From NCBI RefSeq assembly GCF_001306175.1, contig NZ_LGKN01000004.1, positions 62,001 through 126,000 on the forward strand: a stretch of DNA of 64,000 nucleotides, written 5' to 3'. The DNA comes from Ardenticatena maritima (GTDB lineage: Bacteria > Chloroflexota > Anaerolineae > Ardenticatenales > Ardenticatenaceae). Shown here piece by piece: positions 1 through 64,000 of the stretch. A model generated the notes under the pieces. It did not search any database and was not told where the DNA came from. It saw only the letters and a list, made by a program, of their open reading frames with translations. How positions within the stretch are numbered: the stretch's first letter is position 1; the number at the start of each line of letters is the position of its first letter. Made by a program: the position numbers and the translations under genes.

Positions 1-965
1 CGTTTACCATTCTGGCGCCCTGGCAGGCACAAGACCCACACCTGGACACAGGACGCGCGTATCGCGTTCCCTTGCCCCACGGGCGCAGTATCAACGTCTT
101 TTTCTACCACCCGTCGCTGAGCAGTACCATCAGTTTTGACCCCACAGCGACCGCCAATGCGGACGAGTTCTTTGCCACACGCCTGCGCCCTTTGCTCGAA
201 CAGCCCATGCCAGATGGTGAACCACGCCTTGTGCTGCTCGCCTCAGATGGCGAACTGTACGGGCACCATCAACCCTTCCGCGATTACTTCTTGCAATACC
301 TGTTGACCACAACAGCCCCGTGCAATGGGGTTGACGTCACATTCCCCGCTCGTTGGCTACGTGAGCACCCTGCTCGCGCCATCATGCACATTCGCGACAA
401 CACCTCATGGAGTTGCCACCACGGTGTCTTGCGATGGTCGGGCATGTGCCCATGCACACCTGACGGCGGCGCGTGGAAAGAGGCGTTTCGTGATGCGATG
501 AACCGCATTGGCGCTATGCTGGATGGCGTGTACGTCGAACATGTGCAACCGTACATTTCCAACGTGTGGGAATTGCGTCATCGCTACATCGAAGTCATTT
601 TGGGGCACCGTTCGGCTGAAGACCTGATTTGGGAAATGGCGGGCAAGCGTCTCGATGCAGAAATCACCCAGGCCATCGCTCTGCTGCTGAAATCACAGCA
701 CGCGCGCCAACAAATGTTCACCTCATGCGGTTGGTTCTTCGAGGACTTTGACCGCATTGAACCCAAAAACAACGTTGCGTACGCGACCCAAGCGGTGTGG
801 TTCGCCCAACAAGCCACACATCGCACCCTTGCACCAACCGCCGCGGCACGATTGCGTGCGGTGCAAAGTCGTCGCACGGGTTTACGCGGCGATACCATCT
901 TCTGGCAATATTGGGCGCAGTGGCAACATCTCGCCGCAGCATACGCATTCGCACACCGGGGGTAG
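1..965 (+). CDS. C-terminal part of a GH57-type glycoside hydrolase with DUF3536 domain (5' end outside window)
   Basis: The reading frame is open from base 3, so the gene begins before the window; the first visible residues read FTILAPWQAQ and lead into PHGRSINVFFYH. This matches the DUF3536 segment that follows the catalytic barrel in a family of large GH57-like proteins, including the typical stretches LLASDGELYGHH and the Cys/Trp-rich TSWSCHHGVLRW. The last third (TSCGWFFEDFDRIEP) is also characteristic of this family. The catalytic part is not visible, so substrate cannot be judged; GH57 enzymes act on alpha-glucans. A bidirectional terminator separates it from the convergent hpf gene. 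Family assignment is from recalled motif similarity. Confidence 0.75.
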   Translation, partial: FTILAPWQAQDPHLDTGRAYRVPLPHGRSINVFFYHPSLSSTISFDPTATANADEFFATRLRPLLEQPMPDGEPRLVLLASDGELYGHHQPFRDYFLQYLLTTTAPCNGVDVTFPARWLREHPARAIMHIRDNTSWSCHHGVLRWSGMCPCTPDGGAWKEAFRDAMNRIGAMLDGVYVEHVQPYISNVWELRHRYIEVILGHRSAEDLIWEMAGKRLDAEITQAIALLLKSQHARQQMFTSCGWFFEDFDRIEPKNNVAYATQAVWFAQQATHRTLAPTAAARLRAVQSRRTGLRGDTIFWQYWAQWQHLAAAYAFAHRG

Positions 966-987
966 CACCCAGGTATCGCAGCAAATC

Positions 988-1015
988 AAAAAGCGGGGGC
1001 GCGTGCCCCCGCTTT
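988..1015. terminator. Bidirectional intrinsic terminator between GH57 gene and hpf
   Basis: A GC-rich stem AAGCGGGGGC / GCCCCCGCTT with a 3-base loop (991-1013) is flanked by A- and T-rich bases on both sides. It lies exactly between two convergent genes, so it can serve both. Confidence 0.8.
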
Positions 1016-1032
1016 GTTCGTCCGGGCTTCAA

Positions 1033-1602
1033 CTAGACAAGTTCGGGAATAATCAAGCCGTAGGTACCATCGCGGCGACGATAGACCACGTTCACCTGCC
1101 CTTCATCGGGGTTGTAGAAGATGAAGAAGTTATGCCCCAACAATTCCATCTGCTCGATGGCTTCTTCGGGCGTCATGGGCCCCATGGCGAAACGCTTGAC
1201 GCGCACCAACTTCAACGGCGCCTCACCGGCGTCTTCCAGTTCTTGCAAATCAGCCAGGCGTTCGTTCATCGCGGCTTCCACCTTGTGCTGGTGGCGTGCG
1301 CGCGCGACACGTTTCCCTTTGTACTTCTCAATCTGGCGGTGCATCTTATCCATGACCATGTCAATGGCCGAATACAAATCAGCCGAGCGCTCCTCGCCAC
1401 GGAGCACCGCCCCACGCCCGTCAAACAGGGTCACCTCCACAACATTGCGTTTGGTGGCATCTTTCGTATGCTCGTGGCGCAATTCCACAACAGCCTCGGT
1501 CGCTTCCGGCAGGTATCGTTCGAGCTTGCCAATCTTCTTCGACAGATACTCCTCTACGCGGTCGTTCACTTCGATACCGTTGCCGATGACTCGAATGTCC
1601 AT
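1033..1602 (-). CDS. hpf: Ribosome hibernation promoting factor, long form
   Basis: A 189-residue protein of the long HPF type. Residues 1-100 carry the sigma-54-modulation/HPF fold that binds the 30S decoding region (MDIRVIGNGIEV, RSADLYSAIDMVMDKMHRQ, KYKGK). A variable linker follows, and residues 130-189 form the dimerisation domain (VVRVKRF-like LVRVKRFAM, PEEAIEQMELLGHNFFIF, VVYRRRDGTYGLI). Long HPF dimerises 70S ribosomes into 100S particles in stationary phase. The start is supported by a strong AGGAGG about six bases upstream. Its own promoter and a 5'-terminal hairpin precede it, so it can be expressed apart from the comF/tad genes upstream. Confidence 0.95.
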   Translation of the reverse strand: MDIRVIGNGIEVNDRVEEYLSKKIGKLERYLPEATEAVVELRHEHTKDATKRNVVEVTLFDGRGAVLRGEERSADLYSAIDMVMDKMHRQIEKYKGKRVARARHQHKVEAAMNERLADLQELEDAGEAPLKLVRVKRFAMGPMTPEEAIEQMELLGHNFFIFYNPDEGQVNVVYRRRDGTYGLIIPELV

Positions 1603-1624
1603 AGCGCCTCCTCTCCTTTGAGTC

Positions 1625-1650
1625 CACTACCGGCTCGATTGCCAGTAGTG
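1625..1650 (-). promoter_or_regulatory. Hairpin at the predicted 5' end of the hpf mRNA
   Basis: On the minus strand CACTACTGGC and GCCGGTAGTG pair over 10 bp (one G-U) around a 6-base loop. The predicted transcription start from the upstream promoter is about base 1650, so the hairpin would begin at the very 5' end of the transcript, just before the Shine-Dalgarno sequence. A role in mRNA stability or initiation control is inference. Confidence 0.5.
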
Positions 1651-1655
1651 CGCAA

Positions 1656-1684
1656 ATCGTACCATGCGGGCAAGTCAGCGTCAA
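1656..1684 (-). promoter_or_regulatory. hpf promoter (sigma-70 type)
   Basis: Minus strand: -35 TTGACG (1679-1684), 17-base spacer, -10 TACGAT (1656-1661). It lies in the 115-base gap between comF and hpf. Confidence 0.65.
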
Positions 1685-1717
1685 GCGACAAAATACGTTC
1701 ACACGTGATGACCTCTC

Positions 1718-2425
1718 TCACTTTGTGGAAGGGGGTAAACTGCGGCTCAGCACCACGCCCACAACCATTGCAGCGCCACACGCGCGAAACACCTCAGCAC
1801 ATGCGCTCATTGTCGCGCCTGTGGTGCACACATCATCAACCAGAAGCACACGCCGCCCTTCAAGGGAGAGGGCTGTATCCCCCGCAATTGCGAATGCGCC
1901 AGCCACATTGCGCAACCGCTCCCGACGTGAAAGTCCCACCTGCGGCGGGGTTTCTCGTGTGCGTGTCAACGCTTCCACAGAAGGCGCGCCAATTTCACGC
2001 GCCACAACGTGCGCCAGCAACGCCGCCTGGTTATAGCCGCGTTCCGCCAAGCGCCGCGGGGGAATTGGCACAGGCACCACAAGGTCAGGCTGAAAGCCAA
2101 GCGCCGTCACCCGAAACGCCATCAAGACACCCAGCGGCTCCGCCACATCCCGCTGGCGGCGATATTTCAGGGCGTGTACGGCGCGGCGAGCGTTGCCCGT
2201 GTGAGGTCCCACCACTAACAGATGGTCAAGCGCAGGCGGCAAAGCGCACGTGTGGCGAGGAGTCAACGATTCATCACACCGTGGACAACGCGGCTCAGCG
2301 AAAAAATGCCACTGAGAGAGGCAGTTGGGACAAAGGGGTGTTCCAATTGTGCGACAAACAGCGCATGCAGGCGGAAACAACAAGTCGAGGAGTGTCGCCA
2401 CTACACGTTGCAAGTGCGCAATCAT
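1718..2425 (-). CDS. comF: ComF family amidophosphoribosyltransferase-like protein
   Basis: A 235-residue ComF/GntX family protein. The N-terminus has a double zinc-finger pattern (CAVC near residue 19, CPNC, CPRC, then a Cys after RHT), and the C-terminus carries the PRPP-binding signature VLLVDDVCTTGAT. ComF proteins assist single-stranded DNA handling after uptake in competent bacteria; many non-competent species also have one. It follows the DUF192 gene by 32 bases and may be the tail of the tad transcript. The Shine-Dalgarno sequence is weak (GGAATAG). A link to DNA uptake by the adjacent Tad apparatus is possible but only suggested by position. Confidence 0.88.
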   Translation of the reverse strand: MIAHLQRVVATLLDLLFPPACAVCRTIGTPLCPNCLSQWHFFAEPRCPRCDESLTPRHTCALPPALDHLLVVGPHTGNARRAVHALKYRRQRDVAEPLGVLMAFRVTALGFQPDLVVPVPIPPRRLAERGYNQAALLAHVVAREIGAPSVEALTRTRETPPQVGLSRRERLRNVAGAFAIAGDTALSLEGRRVLLVDDVCTTGATMSACAEVFRACGAAMVVGVVLSRSLPPSTK

Positions 2426-2457
2426 GGGTTCTATTCCATTGGTGAGGGTGTTTGTTG

Positions 2458-2820
2458 TTACTGTTCGATTTCCTGAAGTGAGAGGCTATCGCCAACGTGT
2501 GTATTGGTGCGCGCAATCGTGCCCGGAGGAAGTTCAAGCACCGCATATGCGCCGCGATGCACGGGGCCAACACGCCACGGTGGAACAGAGGGGTACGCGC
2601 TCAACACACGCCAGTCGGTATCGAGAAAGAGCACATCTATGGGGAACCGCATGAAAAACGTGTGAATAGACCAATCAGGCACAAGCAACAAACCATCTTC
2701 CGGCACCAAGGAGCGCCGAAACATCAACCCACGCAATCGAGAACCAAATGAATCGGCGCGGCGAGCACGGTGGCAGAGCACCGTTTGCCGCGCCGTATTT
2801 TCAATACGCAAGTACGCCAT
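2458..2820 (-). CDS. DUF192 family protein
   Basis: A 120-residue DUF192 protein with the family pattern SRLRGLMFRR, the HTFFMRFPIDVLFLD core and an ELPPGTI motif near the C-terminus. Function is unknown for the family. The start is fixed by context: the ATG at 2818-2820 shares a base with the tadC TGA stop (TGATG overlap), typical of translational coupling; an in-frame TTG one codon upstream is less likely. DUF192 proteins are usually secreted or periplasmic, but no signal peptide is seen here. Position at the end of the Tad motor genes may be functional or a simple operon addition. Confidence 0.85.
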   Translation of the reverse strand: MAYLRIENTARQTVLCHRARRADSFGSRLRGLMFRRSLVPEDGLLLVPDWSIHTFFMRFPIDVLFLDTDWRVLSAYPSVPPWRVGPVHRGAYAVLELPPGTIARTNTHVGDSLSLQEIEQ

Positions 2821-3752
2821 CAAAGCGCCCCTAAAGCGTCCATAATGCGAGGGATCGCCGGTCCGAGCAACACGATAAAAATGGCGGGGAAAATGAGGAA
2901 CACCAGCGGGAAGAGCATCTTGATGGAAGCCTGTTGCGCTTGTTCTTCCGCACGCTGGCGACGACGGATACGCATTTGTTCGCTTTGTGTACGCAACACC
3001 TTGGCAATGGAAACACCGAGCTGGTCAGCCTGGATAACCGCAGCCACAAACCCGCGAATTTCATCCACCTGCGTCCGTTCCGCCAAGTCACGCAACGCTT
3101 CACGGCGTGTTTTGCCCAAACGAATTTCGGTAATAACGCGGTTGAACTCCTTGGCAAGTTCGTTGTCGCCCCACTTCTCAGCGACCTTTGACATCGCCTG
3201 GTCAAACCCCAAACCGGCTTCAACGCTAATCGTCATCAAGTCCAAAGCGTCCGGCAATGTTTTGAGAATCTGTTTGCGGCGATCCTGAATCTTGCGGTTG
3301 ATCCAAATACCCGGCAGCAAGAACCCCAACAAGGCAAAACCGGCGGAAAAGCCAATCACGCGCAGGAAAGAGGCGCCACTCAAAAACAGCAAAATACCGG
3401 GCAAAGCCCCAAGCACAATGGCCGCCAGCCCGCGAACGCCTAAAAAGTCGGCGGGCGTCCAATTGTTAGGATTACCAGCGGCTTCAAGGAGGGCACGTTG
3501 GTTTTCAAGAACTTGTTGGGGGGTAAAGCGCGAAATGGCTTGCGCCATAGAACGAATTAATGGGCGCAAAACACGCTCGGTAAAAGGCTCTTCTAATTCT
3601 AATTCCTGCAAAGAAGAGACCTGGCGCGTCCCATACCGCGCAATGCGCTCACTGACATCTTCTGTTTCAGGCTGCAAAGCGCCCGAAAGGCCTAATACAA
3701 GCAAGAAAATGCTTGCCCCCGTCAATAAAGCTGCCAACAGTGGGATGAGCAT
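2820..3752 (-). CDS. tadC: Tad pilus inner-membrane platform protein TadC
   Basis: A 310-residue type II secretion F-domain protein. Two N-terminal hydrophobic stretches (residues 1-25 and about 105-150) precede the cytoplasmic T2SSF domain (LPDALDLMTISVEAGLGFDQAM, then ALRDLAERTQVDEIRGFVAAV), and a C-terminal membrane segment (LFPLVFLIFPAIFIVLLGPAI) follows. This order is that of TadC, which pairs with TadB to form the membrane platform driven by the CpaF ATPase. It starts 8 bases after the end of tadB and its stop overlaps the DUF192 start, so the genes are one transcript. Confidence 0.92.
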   Translation of the reverse strand: MLIPLLAALLTGASIFLLVLGLSGALQPETEDVSERIARYGTRQVSSLQELELEEPFTERVLRPLIRSMAQAISRFTPQQVLENQRALLEAAGNPNNWTPADFLGVRGLAAIVLGALPGILLFLSGASFLRVIGFSAGFALLGFLLPGIWINRKIQDRRKQILKTLPDALDLMTISVEAGLGFDQAMSKVAEKWGDNELAKEFNRVITEIRLGKTRREALRDLAERTQVDEIRGFVAAVIQADQLGVSIAKVLRTQSEQMRIRRRQRAEEQAQQASIKMLFPLVFLIFPAIFIVLLGPAIPRIMDALGAL

Positions 3753-3760
3753 AAGCCCTC

Positions 3761-4720
3761 CTACACCTCAATCGCGATAATCTTGCGAATGGCAAAATTC
3801 CCTGCGATGATGAGGAAGATTGCCGTCACAAGCATAATCCAACCACACGTTGTTGTGTACAGCAGCGAGACATATTCGCGGTTGACCATAAACATGAACA
3901 AAAAGAGCGCGACCGGCACAAAGGTCAACACCCAGCCGGCCAACCGCTGTTGCGATGTTAACACCCGGATTTCGCCTTGAATACGCACACGTTCGCGGAT
4001 CGTATAGGCTAAAATATCCAGAATCTCCGCCAGGTTCCCACCAACCTCTTTTTGAACATTGATAGCGGTAATCATCATGTCAAGGTCATCACTAGGAACA
4101 CGTTCAAGCAAGTTTTTCAGCGCCTGCTCTTCCGTCAGTCCCAATCCCACTTCACGAATCACAACGCGAAACTCAGCGCCAATAGGGTCGGGCATTTCAC
4201 GTGAAAGAACTTCCATACTTTGCAACAAGCTATACCCAGCACGAAGCGAGTTTGCCAACAACCCAATGGCATCCGGCAGCATCTGGTTGAACTTGTTGAG
4301 ACGGCGCTGTTGGCGCATACGCAACCAAATGCGCGGCAGGAAAATCCCGACAATAGCAGACCCCACCGCCAGAACGATATTCCGGAACAACAGCCATCCC
4401 ACCAATCCCATCAGAAGGACAACGAGAAAGTTGAAGGTAAACCATTCACGCGGCGTTAATTTCAAATCAGCGCGTGCTAACTCAACCAAGAGACCACTAC
4501 GGCGCGCTTGTTCTTCAGCTAATTCATCAAGAAAACTACCGCCAGAATCTGACTCGTCGTCAATGATATCGAGGAACTCGAACTGCCCACTTTCGCGGTG
4601 TGCATATCGCTGCAAACGATCGTCGACAATTTCGGCAGGGGCGCTCAATACTTGCGCTAACCCGATAAAGAGAAGCAAAATACTGAGCCCGACAAGCCCC
4701 GCAGCCACCAACGGTGTCAT
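3761..4720 (-). CDS. tadB: Tad pilus inner-membrane platform protein TadB
   Basis: A 319-residue T2SSF protein paralogous to its neighbour TadC. There is an N-terminal membrane segment (residues 4-27), a central pair (about 93-130), the F domain (LPDAIGLLANSLRAGYSLLQSME, VQKEVGGNLAEILDIL) and a C-terminal membrane hairpin (residues 260-310). The VQ.EVGGNL signature distinguishes TadB from TadC. It lies 20 bases after cpaF in the motor-gene order CpaF-TadB-TadC common to Tad loci. Confidence 0.92.
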   Translation of the reverse strand: MTPLVAAGLVGLSILLLFIGLAQVLSAPAEIVDDRLQRYAHRESGQFEFLDIIDDESDSGGSFLDELAEEQARRSGLLVELARADLKLTPREWFTFNFLVVLLMGLVGWLLFRNIVLAVGSAIVGIFLPRIWLRMRQQRRLNKFNQMLPDAIGLLANSLRAGYSLLQSMEVLSREMPDPIGAEFRVVIREVGLGLTEEQALKNLLERVPSDDLDMMITAINVQKEVGGNLAEILDILAYTIRERVRIQGEIRVLTSQQRLAGWVLTFVPVALFLFMFMVNREYVSLLYTTTCGWIMLVTAIFLIIAGNFAIRKIIAIEV

Positions 4721-4740
4721 GGTTTCCTCTCCTGTCCGTT

Positions 4741-6120
4741 TTAGCGCCGCACACCAAAGATTTGCGGCGGCAAGTGAATATCATGCTCTTCCAAGCGGTC
4801 CATGAAGCGCGGGATAATGCCGGTCGGTCGCAGACGCCCAATAATGCGACCGTTTTCGTAACCCGTCTGCTGGAAGACGAAAATATCCTGCATGACGATG
4901 ACGTCACCTTCCATGCCTTGCACTTCCGAAATATGCGTAATTTTACGCGTCCCATCGCGGAAGCGCTCCTGGTGCACCACCAGGTCCACGGCACTGGCAA
5001 TCTGTTCACGGATAGCGCGCAAGGGCAAATCCATACCCGCCATCAAAGACATCGTTTCCATACGTGCAAGTGTGTCACGTGGGCTGTTAGAGTGCAATGT
5101 CGTCATTGACCCTTCGTGACCTGTGTTCATCGCCTGCAACATGTCCAATGTTTCACCGCCACGACATTCCCCGACGACGATACGGTCAGGGCGCATACGC
5201 AACGAGTTGATAACAAGGTCGCGAATGGTGACTTCACCACGGCCTTCAATGTTCGGGGGGCGGCTTTCGAGCGTCACCACATGTTCCTGGTGCAGTTGCA
5301 ATTCAGCTGCGTTTTCAATGGTGATAATACGCTCGCCTTCAGGAATAAAACTTGAGAGGACGTTGAGCAAGGTTGTTTTACCAGACCCCGTACCACCACT
5401 AATGACAATGTTCAAACGCGCCTGAACACACGCCTTCAAAAATTCCATCGCCTCTTTCGTACAGCTGCCAAAACGAATGAGGTCCTCAGCAGTCAAACGA
5501 TTGCGGCTGAACTTACGAATCGTAATGGTGGGGCCATTCAGTGCAAGGGGAGGAATGATAATATTGACACGGCTCCCATCCGGTAAACGTGCGTCCACAT
5601 ACGGCTGGCTTTCATCTACGCGGCGTCCAATAGGTGAAACGATGCGGTCAATGATGCGCATGACGTGTTCATCGCTATCAAACTGTATAGGGACTTTTTC
5701 AATTTTCCCTGCACGTTCAACATAGATATGGTTCGGACCATTGACCATGATTTCCGAAATAGAATCATCTTGCAAAAGAGGTTCTAGAGGACCATATCCC
5801 AAAATTTCGGCGATAATCGCTTCAAAAAGCGAGTTGCGTTGCGCACGAGTCAATACCATGCCGCTTTCATTGAGATACTCTTCAAACATATTGCGGATGG
5901 TATTGCGCACTTCATCCTTTTTAGAAAGGTCAATCTTGGGATCAAGTTCCGCAATAAGTTTTGATTGAATCTCGCTTTTCAGCTCTACAAATGAATCACG
6001 CGCAGCCGGTGCCAACGGTTGACGGCGCAAACGCGCTTCCGGTGTCCCAGGGGATGTAGGCTTTGAGGTAGGTTTTTTCCCCTTATCATCTTTACCTTCT
6101 AATCGCCGCAAGAGACTCAT
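4741..6120 (-). CDS. cpaF: Tad pilus assembly ATPase CpaF/TadA
   Basis: A 459-residue secretion ATPase of the CpaF/TadA family. It has the Walker A motif [14 protein letters not shown], an Asp box, the family stretch LGPLEPLL-like [19 protein letters not shown], the Walker B-like region [11 protein letters not shown] and the [18 protein letters not shown] signature with the catalytic His box. The hexamer powers pilin extrusion by rotating the TadB/TadC platform. I place the start at the ATG at 6118-6120, four bases after GGAGGG, rather than the GTG one codon earlier, which is too close to that site. It sits between the receiver-fused cpaE and tadB. Confidence 0.95.
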
Positions 6121-6136
6121 CACACCCTCCCTTTAC

Positions 6137-7471
6137 TTATGAACGGCCAAATAACTTACCAAAGAGAGAACCATCTTTTCCCTTCTTAGGCGCTTGTCGC
6201 GTCTGGCTGGCCGGTTTCTCCAAATGCTCATCAACAGATTCCGCTTCTCTTGCGGAAACTTTTTCATGAAAGCGTTTTGCCAACCCCAATACACCTTGAG
6301 CAATGGGCGTTCGTTGCTGGTTGAGAACAAAAGGAATGCCTTTGTTCAGTGCGTCAACCGCCACGCGCTCATCTGCCTCAATAACCGCTAACAAGGCATG
6401 GCGAATACTTGCCTGAATGGCTTCTGGTTTGATGCCGCTTCGTACATCATACCGGTTCAAAACCAGCTCAATTTTCGACTCGTCATACCCCAACTGTTCA
6501 CCCAATTCAAAGAAGTTTTTGGTATTGCGAATGGCGGGAATTTCCGTTGTCATGACCAACAAAATTTTATCAGCATGATCAAGGATCGTCAGTACAGGTT
6601 CATGAAATGAAGTCCGCGTATTGACCAAGACATAATCATATTCTGAGCGCAGCAGTTCGAACAACTTAACAAAGACATCAGGCGTTACAAGCTCGGCATC
6701 AACTGGTGTCAATGGTGCCAGTAAGACTTTTACACCTGATGAATGTGTCACAGAAATATCATGAAGAAATTGTGTGTCAGCATCGTCAATGGATTCCGCC
6801 AAATCCCGGAGGGTTCGCGTCACTTCGAGGTTGAGGAAAACGCTCACATCACCAAATTGCAGGTCGGCATCGACAAGCGCAACCCGCGCCGAGGGATTTT
6901 GCTGCTGAAGGGCAAGAGCCATATTGACGGCTAACGTGGTGGCACCGACACCGCCCTTTGCCCCAAACACGGCCGTAATTGTTGCGCCACGCGTTGCCGT
7001 CGTTGCTTCTCCCCGAGCAGCAGGCGCCTGCCCTACGCCACGCTCAGCCCCGAGAGAAGGAGCGACAGGCGCTTCAACCTGAGGAGGACGCATTTGCTGC
7101 GCTAAAGCATACACACGCCGAATGCTCGCACTCAGCTCGTCACTGGTAAAGGGCTTAATAAGATACTCACGCGCACCGGCTAGCATCGAGCGCCGCAGAT
7201 AATCGGCATCGCTTTGCACGCTCATCATGATAACCTGAGTGCCGGGCACTTCACGTGCCAAAGCCTCAACGGTTGCAATGCCATCCATGCCCGGCATATT
7301 GATGTCCATAAGAACAATATCAGGACGTAAGCGGCGGGCTTCCTGGATGGCTTCTTCTCCACTTGCAGCCGTCCCCACGACTTCGATATCGTTTTCGAAG
7401 AAGAGAAGTTTTTTGAGATTCTCGCGGGTATCTGCGCTGTCATCAACAATAAGCAAGCGGATTGTACTCAC
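6137..7471 (-). CDS. cpaE: CpaE/TadZ: receiver domain fused to a MinD/ParA-type ATPase
   Basis: A 444-residue Tad localisation protein. Residues 1-120 are a response-regulator receiver: acidic pair D10-D11, phospho-acceptor D56 in VLMDINMPG, conserved S84 and K106 in LIKPF, so all key residues are present. After a linker, residues 165-400 form a MinD/ParA ATPase with a deviant Walker A (GAKGGVGATT) and the VDADLQFGDV motif. TadZ/CpaE marks the site of pilus assembly. The GTG start follows GGGAGG by five bases. Many CpaE proteins carry a degenerate receiver; here the site looks competent, so phosphorylation by one of the nearby kinases is possible (inference). Confidence 0.92.
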   Translation of the reverse strand: MSTIRLLIVDDSADTRENLKKLLFFENDIEVVGTAASGEEAIQEARRLRPDIVLMDINMPGMDGIATVEALAREVPGTQVIMMSVQSDADYLRRSMLAGAREYLIKPFTSDELSASIRRVYALAQQMRPPQVEAPVAPSLGAERGVGQAPAARGEATTATRGATITAVFGAKGGVGATTLAVNMALALQQQNPSARVALVDADLQFGDVSVFLNLEVTRTLRDLAESIDDADTQFLHDISVTHSSGVKVLLAPLTPVDAELVTPDVFVKLFELLRSEYDYVLVNTRTSFHEPVLTILDHADKILLVMTTEIPAIRNTKNFFELGEQLGYDESKIELVLNRYDVRSGIKPEAIQASIRHALLAVIEADERVAVDALNKGIPFVLNQQRTPIAQGVLGLAKRFHEKVSAREAESVDEHLEKPASQTRQAPKKGKDGSLFGKLFGRS

Positions 7472-7540
7472 GGCGCCTCCCTTTCATGCGCGGATGAAGT
7501 ATTTTAGCACCGAAGAGCCTCCATCAAAAAGGCTCACATG

Positions 7541-8356
7541 TTATTGCGTCGGCTCAACAAAAACAGAATCAAGCAATGCCTGGTCAAGACCGTAGTTGGT
7601 CAAAATATAGCGCATCGTGACCGGCTCTACCTGATAAACAGCCTCATCACCGGCAGGACGTAACACAAAGACCGGCGTCATATACTGGCGGATATATGTC
7701 AAGATCGCAGCTTGCTGGCGATCAACCAGCATGGTGTACATGTTGCCGGCGGCCTCACTATCTTCCGCCGTCCATGGACTCGTGCGCAAAATTTCAATGT
7801 TTTGCAGGGTAAATGCAGTCATGTTCACAGAAGTACGACTCAAATTAGGCGGCAATGTCCCACCTAAATCCTGAATAGAAGCTGAGAAAGAAACAATGAT
7901 ATCAACAGTATCCCCAGGGCGAATAGCGCCAGCCACACTCGAAATTTCATCAACAGGGAACGCCATGGCAACTTTTCCTTCTTCAATGAGGAAGGAAACA
8001 TCCGAACGTTGTGCCGCAGTCGTTCCTAACTCTTCTGCAGCAGCTTCTTTATCCACAACCATATCACGAACAATCGGTTGACCTTGGTAAATATCAGTTG
8101 TTGCCAATTTGTTGGCGACCTCAGCCGTGTCGGTCAAAGCACCTGTTGGAATCAACTCAACAGGCCATTCACGTACCGTAATGGCATCCGGCGGAATAAC
8201 ACTCCGAGCAGGCACGGGTTGAATAGCGACAACGACTGGGCGCGTCTCAACAGGCGCAGCCTCTTCACCTGACGAAGACGCCAAGAGGAAAAAAACAAGC
8301 CCTGCTGAAATAACAGCCATTATCAAACCCAGCAAGACGAGGATTCGTCCACGCAT
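7541..8356 (-). CDS. cpaB: Pilus assembly protein CpaB/RcpC
   Basis: A 271-residue CpaB/RcpC protein: one N-terminal membrane segment (residues 4-25), then an SAF/AFP-like domain (RPVVVAIQPVPARSVIPPD, AVNKL-type repeats, QPIVRDMV) and the RcpC family C-terminal half (VAMAFPVDEISSVAGAIRPGDTVDIIV). In diderms this protein works with the RcpA secretin; no secretin gene is present nearby, as expected if the cell has one membrane. The ATG at 8354-8356 is chosen because GAGGTG lies six bases before it; the in-frame GTG three codons upstream overlaps that site. Confidence 0.88.
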   Translation of the reverse strand: MRGRILVLLGLIMAVISAGLVFFLLASSSGEEAAPVETRPVVVAIQPVPARSVIPPDAITVREWPVELIPTGALTDTAEVANKLATTDIYQGQPIVRDMVVDKEAAAEELGTTAAQRSDVSFLIEEGKVAMAFPVDEISSVAGAIRPGDTVDIIVSFSASIQDLGGTLPPNLSRTSVNMTAFTLQNIEILRTSPWTAEDSEAAGNMYTMLVDRQQAAILTYIRQYMTPVFVLRPAGDEAVYQVEPVTMRYILTNYGLDQALLDSVFVEPTQ

Positions 8357-8436
8357 GTTATTCACCTCGCATGTTCAAGTTGTTGTGTATATCGAGCATA
8401 CCGTTTCTCATCATCTCTGGCAAATCATCTACCAGA

Positions 8437-11400
8437 TCATCGGAAGATGGCTGGCAAATAAACATTACAATCTGGCGGACAAACAACAGCATTCGTCTCA
8501 ATCAACAAGCCACCGGGCAATACACCTGTACCGCCATCCGGGTTACGCACATAAACATCCCAGGCGCCCCCCAATTGTCCCTGTAAATCAAAGGTTGCTG
8601 TAATTTGTGAGCCTGTGAGCGACGAAATAACCCCATCAATACGTGAAACACCTTTCTGCACCCAAACAGTTGCACCGTCTGCAAAATTATTTCCACTAAT
8701 TGTGATGCTTTGTCCATCCTGTGCTGGAACACGCGCCGGTGAAACAGAAATCACCTCTGGACTGGGTGCAATAGCATCGGTGACGGTGATAACCAAGGGT
8801 CCCACAATGTTATTTGTCTCCGGCCATTCAGGAAGTGGCCAACCATCAGAAGGGTCTCCATCTCCATCATCTGTATTTACTTGCGCATAAATGTAGTACG
8901 TGCCGGAGGTTGTAAAAGAGGTTAAAGATCCCCCAGTAGTGGTATCACTCGAGAGTTTTACTGAACCATTTTGCAATGAAGCCCCGTTGACATACCAATA
9001 TGTATCAACATTCGAGAGAGCCATACGATCCGGCGGTGTTGGTTGTGGGAACACATATAAATCAGCCCAAATGCCCCATGTCGTCGGGTCAGGCAACTGA
9101 TCAACACGTGGCATCCCCGTCATATGGGCATCGAAATGAATAACGACCGTTTCATTTGTGCGCAACACAGTCCGTGAAGCCACCAAATTCGACGCCCAAA
9201 AATCGCCTGCGACGGGCACAAACACCGGCGCACCAGAGGCCGTATGGCCATGTGCATCTTTGATGCTATAAGATGTATTTGCGATACCACCGCCTGAAAC
9301 GTCGTCAACATGCACAGTGTACGAAACAACACCGCTGCCACCAAGGCCTGCAAGGTCAGTGGGCCACGTCCACGACAGCACATCCCCCACCAACACAGCA
9401 CCATACGGCTGCAACAATGTTGTGTTCAAAGGTAATCGGTCAGTTACAACAATGCCTGTGGCGTCCATATCGCCCGTGTTCGTAAAAGCAAGTGTGAATG
9501 TAATCACATCACCAGGTTGCACCCCACTGGACGGTTGGGCGCGTTTGGAAATGTGCAAAACAGGTCGGCTGGTAAGTGTCAATACAGATTCGTTCGACAT
9601 CAAATCCTTTGTGGATAAGGTGCGTGCTTGCGCTGTATTTGTAATGACCGTTGTACCAGCCGGCAACGGTCGATCAACCCGCACACGGAACGACACTTCA
9701 CCACTCTGACCAATCGGCACCGAACCGATATTCCAACGCAACTCTGGCAGATTTGTATCATCAGCCCCGGGGCCGCTAATGGAACCTGTGACATAGGTTG
9801 TAAGCGCTGGCACAGTATCCGTGAGCACAACCTCGGTCAAATCGACGTTGCCTGTGTTGGTATAGACAATACGATACACAACTTCATCGCCAGCTTTCGC
9901 TACCGCGGGAAGCGCCTCTTTGCGGATATCCAACTGCACAGTTGTTGTAATCGTATTGAAGACCGCATTGCTGAATTTAGGTAAACTATCGGTACTGCTA
10001 ATCACGGCAGAGTTGAAAATATCATCCCCCGAAAAAGCTTCTACGTCTGTATTCACCTGAACTTTGAAAGTAAACGTCCCCCCACTGTGAGGTGGAATCT
10101 CGCCAATCATCCAGCGCAATACAGGCGGTGTACGATTCGTATCATATTGGAACGTAAACCCGGCCGGATGCGTTTCAGACCCCACAATGTAGGTCGTATT
10201 TGTAGGCACAGCGTCTTCAACAATCACATTACGTGCCGGCAAATTGCTTGTATTTGAAATATTCAAAGTGTATTGAATCTCTTGCCCAGGTACCACCAAT
10301 CCTTGAGGGGTATTCAGTTTCGTAAAATCGAAACGCACCACTTCCAGGTCATTCAAAATCTGCATCTGATTGTTGCCTGGATCGGCATCCGGGCCGGGAT
10401 ACCCAATCTGGACTGTATTCGTGATGACCGGTCGTTCATTTTGCAATGGTAACGCTTCAATGACATCCGTCACCCGCAAAGTGAAGGTAATCGTGTTCGT
10501 TATACCTGGAGACACTTGCCCCAGGTCAGCTGTATAAATGCGGTCACCTGTCTGTGTGGTTCCAGCAAAAACAAATGGGTGAGAAGCTTCTACAAAATCA
10601 ACATAGGACGGGAATGTCTCCGTCAAGACGGCATTAGAAGCAATAGAATCAAACGCTGATGCACGGTTGCCATACTGGATGCTATACGTTATCAAACTTC
10701 CCCGCGAGATAAAGCCGGTATTCAAACTGGTTTTTGAAACCCACAAATCAGGCGGAGGGACTTCATACACCAACTGCACCCGCTGGACAGCAGGCGTTGT
10801 CTTCGTAAATGTCGTCCCCATACGGATGCGATATTGGAAAAACTGCCCACTCGTCCCAGCCGGGAATTGAATGGAATCAGTGTAGATACCATCAGGCAGA
10901 CGTACCGTCTGCGTATATGTGCTATGGAAGGGACCGACCCATGGCGCCTTCAGAAGATTACTTAGAGAGCCACTTGCCGTGCGATACTCAATCGTAACGG
11001 TAACAGGCGTTGTCGTCAGATCAAGTGTGGGGCTGATGAAAGTGGTCCAACGCAGTTCACGCAATGTACGGTTTGAAAAAAGCACAATCGGGCGCGAAAC
11101 AAACTCACCATACGGCGCATATTGTGAAGCCGCCCCACTCATTGAACCATAGCTGATATCGTTCATTCCATCTGAAGCCAATCCACCACTCGCGCCACCA
11201 ATCACATAAATCCAGCCACGACTTGAAATCACCGCATCATGCAAAAAGCGCGCAGGATCGAGCGCTTTGGTTTCAAACCAAAAGTCAACACCACCATCGG
11301 GACGTGCAATGCCCGTCGTCACCTTGTCAGAAGCGTTTGTCAGACTCGTTCCAGAGGCACCACCAATTACCAAAAATTGCCCATTGTATTCCACCGCCGC

Positions 11401-12468
11401 CGCATAGCGACGATGTTCTGGCAGAGGTTGTGTAGGAATCCACCCACCAGGAATGGTATCAGTCGGTACTAACGGAGCAGCATAGTAGACATTACTCGAT
11501 GTATCACTCCCCCCCATGTTGTAAATACGCCCTTCATAGGCCACTGCTGTGCTTCCAAATACTTTTTCCGGCAAATTTTCAGAAAGCCGCACCCATTCTG
11601 AAATCGTACCATCAGCCTGGGGATGCGCCGCGAAGACACATGTTGAACCATCTAAAATACCAGGCTGCCCTCCAATGACATAAATGGTATCACTCATCAC
11701 AACAGCAGATATCCGTGCGCGGCCAGTTTCTCCACTCTGGATTTCATCACACAGACCAATCGCACTGGAAATTGGCAATGAGGCTGTTGGCGAAAATGCA
11801 CTCAATGAACCATTTTGTGGATCAATAGAAGCAAAAAATACCGTATCGGTAACAACGAAATTCTGATCAATGCCGCCAATTACATATAAGTAGTTATTCC
11901 AAATTACAGATTGATGCCCATATAAAGATGACGGAAGGGTGGATGGTAACAGTTCCCACGCCCCGGGAATATCAGGCGTATCTGGCACATTGCTCGTAAT
12001 AATCGTTGTATGGTAAATGGTATTTTGTGCCAATCCACCTACACGACCACCAATCACATAAAGATGCTCTGTGCCTTGGGCATCCTTGAAAATCTCAACC
12101 GTATGCTCTTTGATATCCGGCAAACCTTGCGGATTTGGCATCGTGTACCAATCGCCAGCCAAGCCAATCGCCAGCAACGTAATCTCGCCATTGCCGTCTC
12201 CCACAGGAGCAGAACGACGCGAAACCCCCGTTAAATATCCTCGCCCCTGGAAAAAGTCCTGCTCACTATCATCCTCAACAATAGCAAGCAGCGGATCAAC
12301 ATTCGTTGAAGTTGGGGTATGAGCAAAATGAAAAGTGGGAATATTACGCGCACTGGCAGTATATGGCCAGAACAACCCCAGACTTGCCAAGAAGCCAAAA
12401 GCCAATGTTACCAAAAAACTAACTAACAAAAAGAGAATGCGTCGAGGAACACGAGCAAACAGTTGCAT
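8437..12468 (-). CDS. Large secreted Kelch / DUF11 / TIG surface protein in the tad cluster
   Basis: A 1343-residue exported protein. A signal sequence (residues 9-40, hydrophobic after VPRRI) is followed by five or six Kelch-type repeats with the LYVIGG signature (about 150-440), which should form a beta-propeller. About residues 590-1010 are four DUF11-like beta repeats (for example DEVVYRIVYTNTGNVDLTEV), then a CARDB-like part and a TIG/IPT domain (from about 1237). It ends CNVYLPAIFR, with no LPXTG or membrane anchor. It starts after a strong AAGGAG and ends 80 bases before cpaB, so it is placed among pilus genes. Adhesion or a role as a pilus-associated surface protein is inference; catalytic residues are not seen. 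Confidence 0.85.
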   Translation of the reverse strand: MQLFARVPRRILFLLVSFLVTLAFGFLASLGLFWPYTASARNIPTFHFAHTPTSTNVDPLLAIVEDDSEQDFFQGRGYLTGVSRRSAPVGDGNGEITLLAIGLAGDWYTMPNPQGLPDIKEHTVEIFKDAQGTEHLYVIGGRVGGLAQNTIYHTTIITSNVPDTPDIPGAWELLPSTLPSSLYGHQSVIWNNYLYVIGGIDQNFVVTDTVFFASIDPQNGSLSAFSPTASLPISSAIGLCDEIQSGETGRARISAVVMSDTIYVIGGQPGILDGSTCVFAAHPQADGTISEWVRLSENLPEKVFGSTAVAYEGRIYNMGGSDTSSNVYYAAPLVPTDTIPGGWIPTQPLPEHRRYAAAVEYNGQFLVIGGASGTSLTNASDKVTTGIARPDGGVDFWFETKALDPARFLHDAVISSRGWIYVIGGASGGLASDGMNDISYGSMSGAASQYAPYGEFVSRPIVLFSNRTLRELRWTTFISPTLDLTTTPVTVTIEYRTASGSLSNLLKAPWVGPFHSTYTQTVRLPDGIYTDSIQFPAGTSGQFFQYRIRMGTTFTKTTPAVQRVQLVYEVPPPDLWVSKTSLNTGFISRGSLITYSIQYGNRASAFDSIASNAVLTETFPSYVDFVEASHPFVFAGTTQTGDRIYTADLGQVSPGITNTITFTLRVTDVIEALPLQNERPVITNTVQIGYPGPDADPGNNQMQILNDLEVVRFDFTKLNTPQGLVVPGQEIQYTLNISNTSNLPARNVIVEDAVPTNTTYIVGSETHPAGFTFQYDTNRTPPVLRWMIGEIPPHSGGTFTFKVQVNTDVEAFSGDDIFNSAVISSTDSLPKFSNAVFNTITTTVQLDIRKEALPAVAKAGDEVVYRIVYTNTGNVDLTEVVLTDTVPALTTYVTGSISGPGADDTNLPELRWNIGSVPIGQSGEVSFRVRVDRPLPAGTTVITNTAQARTLSTKDLMSNESVLTLTSRPVLHISKRAQPSSGVQPGDVITFTLAFTNTGDMDATGIVVTDRLPLNTTLLQPYGAVLVGDVLSWTWPTDLAGLGGSGVVSYTVHVDDVSGGGIANTSYSIKDAHGHTASGAPVFVPVAGDFWASNLVASRTVLRTNETVVIHFDAHMTGMPRVDQLPDPTTWGIWADLYVFPQPTPPDRMALSNVDTYWYVNGASLQNGSVKLSSDTTTGGSLTSFTTSGTYYIYAQVNTDDGDGDPSDGWPLPEWPETNNIVGPLVITVTDAIAPSPEVISVSPARVPAQDGQSITISGNNFADGATVWVQKGVSRIDGVISSLTGSQITATFDLQGQLGGAWDVYVRNPDGGTGVLPGGLLIETNAVVCPPDCNVYLPAIFR

Positions 12469-12531
12469 AAATCACTCCTTCCTCACTATTCGTACAAATA
12501 CAAGCATGAAGAGGCTGCCTATGACATATAA

Positions 12532-12557
12532 GAGGGGGGCATAAAGCCCCCCCTTTG
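12532..12557 (-). terminator. Possible terminator after the TadG-like gene
   Basis: A 7-bp GC stem GGGGGGC / GCCCCCC (12534-12540 and 12546-12552) lies 20 bases downstream of the TadG-like stop. The minus-strand tail (CTCTTATAT) is only a modest T tract, so termination may be partial and the motor genes could be partly co-transcribed. Confidence 0.5.
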
Positions 12558-12577
12558 AGTAGACCACATGCGAACGT

Positions 12578-14827
12578 TTACGGGCACCAAGTCGGGCGGG
12601 CTGCGCCGTCACACGTGCTCAGGTACAACACTTCCACCTGCGTAATACCAGTCCCCTGTCCAATCGAAACTTCAACGTACCCATTACGCGGATTGTTGGG
12701 ATCACGCGGCGGACCACCATTACCATACGTCAGAATGTCATAGATGAGACCATTACGGTTCACCCGCGCCGTAAGGCGATAATCCCCTGGTGCCACATCT
12801 GTAAACTGGAAGGCGCCAGCATTGTTCGCAGTTGTCGTCTGGACAATAGCGCCGCTTGTTGTGCGCAACTCTACAGTCGCACCAGCCCCCAATGTTTCCT
12901 TCGTATAATAGGAACCTTCTTCGGCAATCTGTTGCACACGGTTCCCAATCAATTGGTAAATATTCGCTAGGTCGGAGGCATTGCGTGCGATATAGAAGTG
13001 CTTTTCGTAATCATCAATTTGCCCATTGCCATCATAATCGGCGTCCGGCGAGGCAATTGCTTCGGTTACTGCCGTATTAAAACCATCCCCAATAGCAATC
13101 GAGAAGACAATGATACCTGCTTCCTTCGCCAGGTTCGCCTGCTCAATCGTTTGCTGTTCGGCTTGGTTGTTGCAAGACGGTGTATTTTGCCCCTGCCCAG
13201 CAGCCCCACCAAATCCTGTCCATTTTCCATCCAAGGTAACGTTTACAATACCGTCAGAAGCGATAATCAATACAGGAATGGCGCCAGGTCGTAAATCAGC
13301 CAACAGTTGTTCACGCGCTGTCTGAATCGCATGCGCCAATGATGTACCACTATCAGCCGACAAGCCTTGAATAATACTATTCACATACCCAACATTATCC
13401 GTCAAGGATGAGCGAACTTCGGAATACAAGTACAGATTCATTTTATAATTATCACACGTTGTTCTATACTGTGCCCCTCGCCCTACAGTCGGGAATGTCG
13501 TTAAGCCAACGCGGTCACCCTCAACAACATTCAGCGTATTGTTGAAGGCAATCAAAGCATCTTTTGCGGATTGCAACTTTGACGAACCGCCCGACCATGA
13601 GGCATTCATAGAGCCAGAAATGTCCAGCACCAGCATCACATCCACGGGGACATGCTGCTCACTTGACCCCTCGGTATAGAAGATTTCATTCAAGTGCACC
13701 GTCCCAGCAATCACACGTCCCAAATCCGCAGGCGGCTCGTCATACAGCTTGACCGTTTGCGTCAAGTAGCAGCCCCCACCCGGCGGCGACGTCGTATCGA
13801 CATAGCGCTCGAACACACCTTCGATCCACTTATCCCCACCTGTGGACTTATAATTTGTTAAGCGAAAACGAGCGAAGCCCACAATGTGATACTTCAAGTT
13901 GTTTCCATTGCCAACCGTATAATCGTAAATGGGTATAATAACTGAGGGATCATGTTGAATCGTCAGCCCATTCCGCGAATGCGTGGCACCGGCAATATAC
14001 GCATCAAGTTCCTGACGTACGCCTGAGCTGTTCATCACCCCAGTTGCACCAGGCACAAGATCGCCTACGTGCCATGTGCCACTACGGCGCGTATCATGCA
14101 TATTTGCAATGAGGGTCGTGTTGCTCGGATCGTTATCCCACGAAATCCAACCAAAGTTCCCATATGAAGAGTTACTGTTCTTGTCCCAAATGCGATACGT
14201 TGCGCCTTCAATGGGCTTGCCACCCGGGTCATCCTGGAACAACGCTGCGCTCACCGCAATCGGGAAGAGATTGCTGGCGCTCGCCGGGCACCAGTCCGGG
14301 TGAGCCTGCGCAAATGCGTCGGCTGACGTTTCCATCTCATCAAAGCCAATCACACGCGCAAAGAAGGTACCAAACGCAAGTGTAGAACGCACCTCGACAC
14401 CACTGACCTCATACGAAGGCGGAATACCCCCGTTGTTGGGCAATGGAACACCGACGCGCTGTCCGTCTGGCCCGATGAAGTAGGCTTCAATGTTCGTGTT
14501 CACGCTGTCATTGGGATTCCCGTTGCTATCCGGAATACCGTTTGCCTGAGCCACACGGACAATCGTTTGCCAAATACGATTTTCATCCTGTGGCGTCCCG
14601 GCATAGTGCCCGCTATCCGGGTCAACATAGGTGCGCGCCAATTCGGCGCCACCTGCCAACGTAGCCGCATCTACAGCATTCTGCACACGTTGGCGTTGAA
14701 CGTAGGCGTTCCCGGCATCTGTCACCAATGCCAGAAGCGCCATCAGGACAACCAGAGCACCACCAATAATGACGAGTGATTGCCCGGTTTCCCGACGCAC
14801 TGAACGGAAAAACGTTGTTCCTTTCAT
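12578..14827 (-). CDS. TadG-like protein with von Willebrand factor A domain
   Basis: A 749-residue protein. Residues 14-60 match the TadE/TadG leader (GQSLVIIGGALVVLMALLAL, then AYVQRQRVQNAVDAATLAGG), which anchors Tad minor components in the membrane. A VWA domain from about residue 395 has an intact metal-ion-dependent adhesion site, D402-x-S404-x-S406 in VLDISGSMN. Residues about 640-720 resemble a carboxypeptidase-regulatory/Cna-B beta domain. TadG-like VWA proteins are thought to act at the pilus tip or in adhesion. It follows two TadE-like genes in the same transcript. It ends in a Cys pair (STCDG...TWCP) that may form a disulfide. Confidence 0.88.
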   Translation of the reverse strand: MKGTTFFRSVRRETGQSLVIIGGALVVLMALLALVTDAGNAYVQRQRVQNAVDAATLAGGAELARTYVDPDSGHYAGTPQDENRIWQTIVRVAQANGIPDSNGNPNDSVNTNIEAYFIGPDGQRVGVPLPNNGGIPPSYEVSGVEVRSTLAFGTFFARVIGFDEMETSADAFAQAHPDWCPASASNLFPIAVSAALFQDDPGGKPIEGATYRIWDKNSNSSYGNFGWISWDNDPSNTTLIANMHDTRRSGTWHVGDLVPGATGVMNSSGVRQELDAYIAGATHSRNGLTIQHDPSVIIPIYDYTVGNGNNLKYHIVGFARFRLTNYKSTGGDKWIEGVFERYVDTTSPPGGGCYLTQTVKLYDEPPADLGRVIAGTVHLNEIFYTEGSSEQHVPVDVMLVLDISGSMNASWSGGSSKLQSAKDALIAFNNTLNVVEGDRVGLTTFPTVGRGAQYRTTCDNYKMNLYLYSEVRSSLTDNVGYVNSIIQGLSADSGTSLAHAIQTAREQLLADLRPGAIPVLIIASDGIVNVTLDGKWTGFGGAAGQGQNTPSCNNQAEQQTIEQANLAKEAGIIVFSIAIGDGFNTAVTEAIASPDADYDGNGQIDDYEKHFYIARNASDLANIYQLIGNRVQQIAEEGSYYTKETLGAGATVELRTTSGAIVQTTTANNAGAFQFTDVAPGDYRLTARVNRNGLIYDILTYGNGGPPRDPNNPRNGYVEVSIGQGTGITQVEVLYLSTCDGAARPTWCP

Positions 14828-14867
14828 AAGCCTACCTCTTCTTCCTTAAATAAGTGATCTTGACACT

Positions 14868-15287
14868 TCAGTAAAAACCAATGGATGTCACTTGCATTGA
14901 AAATGGTCGAGAAATGGTGATGCTGTTGTTTGTCAACAATAACGGTATACGTATCGTTGGTAGATTGAAGGTATAATACGACGTAATCGTTATCTGATTC
15001 CCTGTGCGATCCAACACAATTGACGGTGTACCTACCAACCCCACAAAATTCGGTTTGACACCATTATCTATAATCTCCTGGTTTGTGGCATTTGGATGCC
15101 GTACAGCATAACTCACCCCTTCAGTTGTGGCATGGTACATCACAATCCAGGCATAAAACGCATAGGACATCGCCACAAACCCTACCAGCGTAACAACCAG
15201 CAAAGGCAAAGAAAGAGCAAACTCTGTCAACGATTGCCCTTTTTCTTGCTTCCATTTCGATTGAATACGCGCCATACTTCTTACCAT
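14868..15287 (-). CDS. TadE-like pseudopilin
   Basis: A 139-residue TadE family protein: a short basic N-terminus, then KGQSLTEFALSLPLLVVTLVG, the pseudopilin-type hydrophobic helix starting at about residue 16. The rest is a small beta-rich extracellular part. The start codon overlaps the upstream TadE-like gene by 7 bases, so the two are likely coupled; an in-frame ATG four codons later is possible. The glutamate five residues into the helix region is the usual +5 position of type IV-like pilins. Processing would need a prepilin peptidase, which is not in the window. Confidence 0.85.
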   Translation of the reverse strand: MVRSMARIQSKWKQEKGQSLTEFALSLPLLVVTLVGFVAMSYAFYAWIVMYHATTEGVSYAVRHPNATNQEIIDNGVKPNFVGLVGTPSIVLDRTGNQITITSYYTFNLPTIRIPLLLTNNSITISRPFSMQVTSIGFY

Positions 15288-15793
15288 ACCGTTTCAACCG
15301 TCATGTTATACCGAATTTGGTATGAACTGGGAAGCCCCATTCGACCAATAATCGGAAAGTTCATTGTACTCGTAAACAAGTCATCCAAGGCATATGTCAC
15401 GCTGACAAAGATTTCGTAACGCCCGTTTCCAATCTCTGTGTACACAGGGTCTGATATGACTAAACGTGCCGGGTCAAGCCCTTTTGTTTGTGCCGATTCA
15501 ATAATTCGGCGGCAAAACTCATACAATGTTGGCGTTTCACTCTGGTTTAATTCTGGATCCTGGCAATGAGAACGCCCTACCTCATTGAGCATGGATTGTT
15601 TATCCACCAAATACAGCGCCCCATGCCGCGTAGACGACACCAGAGTTAAATACGTTGTAAAAACGCGCGCCATTTCAAAGGCAGCAAGCAACATCACCAA
15701 CAAGAAAATGAGTGTCAATGACGTTTCAACAAGGCTCTGGCCTCGCTCATGTCTGCGCATATATCGTTTTATTTGACTTTTCACTTGGCGCAT
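15281..15793 (-). CDS. TadE-like pseudopilin, first gene of the tad transcript
   Basis: About 170 residues with a basic leader (MRQVKSQIKRYMRRHERGQ) and the TadE motif GQSLVETSLTLIFLLVMLLAAFEMA. The remainder is a predicted extracellular domain with two Cys residues. The open frame extends to a TTG at 15853, but that codon lies within the -35 box of a strong promoter, so translation must start downstream; the ATG at 15791-15793 fits, with GGGG about five bases upstream. It leads the TadE-TadE-TadG transcript. Confidence 0.85.
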   Translation of the reverse strand: MRQVKSQIKRYMRRHERGQSLVETSLTLIFLLVMLLAAFEMARVFTTYLTLVSSTRHGALYLVDKQSMLNEVGRSHCQDPELNQSETPTLYEFCRRIIESAQTKGLDPARLVISDPVYTEIGNGRYEIFVSVTYALDDLFTSTMNFPIIGRMGLPSSYQIRYNMTVETVW

Positions 15794-15824
15794 AATACCC
15801 CATACAACGTTGTTTTCCTTCAAC

Positions 15825-15853
15825 ATTCTAACAGGAAAAACGGGAAGATGCAA
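15825..15853 (-). promoter_or_regulatory. Promoter of the TadE-TadE-TadG transcript
   Basis: Minus strand: -35 TTGCAT (15848-15853), 17-base spacer, -10 TAGAAT (15825-15830). The expected start near 15818 gives a leader of about 25 bases before the ATG at 15793. Confidence 0.75.
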
Positions 15854-15971
15854 TAGGCATTCTGTGCAGTCTTTGCACGCATGAATGTGGGACTTTTGTC
15901 AGCAGTGTTAGGGCTATGAAGAAGGATGTTCCTACAATCGCCTTTTACATAGGTGATTGTACAGGAAGAAG

Positions 15972-15994
15972 ATTACAAGATATATTACAAGATA
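15972..15994. repeat. Two direct copies of ATTACAAGATA
   Basis: The 11-mer ATTACAAGATA occurs at 15972-15982 and 15984-15994, one base apart, so the period is 12 bases. It lies just downstream of the LPQTG gene in the gap before the tad promoter. Whether it is an operator or the product of slippage cannot be told from sequence. Confidence 0.6.
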
Positions 15995-16023
15995 AAATAA
16001 GCCGATTCATGTGTCAAATCGGC
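15990..16023 (-). terminator. Terminator overlapping the end of the LPQTG gene
   Basis: Minus strand: GCCGATT and AATCGGC (16017-16023 and 16001-16007) form a 7-bp stem followed by TTATTTTATCTT. The stop codon of the LPQTG gene lies at the loop/stem edge, so the hairpin forms partly from coding sequence. Confidence 0.65.
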
Positions 16024-16813
16024 GTCGCAAAGCAATAACCCCCATGAGCGAAAGCGCAAAGAGCGTTGCAACCAGCAACCATAGTTGAGAAAACACACTG
16101 ACATCATTCCCTGTTTGAGGGAGAACAGTCTGCACCTGCGGTGTTTTGGTCGGCTCTGGCGTTGGTGTAGGTGTAGCGGTAGCCATACCTGTCTGCCCAA
16201 GGACCAAACGCAATGAAATGACCTCACCGGGTGTACCGGTTGTTTCAATAACATCTTGGGCTAACACTTGCCCTTCCACCAACGCTTCAATAATGGCTTG
16301 CCCAGCCCCCAAGTTGTTGAAGTAGAAAAAGCCATTGGAATCCGTAAGCCACTCGGCTTGCCAGCCTCCTCCCCGCAAACGCACCAATACACCCGGCCAG
16401 CCAGCCCCTTGGGCATCAACAACAAACCCCTCAACGCGCGAGCAGCAAGCTTGTGTATCGGTTCCCGTCCCAGCGTTGGTACGCGTGGCCGTTGCAGTCG
16501 GCGCACGCACTTCTGTGGGCTGAGGAAGAGGCGTTTGCGTGGCTGGTGGTGTACTTGGCGCAGGTGGTGTTGCCGTTGGCGGCACTGGCGTAGAGGTAAA
16601 CGTTGCCGTCGGCGTAATAGATGGTGCAGATGTTGTTGGTTCAGGCGACGGCGTAGCCGTGGCTGTTGGAGGGACAGGGGTTGCTGTAGCAGTTGGCGTT
16701 GGTGTCGGTGTTGCCCGTTGTTGCAACGGCGATGCAGCATAGCCCACCGATGGGAAAGCGACCAAAAGAAGCAAAACGAGCGACAAACCAATGCGCTTGG
16801 CGTGAGTATTCAT
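16007..16813 (-). CDS. LPXTG-type cell-surface protein with Thr/Pro-rich stalk
   Basis: A 268-residue exported protein. It has a signal peptide (residues 8-28), a long Thr/Pro/Ala-rich low-complexity stalk (about 33-120), one SdrD-B/carboxypeptidase-regulatory-like beta domain (about 122-205), a second short TP-rich spacer, and a C-terminal cell-wall sorting signal: LPQTG at 231-235, a hydrophobic helix and the basic tail RRRFDT. Sortases cleave this signal between Thr and Gly and link the protein to the wall. No sortase gene is present in the window. It begins 16 bases after the DegS-like kinase with GGGAG upstream, so it is co-transcribed with that regulatory operon. Confidence 0.85.
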   Translation of the reverse strand: MNTHAKRIGLSLVLLLLVAFPSVGYAASPLQQRATPTPTPTATATPVPPTATATPSPEPTTSAPSITPTATFTSTPVPPTATPPAPSTPPATQTPLPQPTEVRAPTATATRTNAGTGTDTQACCSRVEGFVVDAQGAGWPGVLVRLRGGGWQAEWLTDSNGFFYFNNLGAGQAIIEALVEGQVLAQDVIETTGTPGEVISLRLVLGQTGMATATPTPTPEPTKTPQVQTVLPQTGNDVSVFSQLWLLVATLFALSLMGVIALRRRFDT

Positions 16814-16829
16814 ATCCTATCGCTCCCTT

Positions 16830-17951
16830 TCATGATGCTGATGGTAAGCGCGGCGAGGTATGCTCGGTTGGCGTCAACGCCGGCATACGCACCTGGACAC
16901 GCGTCCCGCGCCCCGCGGCGCTGTCCACCTGCATTTTGCCCTGCAACATTTCAATACGCTCTTGCAAGGTCGTCAAGCCAATGCGTTTTTGTTGCGCCGA
17001 CGTCCGCAAGACCGAACCCACATCAAAACCAACGCCATCATCCTCAACAGTGAGGATCACTTCATCCCCTTGGCGATCCAACGTGACTAACACATTGCTG
17101 GCATTCGCGTGGCGCTCGACATTGCGCAGCAATTCTTGCAGCGTGCGGAAAAGTGTGATTTCAATCGTTGGGTCAAAGCGCTGTTCATCGCCGAAGACTT
17201 GCAAGCGAATGGCAAACGGGACTTTCTTTTGCAGTGCTTCAACATACCGCTTGACCGTAGGCACCAACCCCAGATCGTCCAACATCATGGGGCGTAAATC
17301 AAAAATGAAATCGCGAATCTGCTGAAATGTCGTATTGACCGCATTCTTGAGATTATTCAGCTCGACACGTGCACGGTCAGCATCCATATCAAACAACCGC
17401 TGGCAGACTTCGGCTTGCAAAATCAAGTTCGTCAGCGATTGCGCGGGGCCATCGTGCATCTGGCGCGCCAGATTGAGGCGTTCGCTTTCTTGGGCTTCAA
17501 TGAGTTGCGCCACCATAGCCATGCTATCCAGCGGCACAAACTCGCCTTCTTCATCACTCAATCGCAAAGCCGACGTCCCCGGAACAGATTCAACCGTATC
17601 GGCAAACTCGACAACCCGCTGGAGCATTTCAGCATACTGTTCCAAAATGCGCTGCTTATTCTGCAACTGTTCAATCTGGCTTCGCATCATGAACAAGCGC
17701 ATTTGCATTTCATGCGCCGCCGTGTAAAGGGCTTTAATATCTTCGCGCGGCACAGTATCAAAGTTCATCTCCATTTGCCGTACACGGTTCTGTGCCTGCA
17801 AATTCCGCTGCGCCAGACGCTCCACTTCCGCGGTGCTTTGCCGAATCAAGACATCCAACTCTCGCAATTCACCTTGAATACGCTCCAGCTCTTGCGCAGC
17901 ATCGGTCCGCAAATCAGCCAGTTTTCGCAAAAATCCTGTTTGCTGTTGCAT
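16830..17951 (-). CDS. DegS/NarX-type sensor histidine kinase (intact catalytic residues)
   Basis: A 373-residue soluble kinase. Residues 1-110 are predicted coiled coil (heptad-rich Leu/Glu/Arg), with no membrane segment, as in DegS. A HisKA_3 dimerisation domain carries the phospho-acceptor H166 in LARQMHDGPAQ, and the HATPase domain has N277 in ELLRNVERHANA and the D304-x-G306-x-G308 motif in EDDGVGFD. It ends with a GTRVQVRMPAL segment. It should phosphorylate the NarL-type regulator encoded immediately upstream in the transcript (2-base gap). The input signal is unknown. Confidence 0.92.
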   Translation of the reverse strand: MQQQTGFLRKLADLRTDAAQELERIQGELRELDVLIRQSTAEVERLAQRNLQAQNRVRQMEMNFDTVPREDIKALYTAAHEMQMRLFMMRSQIEQLQNKQRILEQYAEMLQRVVEFADTVESVPGTSALRLSDEEGEFVPLDSMAMVAQLIEAQESERLNLARQMHDGPAQSLTNLILQAEVCQRLFDMDADRARVELNNLKNAVNTTFQQIRDFIFDLRPMMLDDLGLVPTVKRYVEALQKKVPFAIRLQVFGDEQRFDPTIEITLFRTLQELLRNVERHANASNVLVTLDRQGDEVILTVEDDGVGFDVGSVLRTSAQQKRIGLTTLQERIEMLQGKMQVDSAAGRGTRVQVRMPALTPTEHTSPRLPSAS

Positions 17952-17953
17952 AC

Positions 17954-18688
17954 CTACCCTTCATCCTCATCATCAATTTCATCCAAGCGAATCCAGCCGT
18001 GGCGCAATGCATACACGGCCGCCTGTGTCCGATCGTTCACCTGCAGTTTGCGCAAAATGGAGGTCATATGATTTTTGACGGTTTGGCGGCTGATGCCCAA
18101 ATGGTGTGCTACTTCCTTATTTGAATAGCCTTTGGTGATCAGCGTCAAAATCTCCATTTCACGCGGCGATAAGGGAACAAACGCATCTTCATCCGCCGTG
18201 CCGTAAAGCGCCATTTCCTCAAACTGCTTGAGCAACCAAGCCGCCATCTGCTGCTCGCTCATCACCTGATTATTGACCACATATTTCCCCTCATACACCT
18301 TGTGAATAGCGTTCAGCAAGGTTTCAGGGTCAACATCTTTGGGGAAATAAGCGGAAGCACCGGCACGAATAGCGTGGAATAATTGCTCTTTATCATGATA
18401 TGCTGTGAGAATGATAATATAAATTTTGCTGTTCTGCATAGTCACTTCCCGGGTGATACGCAAACCATTCTTGCCGGGAAGGTTGATATCCATAAGAACA
18501 ATATGCGGCTCAATTTCCAAAATGCGCTCGGTGGCATCCTCGCCGCTGGACAACTCAGCCACCACCTCAATTTGCGGGTCTATTTCCAATGTGTTGCGCA
18601 ATCCACGCCGAAACAATGGGTGGTCATCACACAAGACGACCCGAATACGCTCGATTTGTTCTCCACTCCTCACAACGGCCCCCTTCAC
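17954..18688 (-). CDS. NarL/LuxR-family response regulator
   Basis: A 244-residue regulator. The receiver has D21-D22, phospho-acceptor D67 in VLMDINLPG, a conserved Thr in ILTAYHD and Lys in YFPKDVD. Residues about 168-232 are a LuxR-type helix-turn-helix (LSPREMEILTLITKGYSNKE, then ISRQTVKNHMTSIL). The ATG overlaps the stop of the preceding degenerate kinase by four bases, and the intact kinase follows after two bases, so the three proteins are made together. The acidic tail (DEIDDEDEG) is unusual. Likely targets include the adjacent surface/pilus genes, by position only. Confidence 0.93.
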   Translation of the reverse strand: MKGAVVRSGEQIERIRVVLCDDHPLFRRGLRNTLEIDPQIEVVAELSSGEDATERILEIEPHIVLMDINLPGKNGLRITREVTMQNSKIYIIILTAYHDKEQLFHAIRAGASAYFPKDVDPETLLNAIHKVYEGKYVVNNQVMSEQQMAAWLLKQFEEMALYGTADEDAFVPLSPREMEILTLITKGYSNKEVAHHLGISRQTVKNHMTSILRKLQVNDRTQAAVYALRHGWIRLDEIDDEDEG

Positions 18689-19425
18689 TTTTCTTCATGG
18701 CGCATTGGAAGGTGCACGACAACCCGCGTCCCCTGAGGGTTGCCATTTTCGACATGCATGCGTCCCCCCAGCCATCGTACCCGTTCCCATGCGCTCAATA
18801 ATGCCAATGCCCGCATATCGGGTTCAGCATCAAAATCCAGCGCCAACGTCACCGGTGCACCATCATCCTCAAAATACATTTCGATACCCTGGTCGCTCTC
18901 ACGCAAGGCAACGTGCAACGAATTGCTATTTCCCCAATAAAGTACCGCAAAGACCAGTTCCTGCACCACCCGAAAGGCAACTAATTCAAACAACGACGGA
19001 TAGCGTTGCCGCGTCAATTCATTCTGCCAGACAATGCGGACAGCCGTTTGCCCATCAAGCGCTTCTTGAAACGCCTTCAACGCCGCATGGAATCCCAATT
19101 CGAATAGTGTGCGTGGATACAGCCCATTGACCAACGCCTGCACATCGCGCAAACCTTGCTGTAATTCATCACGCAAGGCTTCAAGACCACTTCGCGCCAC
19201 ATCGGGAGACGTATCGAGTAGTTGCAGACAAGCGTTGATTTCAAATGTTGCGTTCGCCAACAATTGACCAGGACCGTCGCTCAAAAAGCGAGCAAGGCGG
19301 AGCGCCGTCTCTTCGGTCCACCAGAGCGCCCAAAAGGCTTCTTGCCGCCTGGTGTTGACAAACTGCTTCGCCCATTCAGCCGCCAACGGGTCTTGGTCTG
19401 TTTCATCTGTATGCCAGTATACCAT
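18685..19425 (-). CDS. Degenerate histidine kinase (pseudokinase) paralogous to the adjacent kinase
   Basis: A 246-residue protein that aligns through its length with the HisKA_3-HATPase part of the neighbouring kinase but lacks every catalytic residue. LARQMHDGPAQSL of the kinase corresponds to LARFLSDGPGQLL here, so the phospho-acceptor His is Ser49. The N-box FRTLQELLRNVERHAN corresponds to FRVVQELVFAVLYWGN (Asn to Ala160), and DDGVGFD corresponds to DDGAPV. The fold seems kept while phosphotransfer and ATP binding are lost. It is first in the operon, coupled to the response regulator by ATGA overlap. It may bind the kinase or regulator as an allosteric partner (inference). The reading frame is intact, so it is not simply decaying. 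Confidence 0.85.
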   Translation of the reverse strand: MVYWHTDETDQDPLAAEWAKQFVNTRRQEAFWALWWTEETALRLARFLSDGPGQLLANATFEINACLQLLDTSPDVARSGLEALRDELQQGLRDVQALVNGLYPRTLFELGFHAALKAFQEALDGQTAVRIVWQNELTRQRYPSLFELVAFRVVQELVFAVLYWGNSNSLHVALRESDQGIEMYFEDDGAPVTLALDFDAEPDMRALALLSAWERVRWLGGRMHVENGNPQGTRVVVHLPMRHEEK

Positions 19426-19515
19426 ATTCTACTCCTGAGCGTCAATGAAAAATAAGCATTGCCTCACATGTTCAGCATGCCCTTTTTTGACGCCCCATGC
19501 AATGCGACTTTATGG

Positions 19516-20226
19516 CTACTTTTCTGCACCACCAGCCAACCGCAAGCGAAACACGGTCAAAGCGGCTTTGTAGATTTCTTGCCGCGAGATTTTGGAGACA
19601 CCTTGCCGCCGGTCTTCAAACAAAATGGGCACTTCCCCAATCCGCCAGCCTGCTTGCTGACAGTAAAAGAGCATTTCCACCAGAAAAGAATACCCATTTG
19701 AACGAATGCGCTCCAAATCGAGCGCCGTCAGCACATGCCGCCGATAGCACCGAAAGCCCGCTGTGCAATCGTGCGCTTGCAAACCCAACACCAACCGCGC
19801 CACCATGTTCGCCGTCCAACTCAGCAGCACACGCGAAAGCGGCCAATTCGCCGTTCCGCCGCCGGGAACATAGCGCGAACCAATCACCACATCGTAGCGC
19901 TCACTCGCCGCCAGTATGTCGGGCAGATAGCGCGGATGGTGCGAAAAATCGGCATCCATCGTGATGATACGCTCCGCACCGCGCGCCAGCGCATACCGCA
20001 TCCCATCTTTGTACGCCGTGCCCAGCCCCAATTTTCCGGCACGGTGCAGGACGTGTACCCATCCATACGTCTCACGCAAGGCGTCCGCCACAGCCCCTGT
20101 TCCATCCGGGCTGTTATCGTCCACAATGATGACATCCGCGCCGAGCGCCAGGCGGGCAATCTCTTCAACCAACTGTGGCACATTCTCACGTTCGTTGTAG
20201 GTGGGAAGAATGATAGCCGTTTGCAT
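19516..20226 (-). CDS. Polyprenyl-phosphate mannose/glycosyl transferase, GT2 (DPM1-like)
   Basis: A 236-residue GT2 enzyme of the dolichyl-phosphate mannosyltransferase type: IILPTYNERENVPQLV at the N-terminus, the DDNSPDGT nucleotide-sugar motif, TMDADFSHHP with the metal-binding DxD, and GSRYVPGG. No C-terminal membrane domain is present, as in the soluble class. It should transfer a sugar from GDP-mannose or UDP-glucose to polyprenyl phosphate for envelope glycan synthesis. The frame is open further upstream to 20370, but the ATG at 20224-20226 has GGAG seven to eight bases before it and starts at the family's usual first residues, so I use that. Confidence 0.9.
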   Translation of the reverse strand: MQTAIILPTYNERENVPQLVEEIARLALGADVIIVDDNSPDGTGAVADALRETYGWVHVLHRAGKLGLGTAYKDGMRYALARGAERIITMDADFSHHPRYLPDILAASERYDVVIGSRYVPGGGTANWPLSRVLLSWTANMVARLVLGLQAHDCTAGFRCYRRHVLTALDLERIRSNGYSFLVEMLFYCQQAGWRIGEVPILFEDRRQGVSKISRQEIYKAALTVFRLRLAGGAEK

Positions 20227-20355
20227 CCAAACACTCCGCTGCTCAATTGATGAGCGCGCATTGTAAAAGAAGAAAAGACCTTGACAATCCCCAACGGTTT
20301 GCCCGAGAAAGTGCCTCCGGTACAATGAAAGCGAACCAACCACGCAGGAGAAAGC

Positions 20356-21147
20356 ATGCTCACCGCGCAAGCCATTCGAGAAGCCATTGAAACGCTCGCC
20401 CCCCCAGCCTGGGCGGAATCATGGGATAATGTAGGCTGGCAAATCGGCGACGACACCATGTCCGTCGCACGCGTGCACATCACACTCGACCTCGACGCCG
20501 CCGTCCTGGATGAAGCACGCACGCACAACGCCGACCTTATCGTGTCGCACCACCCGCTCATTTTTCGCCCGCTTTCACGCATTGACACCGCCACCCCCCA
20601 AGGACACCTGATCGCCGAACTCATCCGTGCCGGCATTGGCGTCTACAGCGCCCACACCAACCTGGACGCTGCCAACCCCGGCGTGAGCACCGCCTTGGCG
20701 GACGCCCTCGGGCTTTCGTGGCAAAGTGCGCTTGCCCCCTTGCCGCACGCTCCCGACGCCTTCGGCTTCGGTGTGATTTGCGAGCACGAACCACTCACCA
20801 CCGCCGAACTCGCCGAACGCGTCCATACCCGTCTCGGCACACCCTCGCCGCGCATCACCGACGCTGGGCACACCACACACACCCGCACCGCCTTGCTTGG
20901 TGGGAGCGGGGCGGCTTTTATTCACCAGGCACGCGCCGCCGGTTGCACATGCTTTATCACCGGTGAAGTCAAATACCACGAAGCGCAAGACGCACGCGCC
21001 ATCGGGCTGACCCTCATCGAAGCCGACCACTTCTACAGCGAAGCCCCCGTGCTTGCCCTGCTGGCCGACCATCTGCGCCCGCTTGGCGTCAGCGTCACCA
21101 TCAGCCGCATCGCCACCACGCCTTTCACCTACTTGCCAACCAAGTGA
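20356..21147 (+). CDS. Nif3-like dinuclear metal-centre protein
   Basis: A 263-residue Nif3/YbgI (DUF34) family protein. Metal-ligand motifs include SHHPLIF near residue 60, a HTNLDAA motif near 100 and EVKYHEA / EADHFYSE near the C-terminus. Members form toroidal hexamers with a dinuclear metal site; some were annotated GTP cyclohydrolase type 2, but the physiological role is unsettled. It is the first of three tightly spaced genes (10-base gaps) with the zinc-ribbon coiled-coil gene and radA, and is divergent from the GT2 gene. Confidence 0.9.
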   Translation: MLTAQAIREAIETLAPPAWAESWDNVGWQIGDDTMSVARVHITLDLDAAVLDEARTHNADLIVSHHPLIFRPLSRIDTATPQGHLIAELIRAGIGVYSAHTNLDAANPGVSTALADALGLSWQSALAPLPHAPDAFGFGVICEHEPLTTAELAERVHTRLGTPSPRITDAGHTTHTRTALLGGSGAAFIHQARAAGCTCFITGEVKYHEAQDARAIGLTLIEADHFYSEAPVLALLADHLRPLGVSVTISRIATTPFTYLPTK

Positions 21148-21157
21148 GGAGTGAACG

Positions 21158-21889
21158 ATGACGACATCGGCACATCTGCTGTTTGAACTCCAACAGCTGG
21201 AACAAGACATCGCCGAAAAAGAAGAGAAATTACGTCAAGTACAGAAGGCGCTACGCGGCTCACGCAAACTTGCCAAAGCGCAACGCGATTTTGAAGAGGC
21301 CGAAGTCGCCTATGTGCAAGCCCGGCAACGCCAACGCGAACTCGAAGATGAACTGTCGCAGGTCGAAGCCAAAATTCGCCAGGAAGAAGAACGGCTCTAC
21401 AACGGCTCCGTCCGCAACCCGAAAGAGCTCAGCGCCATTCAGGAAGAAGTGAACCACCTGAAAGAGCGCCAGAATCATCTTTCCAATGAAGTGCTGCAAG
21501 CACTAGAAGCTGCAGAACGCGCCAAGCAGGTGCGCGACGAAGCCGCGACAGCCTTGCGCGCCGCCGAAGCCGATTGGCAAAAACGCCGCGCCAAACTGCA
21601 AAAAGCCGAAGAAAAACTCACGCGCTATCTTGCGGTCATGCAGAAGAAAGTCTCCCAACTTCGCGCCACCATCAACGCGGCTGACATCGAACGCTACGAA
21701 TACCTGAAAGCACGCAAGGGCTTGCCCGTCGTCGCTCCCTTGCAAGACGAGGTGTGCGGTCTGTGCGGCGTTGCCGTCTCCCAACAAAAAATCATCGCCG
21801 TTCAACGGGGCGACCTTGTCCAATGCGGCAACTGCGACCGCATTTTGGTCCGTGCGACACGCAACACATCACAACACAAGCGAGCGTAG
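21158..21889 (+). CDS. Coiled-coil protein with C-terminal C4 zinc ribbon
   Basis: A 243-residue protein whose first 180 residues are almost entirely charged heptad-type helix (LEQDIAEKEEKLRQVQKAL and similar), followed by a C4 zinc ribbon (CGLCGVAVS, then CGNCDRILV). This is the architecture of the widespread C4-type zinc ribbon family (CT398/DUF164-like) found next to nif3-like genes in many bacteria. The role is uncertain; related proteins have been linked to secretion or ribosome-associated functions. It lies in one transcript with the Nif3-like gene and radA. Confidence 0.88.
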   Translation: MTTSAHLLFELQQLEQDIAEKEEKLRQVQKALRGSRKLAKAQRDFEEAEVAYVQARQRQRELEDELSQVEAKIRQEEERLYNGSVRNPKELSAIQEEVNHLKERQNHLSNEVLQALEAAERAKQVRDEAATALRAAEADWQKRRAKLQKAEEKLTRYLAVMQKKVSQLRATINAADIERYEYLKARKGLPVVAPLQDEVCGLCGVAVSQQKIIAVQRGDLVQCGNCDRILVRATRNTSQHKRA

Positions 21890-21898
21890 TGCAAACTT

Positions 21899-23287
21899 AT
21901 GGCACGCAAAAAAGCCCGAACCGTTTACGTCTGTGAAGAATGCGGCGCCGAACATCCCAAATGGGGGGGGCGGTGCCTGACGTGTGGCGCGTACAACTCC
22001 CTCAAAGAGTTCAAAATCGCGCCCGAACCATCAACGCGGCACACCGCCCAAACCTGGCTCGGGGCGAGCGACAACCCACCCCGCCGCCTGACCGAAGTTG
22101 AAGCCGAAGCCATGCAGCGCATCCCGCTAACCAATCGCGAGTTTGCGCGCGTGCTAGGCGGCGGCATTGTCCCAGGCTCGCTGGTGCTCATCGGCGGCGA
22201 TCCCGGTATCGGCAAGAGCACGCTTCTTTTGCAAGTAGCGGGCGAGTTAGCGGAACGTCAGGGCGTTGTGCTCTACGTCTCAGGGGAAGAAAGCACGCAT
22301 CAAATTCGCATGCGCGCCGAACGCCTGGGCATCCACGCCGCCGACTTGTACCTGCTGAGCGAAACGAACCTGGAACGCATCGTCGCCCACATCCAGCATC
22401 TGCACCCCCGCGCTGTCATTGTGGACTCCATCCAAACCGTCTATCTCGATTCGCTCGCGTCCAGCGCCGGCTCGGTCACACAGGTGCGCGAATGCGCCGC
22501 CCGTCTGCTGCAAACCGCCAAAATCCTCAACATCCCCATTTTCCTCGTCGGGCATGTGACCAAAAGCGGCGACATCGCCGGACCGCGCGTGCTGGAACAC
22601 ATCGTGGACGCCGTGCTCTATCTGGAAGGCGACCGCCTGCACGCCTACCGCCTCTTGCGTAGCGTCAAAAACCGCTTTGGGAGCACGCACGAAGTGGGCG
22701 TTTTTGAAATGGCGGAGCGCGGCATGCTCGAAGTCGCCAACCCGAGTGAACTCTTCCTGGGCGACCACCGCGCCGACCCCACAGGCGCCGCCATCGCCGT
22801 CACGCTGGAAGGCACGCGCGCGTTGCTGGTGGAAATTCAGGCGCTCAGCACCACCACCGCGTTCAGCCAACCCCGCCGCACCGCCACCGGCTTCGACCTG
22901 AATCGGCTCTATCTGCTCATCGCGGTATTGACCAAGCGCGTGGGGTTGAAACTCCACAACCAGGATATCTTTGTCAACGTGGTGGGTGGGCTCCGCATTG
23001 CCGAACCCGCCGCCGACCTTGCCGTCGCCCTCGCCATTGCCAGCAGTTATCGCGAAAAACCCATCTCGCGCCGCATGGCGGCCATTGGCGAAATTGGGCT
23101 GGGCGGCGAATTGCGCCCCGTCGGGCAACTCGAAAAGCGCCTGAGCGAAGCCGCGAAACTCGGCTTCACCCATTGCCTGGTGCCCAAAACCAGCCGCCCC
23201 GTGCGCGCCGAGGGCATTCACGTCATCCCGTGCGGAACCGTCGTCGAAGCCCTGCATGCCGCGTTCAAATCGGGGCAACACGCCTGA
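21899..23287 (+). CDS. radA: DNA repair protein RadA
   Basis: A 462-residue RadA/Sms. It has the N-terminal C4 zinc finger (C12-x2-C15 and CLTC), a RecA-like ATPase with Walker A GGDPGIGKSTLL, the RadA-specific KNRFGSTHEVGVFEM motif, and a C-terminal Lon-protease-like domain (ISRRMAAIGEIGLGGELRPV). RadA promotes branch migration during recombination. The start is an ATG with an overlapping short leader from the preceding gene (9-base gap). Length is usual for the family. Confidence 0.97.
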   Translation: MARKKARTVYVCEECGAEHPKWGGRCLTCGAYNSLKEFKIAPEPSTRHTAQTWLGASDNPPRRLTEVEAEAMQRIPLTNREFARVLGGGIVPGSLVLIGGDPGIGKSTLLLQVAGELAERQGVVLYVSGEESTHQIRMRAERLGIHAADLYLLSETNLERIVAHIQHLHPRAVIVDSIQTVYLDSLASSAGSVTQVRECAARLLQTAKILNIPIFLVGHVTKSGDIAGPRVLEHIVDAVLYLEGDRLHAYRLLRSVKNRFGSTHEVGVFEMAERGMLEVANPSELFLGDHRADPTGAAIAVTLEGTRALLVEIQALSTTTAFSQPRRTATGFDLNRLYLLIAVLTKRVGLKLHNQDIFVNVVGGLRIAEPAADLAVALAIASSYREKPISRRMAAIGEIGLGGELRPVGQLEKRLSEAAKLGFTHCLVPKTSRPVRAEGIHVIPCGTVVEALHAAFKSGQHA

Positions 23288-23373
23288 AACGCACGCGCTT
23301 TCTCCCTGGGCGTCCGCCATGCTACACTTGGGTTTCTCCGTAAACAGCGAAACCAAGCCAAGCGAGGGAGCGC

Positions 23374-25026
23374 GTGTCCCGCCCACTCATTGCCCGTCTG
23401 CTTTTCATGCTCGGCGTGCTGTCCATCATGGTATGGTGGGCATTGCACAACGCGCCCAGCCCACTGCGCGGCAAACCCGCCGCCTACCCGCTCACGGACA
23501 CGCTTTCACCCGAACAACGCCTCGCCCAAGACCTTGCGCTTGCCGACCCGCGCGTTCAGGCGTACACGGCGGGGCGTCGAAGCGAGGTTTTTGGCGTGCG
23601 CCGTCTCCGCACCGACGTTCCCCCCAGCGCCGCCGAATGCCGCCAACCGGAGATAGACTGCCGCCAGGTGGAACTCTACGTTTTCGAGGCAGACGCCGCA
23701 GTCATCGCCATCGTCAATGTCAACAGCCGCACGGTGCTGGACGTGTTCTACCAGCCCGGCGTGCGCCCCGGCATCAACAAACGCCTCGCCGAACGCGCCC
23801 AAGCCATCGCCCTGAACGCCCCTGAAGTGCAACGTGCGCTCGGCTTTCGCCCCACCAGCGTGGACATGGCGCCGGTGGACGCCGACATGGTCAACTCCGT
23901 TTGCGAAGCAGGCCATCTCTGTGTGGGACCCACGTTCCGCGTGGGGAACCGTATCTTGTGGGCCATCGTGGACCTCACCGATGAACGCCTGGTGGGCACC
24001 AATTGGACCACTGTGGCGGAAGACGGGGCGTCCATCCGCTTTACCGCCCAAACATGCCCCCAACCCGGCACCGTCCAACGCGACGGCTGGTCGCTCGCCT
24101 ACGAAACCACGTCCACCGACGGCTTGCGCATTTTCGACGTCTCCTTTTACACGCACACCCTGCTCACCAGCGCCAAACTCGTCGAATGGCACGTGGACTA
24201 CGGCACAACCGGCTTCCGCGATTCAACCGGTTGCGGCGACGGCGGCGGGGGTTTTGCCATAGCCCCGTATGGCGAAACCGAAGTGCGCGACCTGCGCGAC
24301 GCCAGCAACGCCTATCTCGGCTTTGAAATCGTGCAAGATTTTCGCATGAGCAACTGGGGCGCATCGTGCAACTATCGCTACGAGCAACACATGCAATTCT
24401 TCACCGATGGGCGTTTTCGCATTGTGGGGGGCGCATATGGGCGTGGGTGCAGTACCGACCCGGTCTATCGCCCTGTGCTGCGCATTGACATTGCCCTGGA
24501 CGGCGACAACCACGATACCCTACGCACATCGAACGATAACGGGCAAACGTGGAACGAAGCCGCAACCGAAACATGGTGGCTGCAAAACACCCCCACCACC
24601 AACTGGGTCATCAGCGATACGCTTACCAACACCGCTTACCGCCTCATCCCCGGCGAACCCGGATTGTTCGCCCCCGAAGAACGCGGCGACTACGCCTACA
24701 TCTACCTCACCCGCCATCACCCCGACGAAGGCGATAGCGACTTAGGCTCCATTGGGGGCTGTTGCAATGATAACCACCAGCAAGGTCCCGACCTCTTCAT
24801 TGACGGTGAAGCCGCCGCCGACACCAACATCGTGCTCTGGTACGTGCCGCAAATGCAAACCGACGCCAGCGGCGACGACGCCAACGGCTTTTATTGCTGG
24901 ACGGTGAACGGCGAACCCACGCCCGAAACCTACCCCTGTTTTGCCGGTCCACTCTTTGAACCGCTCGCCCCCCTCACCCCGCCGCAGGAACGCCTGTTCC
25001 TTCCGCTGATTGAACAGTCCCCCTAA
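23374..25026 (+). CDS. Secreted copper-amine-oxidase-like protein lacking copper ligands
   Basis: A 550-residue protein starting at GTG with GAGGGAG upstream; residues 7-25 form a signal anchor. The middle and C-terminal parts resemble copper amine oxidases: CNYRYEQHMQFFTDGRF (N333-Y334) sits where the TPQ motif N-Y-D/E and the following strand occur, RIDIALDG matches the RLDMAIDG strand, and NIVLWY matches the last conserved strand. The HxH copper ligands that should precede RIDIALDG are replaced by VYR (364-366), and the C-terminal His is also missing, so copper-dependent oxidation looks unlikely. The C-terminus ends RLFLPLIEQSP. The homology call is from pattern reading and should be treated as moderate. 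It stands alone between radA and pucR. Confidence 0.6.
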   Translation: MSRPLIARLLFMLGVLSIMVWWALHNAPSPLRGKPAAYPLTDTLSPEQRLAQDLALADPRVQAYTAGRRSEVFGVRRLRTDVPPSAAECRQPEIDCRQVELYVFEADAAVIAIVNVNSRTVLDVFYQPGVRPGINKRLAERAQAIALNAPEVQRALGFRPTSVDMAPVDADMVNSVCEAGHLCVGPTFRVGNRILWAIVDLTDERLVGTNWTTVAEDGASIRFTAQTCPQPGTVQRDGWSLAYETTSTDGLRIFDVSFYTHTLLTSAKLVEWHVDYGTTGFRDSTGCGDGGGGFAIAPYGETEVRDLRDASNAYLGFEIVQDFRMSNWGASCNYRYEQHMQFFTDGRFRIVGGAYGRGCSTDPVYRPVLRIDIALDGDNHDTLRTSNDNGQTWNEAATETWWLQNTPTTNWVISDTLTNTAYRLIPGEPGLFAPEERGDYAYIYLTRHHPDEGDSDLGSIGGCCNDNHQQGPDLFIDGEAAADTNIVLWYVPQMQTDASGDDANGFYCWTVNGEPTPETYPCFAGPLFEPLAPLTPPQERLFLPLIEQSP

Positions 25027-25066
25027 ACCCCGCCGGCTCACCCATCTGGGCGCGCCTCGCCCCAAA

Positions 25067-25083
25067 CTGTGCACATTGCACAG
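25067..25083. promoter_or_regulatory. Palindromic operator upstream of the PucR-type gene
   Basis: CTGTGCA-CAT-TGCACAG: 7-base perfect arms around 3 bases. The same sequence core (TGTGCA-N3-TGCACA) occurs upstream of glnA at 26852-26870. Its centre is about 67 bases before the -10 box at 25140. Confidence 0.7.
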
Positions 25084-25139
25084 AAAGAACCGTCGCGTTT
25101 TCGGCATGATTGGGCATACCTTCCCACGCACCGCCCTGT

Positions 25140-25150
25140 TATGCTACAAT
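25140..25150 (+). promoter_or_regulatory. -10 region of the PucR-type gene promoter
   Basis: TATGCT (25140-25145) overlaps an alternative TACAAT (25145-25150). No good -35 box is seen 16-18 bases upstream, which suits a promoter needing an activator. A half operator TGCACAAA (25152-25159) follows directly. Confidence 0.45.
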
Positions 25151-25187
25151 CTGCACAAAGCCAACCAAGAATCCAGCCTAAACTGCT

Positions 25188-26723
25188 ATGCCTTCAAGCG
25201 AACTGGTCACCCAAACCATGCGTGACGTCTGGCGGCTTGCCCTGCCCTTGGGCACGCGGCTCGTCGCCGGGCGCATTGGGCTTGTGCGCTCTGTCCGCTG
25301 GGTACGCACCAGCAACCCCACGCTCCCGCTTTTCCCTGAGTTGAACGCGGACGAACTCGCCATCCTGGACATGCGCGCCGCACGCACTATCAACCCCCTG
25401 TTGCGGCTTGAACGTGTTGTCCACGCCCTTGCCGAGATTCCTGTGTCCGGGCTGGCGGTGAACAGCGAGGTTGACGAAAGCGCCCTGCGCGCCGCCGAAC
25501 AGAACGGGTTGCCGCTCTTCATCCTGCCCGCCGGAGAAGACCTTCAGCGCACAGCGCGCGCTGTTGTGCGCCTGCTGATTGACCGTGAAATTCAGGAAGA
25601 AACCCGTAGCGCCGAACTGCTCCGCCGTTTCACAGCCCTGCTAGCGCACGAAGAGGGACTCGACGCGGTCTTGCAGGCGCTGGCAACCTTCACCGGGCAT
25701 CTGGTCGAACTCAGTGTCGGGGGGGAAACCCTGCGCCACGCCCCGCCGCACATGGACGCTCCCCACAGCCCCATCACGTGGCCTGTGTACACCCACGCAC
25801 TTCATGACAACGACGGCGCCACCATTGCCACCTTGCGCCTTTTCAACACGAACGCCGACAACTTCGACCGCCTCACACAACTTGCTGTTGAACAAGCGGC
25901 AACCGCCCTCTCGCTCGAACTCTCCAAACTTCGCGCCATTAGCGCCGTCCAACACGCCATCCACGCCGACATCCTCGACGCGATCACCGCCCGCGAAGAC
26001 CCCGACATCATTCGGGCGCGGGCGCGCGGGCTGGGCTACGAGATTGACGGCGCCCACCTGGTGATTCTAGCCGCCACGCCCACCGAAACGCAGTGGGACT
26101 TATGGGCGCGCCGCATTCGCGACCTGGCGGCACGCCACAACTGGAACGCCCTCACCATCAATCGCCCCGACCGCCTGGCGATTTTGCTCGGCACAGAAAA
26201 TGCCGCCCGGTTCGTCGGGCTCAACGAATGGCTGGACGCCTGCCGCGCCGCGTGGAATGGTCAACCGCTGACGCTGGCGGTGAGCGAGGTTCGCCAGGGG
26301 CTGGACGGCTTGCGCGACGCGCTCACGCAAGCCGAAGATACGCTCGCGCTCGGTGTGCGCCTCTTTGGACATGGGCAGACGTTCCGCTACACCGCCATGG
26401 GGCTTTACCGCCTCTTCCGCCACCTGGACGGCAATCCCGAACTATTCGAATTCTACGCCCAAACCATCGCCCCACTGATTGCCTACGACCGCGAACACAA
26501 CACCGACCTGTTGCACACGCTGGAAACCATTCTGGCACACCGCGGCAACATCAGCCGCACCGCCGCCGCGCTTCACCTGCACCGCAACTCACTCGCCTAC
26601 CGTCTCCAACGCATCAAAGACATTACCCACCTTGACCCTCTCGACCCCGAAGACGCTTTCCGGTTCCATCTGGCTCTCTATCTGCGCCCCCTGGTTGAAC
26701 CCCATTTGCACACCCCCGATTGA
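25188..26723 (+). CDS. PucR/CdaR-family transcriptional regulator
   Basis: A 511-residue regulator. The N-terminal part (about 1-125) is a PucR-type domain (LPLGTRLVAGRIGLVRSVRWV), the middle is a GAF/GGDEF-like sensory region, and the C-terminus (about 445-505) is the HTH_30 domain (TLETILAHRGNISRTAAALH, RNSLAYRLQRI). PucR/CdaR proteins regulate catabolic or nitrogen-related genes and often themselves. The gene lies directly upstream of glnA and both carry the same palindrome at matching positions, so nitrogen-assimilation control and autoregulation are plausible (inference). Confidence 0.88.
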   Translation: MPSSELVTQTMRDVWRLALPLGTRLVAGRIGLVRSVRWVRTSNPTLPLFPELNADELAILDMRAARTINPLLRLERVVHALAEIPVSGLAVNSEVDESALRAAEQNGLPLFILPAGEDLQRTARAVVRLLIDREIQEETRSAELLRRFTALLAHEEGLDAVLQALATFTGHLVELSVGGETLRHAPPHMDAPHSPITWPVYTHALHDNDGATIATLRLFNTNADNFDRLTQLAVEQAATALSLELSKLRAISAVQHAIHADILDAITAREDPDIIRARARGLGYEIDGAHLVILAATPTETQWDLWARRIRDLAARHNWNALTINRPDRLAILLGTENAARFVGLNEWLDACRAAWNGQPLTLAVSEVRQGLDGLRDALTQAEDTLALGVRLFGHGQTFRYTAMGLYRLFRHLDGNPELFEFYAQTIAPLIAYDREHNTDLLHTLETILAHRGNISRTAAALHLHRNSLAYRLQRIKDITHLDPLDPEDAFRFHLALYLRPLVEPHLHTPD

Positions 26724-26851
26724 CCGCGCCTGCTTTTTCAAAGTGCACAAACGCCGGCTGCCCCTCTTCTCGCCCAAGCCACGCCGCCAAGGGGCATATG
26801 GGCACCCCCACAGGCGCAGCGACACCCACGCGGTCCATTCCACGCCTGTCA

Positions 26852-26870
26852 TTTGTGCAACATGCACAAA
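26852..26870. promoter_or_regulatory. Palindromic operator upstream of glnA
   Basis: TTTGTGCA-ACA-TGCACAAA: 8-base perfect arms around 3 bases. It matches the pucR upstream palindrome and is centred about 66 bases before the -10 box at 26925. A half site TGCACAAA also lies at 26744-26751. Confidence 0.75.
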
Positions 26871-26924
26871 CAAGACCCAGGGACTTTTAGCCAAAAAGCC
26901 GTAGGATTCATATGGGCACTTTGC

Positions 26925-26930
26925 TATGCT
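26925..26930 (+). promoter_or_regulatory. -10 box of the glnA promoter
   Basis: TATGCT, identical to the -10 of the PucR-type gene and at the same distance (within 1-2 bases) from its palindrome. The -35 position (TAGGAT) is poor. The leader to the glnA ATG is about 50 bases with GGAGGA near its end. Confidence 0.5.
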
Positions 26931-26986
26931 GAGAGCGTCTTGAGGCACTTCAACCAACCAGACAACTTTGGGAGGAATTTTCAACC

Positions 26987-28417
26987 ATGGCTCTCGACTG
27001 CAAAACCCCAAAAGACGTTATTCACGCCATCAAAGAACACAACATCCAAATGGTGGATTTCCGCTTCACCGACTTGCCGGGAACCTGGCAACATTTCAGC
27101 GTGCCCGTCCGCCTCATAGATGAAGACCTCTTTGAAGAAGGGCTTGGTTTTGACGGCTCGTCCATCCGCGGGTTCCAGGCCATCAACGAATCCGATATGC
27201 TTCTGCTCCCCGACCCGACGACGGCGTTCGTAGACCCGGTACTCGAAGTCCCGACACTCGCCATCATCTGCGACGTGTACGACCCCATCACCCTGCAACC
27301 CTACACGCGCGACCCGCGCTACATCGCCAAAAAAGCCGAAGCCTACTTGAAGCAAACCGGTATCGGCGACACCTCTTACTGGGGGCCCGAAGCTGAATTT
27401 TTCGTCTTCAGCGATGTGCGCTACGGCACCTATCCCTACCAGGCGTTCTACAAAGTGGACAGCCCCGAAGCCTGGTGGAACAGCGATAAAGACCTTGGCC
27501 CCAACCTGGGCGCGCAAATTCCGCCCAAGCGCGGCTACTTCCCCACGCCGCCCACCGACACCTTGCAAGATGTGCGCAGCCGCATGGTGCTGGCGCTCGA
27601 AGCCGCCGGTGTTCCGGTTGAACTGCATCACCACGAAGTGGCCACCGCCGGGCAGGGCGAAATTGACTTGCGCTTTGACACCCTCGTGCGCATGGCAGAC
27701 CGCATCATGATGTACAAGTACATCATCAAAAACGTGGCGCGCCAGCATGGATTGACGGCGACGTTCATGCCCAAGCCGCTCTATGGCGACAACGGCAGTG
27801 GTATGCACGTCCACCAAAGCATCTGGAAAGACGGCGTCAACATTTTCTGGGATGAAGCGGGCTACGCCCAACTCTCCGAAGCCGCTGTGCACTACATTGG
27901 TGGGCTTCTGACGCACGCGCCGAGCCTGCTGGCGTTCTGCGCCCCCACCACCAACTCGTACAAGCGCTTGGTGCCGGGCTATGAAGCCCCTATCAACCTC
28001 GTCTATTCCCAGCGCAACCGCTCGGCCATTTGCCGCATTCCCATGTACAGCAAGAGCCCGAAATCCAAGCGCATCGAATTCCGCGCCCCCGACCCATCGG
28101 CGAACCCCTACCTGGCGTTTGCGTCACTGCTCATGGCAGGCTTGGACGGCATCCAAAACCGCCTCGATCCGGGCGAACCGATTGACAAAGACCTCTACGA
28201 CCTGGAACCGGAAGAAGCCGCCCACATCAAGAACACGCCCGGCTCACTCGAAGCCGTCATTGAAGAACTCAAAGCCGACCACGAGTACTTGCTGCGCGGT
28301 GACGTCTTCACCGAAGACGTACTGGACGCCTACATCCGCTACAAAGTGACTGAGGAAATTGACGCGGTGCGCTTGCGTCCACATCCGCAAGAATTCGTGC
28401 TCTACTTCGACGTTTAG
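26987..28417 (+). CDS. glnA: Glutamine synthetase type I with adenylylation-type tyrosine
   Basis: A 476-residue GSI. It has the N-terminal beta-grasp (DFRFTDLPGTWQHF), FDGSSIRGF, the GPEAEFFVF metal site, GNGSGMHVHQS-like NGSGMHVHQSIWK ATP motif, and CAPTTNSYKRLVPGYEAP. Near the C-terminus, DKDLYDLEPEE contains Y404, the position adenylylated in beta-type enzymes such as that of E. coli (NLYDLPPEE). It condenses ammonium and glutamate. An upstream palindrome suggests regulation by the neighbouring PucR-type protein. A second GS follows after a terminator. Confidence 0.95.
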   Translation: MALDCKTPKDVIHAIKEHNIQMVDFRFTDLPGTWQHFSVPVRLIDEDLFEEGLGFDGSSIRGFQAINESDMLLLPDPTTAFVDPVLEVPTLAIICDVYDPITLQPYTRDPRYIAKKAEAYLKQTGIGDTSYWGPEAEFFVFSDVRYGTYPYQAFYKVDSPEAWWNSDKDLGPNLGAQIPPKRGYFPTPPTDTLQDVRSRMVLALEAAGVPVELHHHEVATAGQGEIDLRFDTLVRMADRIMMYKYIIKNVARQHGLTATFMPKPLYGDNGSGMHVHQSIWKDGVNIFWDEAGYAQLSEAAVHYIGGLLTHAPSLLAFCAPTTNSYKRLVPGYEAPINLVYSQRNRSAICRIPMYSKSPKSKRIEFRAPDPSANPYLAFASLLMAGLDGIQNRLDPGEPIDKDLYDLEPEEAAHIKNTPGSLEAVIEELKADHEYLLRGDVFTEDVLDAYIRYKVTEEIDAVRLRPHPQEFVLYFDV

Positions 28418-28440
28418 ACTGCGGCGCGCATTCCAACCGA

Positions 28441-28473
28441 GGCGGCGTGTGTCGGCAAGCACACGCCGCCTTT
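28441..28473 (+). terminator. Terminator between the two glutamine synthetase genes
   Basis: GGCGGCGTGTG and CACACGCCGCC (28441-28451 and 28460-28470) form an 11-bp stem, followed by only TTT. Termination may be partial, allowing some read-through into the second synthetase. Confidence 0.7.
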
Positions 28474-28504
28474 GCGCCTGGCGACAAAGCAGGGGAGCAT
28501 GCCT

Positions 28505-29839
28505 ATGCCAACATTCGAGGAGATTTGGGCGCGTATCGAAGCCGAAAATGTGCGCTTCATCCGTCTGCAATTCACCGACATTGTCGGACACGTCAAAAAC
28601 GTCACCATTCCTGTCGAAAAATTGGAAGACGCCATCACCCACGGCGTCTGGTTCGATGGGTCATCCATTGAAGGTTTTGCACGTGTCGCCGAAAGCGACA
28701 TGTACCTGAAACCCGACCTGAGCACCTTCGCCATCTTGCCATGGGAACGGCGCGAACAAGCCACCGCCCGCATCATCTGCGACGTGTACACGCCGCACGG
28801 CGACCCCTTCCCAGGCGACCCGCGCGAGGTGTTGCGGCGCGCGCTCGCCGAAGCCGCCGAGCTCGGTTTTGGCTACCAAACGGGTCCCGAACCCGAATTC
28901 TTCCTCTTCAAGCGCGACGCCAGCGGTCGCCCCATCCTCGAACCGCATGACGGCGCCGGCTATTTCGACGAAAGCACCGATTTGGGGCTCGACGTGCGCC
29001 GCCAAATGGTGAACGCCCTGCAAGCCCTCGGTATCGAAGTGGAAGCCACCCATCACGAAGTCGCCCCTGGGCAACACGAAATAGATTTTCGCTACGACGA
29101 CGCCCTGCGCACCGCCGACAACGTGGTCACCTTGCGCATCGCCGTCAAAACCATTTCCCAGCGCAACGGGTTGTACGCCTCATTCATGCCCAAACCCATC
29201 TCCGGCATCAACGGCAGTGGCATGCACACCCACCAAAGCCTTGTGCGGCTTGAAACAGGCGAAAACGCCTTCGTGGACCCGCATGGCGAATACGGATTGA
29301 GCGCCATCGCCCGCTGGTTCATCGCCGGGCAACTCGCGCACGCCCGCGCATTGAGCGCCGTCGTCGCGCCGACGGTGAACTCGTACAAGCGCCTCGTGCC
29401 CGGCTACGAAGCCCCCGTGTATGTCTCGTGGGCGCGCTTCAACCGCTCGGCGCTCATCCGCGTGCCCAGCATCAGCACCGGGCGCTGGCAAAGCACGCGC
29501 GTCGAACTGCGCAGCCCCGACCCATCGGCAAACCCCTATCTCGCCTTTGCCGCCATGCTCGCCGCCGGGCTGGACGGCATCCGCCGCCAACTTGAACCAC
29601 CACCACCCGCCGAAGAAGACCTCTTCCACCTGGACGCCCGCCGTCTCTCGCGCCCGTTGGAACTTTTGCCCAACTCGCTCGCCGAAGCGTTGGACGCACT
29701 CGAATCAGACGAGGTGATTGCGTCGGCGCTGGGTCCGCACCTGTTGAGCCGCTTCATCGAAGCCAAACGGCGTGAATGGGACGACTATCGGGCGCACGTC
29801 TCAACATGGGAGATTGAACGCTACTTTGAAATTTTCTGA
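28505..29839 (+). CDS. Second type I glutamine synthetase, lacking the adenylylation tyrosine
   Basis: A 444-residue GSI-family enzyme with FDGSSIEGFARV, GPEPEFFLF, NGSGMHTHQS and APTVNSYKRLVPGYEAP, all active-site motifs intact. The segment corresponding to the adenylylation loop reads EEDLFHLD, with Phe374 in place of Tyr, and no 25-residue beta-type insertion is apparent, so it looks alpha-type. The start is the ATG at 28505, seven bases after GGGGAG; a closer ATG at 28499 is only one base from it. It could be a biosynthetic GS under different control or a gamma-glutamylamide-type ligase. Confidence 0.88.
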   Translation: MPTFEEIWARIEAENVRFIRLQFTDIVGHVKNVTIPVEKLEDAITHGVWFDGSSIEGFARVAESDMYLKPDLSTFAILPWERREQATARIICDVYTPHGDPFPGDPREVLRRALAEAAELGFGYQTGPEPEFFLFKRDASGRPILEPHDGAGYFDESTDLGLDVRRQMVNALQALGIEVEATHHEVAPGQHEIDFRYDDALRTADNVVTLRIAVKTISQRNGLYASFMPKPISGINGSGMHTHQSLVRLETGENAFVDPHGEYGLSAIARWFIAGQLAHARALSAVVAPTVNSYKRLVPGYEAPVYVSWARFNRSALIRVPSISTGRWQSTRVELRSPDPSANPYLAFAAMLAAGLDGIRRQLEPPPPAEEDLFHLDARRLSRPLELLPNSLAEALDALESDEVIASALGPHLLSRFIEAKRREWDDYRAHVSTWEIERYFEIF

Positions 29840-29847
29840 GGAAAACA

Positions 29848-29882
29848 AAAACGCGCGTGGCAAAACCACGCGCGTTTTGTTC
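29848..29882. terminator. Bidirectional terminator between GS gene and rplS
   Basis: AAAACGCGCGTGG / CCACGCGCGTTTT (29848-29860 and 29866-29878) is a 13-bp perfect stem with a CAAAA loop and T/A runs on both sides, placed between convergent genes. Confidence 0.9.
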
Positions 29883-29901
29883 GTTCGCAAGGAAACCGTT
29901 G

Positions 29902-30282
29902 CTATTCCTTGTCTTCGGAAATGAAGCGCTGGCGCAAACGCGCCTTCTTGCCGGTCAGGTCGCGCAGGTAGTAGAGTTTGGCGCGGCGCACCTTCGAGTG
30001 GCGTACCACTTCGATTTTCTCCACACGCGGCGAATAGACGGGGAAGATACGTTCGACCCCCACGCCGTGCGAAGCAATGCGGCGCACCGTAATCATGCGG
30101 TTGACCCCGCGCCCCTTGATTGCAATAATGGTCCCTTGGAAGACCTGCACACGCTCCTTATTGCCTTCAACAATGCGCAGGTGGACGCGCACAATATCAC
30201 CAGGGCGCAAACGGGGCACGTCCTTTTTGGCGGCCAATTGTTCCAACACTTCTGATTCGAGAGCCTGTACCAGGTCGGCCAT
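29902..30282 (-). CDS. rplS: 50S ribosomal protein L19
   Basis: A 126-residue L19 with the family core [50 protein letters not shown] and [14 protein letters not shown]19 lies at the 30S-50S interface. The ATG at 30280-30282 is chosen because GGGAG lies eight bases upstream; a GTG three codons earlier overlaps that site. It is monocistronic here, between two terminator-like hairpins, unlike the rpsP-rimM-trmD-rplS order common elsewhere. Confidence 0.97.
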
Positions 30283-30314
30283 TGTTGTCACTCCCTTTGG
30301 CTAAATTCACACAG

Positions 30315-30341
30315 AAAAACGCCCTCGTGGCGGGCGTTTTG
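30315..30341 (-). promoter_or_regulatory. Terminator-like hairpin in the rplS leader (candidate attenuator)
   Basis: Minus strand: AAAACGCCC, loop GCCACGA, GGGCGTTTTTCTGT (30315-30341). It has a stem and T-run of an intrinsic terminator but lies between the rplS promoter and the gene, about 33 bases before the start codon. L19 leader regulation is known in Firmicutes; here the mechanism is inferred. Confidence 0.55.
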
Positions 30342-30364
30342 TTGTTCTTCGACAGCGGCTTGGG

Positions 30365-30393
30365 AGTATAACACAACCTCAAAAAGTGAGCAA
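30365..30393 (-). promoter_or_regulatory. rplS promoter
   Basis: Minus strand: -35 TTGCTC (30388-30393), 17-base spacer, -10 TATACT (30365-30370). The rplI promoter has the same -35 and spacing. Confidence 0.7.
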
Positions 30394-30705
30394 ATGGGAA
30401 GCGATGGCGCGCCTTTTCCCTACAAAGAAAGCCCTCTCTCGCTCAAACAGGCGCGCTCTCCGATTTTCGCCCCCCGTTTCACAAAATTTCTGGACTTTCT
30501 GGCCGTTTTGAATATCCTACCAGGTAAGGAGTTGAACCAATTTGCCGAGGACTGTGAAGAAACAACTCGCAGACCTATCCATCCACCAACTCAATATCGC
30601 CATGTGCTGGACGACCCGCCCGGCTGACACTGTTTCGCAACAATTCCACCGGTGCGCGGGTCTCTTTTTGTTTCACTTCATTCCCCACGAAAGGACGACA
30701 CACCC
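30394..30705. other. Intergenic region between divergent rplS and glmU-like genes
   Basis: About 310 bases with no convincing gene. A 77-codon open frame (30394-30627) has no Shine-Dalgarno sequence and no recognisable protein pattern. The last part carries the leader of the glmU-like gene with AAAGGA about ten bases before its ATG. No clear -35/-10 pair for that gene was found. Confidence 0.5.
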
Positions 30706-31710
30706 ATGAAACTGGCAACGATTATCCTGGCCGCCGGACAAGGCACCCGCATGAAATCCCGCCTACCCAAAGTCCTGCACCCGGTTGCCGGCCGCGCAAT
30801 GATTGAAGAAGTCATCGAAACCGCCCGCGCCCTCAACCCCGCCGAACTGGTGCTGGTGGTCGGGCACGGCGCGGAACAAGTCCGCGACCTTGTGGGCGAC
30901 GGCGTGCGCTACGCCCTGCAAGCCCGCCAGTTGGGCACAGGGCATGCCGTGGCGCAAGCCCGTTCACTGCTGGAAGGGCGCGCAGACACCGTGCTCGTGC
31001 TCTATGGTGATACGCCGCTCATTCGGCCGGAAACGTTGCGCACGTTGCTTGCGCGCCACACCGAAGCCAATGCCGCCGTGACCCTGCTCACCTTCGAGCC
31101 GCCCGACCCCACAGGGTACGGGCGCATCGTGCGCGACGCCAACGGGCGCGTGGTAGCCATCGTGGAACACAAAGACGCCACCGAGGAACAGCGCCGCATC
31201 CGTGAATGCAACAGCGGTATTCTCGCCTTCCGCGCCGATTGGCTATGGGCGCGCCTGGACGACGTTCCACTCAGCCCGCAGGGCGAATACTACCTGACTG
31301 ACATGGTTGCGCTGGCGGTCGAAGATGCGTTGCCCGTCGCCGCGATCGTCGCCGAAGACCCCGAAGAAGTGCTCGGCGTCAACGACCGCGTGCAACTCGC
31401 CACCGCCACGCGCGTTCTGCTCAATCGGCGGCGCGAAGCCCTCATGCGCGCAGGCGTGACGCTCGTCCAACCCGAAACCGTCTTCATTGGGCCGCATGTG
31501 CGCGTGGGGCGCGATACGCTGATTGAGCCGCACGTCCACCTGGATGGGCTGACCATTATCGGCGAAGAAAACTACATTGGCCCATTCACCCATCTCTCCA
31601 ACGTGACGACGGGGCGCGGTTGCCTGCTCAGCGGTGTACGGCTCTACAACCGCGATTTTGCCGACGGCGTCAAACTGGTTGGTGAAGAAAACGGTATTCC
31701 CATAGGGTGA
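30706..31710 (+). CDS. GlmU-like N-acetylglucosamine-1-phosphate uridylyltransferase lacking the acetyltransferase domain
   Basis: A 334-residue protein with the GlmU nucleotidyltransferase signature LAAGQGTRMKSRLPKVLH at residues 8-25, QLGTGHAV, LYGDTPLI and GYGRIVRD, then only three or four left-handed beta-helix turns (HVRVGRDTLIEPHVHLDG...). Full-length GlmU is about 450-460 residues, with the C-terminal helix bearing GlcN-1-P acetyltransferase activity. Here the frame stops cleanly and the next gene starts at once, so this looks like a genuine short form. It should make UDP-GlcNAc (or a related NDP-sugar) from an already acetylated sugar phosphate. The acetyltransferase must come from elsewhere. 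Confidence 0.85.
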   Translation: MKLATIILAAGQGTRMKSRLPKVLHPVAGRAMIEEVIETARALNPAELVLVVGHGAEQVRDLVGDGVRYALQARQLGTGHAVAQARSLLEGRADTVLVLYGDTPLIRPETLRTLLARHTEANAAVTLLTFEPPDPTGYGRIVRDANGRVVAIVEHKDATEEQRRIRECNSGILAFRADWLWARLDDVPLSPQGEYYLTDMVALAVEDALPVAAIVAEDPEEVLGVNDRVQLATATRVLLNRRREALMRAGVTLVQPETVFIGPHVRVGRDTLIEPHVHLDGLTIIGEENYIGPFTHLSNVTTGRGCLLSGVRLYNRDFADGVKLVGEENGIPIG

Positions 31711-31735
31711 AATCAGACGAAAGGAGATGATCACA

Positions 31736-33106
31736 TTGGAACCTGACAGTAGTTCCCCGCTTGCGCTTGTTCTTGTTGTGATAGTCCTTTTCCTCTATGC
31801 GTTTGTCACCTATGCCGAAACGGTCTTGCGCACCTATCCGCGCAGCCAACTGTTCACCGACAAGCACCGCTCACTCGCCACCCACCTGCGCGACCATCCA
31901 CTGCACGCCTCGCTCGCCTTTGCGGCGGTGCGCCTGCCCTTGCTCATGGTTGCTTTCGTTGCCCTCATGCCCAGCGCAACACGCCTGCCCTGGTCACCCT
32001 GGGCGTTCTTCGGCGTCATCATGCTGGTCTTCCTTGCCGTCGGGCACATTTTGCCCGCAACATTGGCGCGGCACATCAGCCCACGGAACGCCGACATCAT
32101 CTTCTACCTGATTCAAGGGCTTCTCTGGCTGAGCAAGCCTATTCTTGCCTTCTACGAACGCCTGCTTGGGCTGGAACCCCAACGAGAAAGCGAGGAAGAC
32201 CCCCAAATCAACATCCTGAGCGATGACGAAATCCGTATTCTGGCGACCATCGTCGGCGAAACCGAAGCCGTTGAAGGGCTTCCCGAAGATGAACGCCGCA
32301 TGATTGAGCGCATTCTGGACCTGGACAAAACCAACGTGCGCGAAGTGATGACACCGCGTATTCACATTGTCGCCCTGCCGGAAACGGCCACCCTTGCCGA
32401 TGCAATTGCCCTCATTCTCGAAGAAGGGCATTCACGCATTCCCATCTACCGCGATAACATTGACAACATTGTGGGCTTGCTCTACGCCAAAGACCTCTTC
32501 AAACCGTTGCAGGCGGGGCATTTGCACTGCACCATCGCCGAAAGCGGTATTTTGCGCCAACCGCTTTTTGTGCCCGAAAGCAAAAAACTCGACCGTCTGC
32601 TGAAAGAAATGCAGCAACAACATATGCACCTCGCGGTGGTGGTGGACGAATACGGCGGGACAGCCGGCATTGCGACCATCGAGGACATCATGGAAGAAAT
32701 CGTGGGCGATATTCAAGACGAATACGATGAAGAAGCCCCCGAAATCGAACACCTTTCGCCCACGGAACTGCTTTGCCATGCGCACGCCGACATTGACCAT
32801 ATCAACAGCATTCTCAATGTTGCCTTGCCCACCGATACGAGCGACACCATCGGCGGCTTGCTGTACGCCCTGCTTGGCGATATTCCCGAAGTCGGGCACG
32901 AAGAAATCATTGACGGCGCACGTCTGCGCGTTGTCGAACGGGATGAGCGGCGCATTACCAAGGTACACGTCCAAAAACTGCCGCCCGATGCTTCATTAGA
33001 GGAAGAAGAGACACCCGCTACGACGCGCGATGAACCTTCAACCAGTGCGAAAGAAACACCACCACAGAATACCAGCATGCACTACGGCTTTGATACCGTT
33101 GGATGA
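31736..33106 (+). CDS. CorC/HlyC-family CBS-domain membrane protein
   Basis: About 456 residues. The N-terminal half is a CNNM/DUF21-like membrane region (hydrophobic stretches near residues 8-25, 60-80, 85-105 and 120-140), followed by two CBS domains (VREVMTPRIHIVALP, SRIPIYRDNIDNIVGLLYAKDL, AVVVDEYGGTAGIATIEDIMEEIVGDIQDE) and a CorC_HlyC C-terminal domain. Family members act in Mg2+/Co2+ efflux. The ATG at 31727 abuts AAGGAG with no spacing, so the TTG at 31736, nine bases downstream of that site, is the likelier start. The C-terminal 40 residues are acidic and low in complexity. Confidence 0.9.
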   Translation: MEPDSSSPLALVLVVIVLFLYAFVTYAETVLRTYPRSQLFTDKHRSLATHLRDHPLHASLAFAAVRLPLLMVAFVALMPSATRLPWSPWAFFGVIMLVFLAVGHILPATLARHISPRNADIIFYLIQGLLWLSKPILAFYERLLGLEPQRESEEDPQINILSDDEIRILATIVGETEAVEGLPEDERRMIERILDLDKTNVREVMTPRIHIVALPETATLADAIALILEEGHSRIPIYRDNIDNIVGLLYAKDLFKPLQAGHLHCTIAESGILRQPLFVPESKKLDRLLKEMQQQHMHLAVVVDEYGGTAGIATIEDIMEEIVGDIQDEYDEEAPEIEHLSPTELLCHAHADIDHINSILNVALPTDTSDTIGGLLYALLGDIPEVGHEEIIDGARLRVVERDERRITKVHVQKLPPDASLEEEETPATTRDEPSTSAKETPPQNTSMHYGFDTVG

Positions 33107-33128
33107 AAAAATTCACATCTCGCGTGGA

Positions 33129-33156
33129 TTGCGCCCGCCCTCAGATAGCATATTCT
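33129..33156 (+). promoter_or_regulatory. cdd promoter
   Basis: TTGCGC (33129-33134), 16-base spacer, TATTCT (33151-33156). It precedes the cdd start by about 48 bases. Confidence 0.55.
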
Positions 33157-33203
33157 CTTGATACCCTTGCGTCGAAGAAGACCACATAGAACGGAGTCCA
33201 TCC

Positions 33204-33596
33204 ATGACTGAACAAGAACTGCATCGCTACGCCGTCGAAGTCCGTCAACGGGCATACGCGCCCTATTCACGCTATGCTGTGGGCGCCGTCGTTGAAACTG
33301 AGGATGGGACACTGTTTGCAGGGTGCAACGTGGAAAACGCCGCCTACCCACAATGCATGTGCGCCGAACGGGTCGCCATCTTCAAAGCCGTCAGCGAAGG
33401 GCATCGCCGCATACGGCGCCTTTTGCTCGTCACCGAAGACGGCGGCACGCCTTGTGGCGGGTGCCGCTCTGTGATGGCGGAGTTTGGCTCCCCAGAGATG
33501 GACGTCATCATCGCAACGCCAGAAAAGATCGTCAAACGCTATCGGTTGGGAGACCTACTCCTCGATGGTTTTGAATTTCGGCGCGACGCCTCATAA
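33204..33596 (+). CDS. cdd: Cytidine deaminase
   Basis: A 130-residue homotetrameric-type cytidine deaminase. The zinc site is MCAERVAIF (Cys and catalytic Glu) plus PCGGC, and substrate-binding residues lie in GCNVENAAYP. It converts cytidine/deoxycytidine to uridine for salvage. GGAG lies about eight bases before the ATG. It is monocistronic, between its own promoter and terminator. Confidence 0.96.
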   Translation: MTEQELHRYAVEVRQRAYAPYSRYAVGAVVETEDGTLFAGCNVENAAYPQCMCAERVAIFKAVSEGHRRIRRLLLVTEDGGTPCGGCRSVMAEFGSPEMDVIIATPEKIVKRYRLGDLLLDGFEFRRDAS

Positions 33597-33615
33597 AAGC
33601 CACCAAACCACCTCA

Positions 33616-33651
33616 CCCCGACAGCAATCAACGCGCTGTCGGGGTTTTTTG
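33616..33651 (+). terminator. Intrinsic terminator of cdd
   Basis: CCCCGACAGC / GCTGTCGGGG (33616-33625 and 33635-33644), a 10-bp perfect stem followed by TTTTTT. Confidence 0.92.
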
Positions 33652-33724
33652 TCTATCGTTGTGCAGGCTGCCTTACATTTTTCTGGTGTTTCTTGTCGCG
33701 AATAGCCCTTCATGTGGAAAAGGA

Positions 33725-33730
33725 TATAAT
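33725..33730 (+). promoter_or_regulatory. -10 box before korA
   Basis: TATAAT is a perfect -10 hexamer 58 bases before the korA ATG. No good -35 is seen at the usual spacing, so this is tentative. Confidence 0.45.
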
Positions 33731-33787
33731 TTTGCGCGTCCATGCTGTTCTATCAAAACGCATAGTCTGTAAAACCAAGGAGGCATC

Positions 33788-35734
33788 ATGGCAGCAGTTG
33801 AGCGAAAAGAATTAGCCTGGCGGGTCGGCGGCCCCCAGGGAAGCGGGGTTGATACGGCCGCAAAAATGTTCAGTTATGCCTGCATGTACGGCGGGCTCTT
33901 TGTTTTCGGTCGTCGTGAGTATTACTCCAACATCATGGGGCGTCACAGTTTCTACGACGTGCGCGTTTCACACCGCCGCCTCACATCGCACCGCGAAACA
34001 GTTGACTTGCTGGCAACCTTTGAAGCCGAGTCGCTCGCACGCCACGCCGTCAACGTCGTACCGGGCGGCGCCATCGTGTACAACGTTGCCGACGCCGACG
34101 TCCCCTTTGACCGCATCACCTACCTTGACAAGCGCTACGCCGATGACCTTGCCGCCTACCTCGCGGAGCGCGACTTGCCCCCCACCACAGCCGGCTTGCT
34201 TGAAGACGCGCGCCGCCGCGGGGTGCAGGTGTTCGCCTTCCCCTACGATGAAATCATGGAGCGCCTGGCTGAACAGCGCGGCATCCACAAATCGGTGGCG
34301 CAGCGCACCATCAACACCATCGCCGTCGCCATCTCCGTCGCCATGCTCGAATTCGACGAAACCACGGTCGTCAAAGCGCTTGAAAAATCGTTCCCCGGTC
34401 GCCAAAAAATCATTGATCTGAACGTCGCCGCCGCCGAAACCACCTACGAATACGTGCGCAGCGAATACGATCTCTCCAAGTTCATGTTCCGCCTCGACCG
34501 CCGCGAGACCGACGAACGCTACATCCTCGTCAACGGCAACCAGGCGGGCGCGCTGGGCAAACTCGCCGGCGGGCTGACCATGCAAACCTACTACCCCATC
34601 AGCCCGGCGACCGACGAGAGCGTTTACCTGGAAGGGCACAACCACTTCCCGCTGCGCAACGGTGGTGAAGGCGCCGCCATCGTCGTCCAGACCGAAGACG
34701 AACTCTCCGCCATCACGATGGCCGCCGGTGCGGCGCTTGCCGGTGCGCGTGCCGCAACCGCCACGTCGGGCCCCGGTTTTGCGCTGATGGTTGAAGCCCT
34801 CGGCTGGGTCGGGACGGTGGAAGTGCCGGTTGTCATCACCGACTACCAGCGCGGGAGCCCCAGCACGGGGATGCCCACCCGCACCGAACAGGGTGACCTG
34901 CTCTTTGCGGTGCACGCCGGGCACGGCGAATTTCCGCGCATTGTGCTGGCATCGGGCGACGTGGAAGAAACGTTCTACGACGCCGCACAGGCGCTCAGTT
35001 ATGCTGAAAAGTATCAAGTGCCGGTCATTCACCTGCTGGATAAGAACCTGGCAAGCAACTCGGTCAGCCTGCCGGCGTTCGACACCAGCAAAATCAAAAT
35101 TGAACGCGATTTGCGCTACAACCCGGAAGAAAAACAGCACGAAGGCACCTTCCCGCGCTTCGCTGTCACCGAAAGCGGTATCTCGCCGCGTGCCGTGCTT
35201 GGGCAACCCGGCGGCGAACATTGGGTGACGGGTGGCGAACACACCGTGCACGGGCGTGTGACCGAAGACGTCACCATCCGCGAGCAACAAATGGAAAAGC
35301 GCATGCGCAAACTGGAAACCATCCGCAAAGACCTCACCCCCGAAGAAAAGGTGAAGGTTTACGGCAACCCCGACGCGGCATTCACCATCATCAGTTGGGG
35401 GTCCACCAAAGGCAGCATTCTCGAAGCCATTGAACGGCTCGCCAAAGAAGGCATCGAAGCGCGGTTCATCCAGGTGCGCGTGCTCTACCCCTTCCCCAGC
35501 GAAGTGCTGGGCGAACTGCTCGCCACCGCCAAGCCGCTGGTGGACGTCGAACTGAACTACTCCGGCCAGTTGGCGCGGCTCATGCGCGAGCAAATGGGGC
35601 GCGACGTGGACCACCTGGTGGTGAAGTACAACGGTCGCCCCATTGCCGGGCACGTCCTCGCCGACGTTCTGCGCGGCATCCACAACGGCGACATTACCGA
35701 CGCCCGCTACGTCATTCGCAACCCGTTTGAATAA
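33788..35734 (+). CDS. korA: 2-oxoacid:ferredoxin oxidoreductase, fused gamma-alpha subunit
   Basis: A 648-residue subunit. Residues 1-200 are the gamma domain (VGGPQGSGVDTAAKMFSYAC, SNIMGRHSFYDVRVS), and residues about 240-640 the alpha (pyrimidine-binding and CoA-binding) part (GNQAGALGKLAGGLTMQTYYP, YPISPATDESVYLE, TSGPGFALMVEALG, RGSPSTGMPTRTEQ). With KorB it oxidises 2-oxoglutarate (or another 2-oxoacid) with CoA, reducing ferredoxin; it can run in reverse for CO2 fixation. The substrate is not settled by sequence alone. GGAGG precedes the ATG; korB follows 51 bases later. Confidence 0.93.
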   Translation: MAAVERKELAWRVGGPQGSGVDTAAKMFSYACMYGGLFVFGRREYYSNIMGRHSFYDVRVSHRRLTSHRETVDLLATFEAESLARHAVNVVPGGAIVYNVADADVPFDRITYLDKRYADDLAAYLAERDLPPTTAGLLEDARRRGVQVFAFPYDEIMERLAEQRGIHKSVAQRTINTIAVAISVAMLEFDETTVVKALEKSFPGRQKIIDLNVAAAETTYEYVRSEYDLSKFMFRLDRRETDERYILVNGNQAGALGKLAGGLTMQTYYPISPATDESVYLEGHNHFPLRNGGEGAAIVVQTEDELSAITMAAGAALAGARAATATSGPGFALMVEALGWVGTVEVPVVITDYQRGSPSTGMPTRTEQGDLLFAVHAGHGEFPRIVLASGDVEETFYDAAQALSYAEKYQVPVIHLLDKNLASNSVSLPAFDTSKIKIERDLRYNPEEKQHEGTFPRFAVTESGISPRAVLGQPGGEHWVTGGEHTVHGRVTEDVTIREQQMEKRMRKLETIRKDLTPEEKVKVYGNPDAAFTIISWGSTKGSILEAIERLAKEGIEARFIQVRVLYPFPSEVLGELLATAKPLVDVELNYSGQLARLMREQMGRDVDHLVVKYNGRPIAGHVLADVLRGIHNGDITDARYVIRNPFE

Positions 35735-35785
35735 ACCTGACAAACCAGCGGTCATCTCGACCGAGCATGTGAGAGGAGCGAAACC

Positions 35786-36757
35786 ATGACTGTGCAAAAT
35801 GTGAAAGTAACACCCAAACTTTACCGCCCACCCCATCCGGTGGACTGGTGCCCCGGCTGTGGTGACTTCGGTATCCTTTCGTCCTTGCAACGCGCACTCG
35901 CCGAACTTGGTTTGCTGCCCCACCAGGTCGCCGTCTTCGGCGGCATTGGGTGCTCAGGCAAAGCGCCCTACTACGTCAGCAGTTATGGCGTGCACACCCT
36001 GCACGGGCGCGTCCTGCCCTATGCGCAAGGCGCCAAACTCGCCAACCCGGAACTGACCGTTGTGGCCGTCGGGGGCGACGGCGACGGGCTGGGCATCGGT
36101 GCGGCGCACTTCGTCAACGCCGGCCGCCGCAACATTGACATGACCTACATCCTCTTCAACAACGAAGTCTACGGGCTGACCAAAGGGCAAGCCGCCCCCA
36201 CCATGCCACTGGGCATGCAGACCAAAGCCCTGCCCGAACCCAACATGCAGAACAAAATCAACTCGCTCATGCTGGCGCTCACCTCTGGCTTCACGTGGAT
36301 TGGGCGCGGCTACGCCTACAACGTGAAACAACTCGTCAAACTCATGCAAGAAGCCATCCAGCACCCTGGGCTTTCCTACCTGGAAGTGCTGCAACCCTGC
36401 CCCACCTACAACAACATTCACACCAAAGAATGGTACAACGGCGAAGATCTGGGGCATCCGCGCGTGTACGACGTGCAAGAAGAAGGGTACGACCCCGTCA
36501 TTCCCGAAGGCGCTGACGAAGAAACCATCAACGCCAAAATGCTCGCCTTCATGCAGAAAGCCAACGAATGGGGCGACCGTATCCCGACGGGTATTCTGCT
36601 GCAAAACCGCGCCATTCCCACCTACGAAGAGCGCATCAGCCAGAAAATCCCGTCCTACCGCAGCAATCCGCCCGCCGTGCGCGACGTGCGCGACGAAAAC
36701 GGCTACTCGCAAGTAGACCTTTCACCCTTCTACGAAGAACTCGCCATCAACTACTAA
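35786..36757 (+). CDS. korB: 2-oxoacid:ferredoxin oxidoreductase, beta subunit
   Basis: A 323-residue beta subunit with the thiamine-pyrophosphate site: VDWCPGCGDFGILSSLQRAL near the N-terminus, FGGIGCSGKAPYY, the GGDGDGLGIGAAHF magnesium/TPP motif and LFNNEVYGLTKGQAAPT. No additional 4Cys ferredoxin cluster domain is seen, so electrons must leave to a separate ferredoxin. It forms the heterodimer unit with the fused KorA encoded immediately upstream, with AGAGGAG before the start. Confidence 0.95.
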   Translation: MTVQNVKVTPKLYRPPHPVDWCPGCGDFGILSSLQRALAELGLLPHQVAVFGGIGCSGKAPYYVSSYGVHTLHGRVLPYAQGAKLANPELTVVAVGGDGDGLGIGAAHFVNAGRRNIDMTYILFNNEVYGLTKGQAAPTMPLGMQTKALPEPNMQNKINSLMLALTSGFTWIGRGYAYNVKQLVKLMQEAIQHPGLSYLEVLQPCPTYNNIHTKEWYNGEDLGHPRVYDVQEEGYDPVIPEGADEETINAKMLAFMQKANEWGDRIPTGILLQNRAIPTYEERISQKIPSYRSNPPAVRDVRDENGYSQVDLSPFYEELAINY

Positions 36758-36780
36758 ACCGCACAGCACGCCAGGACACA

Positions 36781-36808
36781 CAACGGGGGCCTTGCGCCCC
36801 CGTTGTTG
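36781..36808 (+). terminator. Terminator of korAB
   Basis: CAACGGGGGC / GCCCCCGTTG (36781-36790 and 36796-36805), 10-bp perfect stem with a 5-base loop, followed by a weak T tract. Confidence 0.75.
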
Positions 36809-36841
36809 CATTTCCCCCGCCGGCACCATCCACAAAACAGA

Positions 36842-36870
36842 TTGCCTAACTTTCACCACTCACGTAGAAT
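36842..36870 (+). promoter_or_regulatory. Promoter of the GH13 gene
   Basis: TTGCCT (36842-36847), 17-base spacer, TAGAAT (36865-36870). It rules out the upstream in-frame start at 36792 and supports the ATG at 36909. Confidence 0.7.
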
Positions 36871-36908
36871 GGCGACAACGAATCCACGCCAACACAAAGG
36901 AGCCGGAC

Positions 36909-39900
36909 ATGCACATTGCACGCGCACTTCGCGAACGCTACGCTCTGGATGAAACCTTCTTCCTGCCCAATGGCGACGTCGCGACAACCGACTTCTACAC
37001 CGCCCACCTGCTCGCCCAGCGGCTGAACAGCCACCGCCCAGCGGAGCATCAGGCATCGCCCGCGGAACTCCACGCCATGGGGCTCTTGCACGAACTGGCG
37101 CACACCATCATCACCCGCTACCAAACCGAACGCCGCCCCCGCGCCCTCGCCGATGCCATTGCGTGGCTCGAAGAACGCCTTGGGCGCATCGCCCTTGAAA
37201 CCACTTTGCGCGCCATCGTCGAAACGTTCCCCCCGCTCCCCGTCCAGCGGGGCGAAATGACCGCCGATGAGTACCTTGCCGCCACCGACGAAACAGGCGC
37301 ATCCCATCGCGAACGCTTGCTCGAAGAAAGCATCATCATCTGGCTTGAAAACAACAACCCCGCCCTCACCCGGTATCGCGATTTGTTCGACGACCGCATG
37401 CTGGCACGCCAAACCGCCTACGAACCGCTGCTCGCCGAACTCGATGCTTTCTTCCGCCGTGAACCACCTTTCGGACCCGAAAACAAACCCCTGTTGGAAC
37501 TGCTGGCGCTCCCCAGCCGTATCGCGCCGCACTCCATCTTCGCCCAACTCGACTACATCCGCCAGCACTGGCTCGACTTCCTGCCCCCCCACCTGGCGCG
37601 GCGTATCCTCATCGGGCTGGACTTTGCCCGTGAAGAAGAACGCGCCCTTGCCTTGCGCCATGCCGCTCCCGGTGGTCCACGCGTAGGCGAAGCGCCCGTC
37701 TTCCACGGAACGGACGCCTTCGGTGTCACCATCAACCTTGATGAAGAATACGAAGCCTTCAGCCCCGACCTTGACTGGATGCCCAACGTCGTCCTCATCG
37801 CCAAAAACACCTACGTCTGGCTGCACCAACTTTCGCGCTGGTACGGGCGCGACATCTCACGCCTCGACCAGATTCCCGATGAAGAACTCGACAAACTCGC
37901 CCGTTGGGGCATCACCGGGCTTTGGCTGATTGGCATCTGGGAGCGGAGTCCCGCGTCCAAACGTATCAAGCACCTGTGCGGCAACCCCGACGCCGAAGCC
38001 TCGGCGTATGCGCTCTTCGACTACGAAATTGCCCAGGCGCTGGGCGGCGAAGAGGCCTACCGCAACCTGCGCGACCGCGCCTGGCAACGGGGTATCCGCC
38101 TCGCCAGCGACATGGTGCCCAACCACATGGGCATTGATTCGCGCTGGGTCATGGAATACCCCGACCGCTTCATCTGGACCGACCGCCCCCCCTTCCCATC
38201 CTACACATTCAACGGTCCCGATTTATCGTGGAACCCGCGCATTGGCATCTACCTGGAAGACCACTACTACGATCGCACCGATGCCGCCGTCGTCTTCAAG
38301 TGGGTGAACCGCGAAACCGGCGAAGTGCGCTACATCTACCACGGCAACGACGGCACCAGCACGCCCTGGAACGACACCGCCCAACTGGACTACCTGAAAG
38401 CCGAGGTGCGCGAAGCCGTCATCCAGCAAATTTTGCACGTGGCGCGCAAATTCCCCATCATCCGTTTCGACGCCGCCATGACCCTCGCCAAGCGCCACAT
38501 CCAGCGGCTCTGGTATCCCCAGCCGGGGCAAGGGGGCAGTATCCCCTCACGCGCCGCCTTCGCCATGACCAAAGAAGAATTCGACCGCCTGATGCCCAAC
38601 GAATTTTGGCGTGAAGTGGTTGACCGCGTCGCGCAGGAAGCCCCCGACACGCTCCTGCTCGCCGAAGCGTTCTGGCTCATGGAAGGCTATTTTGTGCGCA
38701 CATTGGGGATGCACCGCGTCTACAACAGCGCCTTCATGCACATGCTGCGCGATGAAGACAACGCGGGCTACCGCAAAGTAATGAAAGACACGCTCGAATT
38801 CGACCCGCAAATCTTGAAGCGCTACGTCAACTTCATGAACAACCCCGATGAAGAAACCGCCGTGGCGCAATTCGGCAAAGGTGATAAATACTTCGGCGTT
38901 GCCACGCTTCTCGCCACGTTGCCCGGCTTGCCCATGGTGGGGCACGGGCAAATTGAAGGCTTTGTTGAAAAGTACGGCATGGAATACCGCCGTGCCTACC
39001 TGGACGAAAGCCCCGACGAATACCTCATTCGTCGGCACGAACGCGAAATCTTCCCGCTCTTCCGCAAACGCCGTCTCTTTGCCGACGTGGAAAACTTCCT
39101 GCTCTACGACTTCTGGCGGCCCGACGGCACGGTGGATGAAAACGTCTTCGCCTATTCCAACCGCTTGGGCGAAGAACGCGCGCTCGTGGTCTATCACAAC
39201 CGCTATGCCGAAACAAGCGGCACTATCCGCACATCCGCCCTCTTTGCCGTGAAGAGCGAAGACGGCGCCAAGCACCTTGTCTCCAAAACGCTCGCCGAGG
39301 GACTTGCCCTACCCGACACGCCCAACACCTACGTCATCTTCCGCGACCACGTGACCAATCTGGAACACATTTACCGCGTCGAAACCCTGCGCACCCAAGG
39401 GCTCACGCTCCATCTGCGCGCCTACGAATACCACGTCTTCCTGGACTTCCGATTTGTTCAGGATGAAAGCGGCCACTACGCCACACTCACCGACCAACTC
39501 CAGGGGCGCGGCGTCCCATCCATCGCCGAAGCCCTGCGTGAAATGGAACTTGCTCCCGTTTTGCACCCCTTCCGCATGTTCCTGAACGCCGACACCCTGC
39601 GCGACCTGCTCGCACAACGCGCCTTCACCGCCGACGCCACGCCCGACGATGCCCTGATTGCCCGCGTGCGTGCCCAAGCCGAGCAAACCTACACCGCCAT
39701 GGCGGCGTTCGCCCACCTGCACCCCAACCTTGAAGCGGCGCTCGACACGCTCGAAACACACGTGCGCCGCTTGCTGAGCCTGCCCGCTCACTGGCAGAAC
39801 GACGCCGACGCCCCGCTCGCCGACCTGCTGGACGATGATACCATCACCTGGCACGCCCTGCTCCTGTGGGTGCTGTTGACGCCGCTCGGCGCACTCGCCA

Positions 39901-40493
39901 CCGACGACACCGAAACGCCATCCCAAACCATTGAGCGCCTGCTCGATGAATGGCTGTTGCGCAAAGCCATCGAAGAAACCCTGCACACCCTCGGCGGCGA
40001 CACCTGGCAGGTCCGGCAGACCATGCGCCTCTTCGACATTCTGCTCGCCCATGCCGGCGCCATTGCCGCCATGCTCATTGTGGGCGAAGAAGACCTGCCC
40101 CACGAACACAGCGACGCCGAATTGGCCGATTTGCTGGACAGCATTATCATGCAACTTTTGGACGACCCGCGCGTGCTTGAATTTTGGAACGTCCATGAAT
40201 ATGAGGGCGTCGAGTGGTTCAACAAAGAAGCCTTTGAACGCACAACCATCGCCCTCACCGCCGCCGTGGATGCGGCGACACGCGAAGAAACGTTGCATGC
40301 GCCCGTCACCACCCTGGGGCGCCTGTTGCTGAACGCCGCCGACGGGGCCGGCTATCGCGTGCAGGCGTTGCGGGCAGCCTCGGCTTTGCCAGCAGCAGAT
40401 GCAACCGCCGAGGATGCGGATGAGCTCACCGAAGCGGAAGACGACGCCGCACCACCCGACGAGCAAGAGAACGAAGCGCACGCAGCCGAGTGA
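36909..40493 (+). CDS. Large GH13 alpha-amylase-family protein
   Basis: A 1194-residue intracellular protein (no signal peptide). An all-helical N-terminal domain (about 1-290) precedes a GH13 barrel: ITGLWLIGIWERSPASKRIK, ASDMVPNHMGIDS, IRFDAAMTLAKRHI with the nucleophile Asp, and TLLLAEAFWLMEGYF with the acid/base Glu, then GLPMVGHGQIEG, where other GH13 enzymes have the third carboxylate region. A beta domain and a long helical C-terminus with an acidic tail follow. Alpha-glucan or oligosaccharide processing is expected; exact specificity is not readable. AAAGGAG lies about six bases before the ATG. The size and flanking helical domains are unusual for GH13. Confidence 0.85.
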   Translation: MHIARALRERYALDETFFLPNGDVATTDFYTAHLLAQRLNSHRPAEHQASPAELHAMGLLHELAHTIITRYQTERRPRALADAIAWLEERLGRIALETTLRAIVETFPPLPVQRGEMTADEYLAATDETGASHRERLLEESIIIWLENNNPALTRYRDLFDDRMLARQTAYEPLLAELDAFFRREPPFGPENKPLLELLALPSRIAPHSIFAQLDYIRQHWLDFLPPHLARRILIGLDFAREEERALALRHAAPGGPRVGEAPVFHGTDAFGVTINLDEEYEAFSPDLDWMPNVVLIAKNTYVWLHQLSRWYGRDISRLDQIPDEELDKLARWGITGLWLIGIWERSPASKRIKHLCGNPDAEASAYALFDYEIAQALGGEEAYRNLRDRAWQRGIRLASDMVPNHMGIDSRWVMEYPDRFIWTDRPPFPSYTFNGPDLSWNPRIGIYLEDHYYDRTDAAVVFKWVNRETGEVRYIYHGNDGTSTPWNDTAQLDYLKAEVREAVIQQILHVARKFPIIRFDAAMTLAKRHIQRLWYPQPGQGGSIPSRAAFAMTKEEFDRLMPNEFWREVVDRVAQEAPDTLLLAEAFWLMEGYFVRTLGMHRVYNSAFMHMLRDEDNAGYRKVMKDTLEFDPQILKRYVNFMNNPDEETAVAQFGKGDKYFGVATLLATLPGLPMVGHGQIEGFVEKYGMEYRRAYLDESPDEYLIRRHEREIFPLFRKRRLFADVENFLLYDFWRPDGTVDENVFAYSNRLGEERALVVYHNRYAETSGTIRTSALFAVKSEDGAKHLVSKTLAEGLALPDTPNTYVIFRDHVTNLEHIYRVETLRTQGLTLHLRAYEYHVFLDFRFVQDESGHYATLTDQLQGRGVPSIAEALREMELAPVLHPFRMFLNADTLRDLLAQRAFTADATPDDALIARVRAQAEQTYTAMAAFAHLHPNLEAALDTLETHVRRLLSLPAHWQNDADAPLADLLDDDTITWHALLLWVLLTPLGALATDDTETPSQTIERLLDEWLLRKAIEETLHTLGGDTWQVRQTMRLFDILLAHAGAIAAMLIVGEEDLPHEHSDAELADLLDSIIMQLLDDPRVLEFWNVHEYEGVEWFNKEAFERTTIALTAAVDAATREETLHAPVTTLGRLLLNAADGAGYRVQALRAASALPAADATAEDADELTEAEDDAAPPDEQENEAHAAE

Positions 40494-40501
40494 TGAGACC
40501 G

Positions 40502-40522
40502 AGGGCGACCAGTGGTCGCCCT
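40502..40522 (+). terminator. Hairpin after the GH13 gene
   Basis: AGGGCGACC / GGTCGCCCT, a 9-bp perfect stem with a 3-base loop, followed by a poor T tract (TCTCG). It may be a weak terminator before the ubiE/menG gene. Confidence 0.45.
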
Positions 40523-40561
40523 TCTCGCTGAAAAAGACCAACAAAGGAGAAGGAAACGCCT

Positions 40562-41314
40562 ATGTCGAACCAGGCACCCGACCTTGACGCCATGCGCCGC
40601 GCCCTGCATGGCGAGCAAAAAGCAAGTTATGTCAACCGAATGTTTAGCCGCATTGCCGCCCGTTACGACCTGATGAACCGCCTGATGACCATGGGGCGCG
40701 ACCAAGCCTGGCGGCGGCAAGCGGTCGCCATGGCGGATATTCCCCCGAACGCCCTCGTCCTCGACCTGGCGACAGGCACGGGCGACCTGGGGCTTGCCGT
40801 GCTCGAACAACGCCCCTCGGCGCGCGTCATTGGCGCGGATTTCGCCTTGCCAATGATGCTTGTGGGGCAACAAAAACTCGCGCGCCGCAACGAAAAGCGC
40901 CTGCAATTTGTGGCGGCTGACGCTTTGCAAATGCCCTTCCCCGACAACACTTTCGACACGGTGTTGAGCGCCTTCCTCATGCGCAACGTCGAAGACGTGA
41001 CGCGCGGCTTCGCCGAACAGTATCGCGTCCTCAAACCAGGGGGGCGCGTCGTCTGTCTGGAAATCACCATGCCGCAAACACCCGGCTTTCGACAAGCCTT
41101 TGAATGGTACTTCGGTCGGCTCGTCCCTATCATCGGCGGGTTAGTCGCAGGCGCTCCCGACGCGTACACCTACCTGCCCGAATCAGTGCGCCGTTTTCCG
41201 CCGCCCGAAGCGCTGGCGAACATCTTGCGCTCCATCGGCTTTGAGAAGGTGCACTACAAGCGGCTGATGCTCGGCACAATCGCCATTCACGTCGGACAAA
41301 AACCAAGCGAGTGA
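40562..41314 (+). CDS. ubiE: Demethylmenaquinone / ubiquinone-type C-methyltransferase
   Basis: A 250-residue SAM-dependent methyltransferase of the UbiE/MenG family: VNRMFSRIAARYDLMNRLMT (family signature 1), LDLATGTGDLGLAVL (SAM motif I), and RNVEDVTRGFAEQYRVLKPGGRVVCLE (signature 2). It should methylate demethylmenaquinone in respiratory quinone synthesis, as menaquinone is usual in this phylum. AAGGAGAAGG precedes the ATG. The suhB-like gene follows after nine bases. Confidence 0.92.
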   Translation: MSNQAPDLDAMRRALHGEQKASYVNRMFSRIAARYDLMNRLMTMGRDQAWRRQAVAMADIPPNALVLDLATGTGDLGLAVLEQRPSARVIGADFALPMMLVGQQKLARRNEKRLQFVAADALQMPFPDNTFDTVLSAFLMRNVEDVTRGFAEQYRVLKPGGRVVCLEITMPQTPGFRQAFEWYFGRLVPIIGGLVAGAPDAYTYLPESVRRFPPPEALANILRSIGFEKVHYKRLMLGTIAIHVGQKPSE

Positions 41315-41323
41315 GGAAACACC

Positions 41324-42127
41324 ATGCGCGACTTTGCCATCAAACTCGCCCTCGATGCGGGGCAAGTGCTTCGCGAACATTTTGGCGGCACGCTGGAAGT
41401 GGAAACCAAATCCAGCGAGATTGACCCCGTAACGAACGCTGACCGCGCCAGCGAGGCGCTGATTTTAGAGCGCTTGCGCCGCACATTCCCCCAACATGCC
41501 ATTTTGGCGGAAGAAAGCGGCGCGCACGAAACCAGCGCCAGCGAGTGGCGCTGGGTCGTTGACCCCCTGGACGGCACGGTCAATTTTGCCCACGGGTTGC
41601 CGCACTTCTGCGTGAGCATTGCGCTCTACAAAGGCGACCGCGCCCACCTGGGGGTGATTTACGACCCCATGCGCGACGAACTTTTTTGGGCGGAACGCGA
41701 CAAGGGCGCGTGGATGCGCGACGCCGGCGGCAGTGTGCGCCGCTTGCAAGTGTCGAACGCCCGCCGCCTGCGTGAAAGCATTGTTTCAACGGGCTTCCAC
41801 TACCTGCGCGACCGTGTGCGCCACAACAACATCGCCGAATTTGAAGCCGTGGCGCTGCGCGTGCAAGGCGTGCGCCGGCTCGGCTCCGCCGCCCTCGACC
41901 TGGCGTATGTCGCCGCGGGGCGGCTGGACGGCTATTGGGAATACTACCTCGCGCCGTGGGATTGGGCGGCGGGCACGCTCATTGTGACGGAAGCGGGGGG
42001 CGCTATCACCACCGTAGAGGGCGACCCGTGGCATTTGGGCGTTGAAAGTATTGCCGCCGCCAATCCACACCTGTTGCCGCTCCTGCTCGAAGCATTGCAA
42101 TCGGCGCGCACACGCGAGACAGAATAA
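41324..42127 (+). CDS. Inositol monophosphatase family protein
   Basis: A 267-residue IMPase/SuhB-like phosphatase. Metal-binding motifs are AEESGAHE, WVVDPLDGTVNFAHGLPHF and the C-terminal APWDWAAGTLIVTEAGG. Members hydrolyse inositol-1-phosphate, other sugar phosphates or histidinol phosphate; the substrate is not determined. It has a GAGGAA site before the ATG and lies in a ubiE-IMPase-MBL run of closely spaced genes. Confidence 0.92.
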   Translation: MRDFAIKLALDAGQVLREHFGGTLEVETKSSEIDPVTNADRASEALILERLRRTFPQHAILAEESGAHETSASEWRWVVDPLDGTVNFAHGLPHFCVSIALYKGDRAHLGVIYDPMRDELFWAERDKGAWMRDAGGSVRRLQVSNARRLRESIVSTGFHYLRDRVRHNNIAEFEAVALRVQGVRRLGSAALDLAYVAAGRLDGYWEYYLAPWDWAAGTLIVTEAGGAITTVEGDPWHLGVESIAAANPHLLPLLLEALQSARTRETE

Positions 42128-42146
42128 GGAGCAACGTGGAGGAGCC

Positions 42147-43049
42147 ATGAGCGACTTGCGCACCCTTTCGGCGCACACCGCCTACCTGCCGGGTAGCGTC
42201 AACGTCGGCATTGTGTTCAACGACGCCGGGCAAGCCGTGCTGATTGACAGCGGGGGCGACAAACACCACGGGCGCACGCTGCGCAAAGCCCTCGATGCCG
42301 CGGGCTTGCGCCCCATCGCCATCATCAACACGCACTCCCACGCCGACCACTACGGCGGCAACGACTATCTCTGCCGCCAATTTGCCGTGCCCGTCTGGGC
42401 GCCGCGTTTTGAGGAAGCCATCCTGCGTTATCCACTGCTGGAACCGATGTATCTGTTTGACGGCGCTTCACCACCCACGGCACTGCGCAACAAGTGGCTC
42501 ATGGCCAAACCATCGCCGGTAGACCACGTGTACGATCCAGCCGAAGAGCCCCTGCTGGAGATTGGCGAGATGCGCTTGCAGGTGCATGACGTTTCGGGGC
42601 ATGCGGTTGTCCAAGCCGCCATCGGCGCCGAAAACGTCTGTTTTGCCGCCGATGCGTTTTTCGGCACCGAAGTGCTCAACAAGTACGAAATTCCCTTCAC
42701 CCACAACGTTGCCCGCCAGATAGAAGCGCTTGAACGCTTGCGCTCCCTGCCCTACGACATTTTTGTTCCTGGGCATGGCACGCCGACCGAAGACATTGAA
42801 CGCGCCGTTCAGGAAAACCGTGCGGCGATTGAACGTGCCATCACCTGGGTGCGCGACGCCGTCGGAGACGGCGCGACCACCGATGAGGTGGTCCATGCCG
42901 TCACAGCGCGGCTTGAAAATCCCCCCACCACACTCAGCACCTACGTCCTCATGCGCGCCACGATTGCCGCCTACCTGGCGCATCTCACCGAGCAAGGAAC
43001 AATTGCGCCCGAAGTAGTGCGTGGGGTTTTGCGCTGGGTTCCGCAATGA
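42147..43049 (+). CDS. MBL-fold metallohydrolase
   Basis: A 300-residue metallo-beta-lactamase-fold protein with the zinc motif NTHSHADHYGG, VHDVSGHAVVQ, CFAADAFFG and VPGHGTP. The C-terminal about 80 residues form a helical extension. Substrates of this broad family include glutathione thioesters and lactones; no specific one is indicated. The start at 42147 follows GGAGGAG by two to three bases and begins with the family's first strand; the longer in-frame extension to 42042 overlaps the previous gene. Confidence 0.88.
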   Translation: MSDLRTLSAHTAYLPGSVNVGIVFNDAGQAVLIDSGGDKHHGRTLRKALDAAGLRPIAIINTHSHADHYGGNDYLCRQFAVPVWAPRFEEAILRYPLLEPMYLFDGASPPTALRNKWLMAKPSPVDHVYDPAEEPLLEIGEMRLQVHDVSGHAVVQAAIGAENVCFAADAFFGTEVLNKYEIPFTHNVARQIEALERLRSLPYDIFVPGHGTPTEDIERAVQENRAAIERAITWVRDAVGDGATTDEVVHAVTARLENPPTTLSTYVLMRATIAAYLAHLTEQGTIAPEVVRGVLRWVPQ

Positions 43050-43067
43050 GCATGAGCAGAAAAAAGA

Positions 43068-43094
43068 AAAACGCCCCCGAAGTGGGGGCGTTTT
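43068..43094. terminator. Bidirectional terminator between MBL gene and zinc-ribbon gene
   Basis: AAAACGCCCCC / GGGGGCGTTTT (43068-43078 and 43084-43094), an 11-bp perfect stem with GAAGT loop, between convergent genes. Confidence 0.9.
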
Positions 43095-43107
43095 GTTGTC
43101 GGCGCTG

Positions 43108-43428
43108 TTACTGCCACAAACTGCTGATGTCATCCTCCACCGCATTGAGCGCTGACTGGATGGTGTAGAGGTCGCGGCGCCCAATCGGCGGCATGTTGAA
43201 AAAGGTTTGTTCTTCTGCTGGTGTCAGTTCGTGCGTATACGGCGGCGGCTCATTCAAAAAGAGAATGGCCTGAGCACCGCAGGCCGAGCATTTGAGAGCA
43301 ATTGCCCACAGCGCTTCACGACAGCCGAGCACATACACATGCTCTTGCGCATACGTGCTTCCACACTGGCGGCACCGCCGTGCTTCGGCGATTTGTCGGC
43401 GGAGTTCCGCGGAACGATGCGAATCCAT
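43108..43428 (-). CDS. Small zinc-ribbon protein of unknown function
   Basis: A 106-residue protein with one zinc ribbon: CRQCG near residue 21, then CSACG near residue 48. The rest is a helical C-terminus (LTPAEEQTFF, then IQSALNAVEDDISSLWQ). I do not recognise a family. The ATG at 43426-43428 is favoured because AAAGGG lies about nine bases before it, while the ATG six codons upstream abuts that type of site. It lies downstream of rplI on the same strand (75-base gap). Confidence 0.65.
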   Translation of the reverse strand: MDSHRSAELRRQIAEARRCRQCGSTYAQEHVYVLGCREALWAIALKCSACGAQAILFLNEPPPYTHELTPAEEQTFFNMPPIGRRDLYTIQSALNAVEDDISSLWQ

Positions 43429-43503
43429 GCTTCTTTGCCCTTTCATCCCTTTGCGGCGGGATGTCTATGCGGCCTGCGGAACAACCCCCGAACGTGGGCG
43501 CGT

Positions 43504-44031
43504 TTATGCTTCTGCTTCGGCTTCGGCTTCCGCCTCGGTTTCGCCCTGTTCGGCGGTCAATCCCAACGATTCGGCCGTCTCGCCGCCTTCACCAACGACC
43601 ACCACTTTCACGGCTTGCACCACACCACCAGCCAGGCGCACCGGCACTTCATACGTGCCCAACTGGCGAATTGGGCGGTTCAAGTCGAGATTGTGGCGGT
43701 CAATTTCGACACCCAATGCGTCACTCAGGCGATCGGCGATTTGCGCCGCCGTCACCGAGCCAAACAGCTGCCCGGTTTCACCAACTTTCGCTGTAAATTC
43801 GAGTGTCAATTCAGCAATACGTGCGGCCAGCGCTTCAGCGTCTTTGCGTTCACGTTCGCGGCGACGTTCAGCAGCCAGGCGAATCTGCTCAGCCTGCTTT
43901 TTAATGCCAGGTGTGGCAACTTTCGCCAGCCCCTGGGGAATCAAGTAGTTGCGCGCAAAGCCATCGCTGACATTTTTGATTTCACCGGCCAATCCCAGAT
44001 TGGGAACATCTTTCAAGAGCAAGACTTCCAT
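43504..44031 (-). CDS. rplI: 50S ribosomal protein L9 with an acidic C-terminal tail
   Basis: A 175-residue L9: the N-terminal ribosome-binding domain ([32 protein letters not shown]), the long connecting helix, and the C-terminal domain ([16 protein letters not shown]). Typical L9 ends near residue 150; here the protein continues with a [13 protein letters not shown] segment and an (Glu-Ala)n run ending at the stop. GGAGG lies upstream. The tail is encoded by GCTTCG/GCTTCT-like repeats and may have expanded by slippage. Confidence 0.96.
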
Positions 44032-44073
44032 GTTTCCAATGCCTCCCTTCTGCTTCTCTGGCTACGGCCGCGT

Positions 44074-44102
44074 ACTATACACGAGAGTGCCCAAAAGAGC
44101 AA
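44074..44102 (-). promoter_or_regulatory. rplI promoter
   Basis: Minus strand: -35 TTGCTC (44097-44102), 17-base spacer, -10 TATAGT (44074-44079), about 43 bases before the rplI start. The -35 hexamer and spacing equal those of rplS. Confidence 0.7.
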
Positions 44103-44217
44103 AGAAAGGGGCATTTTCATTTCCAGGCGTCAGTCAAATAAACGTTGGTGCGCGCTACTTTGACGCACCCATCTCCACTAAAAGCATTTCGCCTCTCTCA
44201 TCGCCCCCATCCCACAT

Positions 44218-44245
44218 TTGACACATCTCCGCTTCTGGATATACT
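44218..44245 (+). promoter_or_regulatory. Promoter of the tRNA-Ala pair
   Basis: Perfect -35 TTGACA (44218-44223), 16-base spacer, TATACT (44240-44245). The expected start is about 10 bases before the first tRNA, the best promoter match in the window. Confidence 0.85.
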
Positions 44246-44262
44246 TCCCCGCGCATGTGCAA

Positions 44263-44335
44263 GGGGCTGTAGCTCAGTTGGGAGAGCGCCACAATCGCAC
44301 TGTGGAGGTCAGGGGTTCGAGTCCCCTCAGCTCCA
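44263..44335 (+). tRNA. tRNA-Ala (anticodon CGC)
   Basis: A 73-base cloverleaf: acceptor stem GGGGCTG / CAGCTCC with the G3-U70 pair that identifies alanine tRNAs, D arm GCTCAGTTGGGAGAGC, anticodon stem CCACA / TGTGG with loop ATCGCAC (anticodon CGC), T arm with GGTTCGAGTCC, discriminator A. The CCA end is not encoded. Confidence 0.95.
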
Positions 44336-44353
44336 TCTTCAAAATTTCATCAC

Positions 44354-44426
44354 GGGGCCGTAGCTCAGTTGGGAGAGCGCCTCAATGGCATTGAGGAGGT
44401 CAGGGGTTCAAGTCCCCTCGGCTCCA
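44354..44426 (+). tRNA. tRNA-Ala (anticodon GGC)
   Basis: A 73-base cloverleaf nearly identical in the D and T arms to the preceding tRNA; acceptor GGGGCCG / CGGCTCC with G3-U70, anticodon stem CCTCA / TGAGG with loop ATGGCAT (anticodon GGC), discriminator A, no encoded CCA. Eighteen bases separate the two genes, so they form one transcript. Confidence 0.95.
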
Positions 44427-44434
44427 CTGCGATG

Positions 44435-44459
44435 ACGCCTGGTTCGACCGGGCGTTTTT
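44435..44459 (+). terminator. Terminator after the tRNA-Ala pair
   Basis: ACGCC-T-GGT / ACC-G-GGCGT around a TCG loop, followed by TTTTT (44455-44459). It ends the tRNA transcript before the T-box leader. Confidence 0.75.
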
Positions 44460-44472
44460 GTTACAACCACAT

Positions 44473-44720
44473 CAGGTGAAAGACGGTGAGCAGGAGTAGT
44501 AGGCCATCCCGCAGCGAGTTGGGGAGAGTGGAAGCCCAACACCGTGCCACGGGAGCGCGTCAGGCTGAACTCGCCTGCGAGTCGCAGCGGTGAAGGCAAG
44601 TAGCCGCTGACGGGTGCGCCCGTTATAGCGCCCACGAGTGCCGGTTGCCCTAGCAGCCGGAACGAGGGTGGTACCGCGGAGGCTCAGCCTTCGTCCCTCA
44701 GGGGACGAAGGCTTTTTTTA
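44473..44720 (+). promoter_or_regulatory. T-box riboswitch controlling leuS
   Basis: The leader shows the T-box layout: a long Stem I (about 44473-44590) with an AGAG-type bulge and GAACTC, where CTC (44570-44572) is a Leu codon in the specifier position; the conserved T-box AACGAGGGTGGTACCGCG (44661-44678), whose TGGT can pair with an uncharged ACCA end having discriminator A; and a terminator AGCCTTCGTCCC / GGGACGAAGGCT (44686-44697 and 44702-44713) followed by a T run. ACGAGGG can pair with CCTTCGT as the antiterminator. Uncharged tRNA-Leu should permit transcription of leuS. No clear promoter was found just upstream. Confidence 0.93.
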
Positions 44721-44769
44721 TCGCATCTCCTCAATCAAGAAACGACAAATAGGGTACAGGAGCAGCACC

Positions 44770-47301
44770 ATGAGCACGCCAATCGAGTACAATCCCCGCG
44801 AAATTGAAACGAAGTGGCAGGAAAAATGGGAAGAGATGGGGATTTACCGCACACAAGATGACCCATCGCGCCAGAAATTCTACCTGTTGTCCATGTTCCC
44901 CTACCCCAGCGGGAACTTGCATACAGGCCACTGGTATGCGTTTGCACCGGCGGACGCCTACGCCCGTTTTATGCGTATGCAAGGCTACAATGTGCTGTTT
45001 CCGATAGGCTTCGACGCGTTTGGGTTGCCCGCCGAAAATGCCGCTATCAAGCGCAACATTCACCCCAAAGAATGGACCTACAAAAACATCGAACACATGC
45101 GTTGGCAGTTCAAGCGCATGGGGCCTTCATTCGACTGGTCGCGCGAAATCATCACCTGCGAACCAGAATACTACCGCTGGAATCAGTGGTTCTTCCTGCA
45201 ATTCTACAAGCGGGGGCTGGCATATCGCGAGAAAGCGCCGGTGGATTGGTGCCCCACGTGCAACACGACACTGGCGCGTGAGCAGGTGGTCGGCGAAGAC
45301 CGCCGCTGCGAGCGTTGCGATACACCAGTCATCAAGCGCGAATTGGAACAGTGGAAATTGCGCATCACCAACTATGCCGAAGAATTGCTGAATGACATTG
45401 AAAAGCTGGAATGGCCGGAAAGCATCAAGGTCATGCAGCGCAATTGGATTGGGAAAAGCCGCGGGGCAACCATCCGCTTCCCCGTCGAAGGGGTGGACGA
45501 TGTGATCGAAGTCTTCACCACACGCCCCGACACCGTCTACGGCGCAACGTTTATGGTGCTGGCGCCGGAGCACCCCCTGGTGGAAAAAATCACCACACCT
45601 GAGCAGCGCGAAGCCGTCGAAGCTTACAAGTATCAAGCCGCTCGCCAAAGTGAAATCGAGCGCATGAGCACCGAAAAGGAAAAAACGGGGGTGTTCACGG
45701 GCGGCTACGCCATCAATCCCTTCACCAAGGAGCGCATTCCCATCTGGATTGCCGACTACGTGTTGATGGGCTACGGCACCGGCGCTATCATGGCTGTCCC
45801 CTCAGGCGACGAGCGCGACTGGGAGTTTGCCACCAAGTACAACCTGCCGATTCGCATCGTTGTGGTGCCCCCGGATTGGAACGGGGAGCCGCTGACGCAA
45901 GCGTACACGGGTCCCGGCAAGATGGTGTACAGCGGGCCATTGACGGGGCGCATCACGCTGGGCAAGTATTGGCGCGATGAGTGGAATGAGGCGCTGGCGA
46001 AAGAGTACGGCATTGAGCTGCCGCCCGAAGGAGAGGAAGCCAAAGAAGCCATCATCGCCCACATGGAAGCCGAAGGCATCGGGCATGCCGACGTCACCTA
46101 CCGCCTGCGCGACTGGTTGATTTCACGCCAGCGCTACTGGGGCACGCCCATTCCCATTGTGTACTGCCCCACCTGCGGCACCGTGCCTGTGCCCGAAGAA
46201 GAACTGCCCATCACCCTGCCCGACGATGTGGACTTCCGCCCCACGGGTGAATCGCCGCTGAAGTTCCACGAAGGCTTCCGTAATACCACCTGCCCGCAAT
46301 GTGGGGGGCCAGCTGAACGCGAAACGGATACGATGGATACCTTCGTGGATTCGTCCTGGTATCAATATCGCTACCTGAGCCCTCATTACGATAAGGGGCC
46401 CTTCGACCCCTCACAAAAACATTGGCTGCCTGTTGACCAGTACACGGGTGGGGCGGAACACGCCGTGATGCACCTGCTGTACGCCCGTTTCTGGACAAAG
46501 GTCATGCGTGATATGGGCATGGTGGACTTCGATGAGCCCTTCCCACGTCTGTACAGCCAGGGCGTCATTCTGGGGCCCGACGGGCAAAAAATGTCCAAGA
46601 GCCGCGGCAACGTGGTAGACCCCGATGCGCTGGTTGACCAATACGGCGCCGATACGGTGCGCGGCTATCTGATGTTCATTGGTCCGTGGAACGAAGGCGG
46701 GCCATTCAGCACGCAAGGCATCGAAGGCATGTATCGCTTCCTGAATCGTGTGTGGGATATGGTGCTCACACCGCCTGATGTGCCGAGCGACGCCCAACCA
46801 AGCGATGCCGACGTGCGCCAACTGGAACGCCGCCTGCACCAAACCATTCGCGATGTGACGAACGACCTGCGCCAGTTTGCATTCAACACCGCCATTGCCG
46901 CACTGATGAAATTCAGCAATGACTTGCGCGACATGAAGAAGACGGCGGTCGTCAATCATCCGCTGTGGCGCGAAAGCATGGAAACCTTCATCAAGTTGAT
47001 GGCGCCGCTCATGCCGCACATTGCTGAAGAAATGTGGGTGCGGCTGGGCAACGAACCCAGTGTGCATACACAACCCTGGCCGACATGGGATGAAGCCCGC
47101 GCCGCCGAAGAAGCGTTCGAGCTGGTCATTCAGGTCAACGGCAAAACGCGCGACAAAATGACCCTGCCGGTTGACATCAGCGAAGAGGAAGCCAAGCAAA
47201 AAGCCCTGGAAAGCCCGAATGTGCAACGCCATCTGGCCGGGAAGAGCATCAAACGCGTTATCTACGTGCCTGGGCGACTGTTGAACATCGTAGCCAAGTA
47301 A
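44770..47301 (+). CDS. leuS: Leucyl-tRNA synthetase
   Basis: An 843-residue class I synthetase with the HIGH-type motif PYPSGNLHTGHWY, a zinc-like CPTC / CERC pair, the CP1 editing domain (TTRPDTVYGATFMVLAPEHP), and KMSKSRGNVVDPD (KMSKS motif). The C-terminal anticodon-binding and Leu-specific domains follow. The ATG at 44770 has AGGAG seven bases upstream; an apparent longer frame to 44638 lies inside the T-box and is not coding. It charges tRNA-Leu and is controlled by the T-box leader. Confidence 0.97.
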   Translation: MSTPIEYNPREIETKWQEKWEEMGIYRTQDDPSRQKFYLLSMFPYPSGNLHTGHWYAFAPADAYARFMRMQGYNVLFPIGFDAFGLPAENAAIKRNIHPKEWTYKNIEHMRWQFKRMGPSFDWSREIITCEPEYYRWNQWFFLQFYKRGLAYREKAPVDWCPTCNTTLAREQVVGEDRRCERCDTPVIKRELEQWKLRITNYAEELLNDIEKLEWPESIKVMQRNWIGKSRGATIRFPVEGVDDVIEVFTTRPDTVYGATFMVLAPEHPLVEKITTPEQREAVEAYKYQAARQSEIERMSTEKEKTGVFTGGYAINPFTKERIPIWIADYVLMGYGTGAIMAVPSGDERDWEFATKYNLPIRIVVVPPDWNGEPLTQAYTGPGKMVYSGPLTGRITLGKYWRDEWNEALAKEYGIELPPEGEEAKEAIIAHMEAEGIGHADVTYRLRDWLISRQRYWGTPIPIVYCPTCGTVPVPEEELPITLPDDVDFRPTGESPLKFHEGFRNTTCPQCGGPAERETDTMDTFVDSSWYQYRYLSPHYDKGPFDPSQKHWLPVDQYTGGAEHAVMHLLYARFWTKVMRDMGMVDFDEPFPRLYSQGVILGPDGQKMSKSRGNVVDPDALVDQYGADTVRGYLMFIGPWNEGGPFSTQGIEGMYRFLNRVWDMVLTPPDVPSDAQPSDADVRQLERRLHQTIRDVTNDLRQFAFNTAIAALMKFSNDLRDMKKTAVVNHPLWRESMETFIKLMAPLMPHIAEEMWVRLGNEPSVHTQPWPTWDEARAAEEAFELVIQVNGKTRDKMTLPVDISEEEAKQKALESPNVQRHLAGKSIKRVIYVPGRLLNIVAK

Positions 47302-47311
47302 GCATGTTCAA

Positions 47312-47336
47312 GGGGGAGCCGCTGCATGGCTCCCCC
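47312..47336 (+). terminator. Hairpin after leuS
   Basis: GGGGGAGCC / GGCTCCCCC (47312-47320 and 47328-47336), a 9-bp perfect stem but with A-rich rather than T-rich downstream bases. It may be a mRNA 3' stabiliser or a weak terminator. Confidence 0.5.
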
Positions 47337-47348
47337 AAACAACCCTGT

Positions 47349-47377
47349 TTCGCCAAACATTGTGAAGCGTGTATACT
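47349..47377 (+). promoter_or_regulatory. Candidate promoter of ridA
   Basis: TTCGCC (47349-47354), 17-base spacer, TATACT (47372-47377). The -10 is strong and the -35 moderate. Confidence 0.5.
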
Positions 47378-47459
47378 TTACAACCACACACAACACACGA
47401 CCTCATAGACGCCACAGTCAATCACTGCCATTGAAGCCAGACGACACAGGGAGGCACCC

Positions 47460-47840
47460 ATGAACCGCGACATCATTCACACAGACCAGGCACCCGCCGC
47501 CATCGGACCATACTCCCAAGCCGTGCGTGCCGGGCAACTGGTCTTCACCGCCGGGCAGCTGGGCATCGACCCCACCACAGGCAAACTGGTCGAAGGCGTC
47601 GAAGCCCAAACTCACCAGGCGATGCGCAACCTGCAAGCCATCTTGCAAGCCGCCGGCACAGATTTGGCGCACGTCGTCAAGACAACCATTTTTGTCGCCG
47701 ACTTGAACGATTTTGCCACCATCAACACCATCTACGGCAGCTACTTTGAAGGCGAGCCACCGGCGCGTTCAACAGTACAAGTCGCGCGCCTCCCACTCGA
47801 TGCTCGCGTCGAAATTGAAATGGTTGCGGTCGTTCCCTAA
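47460..47840 (+). CDS. ridA: RidA family enamine/imine deaminase
   Basis: A 126-residue RidA/YjgF protein with IGPYSQAVRAGQLVFTAGQ at the N-terminus, QTHQAMRNLQAIL, VVKTTIFVADLNDFATIN and the C-terminal ARSTVQVARLPLDARVEIE, containing the substrate-carboxylate Arg. RidA hydrolyses reactive 2-aminoacrylate-type imines from PLP enzymes. GGAGG precedes the ATG. It is monocistronic, between its promoter and that of the S1 protein. Confidence 0.94.
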   Translation: MNRDIIHTDQAPAAIGPYSQAVRAGQLVFTAGQLGIDPTTGKLVEGVEAQTHQAMRNLQAILQAAGTDLAHVVKTTIFVADLNDFATINTIYGSYFEGEPPARSTVQVARLPLDARVEIEMVAVVP

Positions 47841-47856
47841 AACTTTTTGGAACGTG

Positions 47857-47885
47857 TTGCCTTTGCCTACGGTCGCGACTATAAT
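47857..47885 (+). promoter_or_regulatory. Promoter of the S1-domain protein gene
   Basis: TTGCCT (47857-47862), 17-base spacer, TATAAT (47880-47885). It shows that the coding start must lie downstream of the open frame's first possible codon at 47847. Confidence 0.8.
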
Positions 47886-47945
47886 ATGCGTGACCCGCGG
47901 CATAAACCAACGGTCGAAATTCTAGTCAAGAGGGTAAAGAAAGGG

Positions 47946-49106
47946 ATGCCAGACACAAGCACCATCACGTCCATGGAGCAGTGGCTCGACCTCGTCGAGT
48001 CGCAATTGTCCGAACTCAGTGAAGGTCAAATCATCGAAGGCGTCATCACACACATCACGCCGAACGAAATTCTGGTGGATATCGGCGCCAAGCAAGAAGG
48101 GATTGTCCCGCTGAGTGACATTGAATGGGTGGACGAATCCATCAAAGCCAACATCAAAGAAGGCGCCACCGTTCGCGCGTACGTCATGCGCACATTTGAA
48201 GATGACGAGCCACCACTCTTGTCAATCTCGCGCGCCGCTCAGGAAAAAGATTGGCAGTGGCTGGAAAACCTCAGCGACGACGAACTCGTCGAGGGGCGCG
48301 TTGCCGAAGTCAACAAAGGTGGTTTGATTGTGTACGTCGGCATGGTGCGTGGCTTTGTGCCCGCTTCGCACGTTGTCAGTGTCAACACAAAGGTGCCTGA
48401 TCGCCAGGCGGTGCTGCGCCAGCTGCTCGGCAAAACCTTGACGCTCAAAGTCCTGGAAGCCGACAGCAAAGACAACCGCCTGATTTTGTCGGAGCGCGAA
48501 GCCAAAAAAGAAGAGCTGCAACGCCGCAAGCGCCACATGCTGGAATCGCTCCAAGTTGGCGACGTGTTGCGCGGTCGTATCACCAACGTGGTGGACTTTG
48601 GCGCCTTCGTAGACCTGGACGGCGTAGATGGGATGATTCACATCAGCGAATTGTCGTGGGATCGCATTGAGCATCCCAGTGAAGTCGTCAAGGTTGGCGA
48701 TGAGCTGGACGTGTATGTGTTGAAAATTGACCACAAGCGTGAACGTATCGGCCTGAGCCTCAAACGCTTGCATCCCGAGCCGTGGGAGCAATTGGTCGAA
48801 AAATACCAGGTGGGTGACGAAGTGGACGTCATCATCACCCGGCTGGCTGAATTTGGTGCGTTCGCCCGCCTGGTTGATTTGCCCGTCGAAGGGCTGATTC
48901 ACATCTCCGAACTGGCCGATGGGCATGTTGCTCAGCCGCAAGATGTGGTGCAGGAAGGGCAACAGGTTCGGGCGCGGATTGTGCGCATCGAATCTGATCG
49001 CAAGCGGCTGGGGCTCAGTTTGGCCAGTCAAACAAACAGTATCATCAACGACGAGCAATCTGACATCACGCAGCCCGAAGACGAAGAAACCAACGAAATC
49101 CAGTAA
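47946..49106 (+). CDS. Ribosomal-protein-S1-like protein with four S1 domains
   Basis: A 386-residue protein with four OB-fold S1 domains (starting near residues 25, 110, 195 and 280), with signature segments EILVDIGAKQEGIVPLSDI, GLIVYVGMVRGFVPAS, VVDFGAFVDLDGVDGMIHIS and LAEFGAFARLVDLPVEGLIH. S1 binds mRNA to help 30S initiation; four-domain forms occur in Gram-positive and Chloroflexota bacteria, compared with six in E. coli. The ATG at 47946 has AGAGGG ten bases upstream and follows the promoter. The C-terminus is acidic (DITQPEDEETNEIQ). Confidence 0.9.
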   Translation: MPDTSTITSMEQWLDLVESQLSELSEGQIIEGVITHITPNEILVDIGAKQEGIVPLSDIEWVDESIKANIKEGATVRAYVMRTFEDDEPPLLSISRAAQEKDWQWLENLSDDELVEGRVAEVNKGGLIVYVGMVRGFVPASHVVSVNTKVPDRQAVLRQLLGKTLTLKVLEADSKDNRLILSEREAKKEELQRRKRHMLESLQVGDVLRGRITNVVDFGAFVDLDGVDGMIHISELSWDRIEHPSEVVKVGDELDVYVLKIDHKRERIGLSLKRLHPEPWEQLVEKYQVGDEVDVIITRLAEFGAFARLVDLPVEGLIHISELADGHVAQPQDVVQEGQQVRARIVRIESDRKRLGLSLASQTNSIINDEQSDITQPEDEETNEIQ

Positions 49107-49169
49107 GACGTAACATACAGGTGTCAACCGGCATCTGTAGAGTAGGACGTAAACAAGAAAGGTGTAACT

Positions 49170-51722
<2,553 letters not shown>

Positions 51723-51756
51723 GGCCGAACGCAAAGCGCGCTAGGCTGAATGCAAG

Positions 51757-51788
51757 AAAACACCCCCGCTACGTAGCGGGGGTGTTTT
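51757..51788. terminator. Perfect 32-bp palindromic bidirectional terminator
   Basis: AAAACACCCCCGCTAC is followed without a gap by its exact reverse complement (51757-51772 and 51773-51788). It serves clpC on the plus strand and the O-antigen ligase gene on the minus strand; the last six codons of the latter lie inside it. Confidence 0.92.
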
Positions 51789-53019
51789 GCTGTGGCGCAA
51801 ATAGCCAAGCGGCTATGAGAATGCCCCACACCATCCACACAAAAACGCCGGCACGCACCATCCCCCAGAGTGCGGCATCAAATATGCCTTGTGTAACAAA
51901 CGCAAGAAGACTCGCCAAGCCCCCAACACCGACAGCGCGCACTACCCCATCCGAGTGACGCGCCATATGCAGACAACACCAGCCAAGCGTTCCAAGCATG
52001 ATTGTCCATGCAATCACGCCGACCACGCCCAAGTCAAGGGCAACTTGCAGAAAGATATTGTGCGCATGCGGCCAGGAATAGATGAAGACATCATCGGCAA
52101 TTACTGTGCGCATCACCTCGTGAAATGTTCCCATGCCAACCCCCGTCAACGGGAATAATCGCGCTAATGCAAACGAGCGTTGCCAAATCTCCCAACGGGC
52201 ATCAAGCCCCCACTGCAAGGGATCATGCTCACCTGGTACGGACGCCCCCAACAATGCATCTGAAAAAAGAATGGCGCGCCCTGAGTCAGTCGTGATCAAC
52301 CAAAAGCCGGCCAGACAAGCAACGACCAAGAGCATACGTGTCCACTTGCTGTGCCAGAGCAACAAGAGCAGTCCAGCCACGCCAACGCCAAGCCAAGCCC
52401 CACGTGAGGGCACAACCCAAAGACCAAACGCCATTGCGGCACATCCCAATACATAGAGCAAGATTTCAAGCCATGACAGAGATGCCCGCGCAAAGAACAA
52501 CAGAGCCAAACCCAAAGGCAACGTAATCGCGATCAAAGCTCCCATGACATTGTGGTGAATAAACCCGCGCAAAGGATCAAGGGCGGCTATCTCCCACATC
52601 AAACGAGCACCGTTCGCCGTTATCGGGCTTGTCAGCGCAAGCGCAGCAATCCCCACCCATATTCCTGCAAACAACAACCGCAGGTCCTGGGGGCGTTGCA
52701 CCGCATACACGACTGAAAAGAACAAAGCAATACCCCCAAGCAATCGCCATACCTGTTCAAGCGTGGTTGCCCATTGTGTCGTCACCGCGAGGGTGATGGG
52801 CGTCATCAGGACGAACGCCAGCAGGGGGAAGTCAAGCGGTGTGTGACGCCAGGCCATACGCCTCCGGAGAGCCGCATACACGAGAAGCGAGCCAACAAAT
52901 ATGAGTGGGGCGACAGGCAGAAAACGCGGTTTGACAAAGCCCAAAGCCACACTTCCAGAAACAAGGAAGAGCGTCACCCACCACCAGGTTTTGGTCAACG
53001 TACTTGCGTTGTTCCGCAT
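51769..53019 (-). CDS. O-antigen ligase/polymerase-like membrane protein
   Basis: A 416-residue polytopic protein with about ten to twelve hydrophobic segments and the Wzy_C/WaaL family signature in a periplasmic-type loop (FPLTGVGMGTFHEVMR, then WPHAHNIFLQVALDLGVVGV). Such proteins join or polymerise polysaccharide repeats on the outer face of the membrane. The C-terminal residues QQNTPAT are encoded by one arm of the terminator palindrome, so gene end and terminator have merged. It ends the minus-strand polysaccharide block, 3 bases after the NTase gene. Confidence 0.85.
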   Translation of the reverse strand: MRNNASTLTKTWWWVTLFLVSGSVALGFVKPRFLPVAPLIFVGSLLVYAALRRRMAWRHTPLDFPLLAFVLMTPITLAVTTQWATTLEQVWRLLGGIALFFSVVYAVQRPQDLRLLFAGIWVGIAALALTSPITANGARLMWEIAALDPLRGFIHHNVMGALIAITLPLGLALLFFARASLSWLEILLYVLGCAAMAFGLWVVPSRGAWLGVGVAGLLLLLWHSKWTRMLLVVACLAGFWLITTDSGRAILFSDALLGASVPGEHDPLQWGLDARWEIWQRSFALARLFPLTGVGMGTFHEVMRTVIADDVFIYSWPHAHNIFLQVALDLGVVGVIAWTIMLGTLGWCCLHMARHSDGVVRAVGVGGLASLLAFVTQGIFDAALWGMVRAGVFVWMVWGILIAAWLFAPQQNTPAT

Positions 53020-53022
53020 GGT

Positions 53023-54054
53023 TCACAAGCGTTCCGCATTGGTTGCTAAATCCCAAAAATGCTTCAAGCGCGCCTTCCAAATCCCCCGCCATGTCTCTGC
53101 TTCATACCGCGCCATCGCCCAATGTTTGTCTGGCCAAAAGGTATGGCGCAAAAACCGCACAACATCTTGTGGACGATCAACAAGGAGATACAGAAGCAAG
53201 AAACGCCGAAATGGGCGAGCGTCGGCTGGAGATAGCACCGCATGCTCTGGATGCAACAATTGCAAAAGGGAACGACGCGCCTTCCCTGGCTGGAGTTGGG
53301 TCAAAACATCTTGTGGAACAGGCGAGTCAAAAACATGCTTGGTGAGCCCCAATACCAACCAGACCACTGTCTGAATACGCCAAGCCCGTGCGTCACGCAC
53401 AATTTGATCCCAGTTGAGATGCGGATATTGCGCCAGAACATGCAAATCCAACAAAGCGCGAACGCCAAAATGTCCCAAGCGATGGTTGACCGCAAAATGA
53501 ATGGCGGCATAGAGCAACATATCTTCAAACGCCAGAATAGAAACTGGAAAGCCGGCAACTTCGACCTGTTGCCGCCGCGCCCATACCGCCGCAAAATCAA
53601 TCTCTGTCGTCAAACGCACCCATTCGCCCCGCGCCAAAGGCCAATGCAGCTCAACGGGAAAAAGATGCTGTCCGGGCGGCGCGAGTTTCAATTCACCCCC
53701 GAACATGCGTGTGAAAGCCGGCGGCGTTGCAGGGGAAGGAACAACTCTGTATCCACGAGTGTGGAAGCGTTCAACAAGCAGATTCCATGTCTCAAAAGGT
53801 ACCAAAAGATCAATATCTGACATTTCACGGGCAGCTGGTTCGGGATAAAGCGTGTACGCCAATGCAACGCCTTTTAACACAGCATGCTCCACATCCTGCA
53901 CCAGCGGCAATACCTGGTGCAATTGTGCTTCCAGCAATGCCGCATGCCCAAGTGAGGTGTAGTAGGCTTGTTTGAGAGAGGTTGCGTCTTCTCGCCGCAA
54001 CGCTAATCGCGTCTGTGTAAGATACAAATATGCTTCAATACCTTGTTTCACCAT
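53023..54054 (-). CDS. Nucleotidyltransferase-family protein of a polysaccharide locus
   Basis: A 343-residue protein of the PF14907 NTP_transf_5 type: VLKGVALAYTLYPEPAAREMSDIDLLVP carries the GxxL...SDIDLL nucleotidyltransferase motif, followed by RGYRVVPSPATPPAF, ELHWPLARGEW and an acceptor-side helical domain (MLLYAAIHFAVNHRLGHFGVRALLDLHVL). Members commonly sit in polysaccharide loci; the reaction is not established. The ATG at 54052-54054 is chosen over a longer frame running into the terminator upstream. It lies just before the O-antigen ligase-like gene, 3 bases apart. Confidence 0.85.
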   Translation of the reverse strand: MVKQGIEAYLYLTQTRLALRREDATSLKQAYYTSLGHAALLEAQLHQVLPLVQDVEHAVLKGVALAYTLYPEPAAREMSDIDLLVPFETWNLLVERFHTRGYRVVPSPATPPAFTRMFGGELKLAPPGQHLFPVELHWPLARGEWVRLTTEIDFAAVWARRQQVEVAGFPVSILAFEDMLLYAAIHFAVNHRLGHFGVRALLDLHVLAQYPHLNWDQIVRDARAWRIQTVVWLVLGLTKHVFDSPVPQDVLTQLQPGKARRSLLQLLHPEHAVLSPADARPFRRFLLLYLLVDRPQDVVRFLRHTFWPDKHWAMARYEAETWRGIWKARLKHFWDLATNAERL

Positions 54055-54081
54055 GTGCTCGCCTTGGCGTTTCTTGTCAAT

Positions 54082-54129
54082 AAAAAAGCACGAAGCCACT
54101 TATTTGTACCTGTGCTGGTGACTTCGTGC
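54082..54129 (-). terminator. Terminator downstream of the priming glycosyltransferase
   Basis: Minus strand: GCACGAAGTCAC and its near-complement (54118-54129 and 54088-54099, one mismatch), followed by TTTTTTATTG. The loop is long (18 bases). It separates the priming transferase from the NTase gene. Confidence 0.75.
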
Positions 54130-54155
54130 AAAATGTGTGTATGCTTCCATTGCGT

Positions 54156-55567
54156 TCAGTATGCCCCTTTTCCAAACAGAACAATCCAAACCGTTCTCCA
54201 CAGAATTTTTAAATCAAGCCAAAACGAATAGTTCTGTACGTAAAACAAATCATCTTCGGTATGCAAATGCATGGGCTTATCAGAGCGCCCATTGACTTGC
54301 CACCAACCAGTAATCCCTTGCGGCACACAAAAACGTTTACGTTGCCAGGGTTCGTACTGTTCGACCAACCAGGGTAATTCCGGGCGTGGCCCCACCAGAC
54401 TCATCTCGCCTTTGAGGACATTGAATAGCTGCGGCAATTCATCCAGGCTTGTGCGGCGCAAAAATCGTCCAACACGGGTGACACGAGGATCGTCACGTTT
54501 TTTGTGAATAATTTTGCCATCCTCGGTTACTTCGTTGACCAGCGCTTGCATCTTCTCAGCACCGACAACCATCGTTCGGAATTTGTACATGGTAAACAGG
54601 CGGCCATTTTCCCCCACTCGTACTTGCCGAAAGAGAATGGGACCTGGTGAGTCCAGTTTGATCGCCAGCGCAATAAGCCCCATAACGGGGAGTGCCATCA
54701 GTGTAGCAAGCCCGCCCGCACTTAAATCAAAGATGCGTTTGAGCATGCGTTGGTACTCATTCAGAGCAGGCGCACGCACATTGATCATGGGAATGCCCGC
54801 AAACTCCTCAACAGACGCGCGGTACAAGGCGAGTGAAAAATAATCGGGAACAATGAGAGTATGTACGGGCAATTCATGCAGTGTCACAACCAACATCTCA
54901 ACTTTTTCATACGCACGGCGTGGAAGTGTAATAACAACTTCTTCTATATCGTATTTTTGAACCACGCGAGCAACATCGTCTAACGTCCCCAAAATGGGTG
55001 CTTCAACATGTTGCTGTTTCTCAACACAATCATCAAGATAACCCACAAAGCGCAAGCCCGTCCATGCGTATTTATCAATCATCTGCGCGACTTGTTGGCC
55101 CATCTGCCCCGCACCGACAATCAGCACGCGGCGCTCTTTGGGGGGCAGTTTGCGAATGCGCCAGAGCACACGCATTCCAACCCGCCAGGCCAGCAAAAAA
55201 CGAAAACCAGGATGACAAAGGTGCCAAAAAGCCACCGCGAGAGTGAGCGTTCGGTCAAATAGAGCAAGCCGGCAAAACACAATGCCGCCAGCAAAATCCC
55301 AAAAGCAACACGGGAAAATTCATCCACGGCTTTATAGGTATGGCGTGGGTCATATGCAGAGACAATCAACAAGACGCCAACCCACACTAATGGAGCAAGT
55401 CCATAGACGAAAGCCGGCACCTGGCCTTCCGGATGCGGAGTGACGAATGGGAAATAAGTATGCAATGAAGGGCGCACGAGCGCCGCTACCATAAACGCTA
55501 CGACGACAAAGACGGCATCCAGCACCATTGATAAAATAGCGAAATCGGTACTATAGCGGCGCAACAT
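54156..55567 (-). pseudogene. Undecaprenyl-phosphate sugar-phosphotransferase (WbaP/WcaJ type), split by a frameshift at a T6 run
   Basis: The N-terminal frame (start 55567) encodes the five-TM-type membrane domain and ends VILVFVFCWPGG; the C-terminal frame continues as LLAWRVGMRVLWRIRK, with a CoA/NAD-like fold (VLIVGAGQMGQQ) and the catalytic sugar-transferase domain ([56 protein letters not shown]). On the minus strand the join is GTTTTTTGC (T6 at 55195-55200); one more T would restore a single frame of about 470 residues, the usual family length. It primes polysaccharide synthesis on undecaprenyl phosphate. The break may be mutation, assembly error or slippage. Confidence 0.88.
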
Positions 55568-55619
55568 CGGAGACTCCTCCTTCCTCCAACAAACGACACA
55601 ACAACCAGCGGGGAAAGGC

Positions 55620-55655
55620 GCTCGTCAAGATGATGGGAAACTCATCTTGACGAGC
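55620..55655. repeat. 14-bp perfect hairpin upstream of the priming transferase
   Basis: GCTCGTCAAGATGA / TCATCTTGACGAGC (55620-55633 and 55642-55655) with an 8-base loop. It lacks a T run on either strand, so it is not a classical terminator. It lies between the epimerase stop and the transferase start, about 50 bases before the latter. Confidence 0.75.
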
Positions 55656-55678
55656 ACATACCAAAAGCTATCGTTTGG

Positions 55679-56677
55679 TTAGACCGAGGCAGACGAGATA
55701 TCCATCTCACGCGCGAGTTTCTGGCGCACCTGTTCCTCAATCCAGGCATAAGTGCGCGCTAAACCTTCTTCAAGCGAAATTTGAGGCTCCCATCCCAGGA
55801 CCTCGCGCAAGCGCGTATTGTCGGAGTTGCGCCCGCGAACGCCTTGCGGCCCCGGCACATGCTTCTTCACAATCTCAATACCCGCGATATTGGCGATGAT
55901 ATCGGCCAACTCATTGATCGTCACCATACGATCTTGCCCAATATTGAGAGGCTGATGGTAGTCACTCTGCATCAAGCGATACACACCCTCTACGAGGTCG
56001 TCAACATAGCAGAAGGAACGGGTTTGCTCACCATCCCCCCAGATCTCCACTTCAGGGTTCCCGGTCAATTTTGTGATCGCAATTTTACGGCACAATGCCG
56101 CAGGCGCTTTTTCCTTGCCACCTTCCCACGTTCCCAAAGGTCCAAAAATATTGTGGAAACGTGCCACATAGGTTTTGAACCCATAATCTTCATAGTAATA
56201 CTGGCAGAGTTTTTCCATGAAAAGTTTTTCCCATCCATATCCCTCTTCGGGATCAGCGGGGTAAGCGTCTTCCTCACGCAAGGGCGTCAAATCCGGGTCT
56301 TGCTGGCGATATTGCGGATAAATGCACGCCGACGAGGAGAAGAAGAATTTTTCAGCCCCATTACGACGCGCGGCTTCGAGCATATGGACATTAATCATTG
56401 CACTATTGCTCGCAATAACCGCATGGTATGCTGTAATGTAGCCAATGCCCCCCATATCTGCCGCAAGGTGATAGACGTGATCAACGCCGCGGGTTGCCAG
56501 CAGGCAGTTATCCCAGCGGCGCAAATCCAGCACCTCGAATTCATCCGCCGGGCTAGGTTCAAATTCAGGCTCTTTGATGTCCACCCCGCGCACCCAATAG
56601 CCTTTTTGCTTCAGATACTTGACCAGGTGATGCCCAATGAATCCACCGGCCCCCGTTACAAGCACTCTGGTTTGCAT
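55679..56677 (-). CDS. NAD-dependent epimerase/dehydratase, GDP-mannose 3,5-epimerase-like
   Basis: A 332-residue extended SDR. Rossmann motif TGAGGFIGHHLVKYLKQ, VYHLAADMGGIGYI, SSSACIYP with catalytic Ser, and YGWEKLFMEKL with the YxxxK pair. VDIKEPEFEPSPADEFEVLDLR is typical of GDP-mannose 3,5-epimerases. It should change GDP-mannose to GDP-galactose or a related GDP-sugar for the polysaccharide. The ATG at 56675-56677 has GGAGGAGG six bases upstream; the longer frame to 56716 has no such site. Confidence 0.9.
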   Translation of the reverse strand: MQTRVLVTGAGGFIGHHLVKYLKQKGYWVRGVDIKEPEFEPSPADEFEVLDLRRWDNCLLATRGVDHVYHLAADMGGIGYITAYHAVIASNSAMINVHMLEAARRNGAEKFFFSSSACIYPQYRQQDPDLTPLREEDAYPADPEEGYGWEKLFMEKLCQYYYEDYGFKTYVARFHNIFGPLGTWEGGKEKAPAALCRKIAITKLTGNPEVEIWGDGEQTRSFCYVDDLVEGVYRLMQSDYHQPLNIGQDRMVTINELADIIANIAGIEIVKKHVPGPQGVRGRNSDNTRLREVLGWEPQISLEEGLARTYAWIEEQVRQKLAREMDISSASV

Positions 56678-56716
56678 GAAAAACCTCCTCCTTGCTTCTG
56701 TTGACAACAACACCAT

Positions 56717-57481
56717 TCACACCGATTGTGAACGGATTCCCAACTCTTCCTGCAAAACCCACCAGGCGAATTTACTGCCGCCCAGCAAATAACGCCGCCA
56801 CAATCTGCGTGGTTCACTCAACAAACGGTGCAACCATTGCAAACCATGTTCACGCATCCATGTCGGTGCCTCCTTCGTGCGCCCACTCAAAATGTCAAAA
56901 GCGGCGCCTACACCCAGCAAGACGGGGACATTCAAACGGTCACGGTGCTCATACATCCAGCGTTCCTGTTTGGGCGTACTGATCCCAACCCACAAGACAT
57001 CAGGTTGCGCGGCGTGAATATGCTCAATGACGGCTGCGTCTTCCTCAGGTGTGAGTGGGCGAAACGGCGGGGAATACATCCCAACAACATTGACATCATA
57101 CCGCGCATGCAGCACTTCGGCCAACTGTTCGGGAACGCCTGGAAGCCCACCGTACAGATAATGGCGATACCGAGAGCCGGTTTGCTCGCAAAAGGTAGCC
57201 ATCAATTCGGGGCCATACACACGCCGTTTCAAAGCGTACCCCCGCCGGCGACCGAGCCATACAAGGGGCATCCCATCCGGCACAACCAAATCGGCAGCGT
57301 TGAGGACCTGGCGAAAGGTCTCATCTTCTTGGGCGACAGTGACCCCGTGCATTCCTGTGACAGCCACATAATGGCACCGCTCGCGTGCAGCAATCCATGT
57401 TTCCATAAGGGCTATGACATCGGGGATTTGTACCGCATGTACACGCACACCTAACACCGAGTACGATGGAGGGCTTTCCAT
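56717..57481 (-). CDS. WecG/TagA/CpsF-family glycosyltransferase (GT26)
   Basis: A 254-residue GT26 protein with VTGMHGVTVAQEDETFRQVL, the VVPDGMPLVWLGR motif containing the likely catalytic Asp, YGGLPGVPEQLAE, and VWVGISTPKQERWMYEHR near the C-terminus. GT26 enzymes transfer N-acetylmannosamine(-uronic acid) or glucose to lipid-linked intermediates. The ATG at 57481 has GGAG eight bases upstream. It sits between the epimerase and a GT4 gene. Confidence 0.92.
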   Translation of the reverse strand: MESPPSYSVLGVRVHAVQIPDVIALMETWIAARERCHYVAVTGMHGVTVAQEDETFRQVLNAADLVVPDGMPLVWLGRRRGYALKRRVYGPELMATFCEQTGSRYRHYLYGGLPGVPEQLAEVLHARYDVNVVGMYSPPFRPLTPEEDAAVIEHIHAAQPDVLWVGISTPKQERWMYEHRDRLNVPVLLGVGAAFDILSGRTKEAPTWMREHGLQWLHRLLSEPRRLWRRYLLGGSKFAWWVLQEELGIRSQSV

Positions 57482-57567
57482 AAAACGACTCCTGCTCAAT
57501 CAAAGTTGTACAAATAAACGATGAAGGAAACCTTTTTTAGGGGTAAAAGATACCCGAGACAATGCGA

Positions 57568-58746
57568 TTATACCAGCGCCATTTGTCGCGCTTGGGCGTA
57601 AATATCCATCAACAACGCATAGTTTCGCTCTGCTGTGTATTTCTCCTCATACGCTCGACGCGCTTCGCGTCCCATCTCTGCCAGTTTCTCGGAGTGCGTC
57701 CAGGCCCATTCAACCGTGACCGCCAGGTCTTCCGGGTCATTCGGGTTGAAGAGAAGGCCCGTGCGCCCATCCTCTACAATCTCAGCTATCGCGCCAAGCC
57801 GCGAGGCAATGACGGGCAACCCGCAGGCGAAGGCTTCAGCAACCGACACCGGAAAGTTCTCATAACATTCTGATGGAAACACCAAGACCCGCGCTTTCTG
57901 CATCAGACAGAAAACGTCTTCTCTCGCTTTTCGTCCCAGCACCTCCACCTCTGTAAGTCCTTCGCGCCCGATGAACGCTTCAACCTCCGCCCGCAGCGGT
58001 CCATCCCCCACAATCTTGAGGGGCACGTCCTTGAGCATTCGCCAGGCGCGAAGGAGCGTGTGCATTCCCTTTTCCGGCGAGAGTCGCCCCACAAAGAGGG
58101 CGTAATTCCCTTCATGGCGTCCCACACCGGGATCCGGGTCCACGAAGTTCGGCTTGACGACGATCTTCTCAGCTGGCAGGCCGCCTTCAATAAACTTCCG
58201 CCGGGCGAAGTCGGTGAGAGCAATGTAGATATCCACTTGCTCGCTCCACGTCTTCATCGCTCGATGGACCATGAGCATGGCCGCTACCACCGAGGTCTGG
58301 AGGCGCGAACCTCGCCAACAGCCGTGCATCACACTGGGCCAGGGAGCCGTCCGACCTACGCACTCTTCACAAACGCGCCCCTCCCGCATCAGCAACGCTC
58401 CGGGGCAGATGAGGCGATAGTTGTGCAGCGTTTGCACCACCGGCACCCCCTCCTCCTGGCAGGCGTAGTAGGCCGCCGGGGAGATCATCAAAAAGGTGTT
58501 ATGGAAGTGGGCCACGTCGGGCTTTCTCTCCCGGATGAGCCGCCGCATCTTTTCCTGCGTCTCCCCAGACCAAACCGCATTTCGTACAGCCTGGAGCGGG
58601 TTCATCCCGCTGAGCCGCGCGTTGTCCTCCACGAAGGGAATGACCTCGTGGCCCATCCGCTCCAGCAGGGCTATCTCCGTCTCGAAGACGGCATCCTCAC
58701 CGCCGGGTTGGAGGTAGTGGTTGTGGATGAGACATACTCTAAGCAT
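57568..58746 (-). CDS. GT4-type glycosyltransferase
   Basis: A 392-residue GT-B fold retaining glycosyltransferase. The N-terminal half has VAHFHNTFLMISPAAYY and a Cys-rich segment (VCEECVGRTAPW) often seen in this subgroup; the C-terminal half has the donor site FVGRLSPEKGMHTLLRAW, KIVGDGPLRAEVE, and FPSECYENFPVSVAEAFACGLPVI with the EX7E motif. It is GC-rich with different codon choice from the AT-rich sulfotransferase gene that overlaps its start by 8 bases, so the composition boundary falls exactly at this junction. Confidence 0.93.
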   Translation of the reverse strand: MLRVCLIHNHYLQPGGEDAVFETEIALLERMGHEVIPFVEDNARLSGMNPLQAVRNAVWSGETQEKMRRLIRERKPDVAHFHNTFLMISPAAYYACQEEGVPVVQTLHNYRLICPGALLMREGRVCEECVGRTAPWPSVMHGCWRGSRLQTSVVAAMLMVHRAMKTWSEQVDIYIALTDFARRKFIEGGLPAEKIVVKPNFVDPDPGVGRHEGNYALFVGRLSPEKGMHTLLRAWRMLKDVPLKIVGDGPLRAEVEAFIGREGLTEVEVLGRKAREDVFCLMQKARVLVFPSECYENFPVSVAEAFACGLPVIASRLGAIAEIVEDGRTGLLFNPNDPEDLAVTVEWAWTHSEKLAEMGREARRAYEEKYTAERNYALLMDIYAQARQMALV

Positions 58747-59719
58747 ATCCGTACTTTTCTCGAAGTAGGTAAAGCGATTTCCGTAAATCCTCAGGCAGAC
58801 TTTCGGGTATGTTACTCACCTTTCTCGGAGCACTTATTCCTTGCAAAACAGGGCTCAAACGGTCCGACCATTCCAAGCCACAAAATTCTAATACACTATT
58901 TAAGACCAAGTAAGGATGATTTGTTAATTCTTCATAATAAATTCTAAAATATCGGTTGGTACCTTTTATTTGCTGAATATCTTGATCGATAATCTCAAGT
59001 GTCCTCCGAATTTGAAGCACAGATTGAACCTCATTTGAGGATTGTAAAAATTCACGCCAACCAGGAACTTTTACCCCCCAGAACTTCTCTTGGCTTCTAT
59101 TTTTGGCCTGAACAAGGGATAAAAAATTAGTTATAGGGTCACGAATCACATGCAAGAAAATAGCGTCCTCGAAAACAGAGTTTAGAAAACGTATCTTTAA
59201 ACTAAGACCCGGTTGCTTAAAAAGCAAGCGAGATTTTTTGCTAAATGCCAGTCGAACACGCAAATCTCGATATATAAACTTTCGCAAACTGTCCGTCGCA
59301 TCCATCTCTGTGAAATAATCATCATCTACGATATAATTGTCCTCTGATCCCCAGTTAAATATTCTCCTCCAATAAGGCAAACATTCTGAGGGGGGTATCA
59401 TACCTCGAGAGCGAGAAATTGCTCGAGGGATTGCCACATAATTTTGATCTGGCATAAAGAACGAAATGCCCCTCCGGATGAAGCATGAAAGAAGAGGGCA
59501 ATCAGGGATAATGGAATCAAGTCGTGAAAGCCAATAAAAGTCTGGATGATTTGCAAGCAGACTATAAACCAACGTGGTCCCCGAACGTTCCACTCCAATA
59601 ATGAAGATGGGACGTTCAATTTTCTGGCTGCGCCATCGGGGCGACAAGAGAATGGAGATCGACCTGTCAATGGGACGCAAAACGACATTTAGAATCTGCA
59701 ACGCACTCTTAGAAAGCAT
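58739..59719 (-). CDS. Sulfotransferase family protein
   Basis: A 326-residue PAPS-dependent-type sulfotransferase. The 5'-phosphosulfate loop is FIIGVERSGTTLVYSLLANHP near residue 40, and the 3'-phosphate motif is HVIRDPITNFLSLVQ near residue 190. It likely sulfates a sugar of the polysaccharide or a lipid; the acceptor is unknown. It begins the AT-rich tract and overlaps the next sulfotransferase by 11 bases. It is intact, unlike the fourth member of the set. Confidence 0.85.
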   Translation of the reverse strand: MLSKSALQILNVVLRPIDRSISILLSPRWRSQKIERPIFIIGVERSGTTLVYSLLANHPDFYWLSRLDSIIPDCPLLSCFIRRGISFFMPDQNYVAIPRAISRSRGMIPPSECLPYWRRIFNWGSEDNYIVDDDYFTEMDATDSLRKFIYRDLRVRLAFSKKSRLLFKQPGLSLKIRFLNSVFEDAIFLHVIRDPITNFLSLVQAKNRSQEKFWGVKVPGWREFLQSSNEVQSVLQIRRTLEIIDQDIQQIKGTNRYFRIYYEELTNHPYLVLNSVLEFCGLEWSDRLSPVLQGISAPRKVSNIPESLPEDLRKSLYLLREKYGYA

Positions 59720-60449
59720 TGAGTGCTATCTCCAACTTACAAATTAGCCTCGCCTTTTGCAAAAGCACTTTGGCCATAGGATTATCAAGTTCGGATTTCT
59801 TTCTAGCCTTTAATTCTTCACGCATCCAAGATGGCCTACCCTCCGTTGTTTCTGTGACCTTACCCTTTTTCCTGTCTTTCATATCCATATCTTCCACCAG
59901 AGCAAAGGCCCTTTGTATATTTTCCTCAGTGTGTTCAAAAGGGACAAATCTCGTTCCAAATCTCTCATTGGTTTGAACAATAACCTGACCAAAATTTGAC
60001 ACCACCTCTTCAAATGGCGCAACTATGAATCCAGTTCGATATTGAGTAATTGTTTGATAGAAAGAGATATAACCGCGTAACGCCCACACTATATCCATAT
60101 CTGGTCTTCTTATAAGTCTCGACACTATGGCATCCTCAGGTTTTCGGATCAGCACAACGGTTGGAATACCCCACTGCACAGCTCGTATTACCTGCGCAGG
60201 CACATGCAAATGATGCGCCACTTTTACTGGTCTCTCCTGTGCCAGAAGAAACGCCGCCACCGCGAAAGTATTCGCCGAGCGCGGGTAGCCTTCAATGACG
60301 ATTTCTGTGTCCTTTGACACTATAAGATCTCTTCTACTTGGCCGCAGGCGTTGAAGGGTAAAGTAGAATGCTGGTTTCTCAGCTAATGCGGCTCTGAGCG
60401 TAAAGCGAAAATTTGTTATGATCTTGCCAAGTGGTTCATTCATAACCAT
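59709..60449 (-). CDS. Sulfotransferase-like protein
   Basis: A 246-residue protein with the P-loop-like IVIEGYPRSANTFAVAAFL near residue 50 and VVLIRKPEDAIVSRLIRR near 95, corresponding to the 5'- and 3'-phosphate sites of sulfotransferases. It is smaller than the adjacent ones but retains both motifs. The start is one of two close ATGs (60449 or 60443). It overlaps both neighbours by 11 and 14 bases, so translation is probably coupled. Confidence 0.75.
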   Translation of the reverse strand: MVMNEPLGKIITNFRFTLRAALAEKPAFYFTLQRLRPSRRDLIVSKDTEIVIEGYPRSANTFAVAAFLLAQERPVKVAHHLHVPAQVIRAVQWGIPTVVLIRKPEDAIVSRLIRRPDMDIVWALRGYISFYQTITQYRTGFIVAPFEEVVSNFGQVIVQTNERFGTRFVPFEHTEENIQRAFALVEDMDMKDRKKGKVTETTEGRPSWMREELKARKKSELDNPMAKVLLQKARLICKLEIALNAF

Positions 60450-61218
60450 ATCTTTGCATTAAGTCCCCACAAGTCTCCAGAAACAGGTTATAAAGATCGC
60501 CCTGCAGGTATTTGCGCCATTCACCTGTCGCCCCCTTCCGAAAAGTGGGGCTGGCACTGGAAATAATTTGCTCAGATATACTCGCAATCTGATGCTGGGT
60601 TAAGGTAAGACCAAGATACGCAAAGAGATTTTCGATCAAGCACAATCTCTGTTCAGGATCAACAAACTCTTCAAAACGTGATATAGGAAACTCTGTATTA
60701 AGCCACCCCTCAAACCACTCCAAAGTTTGCTTCATAGATGGATACCCACGTTTAGTATCTCCTATAATAGCATGATATAACCGTTTTTCTAGAGTAAGAT
60801 CCTTTGCATATGGATAATAATAATGCTTTCTATTGCGAACCACATAAAATGCCCGTGATACGACAATATCTCGAGGGTCACGAATAACCACAATAGGTTT
60901 TACATTAGTATTTCTCAACATATCGTAAAATGCTTCGGTATAATGCAGATGTGTGATCAAAACATGACCAGGCTTTAATCTTCGTAGGAGTGTATCCAGT
61001 CCTCCATAACTCTCTAGATTCTTCGAATGCACCGTGCGGACAAAAGGGCGATATAAATTAGGATGTAAACATAAAACACGCTCAATCAGATGGGTACCCG
61101 CCTTGGGCACACTGATTACGATAATTTTAGGAATATTTTTATTAGAAACTCGCGCTACAATCTTCCTCGGAGTAAGTCCAAACCGATGAAAATCCCAAAT
61201 AATTTTTTTTAAATCCAT
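60436..61218 (-). CDS. Sulfotransferase (PF00685-type)
   Basis: A 260-residue sulfotransferase with VISVPKAGTHLIERVLCLHP near residue 35 (5'-PSB loop) and PIVVIRDPRDIVVSRAFYVV near 110 (3'-PB motif), a His-containing ITHLHY in between, and a C-terminal GATGEWRKYLQGD that matches the classical RKGxxGdWK element. It is the best match of the four to cytosolic-type sulfotransferases. It lies one base before the broken sulfotransferase gene. Confidence 0.88.
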   Translation of the reverse strand: MDLKKIIWDFHRFGLTPRKIVARVSNKNIPKIIVISVPKAGTHLIERVLCLHPNLYRPFVRTVHSKNLESYGGLDTLLRRLKPGHVLITHLHYTEAFYDMLRNTNVKPIVVIRDPRDIVVSRAFYVVRNRKHYYYPYAKDLTLEKRLYHAIIGDTKRGYPSMKQTLEWFEGWLNTEFPISRFEEFVDPEQRLCLIENLFAYLGLTLTQHQIASISEQIISSASPTFRKGATGEWRKYLQGDLYNLFLETCGDLMQRYGYE

Positions 61219-61219
61219 T

Positions 61220-62126
61220 TTATTCTACCTTTCTCGCTTTATAATCATATTTAGATAATAGCGGTCCGCAAAACAGCAGAGCCGCTATCTGCCAAAAAAT
61301 ATTCATTCTTTTTACCTTCCTAGGTTGAATATCTATAAATCTAAAAGCATGCATCTTTGCGGGATTTCCCGCGAGGGAATGTTGAATTCGTGTGAGTTGA
61401 AATCGATGCGCACTCTCAGAGAGCAAAGACGTACATCTTTTTGTATCTTCATTTACAAATAATACCACATCCTGTAATCGCTGTAACGGATTGTGAACAA
61501 AATCTTCATATCGCAAACGCATATATTTTTCTGATTTCGCGAACAAGGCTTCCGTAAAGATATTATATTATAGGCAATCCACTCCATCATTGTTCGAAAA
61601 GGAAATCTTGCCCGCAGATAATCCTTCCGACGAGACCAACTGCCAATAACATCTCTAGCATCTCGGACCAAGTGCAAAATATACACATCCACTCCCGGCA
61701 CCTGACTCATCGCCGTCGCCAAAAAACAGGGTGTTTTGAAGTATCAATAAAGACTCTGGCGCCTGTATCCCTTGCCATTTCAAAGTATAATTTCTCTACA
61801 ACATTTAAAAATTCTTTCAAATTCGCTTGACCTGTTAATTGAGAGCCAAGCATTAGATTTGGCAATGTGAGCAATCGAAGACGTTTCGTTGACCAGAGAC
61901 ACAGCTCGCGCGGAATGCTATTAATATACCGAGCCCAAAACTCACACATCTCTGGCGTTGCACCACAACTGCAAGGCAAGTTTCGTTTTTGCATTCTTTC
62001 ATTGAAGAGGTAGCGAACCTCTCCTAAATTCACAAATCCGTCAATTTCACCAAGCAATTGGCCAAGGATCGTACTGCCAGAACGTCCACTACCTGCAATA
62101 TAAAGCACCTTAATTGTCTTCTGCAT
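61220..62126 (-). pseudogene. Sulfotransferase disrupted by two frameshifts
   Basis: Three reading frames rebuild one protein of about 300 residues. Segment 1 (62126-61707) has the P-loop IAGSGRSGSTILGQLLGE. It breaks at GTTTTTTGG (T6 at 61721-61726), where an extra T restores FLATAMSQVPG and then HLVRDARDVIGSWSRR. Segment 2 (to 61453) breaks where the 5-mer ATAAT is repeated in tandem (61562-61571 on the plus strand); removing one copy gives YNIFTEALFAKSEKYMRLRYEDF, joining segment 3 to the end. Two independent lesions argue for real decay; restored length (907 minus 5 plus 1 bases) is exactly divisible by three. Confidence 0.85.
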
Positions 62127-63504
62127 TCAAATCCATCCTTTGCATCAAAGTGGCTATTGTGACTAAAACAAAAGTGGGAGCAATAACTATAGAATAGTGC
62201 AATGTATTGTCAGTCAGTGCAGAAATAAGCACCATAGCGACTGACAATGTACTAGCCATACCCCATTTTTGAACTACCTTCAATTCAGCCCTTTCCCATA
62301 ATTTCCACTGCCGAATAAACAAAGCAATCCACGCACAACAAACCAACAACAAACCGAACAATCCTGCATCATGGAAAACCTGTAGATACTCATTATGCGG
62401 GTGGTACTCAGAAACATTCTTATCAACAAAAAGTTGTGCCGTAACAACCCGGGCCGTTCCTATGCCGCGCCCGATCATTGGCTCTTGTAGAGCTGATGAA
62501 AAAACTGTTGGCCAAATAACATTTCTACCTGCTGTGTTTACCCCTCTCAATCCCATAGAAGGATCCCAAGCATCCGTAAAAAAGAACCGTTGCTGGAGTA
62601 AGGGAAAATTCATTACAGCATAAAAGAAGAATGCCATTGTAACAGATGCAGCAAACAAGACCTTCCACTTCTGCCGTAGGTTTACCCTACTCAAACCCAA
62701 TTGCAACAAACCTAAGAAGATGACCATTCGTCCCAAAGTGAAAAAAATAGTTCCCAGAGAGATCAAACTAAAGATTCGACCTCGTATTCTCTCAGAGTCA
62801 TACCGCCAATTCCCCAGAGCAAGAGAAAGGACAATAAGCAAATATAAAGGTGTTCCTCGTGCAGACCCAATTAATTCACCACGTGGGCCTCGCGATGTCA
62901 TTTCTGCGAACCCGGTACTCAACGCTACACCATACAGAACGACAGGAATCAACGCACTAAAGAGAAAAGCCTTCTCAACACGCTCGACATTGTGTAAAAA
63001 TACTCGCCGGTTTCTTCCCAAAGCGACAGGCACAAACAGTCCAAATACAATCGGCATACTATACCACAGGATATCTTTCAGTCCCGCAAAACCTGTAGGA
63101 GTTATTATCCATCGAATGATCATCCAAAGTGAAAAGAATATGAAAGGCCATAAATATCCAAACACTTGGACTTCTTTGATGTGCATAAGTAAGAAAAAAA
63201 CAATAAGAACGGTAATGCCCAGCCACAGAAAACCCGAGAGTGTGAGCGTCGTATTTCCAAAAGGAAGATTCACTTCCCGGAAGGCGGAAGCAGAAGATGA
63301 AACAACAAAGACAAGATAAAAAAGCCAAATCGGTCGCCAAAGGACCAAAAAGAATGCTATTGTCACAAGTAAGGCAAAAAACACAAATAGCCCAACTTCA
63401 TTTAACATACCGATCAATGCACCAACAGCCACGCTGATGGTTATAACAAATACAAGCGCCATTTGAATTTTTGACACATTGCGATAAGCAACACTAAATG
63501 ACAT
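62110..63504 (-). CDS. O-antigen ligase/Wzy-like polymerase
   Basis: A 464-residue membrane protein with about ten to twelve hydrophobic segments. The Wzy_C-type loop holds GRNVIWPTVFSSALQEPMIG, GRGIGTARV and YHPHNEYLQVFHDAGLFGLLL. It should polymerise or ligate polysaccharide repeats. It overlaps the broken sulfotransferase gene by 17 bases and is AT-rich like it. It is the second such gene in this block (the other lies at 51769-53019), so one may polymerise and one ligate. Confidence 0.88.
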   Translation of the reverse strand: MSFSVAYRNVSKIQMALVFVITISVAVGALIGMLNEVGLFVFFALLVTIAFFLVLWRPIWLFYLVFVVSSSASAFREVNLPFGNTTLTLSGFLWLGITVLIVFFLLMHIKEVQVFGYLWPFIFFSLWMIIRWIITPTGFAGLKDILWYSMPIVFGLFVPVALGRNRRVFLHNVERVEKAFLFSALIPVVLYGVALSTGFAEMTSRGPRGELIGSARGTPLYLLIVLSLALGNWRYDSERIRGRIFSLISLGTIFFTLGRMVIFLGLLQLGLSRVNLRQKWKVLFAASVTMAFFFYAVMNFPLLQQRFFFTDAWDPSMGLRGVNTAGRNVIWPTVFSSALQEPMIGRGIGTARVVTAQLFVDKNVSEYHPHNEYLQVFHDAGLFGLLLVCCAWIALFIRQWKLWERAELKVVQKWGMASTLSVAMVLISALTDNTLHYSIVIAPTFVLVTIATLMQRMDLNAEDN

Positions 63505-63555
63505 CAGCCACCTCTTTAATGAAAGGTGTAAATAAATCCTTTCTGCATAACAAAT

Positions 63556-64000
63556 CTAAAAGTGAAACGCTAAACTATTAATTCCCAAGCGACGTAGAAC
63601 ACGCCACCAAAGCAAACCGTTCCAGGCAGCCATGCTTACTGCCGTCGCAACGGCGGCACCCAAAATCCCCCATAGCGGTACCAGTACAAAATTAAGCAGC
63701 AGGTTCAGAACAGCAGCAAGGCCTATCCAAAGCACCGTTTCTCGCTCATGACCCGTCATATTGAGCAAAAACGCCACCGATCCCGCCGCTGAGTTGACCA
63801 TCTGCCCGCCTAACAAAACCAATAATGGGAAATATGATGCGTCAAACTCAGCCCCAAAAACAAACCGAAAAAACGGCCGCCCCACCAATACAAACATGGC
63901 TGTCAACAATATATTGAATACCAGCACGACTCTGGCACTCTGAGTAACCAGACGCTGCAGCCGTTCCTTTTCGCCACGCGCCCAGAGTTCGGCAAACCGA
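63556..64000 (-). CDS. C-terminal part of a polysaccharide flippase (Wzx/MOP type), 5' end beyond window
   Basis: The frame is open to the window edge (visible N-terminal residues RFAELWARGEKERLQRL). At least four hydrophobic segments are visible, with FGAEFDASYFPLLVLLGGQM and LNLLLNFVLVPLWGILGAAVATAV, typical of the last third of MOP-superfamily exporters (RfbX/Wzx). It would flip the lipid-linked repeat unit for the polymerase encoded just downstream. About 148 residues are visible. Confidence 0.85.
   Translation of the reverse strand, partial: RFAELWARGEKERLQRLVTQSARVVLVFNILLTAMFVLVGRPFFRFVFGAEFDASYFPLLVLLGGQMVNSAAGSVAFLLNMTGHERETVLWIGLAAVLNLLLNFVLVPLWGILGAAVATAVSMAAWNGLLWWRVLRRLGINSLAFHF

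Follow-up and report, generated by a model that had tools for sequence, protein, structure and literature searches.

Little is known of how nitrogen assimilation is controlled in the Chloroflexota, a phylum that abounds in soil, sediment and waste-water sludge. A stretch of 64,000 nucleotides from Ardenticatena maritima (hereafter, the window) contains two matching palindromes, one upstream of a gene for a PucR-type regulator and the other upstream of glnA, and this arrangement raises the question of which protein recognizes the two sites and to what effect. The analysis presented here makes it probable that the PucR-family protein encoded between the sites recognizes a tandem pair of operators and so activates both its own gene and nitrogen assimilation.

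Palindromes, promoters and genes in the window

The palindrome upstream of the regulator gene (operator O1, CTGTGCA-CAT-TGCACAG) occupies positions 25067-25083 and that upstream of glnA (TTTGTGCA-ACA-TGCACAAA) positions 26852-26870, neither being assigned to a strand. Each is followed on the plus strand by an extended -10 element, TGTTATGCT at 25137-25145 in the regulator promoter and TGCTATGCT at 26922-26930 in the glnA promoter, centred 67.5 and 66.5 bp from the respective O1. An earlier note, made from the sequence alone, had placed matching palindromes about 66-67 bp before identical TATGCT boxes with poor -35 boxes, and this description is confirmed (boxes at 25140-25145 and 26925-26930). 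The extension, which that note did not mention, consists of a TGN preceding TATGCT in both promoters, with identical letters (TGNTATGCT), and no TTGACA-like hexamer is present 17 bp upstream of the -10 box at either of them. If transcription begins 7 bases past the -10 box, O1 is centred near -77 in the regulator promoter and near -76 in that of glnA. A lone operator half-site, TGCACAAA, is also seen at the predicted transcription start of the regulator gene (25152-25159, plus strand), in this genome and in its sister, and could possibly act as a feedback site. An operator-like site past the regulator stop codon (26733-26751), with one perfect TGCACAAA half, is absent from the sister genome and within chance expectation, and was discarded as probably fortuitous.

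The gene lying between the two palindromes (25188-26723, plus strand) encodes, as had been proposed, a PucR-type protein of 511 residues, with Pfam matches to PucR, GGDEF_2 and HTH_30. Its domains comprise an N-terminal PucR domain (residues 22-129), a GAF-like region (about 157-245), a GGDEF-like domain (271-387) and HTH_30 (441-498). The PucR domain (PF07905) scores 43.4 bits against a cut-off of 33.5 and HTH_30 (PF13556) 77.4 bits against a cut-off of 27, so that both exceed the Pfam thresholds that define membership in the family; both were also matched in 17/17 relatives. None of the named PucR equivalogs of NCBIfam (AdeR, CdaR, PmfR) was recovered, the best score being 51 bits for cut-offs of 600-800. 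The search for related loci returned one true relative only, and the regulator of the close relative Ardenticatena sp. is 84% identical. The target gene glnA (26987-28417, plus strand) matches type I glutamine synthetase in NCBIfam (TIGR00653), and is followed by a second glutamine synthetase-like gene (28502-29839, plus strand), with which, judging from the short gap, it is probably co-transcribed.

The frequency of the palindrome was evaluated in the complete genome. At its G+C content, about 0.2 perfect TGTGCA-N3-TGCACA cores are expected in 3.56 Mb and two were found; a 17-bp scan allowing up to two mismatches located the perfect core at the two window sites only. At two mismatches the counts are at or near chance level, both within the window (5 observed, 4.9 expected) and across the genome (26 sites versus 18 in the control), so weak matches mean little. 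The best remaining site of the genome, TTGCGCA-CCT-TGCACAA (contig C3, 323198-323214, genome G000), has a single mismatch, no other site lying within one mismatch, and a TACCAT -10 box is centred 67.5 bp downstream of it. Among the other near-matches checked, a TANNNT hexamer at that spacing occurs only at the regulator-gene site described above. The only amt gene of the genome starts about 300 bp past this third site (C3, 323516). This constitutes a blind confirmation, since the motif alone found the site and the target was named afterwards. The random scatter that the earlier note had proposed as grounds for refutation is thus not observed, and the set of targets is broader than that note held. 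A common operator at glnA, amt and the regulator gene, as expected of a general nitrogen regulator, occurs both in this genome and in its relatives; however, qualifying promoters in Ardenticatena number only three, and the term global therefore applies to the relatives and not to Ardenticatena itself.

Conservation and spacing of the operator in relatives

In the sister genome both operators, both extended -10 boxes and their spacing are kept, while the central triplets differ, the operator of the regulator gene being TTGTGCA-TTT-TGCACAG. In another family of the same class (f6) the order regulator gene, palindrome, glutamine synthetase gene recurs in nearly all genomes checked, and in genus g227 of family f1 and in families f10 and f91 the palindrome, or a form with one mismatch, lies upstream of glnA with the regulator gene elsewhere. 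The footprint upstream of orthologous glnA genes, suggested earlier as a check, is therefore present across families. The sister genus (G402, G403, G404) shows partial loss of the arrangement: the regulator is unlinked and its own gene lacks a site, while upstream of glnA the operator is kept in G403, reduced to a half-site in G404 and not seen in the 272 bp available before the contig end in G402. Among 19 sites gathered without any spacing rule, 17 have a -10-like hexamer centred 66.5-68.5 bp from the palindrome, and in the two exceptions the palindromes are damaged.

Promoters were then sought with the composite pattern TGTGCA-N3-TGCACA-N56..58-TANNNT, using the reversed pattern as control. 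Matches were obtained in 59/396 genomes of the class, versus about 9 control hits, and in 47/365 genomes of the phylum, versus a single control hit. Most of the genes that follow, as assigned from homology or NCBIfam, are glnA; others are amt, amt with P-II, urtA beside urease, gltB, ilvB, ilvD and liv-type ABC transporters. A minority of matches, in G325, G668 and G695, have no nitrogen gene downstream and were considered background. From this distribution, the palindrome is very probably the operator of a nitrogen-control protein of the Chloroflexota.

Several families depart from the Ardenticatena layout. In f7 and f119 (L204, L212, L213, L258-L263, L287) the regulator and operator lie upstream of ilvB or ilvD, not of glutamine synthetase genes, an arrangement that would tie the regulator to the synthesis of branched-chain amino acids. 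In f118 (L271, L272, L273, L275) an operator of the type TTGTGCA-ATA-TGTACAA covers the start codon of the regulator gene, with the ATG inside, and suggests direct feedback repression in that family, where the full composite is found elsewhere, at glnA or amt. In f30 (L308, L311, L325, L313) further composite matches precede genes resembling, by eye, amino-acid permeases and nitrite reductase.

Alignment of 83 non-redundant composite promoters revealed a degenerate second copy of the operator (O2) at +33/+34, with a mean of 6.3/16 operator letters over a background of 4.0 (sd 0.55) and a signal in both halves. The letters between operator and -10 box, among which T25, T26, G28, T36, G37 and C39 are conserved, played no part in the selection of the promoters. 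The spacing peak in this set is partly circular, many of its loci having been fetched by the composite pattern, and the evidence for spacing is that of the 19 sites and the amt site. In single promoters O2 is weak (8/16 letters), and the copies assigned in the window, at 25099-25118 in the regulator promoter (+33 or +34) and at 26885-26904 in the glnA promoter (+34), neither with a strand, are to be read as candidates, the signal being class-wide. O2 is centred near -43, where activators that contact sigma usually sit, and about 3.2 helical turns from O1, a geometry suggestive of two dimers or a tetramer occupying O1 and O2 in place of the missing -35 box.

Identity of the regulator and alternative readings

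The occurrence of the regulator was compared with that of the composite promoter, using a profile (A1) of 17 regulators, most of which come from genomes where an operator lies close to the gene. A homologue was found in 176/396 genomes of the class, namely in 55/59 of the composite-positive genomes and 121/337 of the others (odds ratio 24.5, Fisher p = 1.4e-17), and a single-sequence search of the phylum gave 38/47 and 91/318, respectively (p = 9e-12), p-values which overstate the association as the genomes are not mutually independent. When the nine exceptions in the phylum were searched with the profile, a homologue was recovered in seven; the other two are G325, whose match is background, and G322, which is 81% complete. 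About a third of the composite-negative genomes of the class carry a regulator homologue.

The position of sites relative to the regulator gene itself provides a line of evidence separate from these presence and absence counts. In 40 regulator genes drawn from several families, sites with up to two mismatches occur within 240 bp past the stop codon in 14, versus 0.4 expected and at most 2 in 60 shuffles, while the start regions contain four sites with up to one mismatch, versus 0.02 expected, and a gene-internal control region none. Genes downstream of the regulator in the families with such sites are gltB-like, ilvB, ilvD or glutamine synthetase genes. The central proposal of the earlier note, a PucR-type protein that regulates both its own gene and nitrogen assimilation, is supported by these data, although binding and activation are here inferred from co-occurrence, adjacency and geometry.

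The palindrome might alternatively be the operator of another nitrogen regulator, the PucR-type gene being merely a target or a neighbour. Such a reading would account for the regulator gene without a site in the sister genus and for the Chloroflexia-type genomes (f25), in which full-length homologues, 34-36% identical, coexist with zero composite matches. Nevertheless it is considered unlikely, given that sites cluster at the PucR gene even in families where that gene is unlinked to glnA, that regulator and motif co-occur strongly, that most of the exceptions are either incomplete genomes or sites unrelated to nitrogen, with a homologue recovered by the profile in seven of the nine in the phylum, and that no other regulator family repeatedly adjoins the operator in the loci inspected. 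As a separate observation, the operator-less Chloroflexia-type homologues (L017-L036) mostly carry NLRATS, or a similar sequence, in place of N-x-S-x-T-A in the first helix of the HTH, positions that may possibly determine specificity. As for the established regulators, the consensus sites of GlnR/TnrA, NtcA and NtrC are TGTNA-N7-TNACA, GTA-N8-TAC or TGCAC-type boxes. None of these fits the TGTGCA-N3-TGCACA operators, whose half-sites are oriented opposite to those of NtrC boxes. Control by NtrC and sigma-54 was rejected as unlikely because rpoN (TIGR02395) was not found in the Ardenticatena genome, four control genomes being positive, and because the promoters are of the -10 and not of the -24/-12 type; the preference given on first reading to a PucR-type protein over GlnR or NtrC is thus supported.

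A PucR protein that binds the sites but represses, or that loops the DNA and mainly limits its own synthesis, has a low probability in our estimation. The half-site TGCACAAA where transcription of the regulator gene is predicted to begin and the operator over the start codon in f118 would suit repression, and there are precedents in the family, Bacillus PucR being both activator and repressor (PMC7652997) and Streptomyces EpuRI being reported as a negative regulator (PMC9397018). Yet the operators of glnA and amt, near -76/-43 and upstream of a -10 box without -35, have the layout of activated promoters, and spacing that is fixed throughout the phylum implies contact with the polymerase, in agreement with the earlier view that the position fits an activator. 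That the palindromes are a chance resemblance or a hairpin in the transcript, such as a terminator, is scarcely credible. Two-mismatch sites do occur at chance frequency, but the palindromes are conserved with changed spacers, fixed spacing and the same genes across the phylum, with controls near zero. They also lie upstream of the promoters, have no T run after them and match no Rfam family, on which account a riboswitch or hairpin was rejected.

Proposed mechanism and relation to known systems

In the preferred reading, that of activation by the PucR-family protein, O1 would be the high-affinity operator of the regulator encoded between the two sites, its inverted half-sites being contacted by a pair of subunits whose recognition helices are spaced by about a turn of DNA. 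In every target promoter O1 has its centre near -76, and the weaker O2, 33-34 bp further down and near -43, would cover the -35 region; two dimers of the regulator, or one tetramer, would fill both. Once bound, the protein would recruit RNA polymerase with sigma-70 to an extended -10 element which by itself presumably makes a weak promoter. In Ardenticatena the regulator would activate amt, the gene that encodes it, and the pair formed by glnA and the second glutamine synthetase gene. The predicted targets in relatives further comprise gltB and genes for urea uptake and branched-chain amino acids, and there it would act as a general regulator of nitrogen assimilation.

The regulator would presumably sense nitrogen or amino-acid status. 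The region between the PucR and GGDEF-like domains (residues about 157-245) is likely a GAF-like domain, as indicated by a weak profile match to CodY GAF chains, the closest by profile (E about 5e-4), and by a low-confidence structure model (mean pLDDT 42), built on an alignment of two sequences, with a GAF-like order of elements at 157-267; a fold search with this model returned GAF proteins, which at such confidence is a hint only. CodY senses branched-chain amino acids and some families have ilv genes among their targets, so that an amino acid is a fair guess for the ligand, and no more than that. A wider proposition, which we put forward tentatively and hold with less than even confidence, is that a PucR-family protein, and not GlnR, NtrC or NtcA, regulates nitrogen metabolism across the phylum, together with that of branched-chain amino acids in some of its families, through tandem operators near -76/-43 at promoters without a -35 box and in response to an amino acid or nitrogen signal received by the CodY-resembling GAF-like domain.

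In the open-access literature, to which the search extended, no account of nitrogen assimilation under PucR control was found for Chloroflexota. The gain consists of a named candidate regulator, an operator that is precisely defined, the layout of its promoters and a list of targets, testable in one cultured species. The operator could help in annotating the nitrogen genes of many uncultured genomes, and the PucR family would be widened from local catabolic switches to a general regulator of assimilation.

Among known systems, GlnR/TnrA, NtrC, NtcA and AmtR resemble the present one in having one operator common to glnA and amt, their own regulator gene included, but belong to other protein families with other operators, and no sigma-54 gene was found in the Ardenticatena genome. 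CodY of Firmicutes has comparable targets (ilv, amino-acid transport and nitrogen genes, here seen across relatives) and its GAF domain is weakly similar by profile, and possibly related, to the middle region of the regulator; in contrast, its DNA-binding domain is different and it mainly represses. Streptomyces EpuRI and EpuRII are PucR-type proteins. As is predicted for the regulator described here, they control glutamine-synthetase-like genes (PMC9397018), but theirs encode gamma-glutamyl-polyamine or -ethanolamide synthetases for amine catabolism, instead of an assimilatory glnA. PutR, AdeR and PucR of Bacillus subtilis and GabR of Corynebacterium are members of the same family, with a PucR domain, usually a GGDEF-like domain, a C-terminal HTH_30 and nitrogen-related targets; most of the published members act as activators, and several recognize inverted repeats, of 17-24 bp for PutR, AdeR and GabR (PMC7652997). 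Each of these proteins governs one catabolic pathway (proline, alanine, purines or GABA), whereas the targets here are genes of nitrogen assimilation itself (glnA, amt, gltB and urt), and the layout of O1, O2 and -10 box, fixed across the phylum, sets the present system apart from them. Finally, Mycobacterium MabR (9f80) shares the C-terminal half, GGDEF-like plus HTH_30 (E = 8e-21 to profile A1), and forms dimers and tetramers, its structure suiting a palindrome read by recognition helices one turn apart (PMC11617747); it differs in its globin-like N-terminal domain and in its mycolic-acid target, with no role in nitrogen metabolism.
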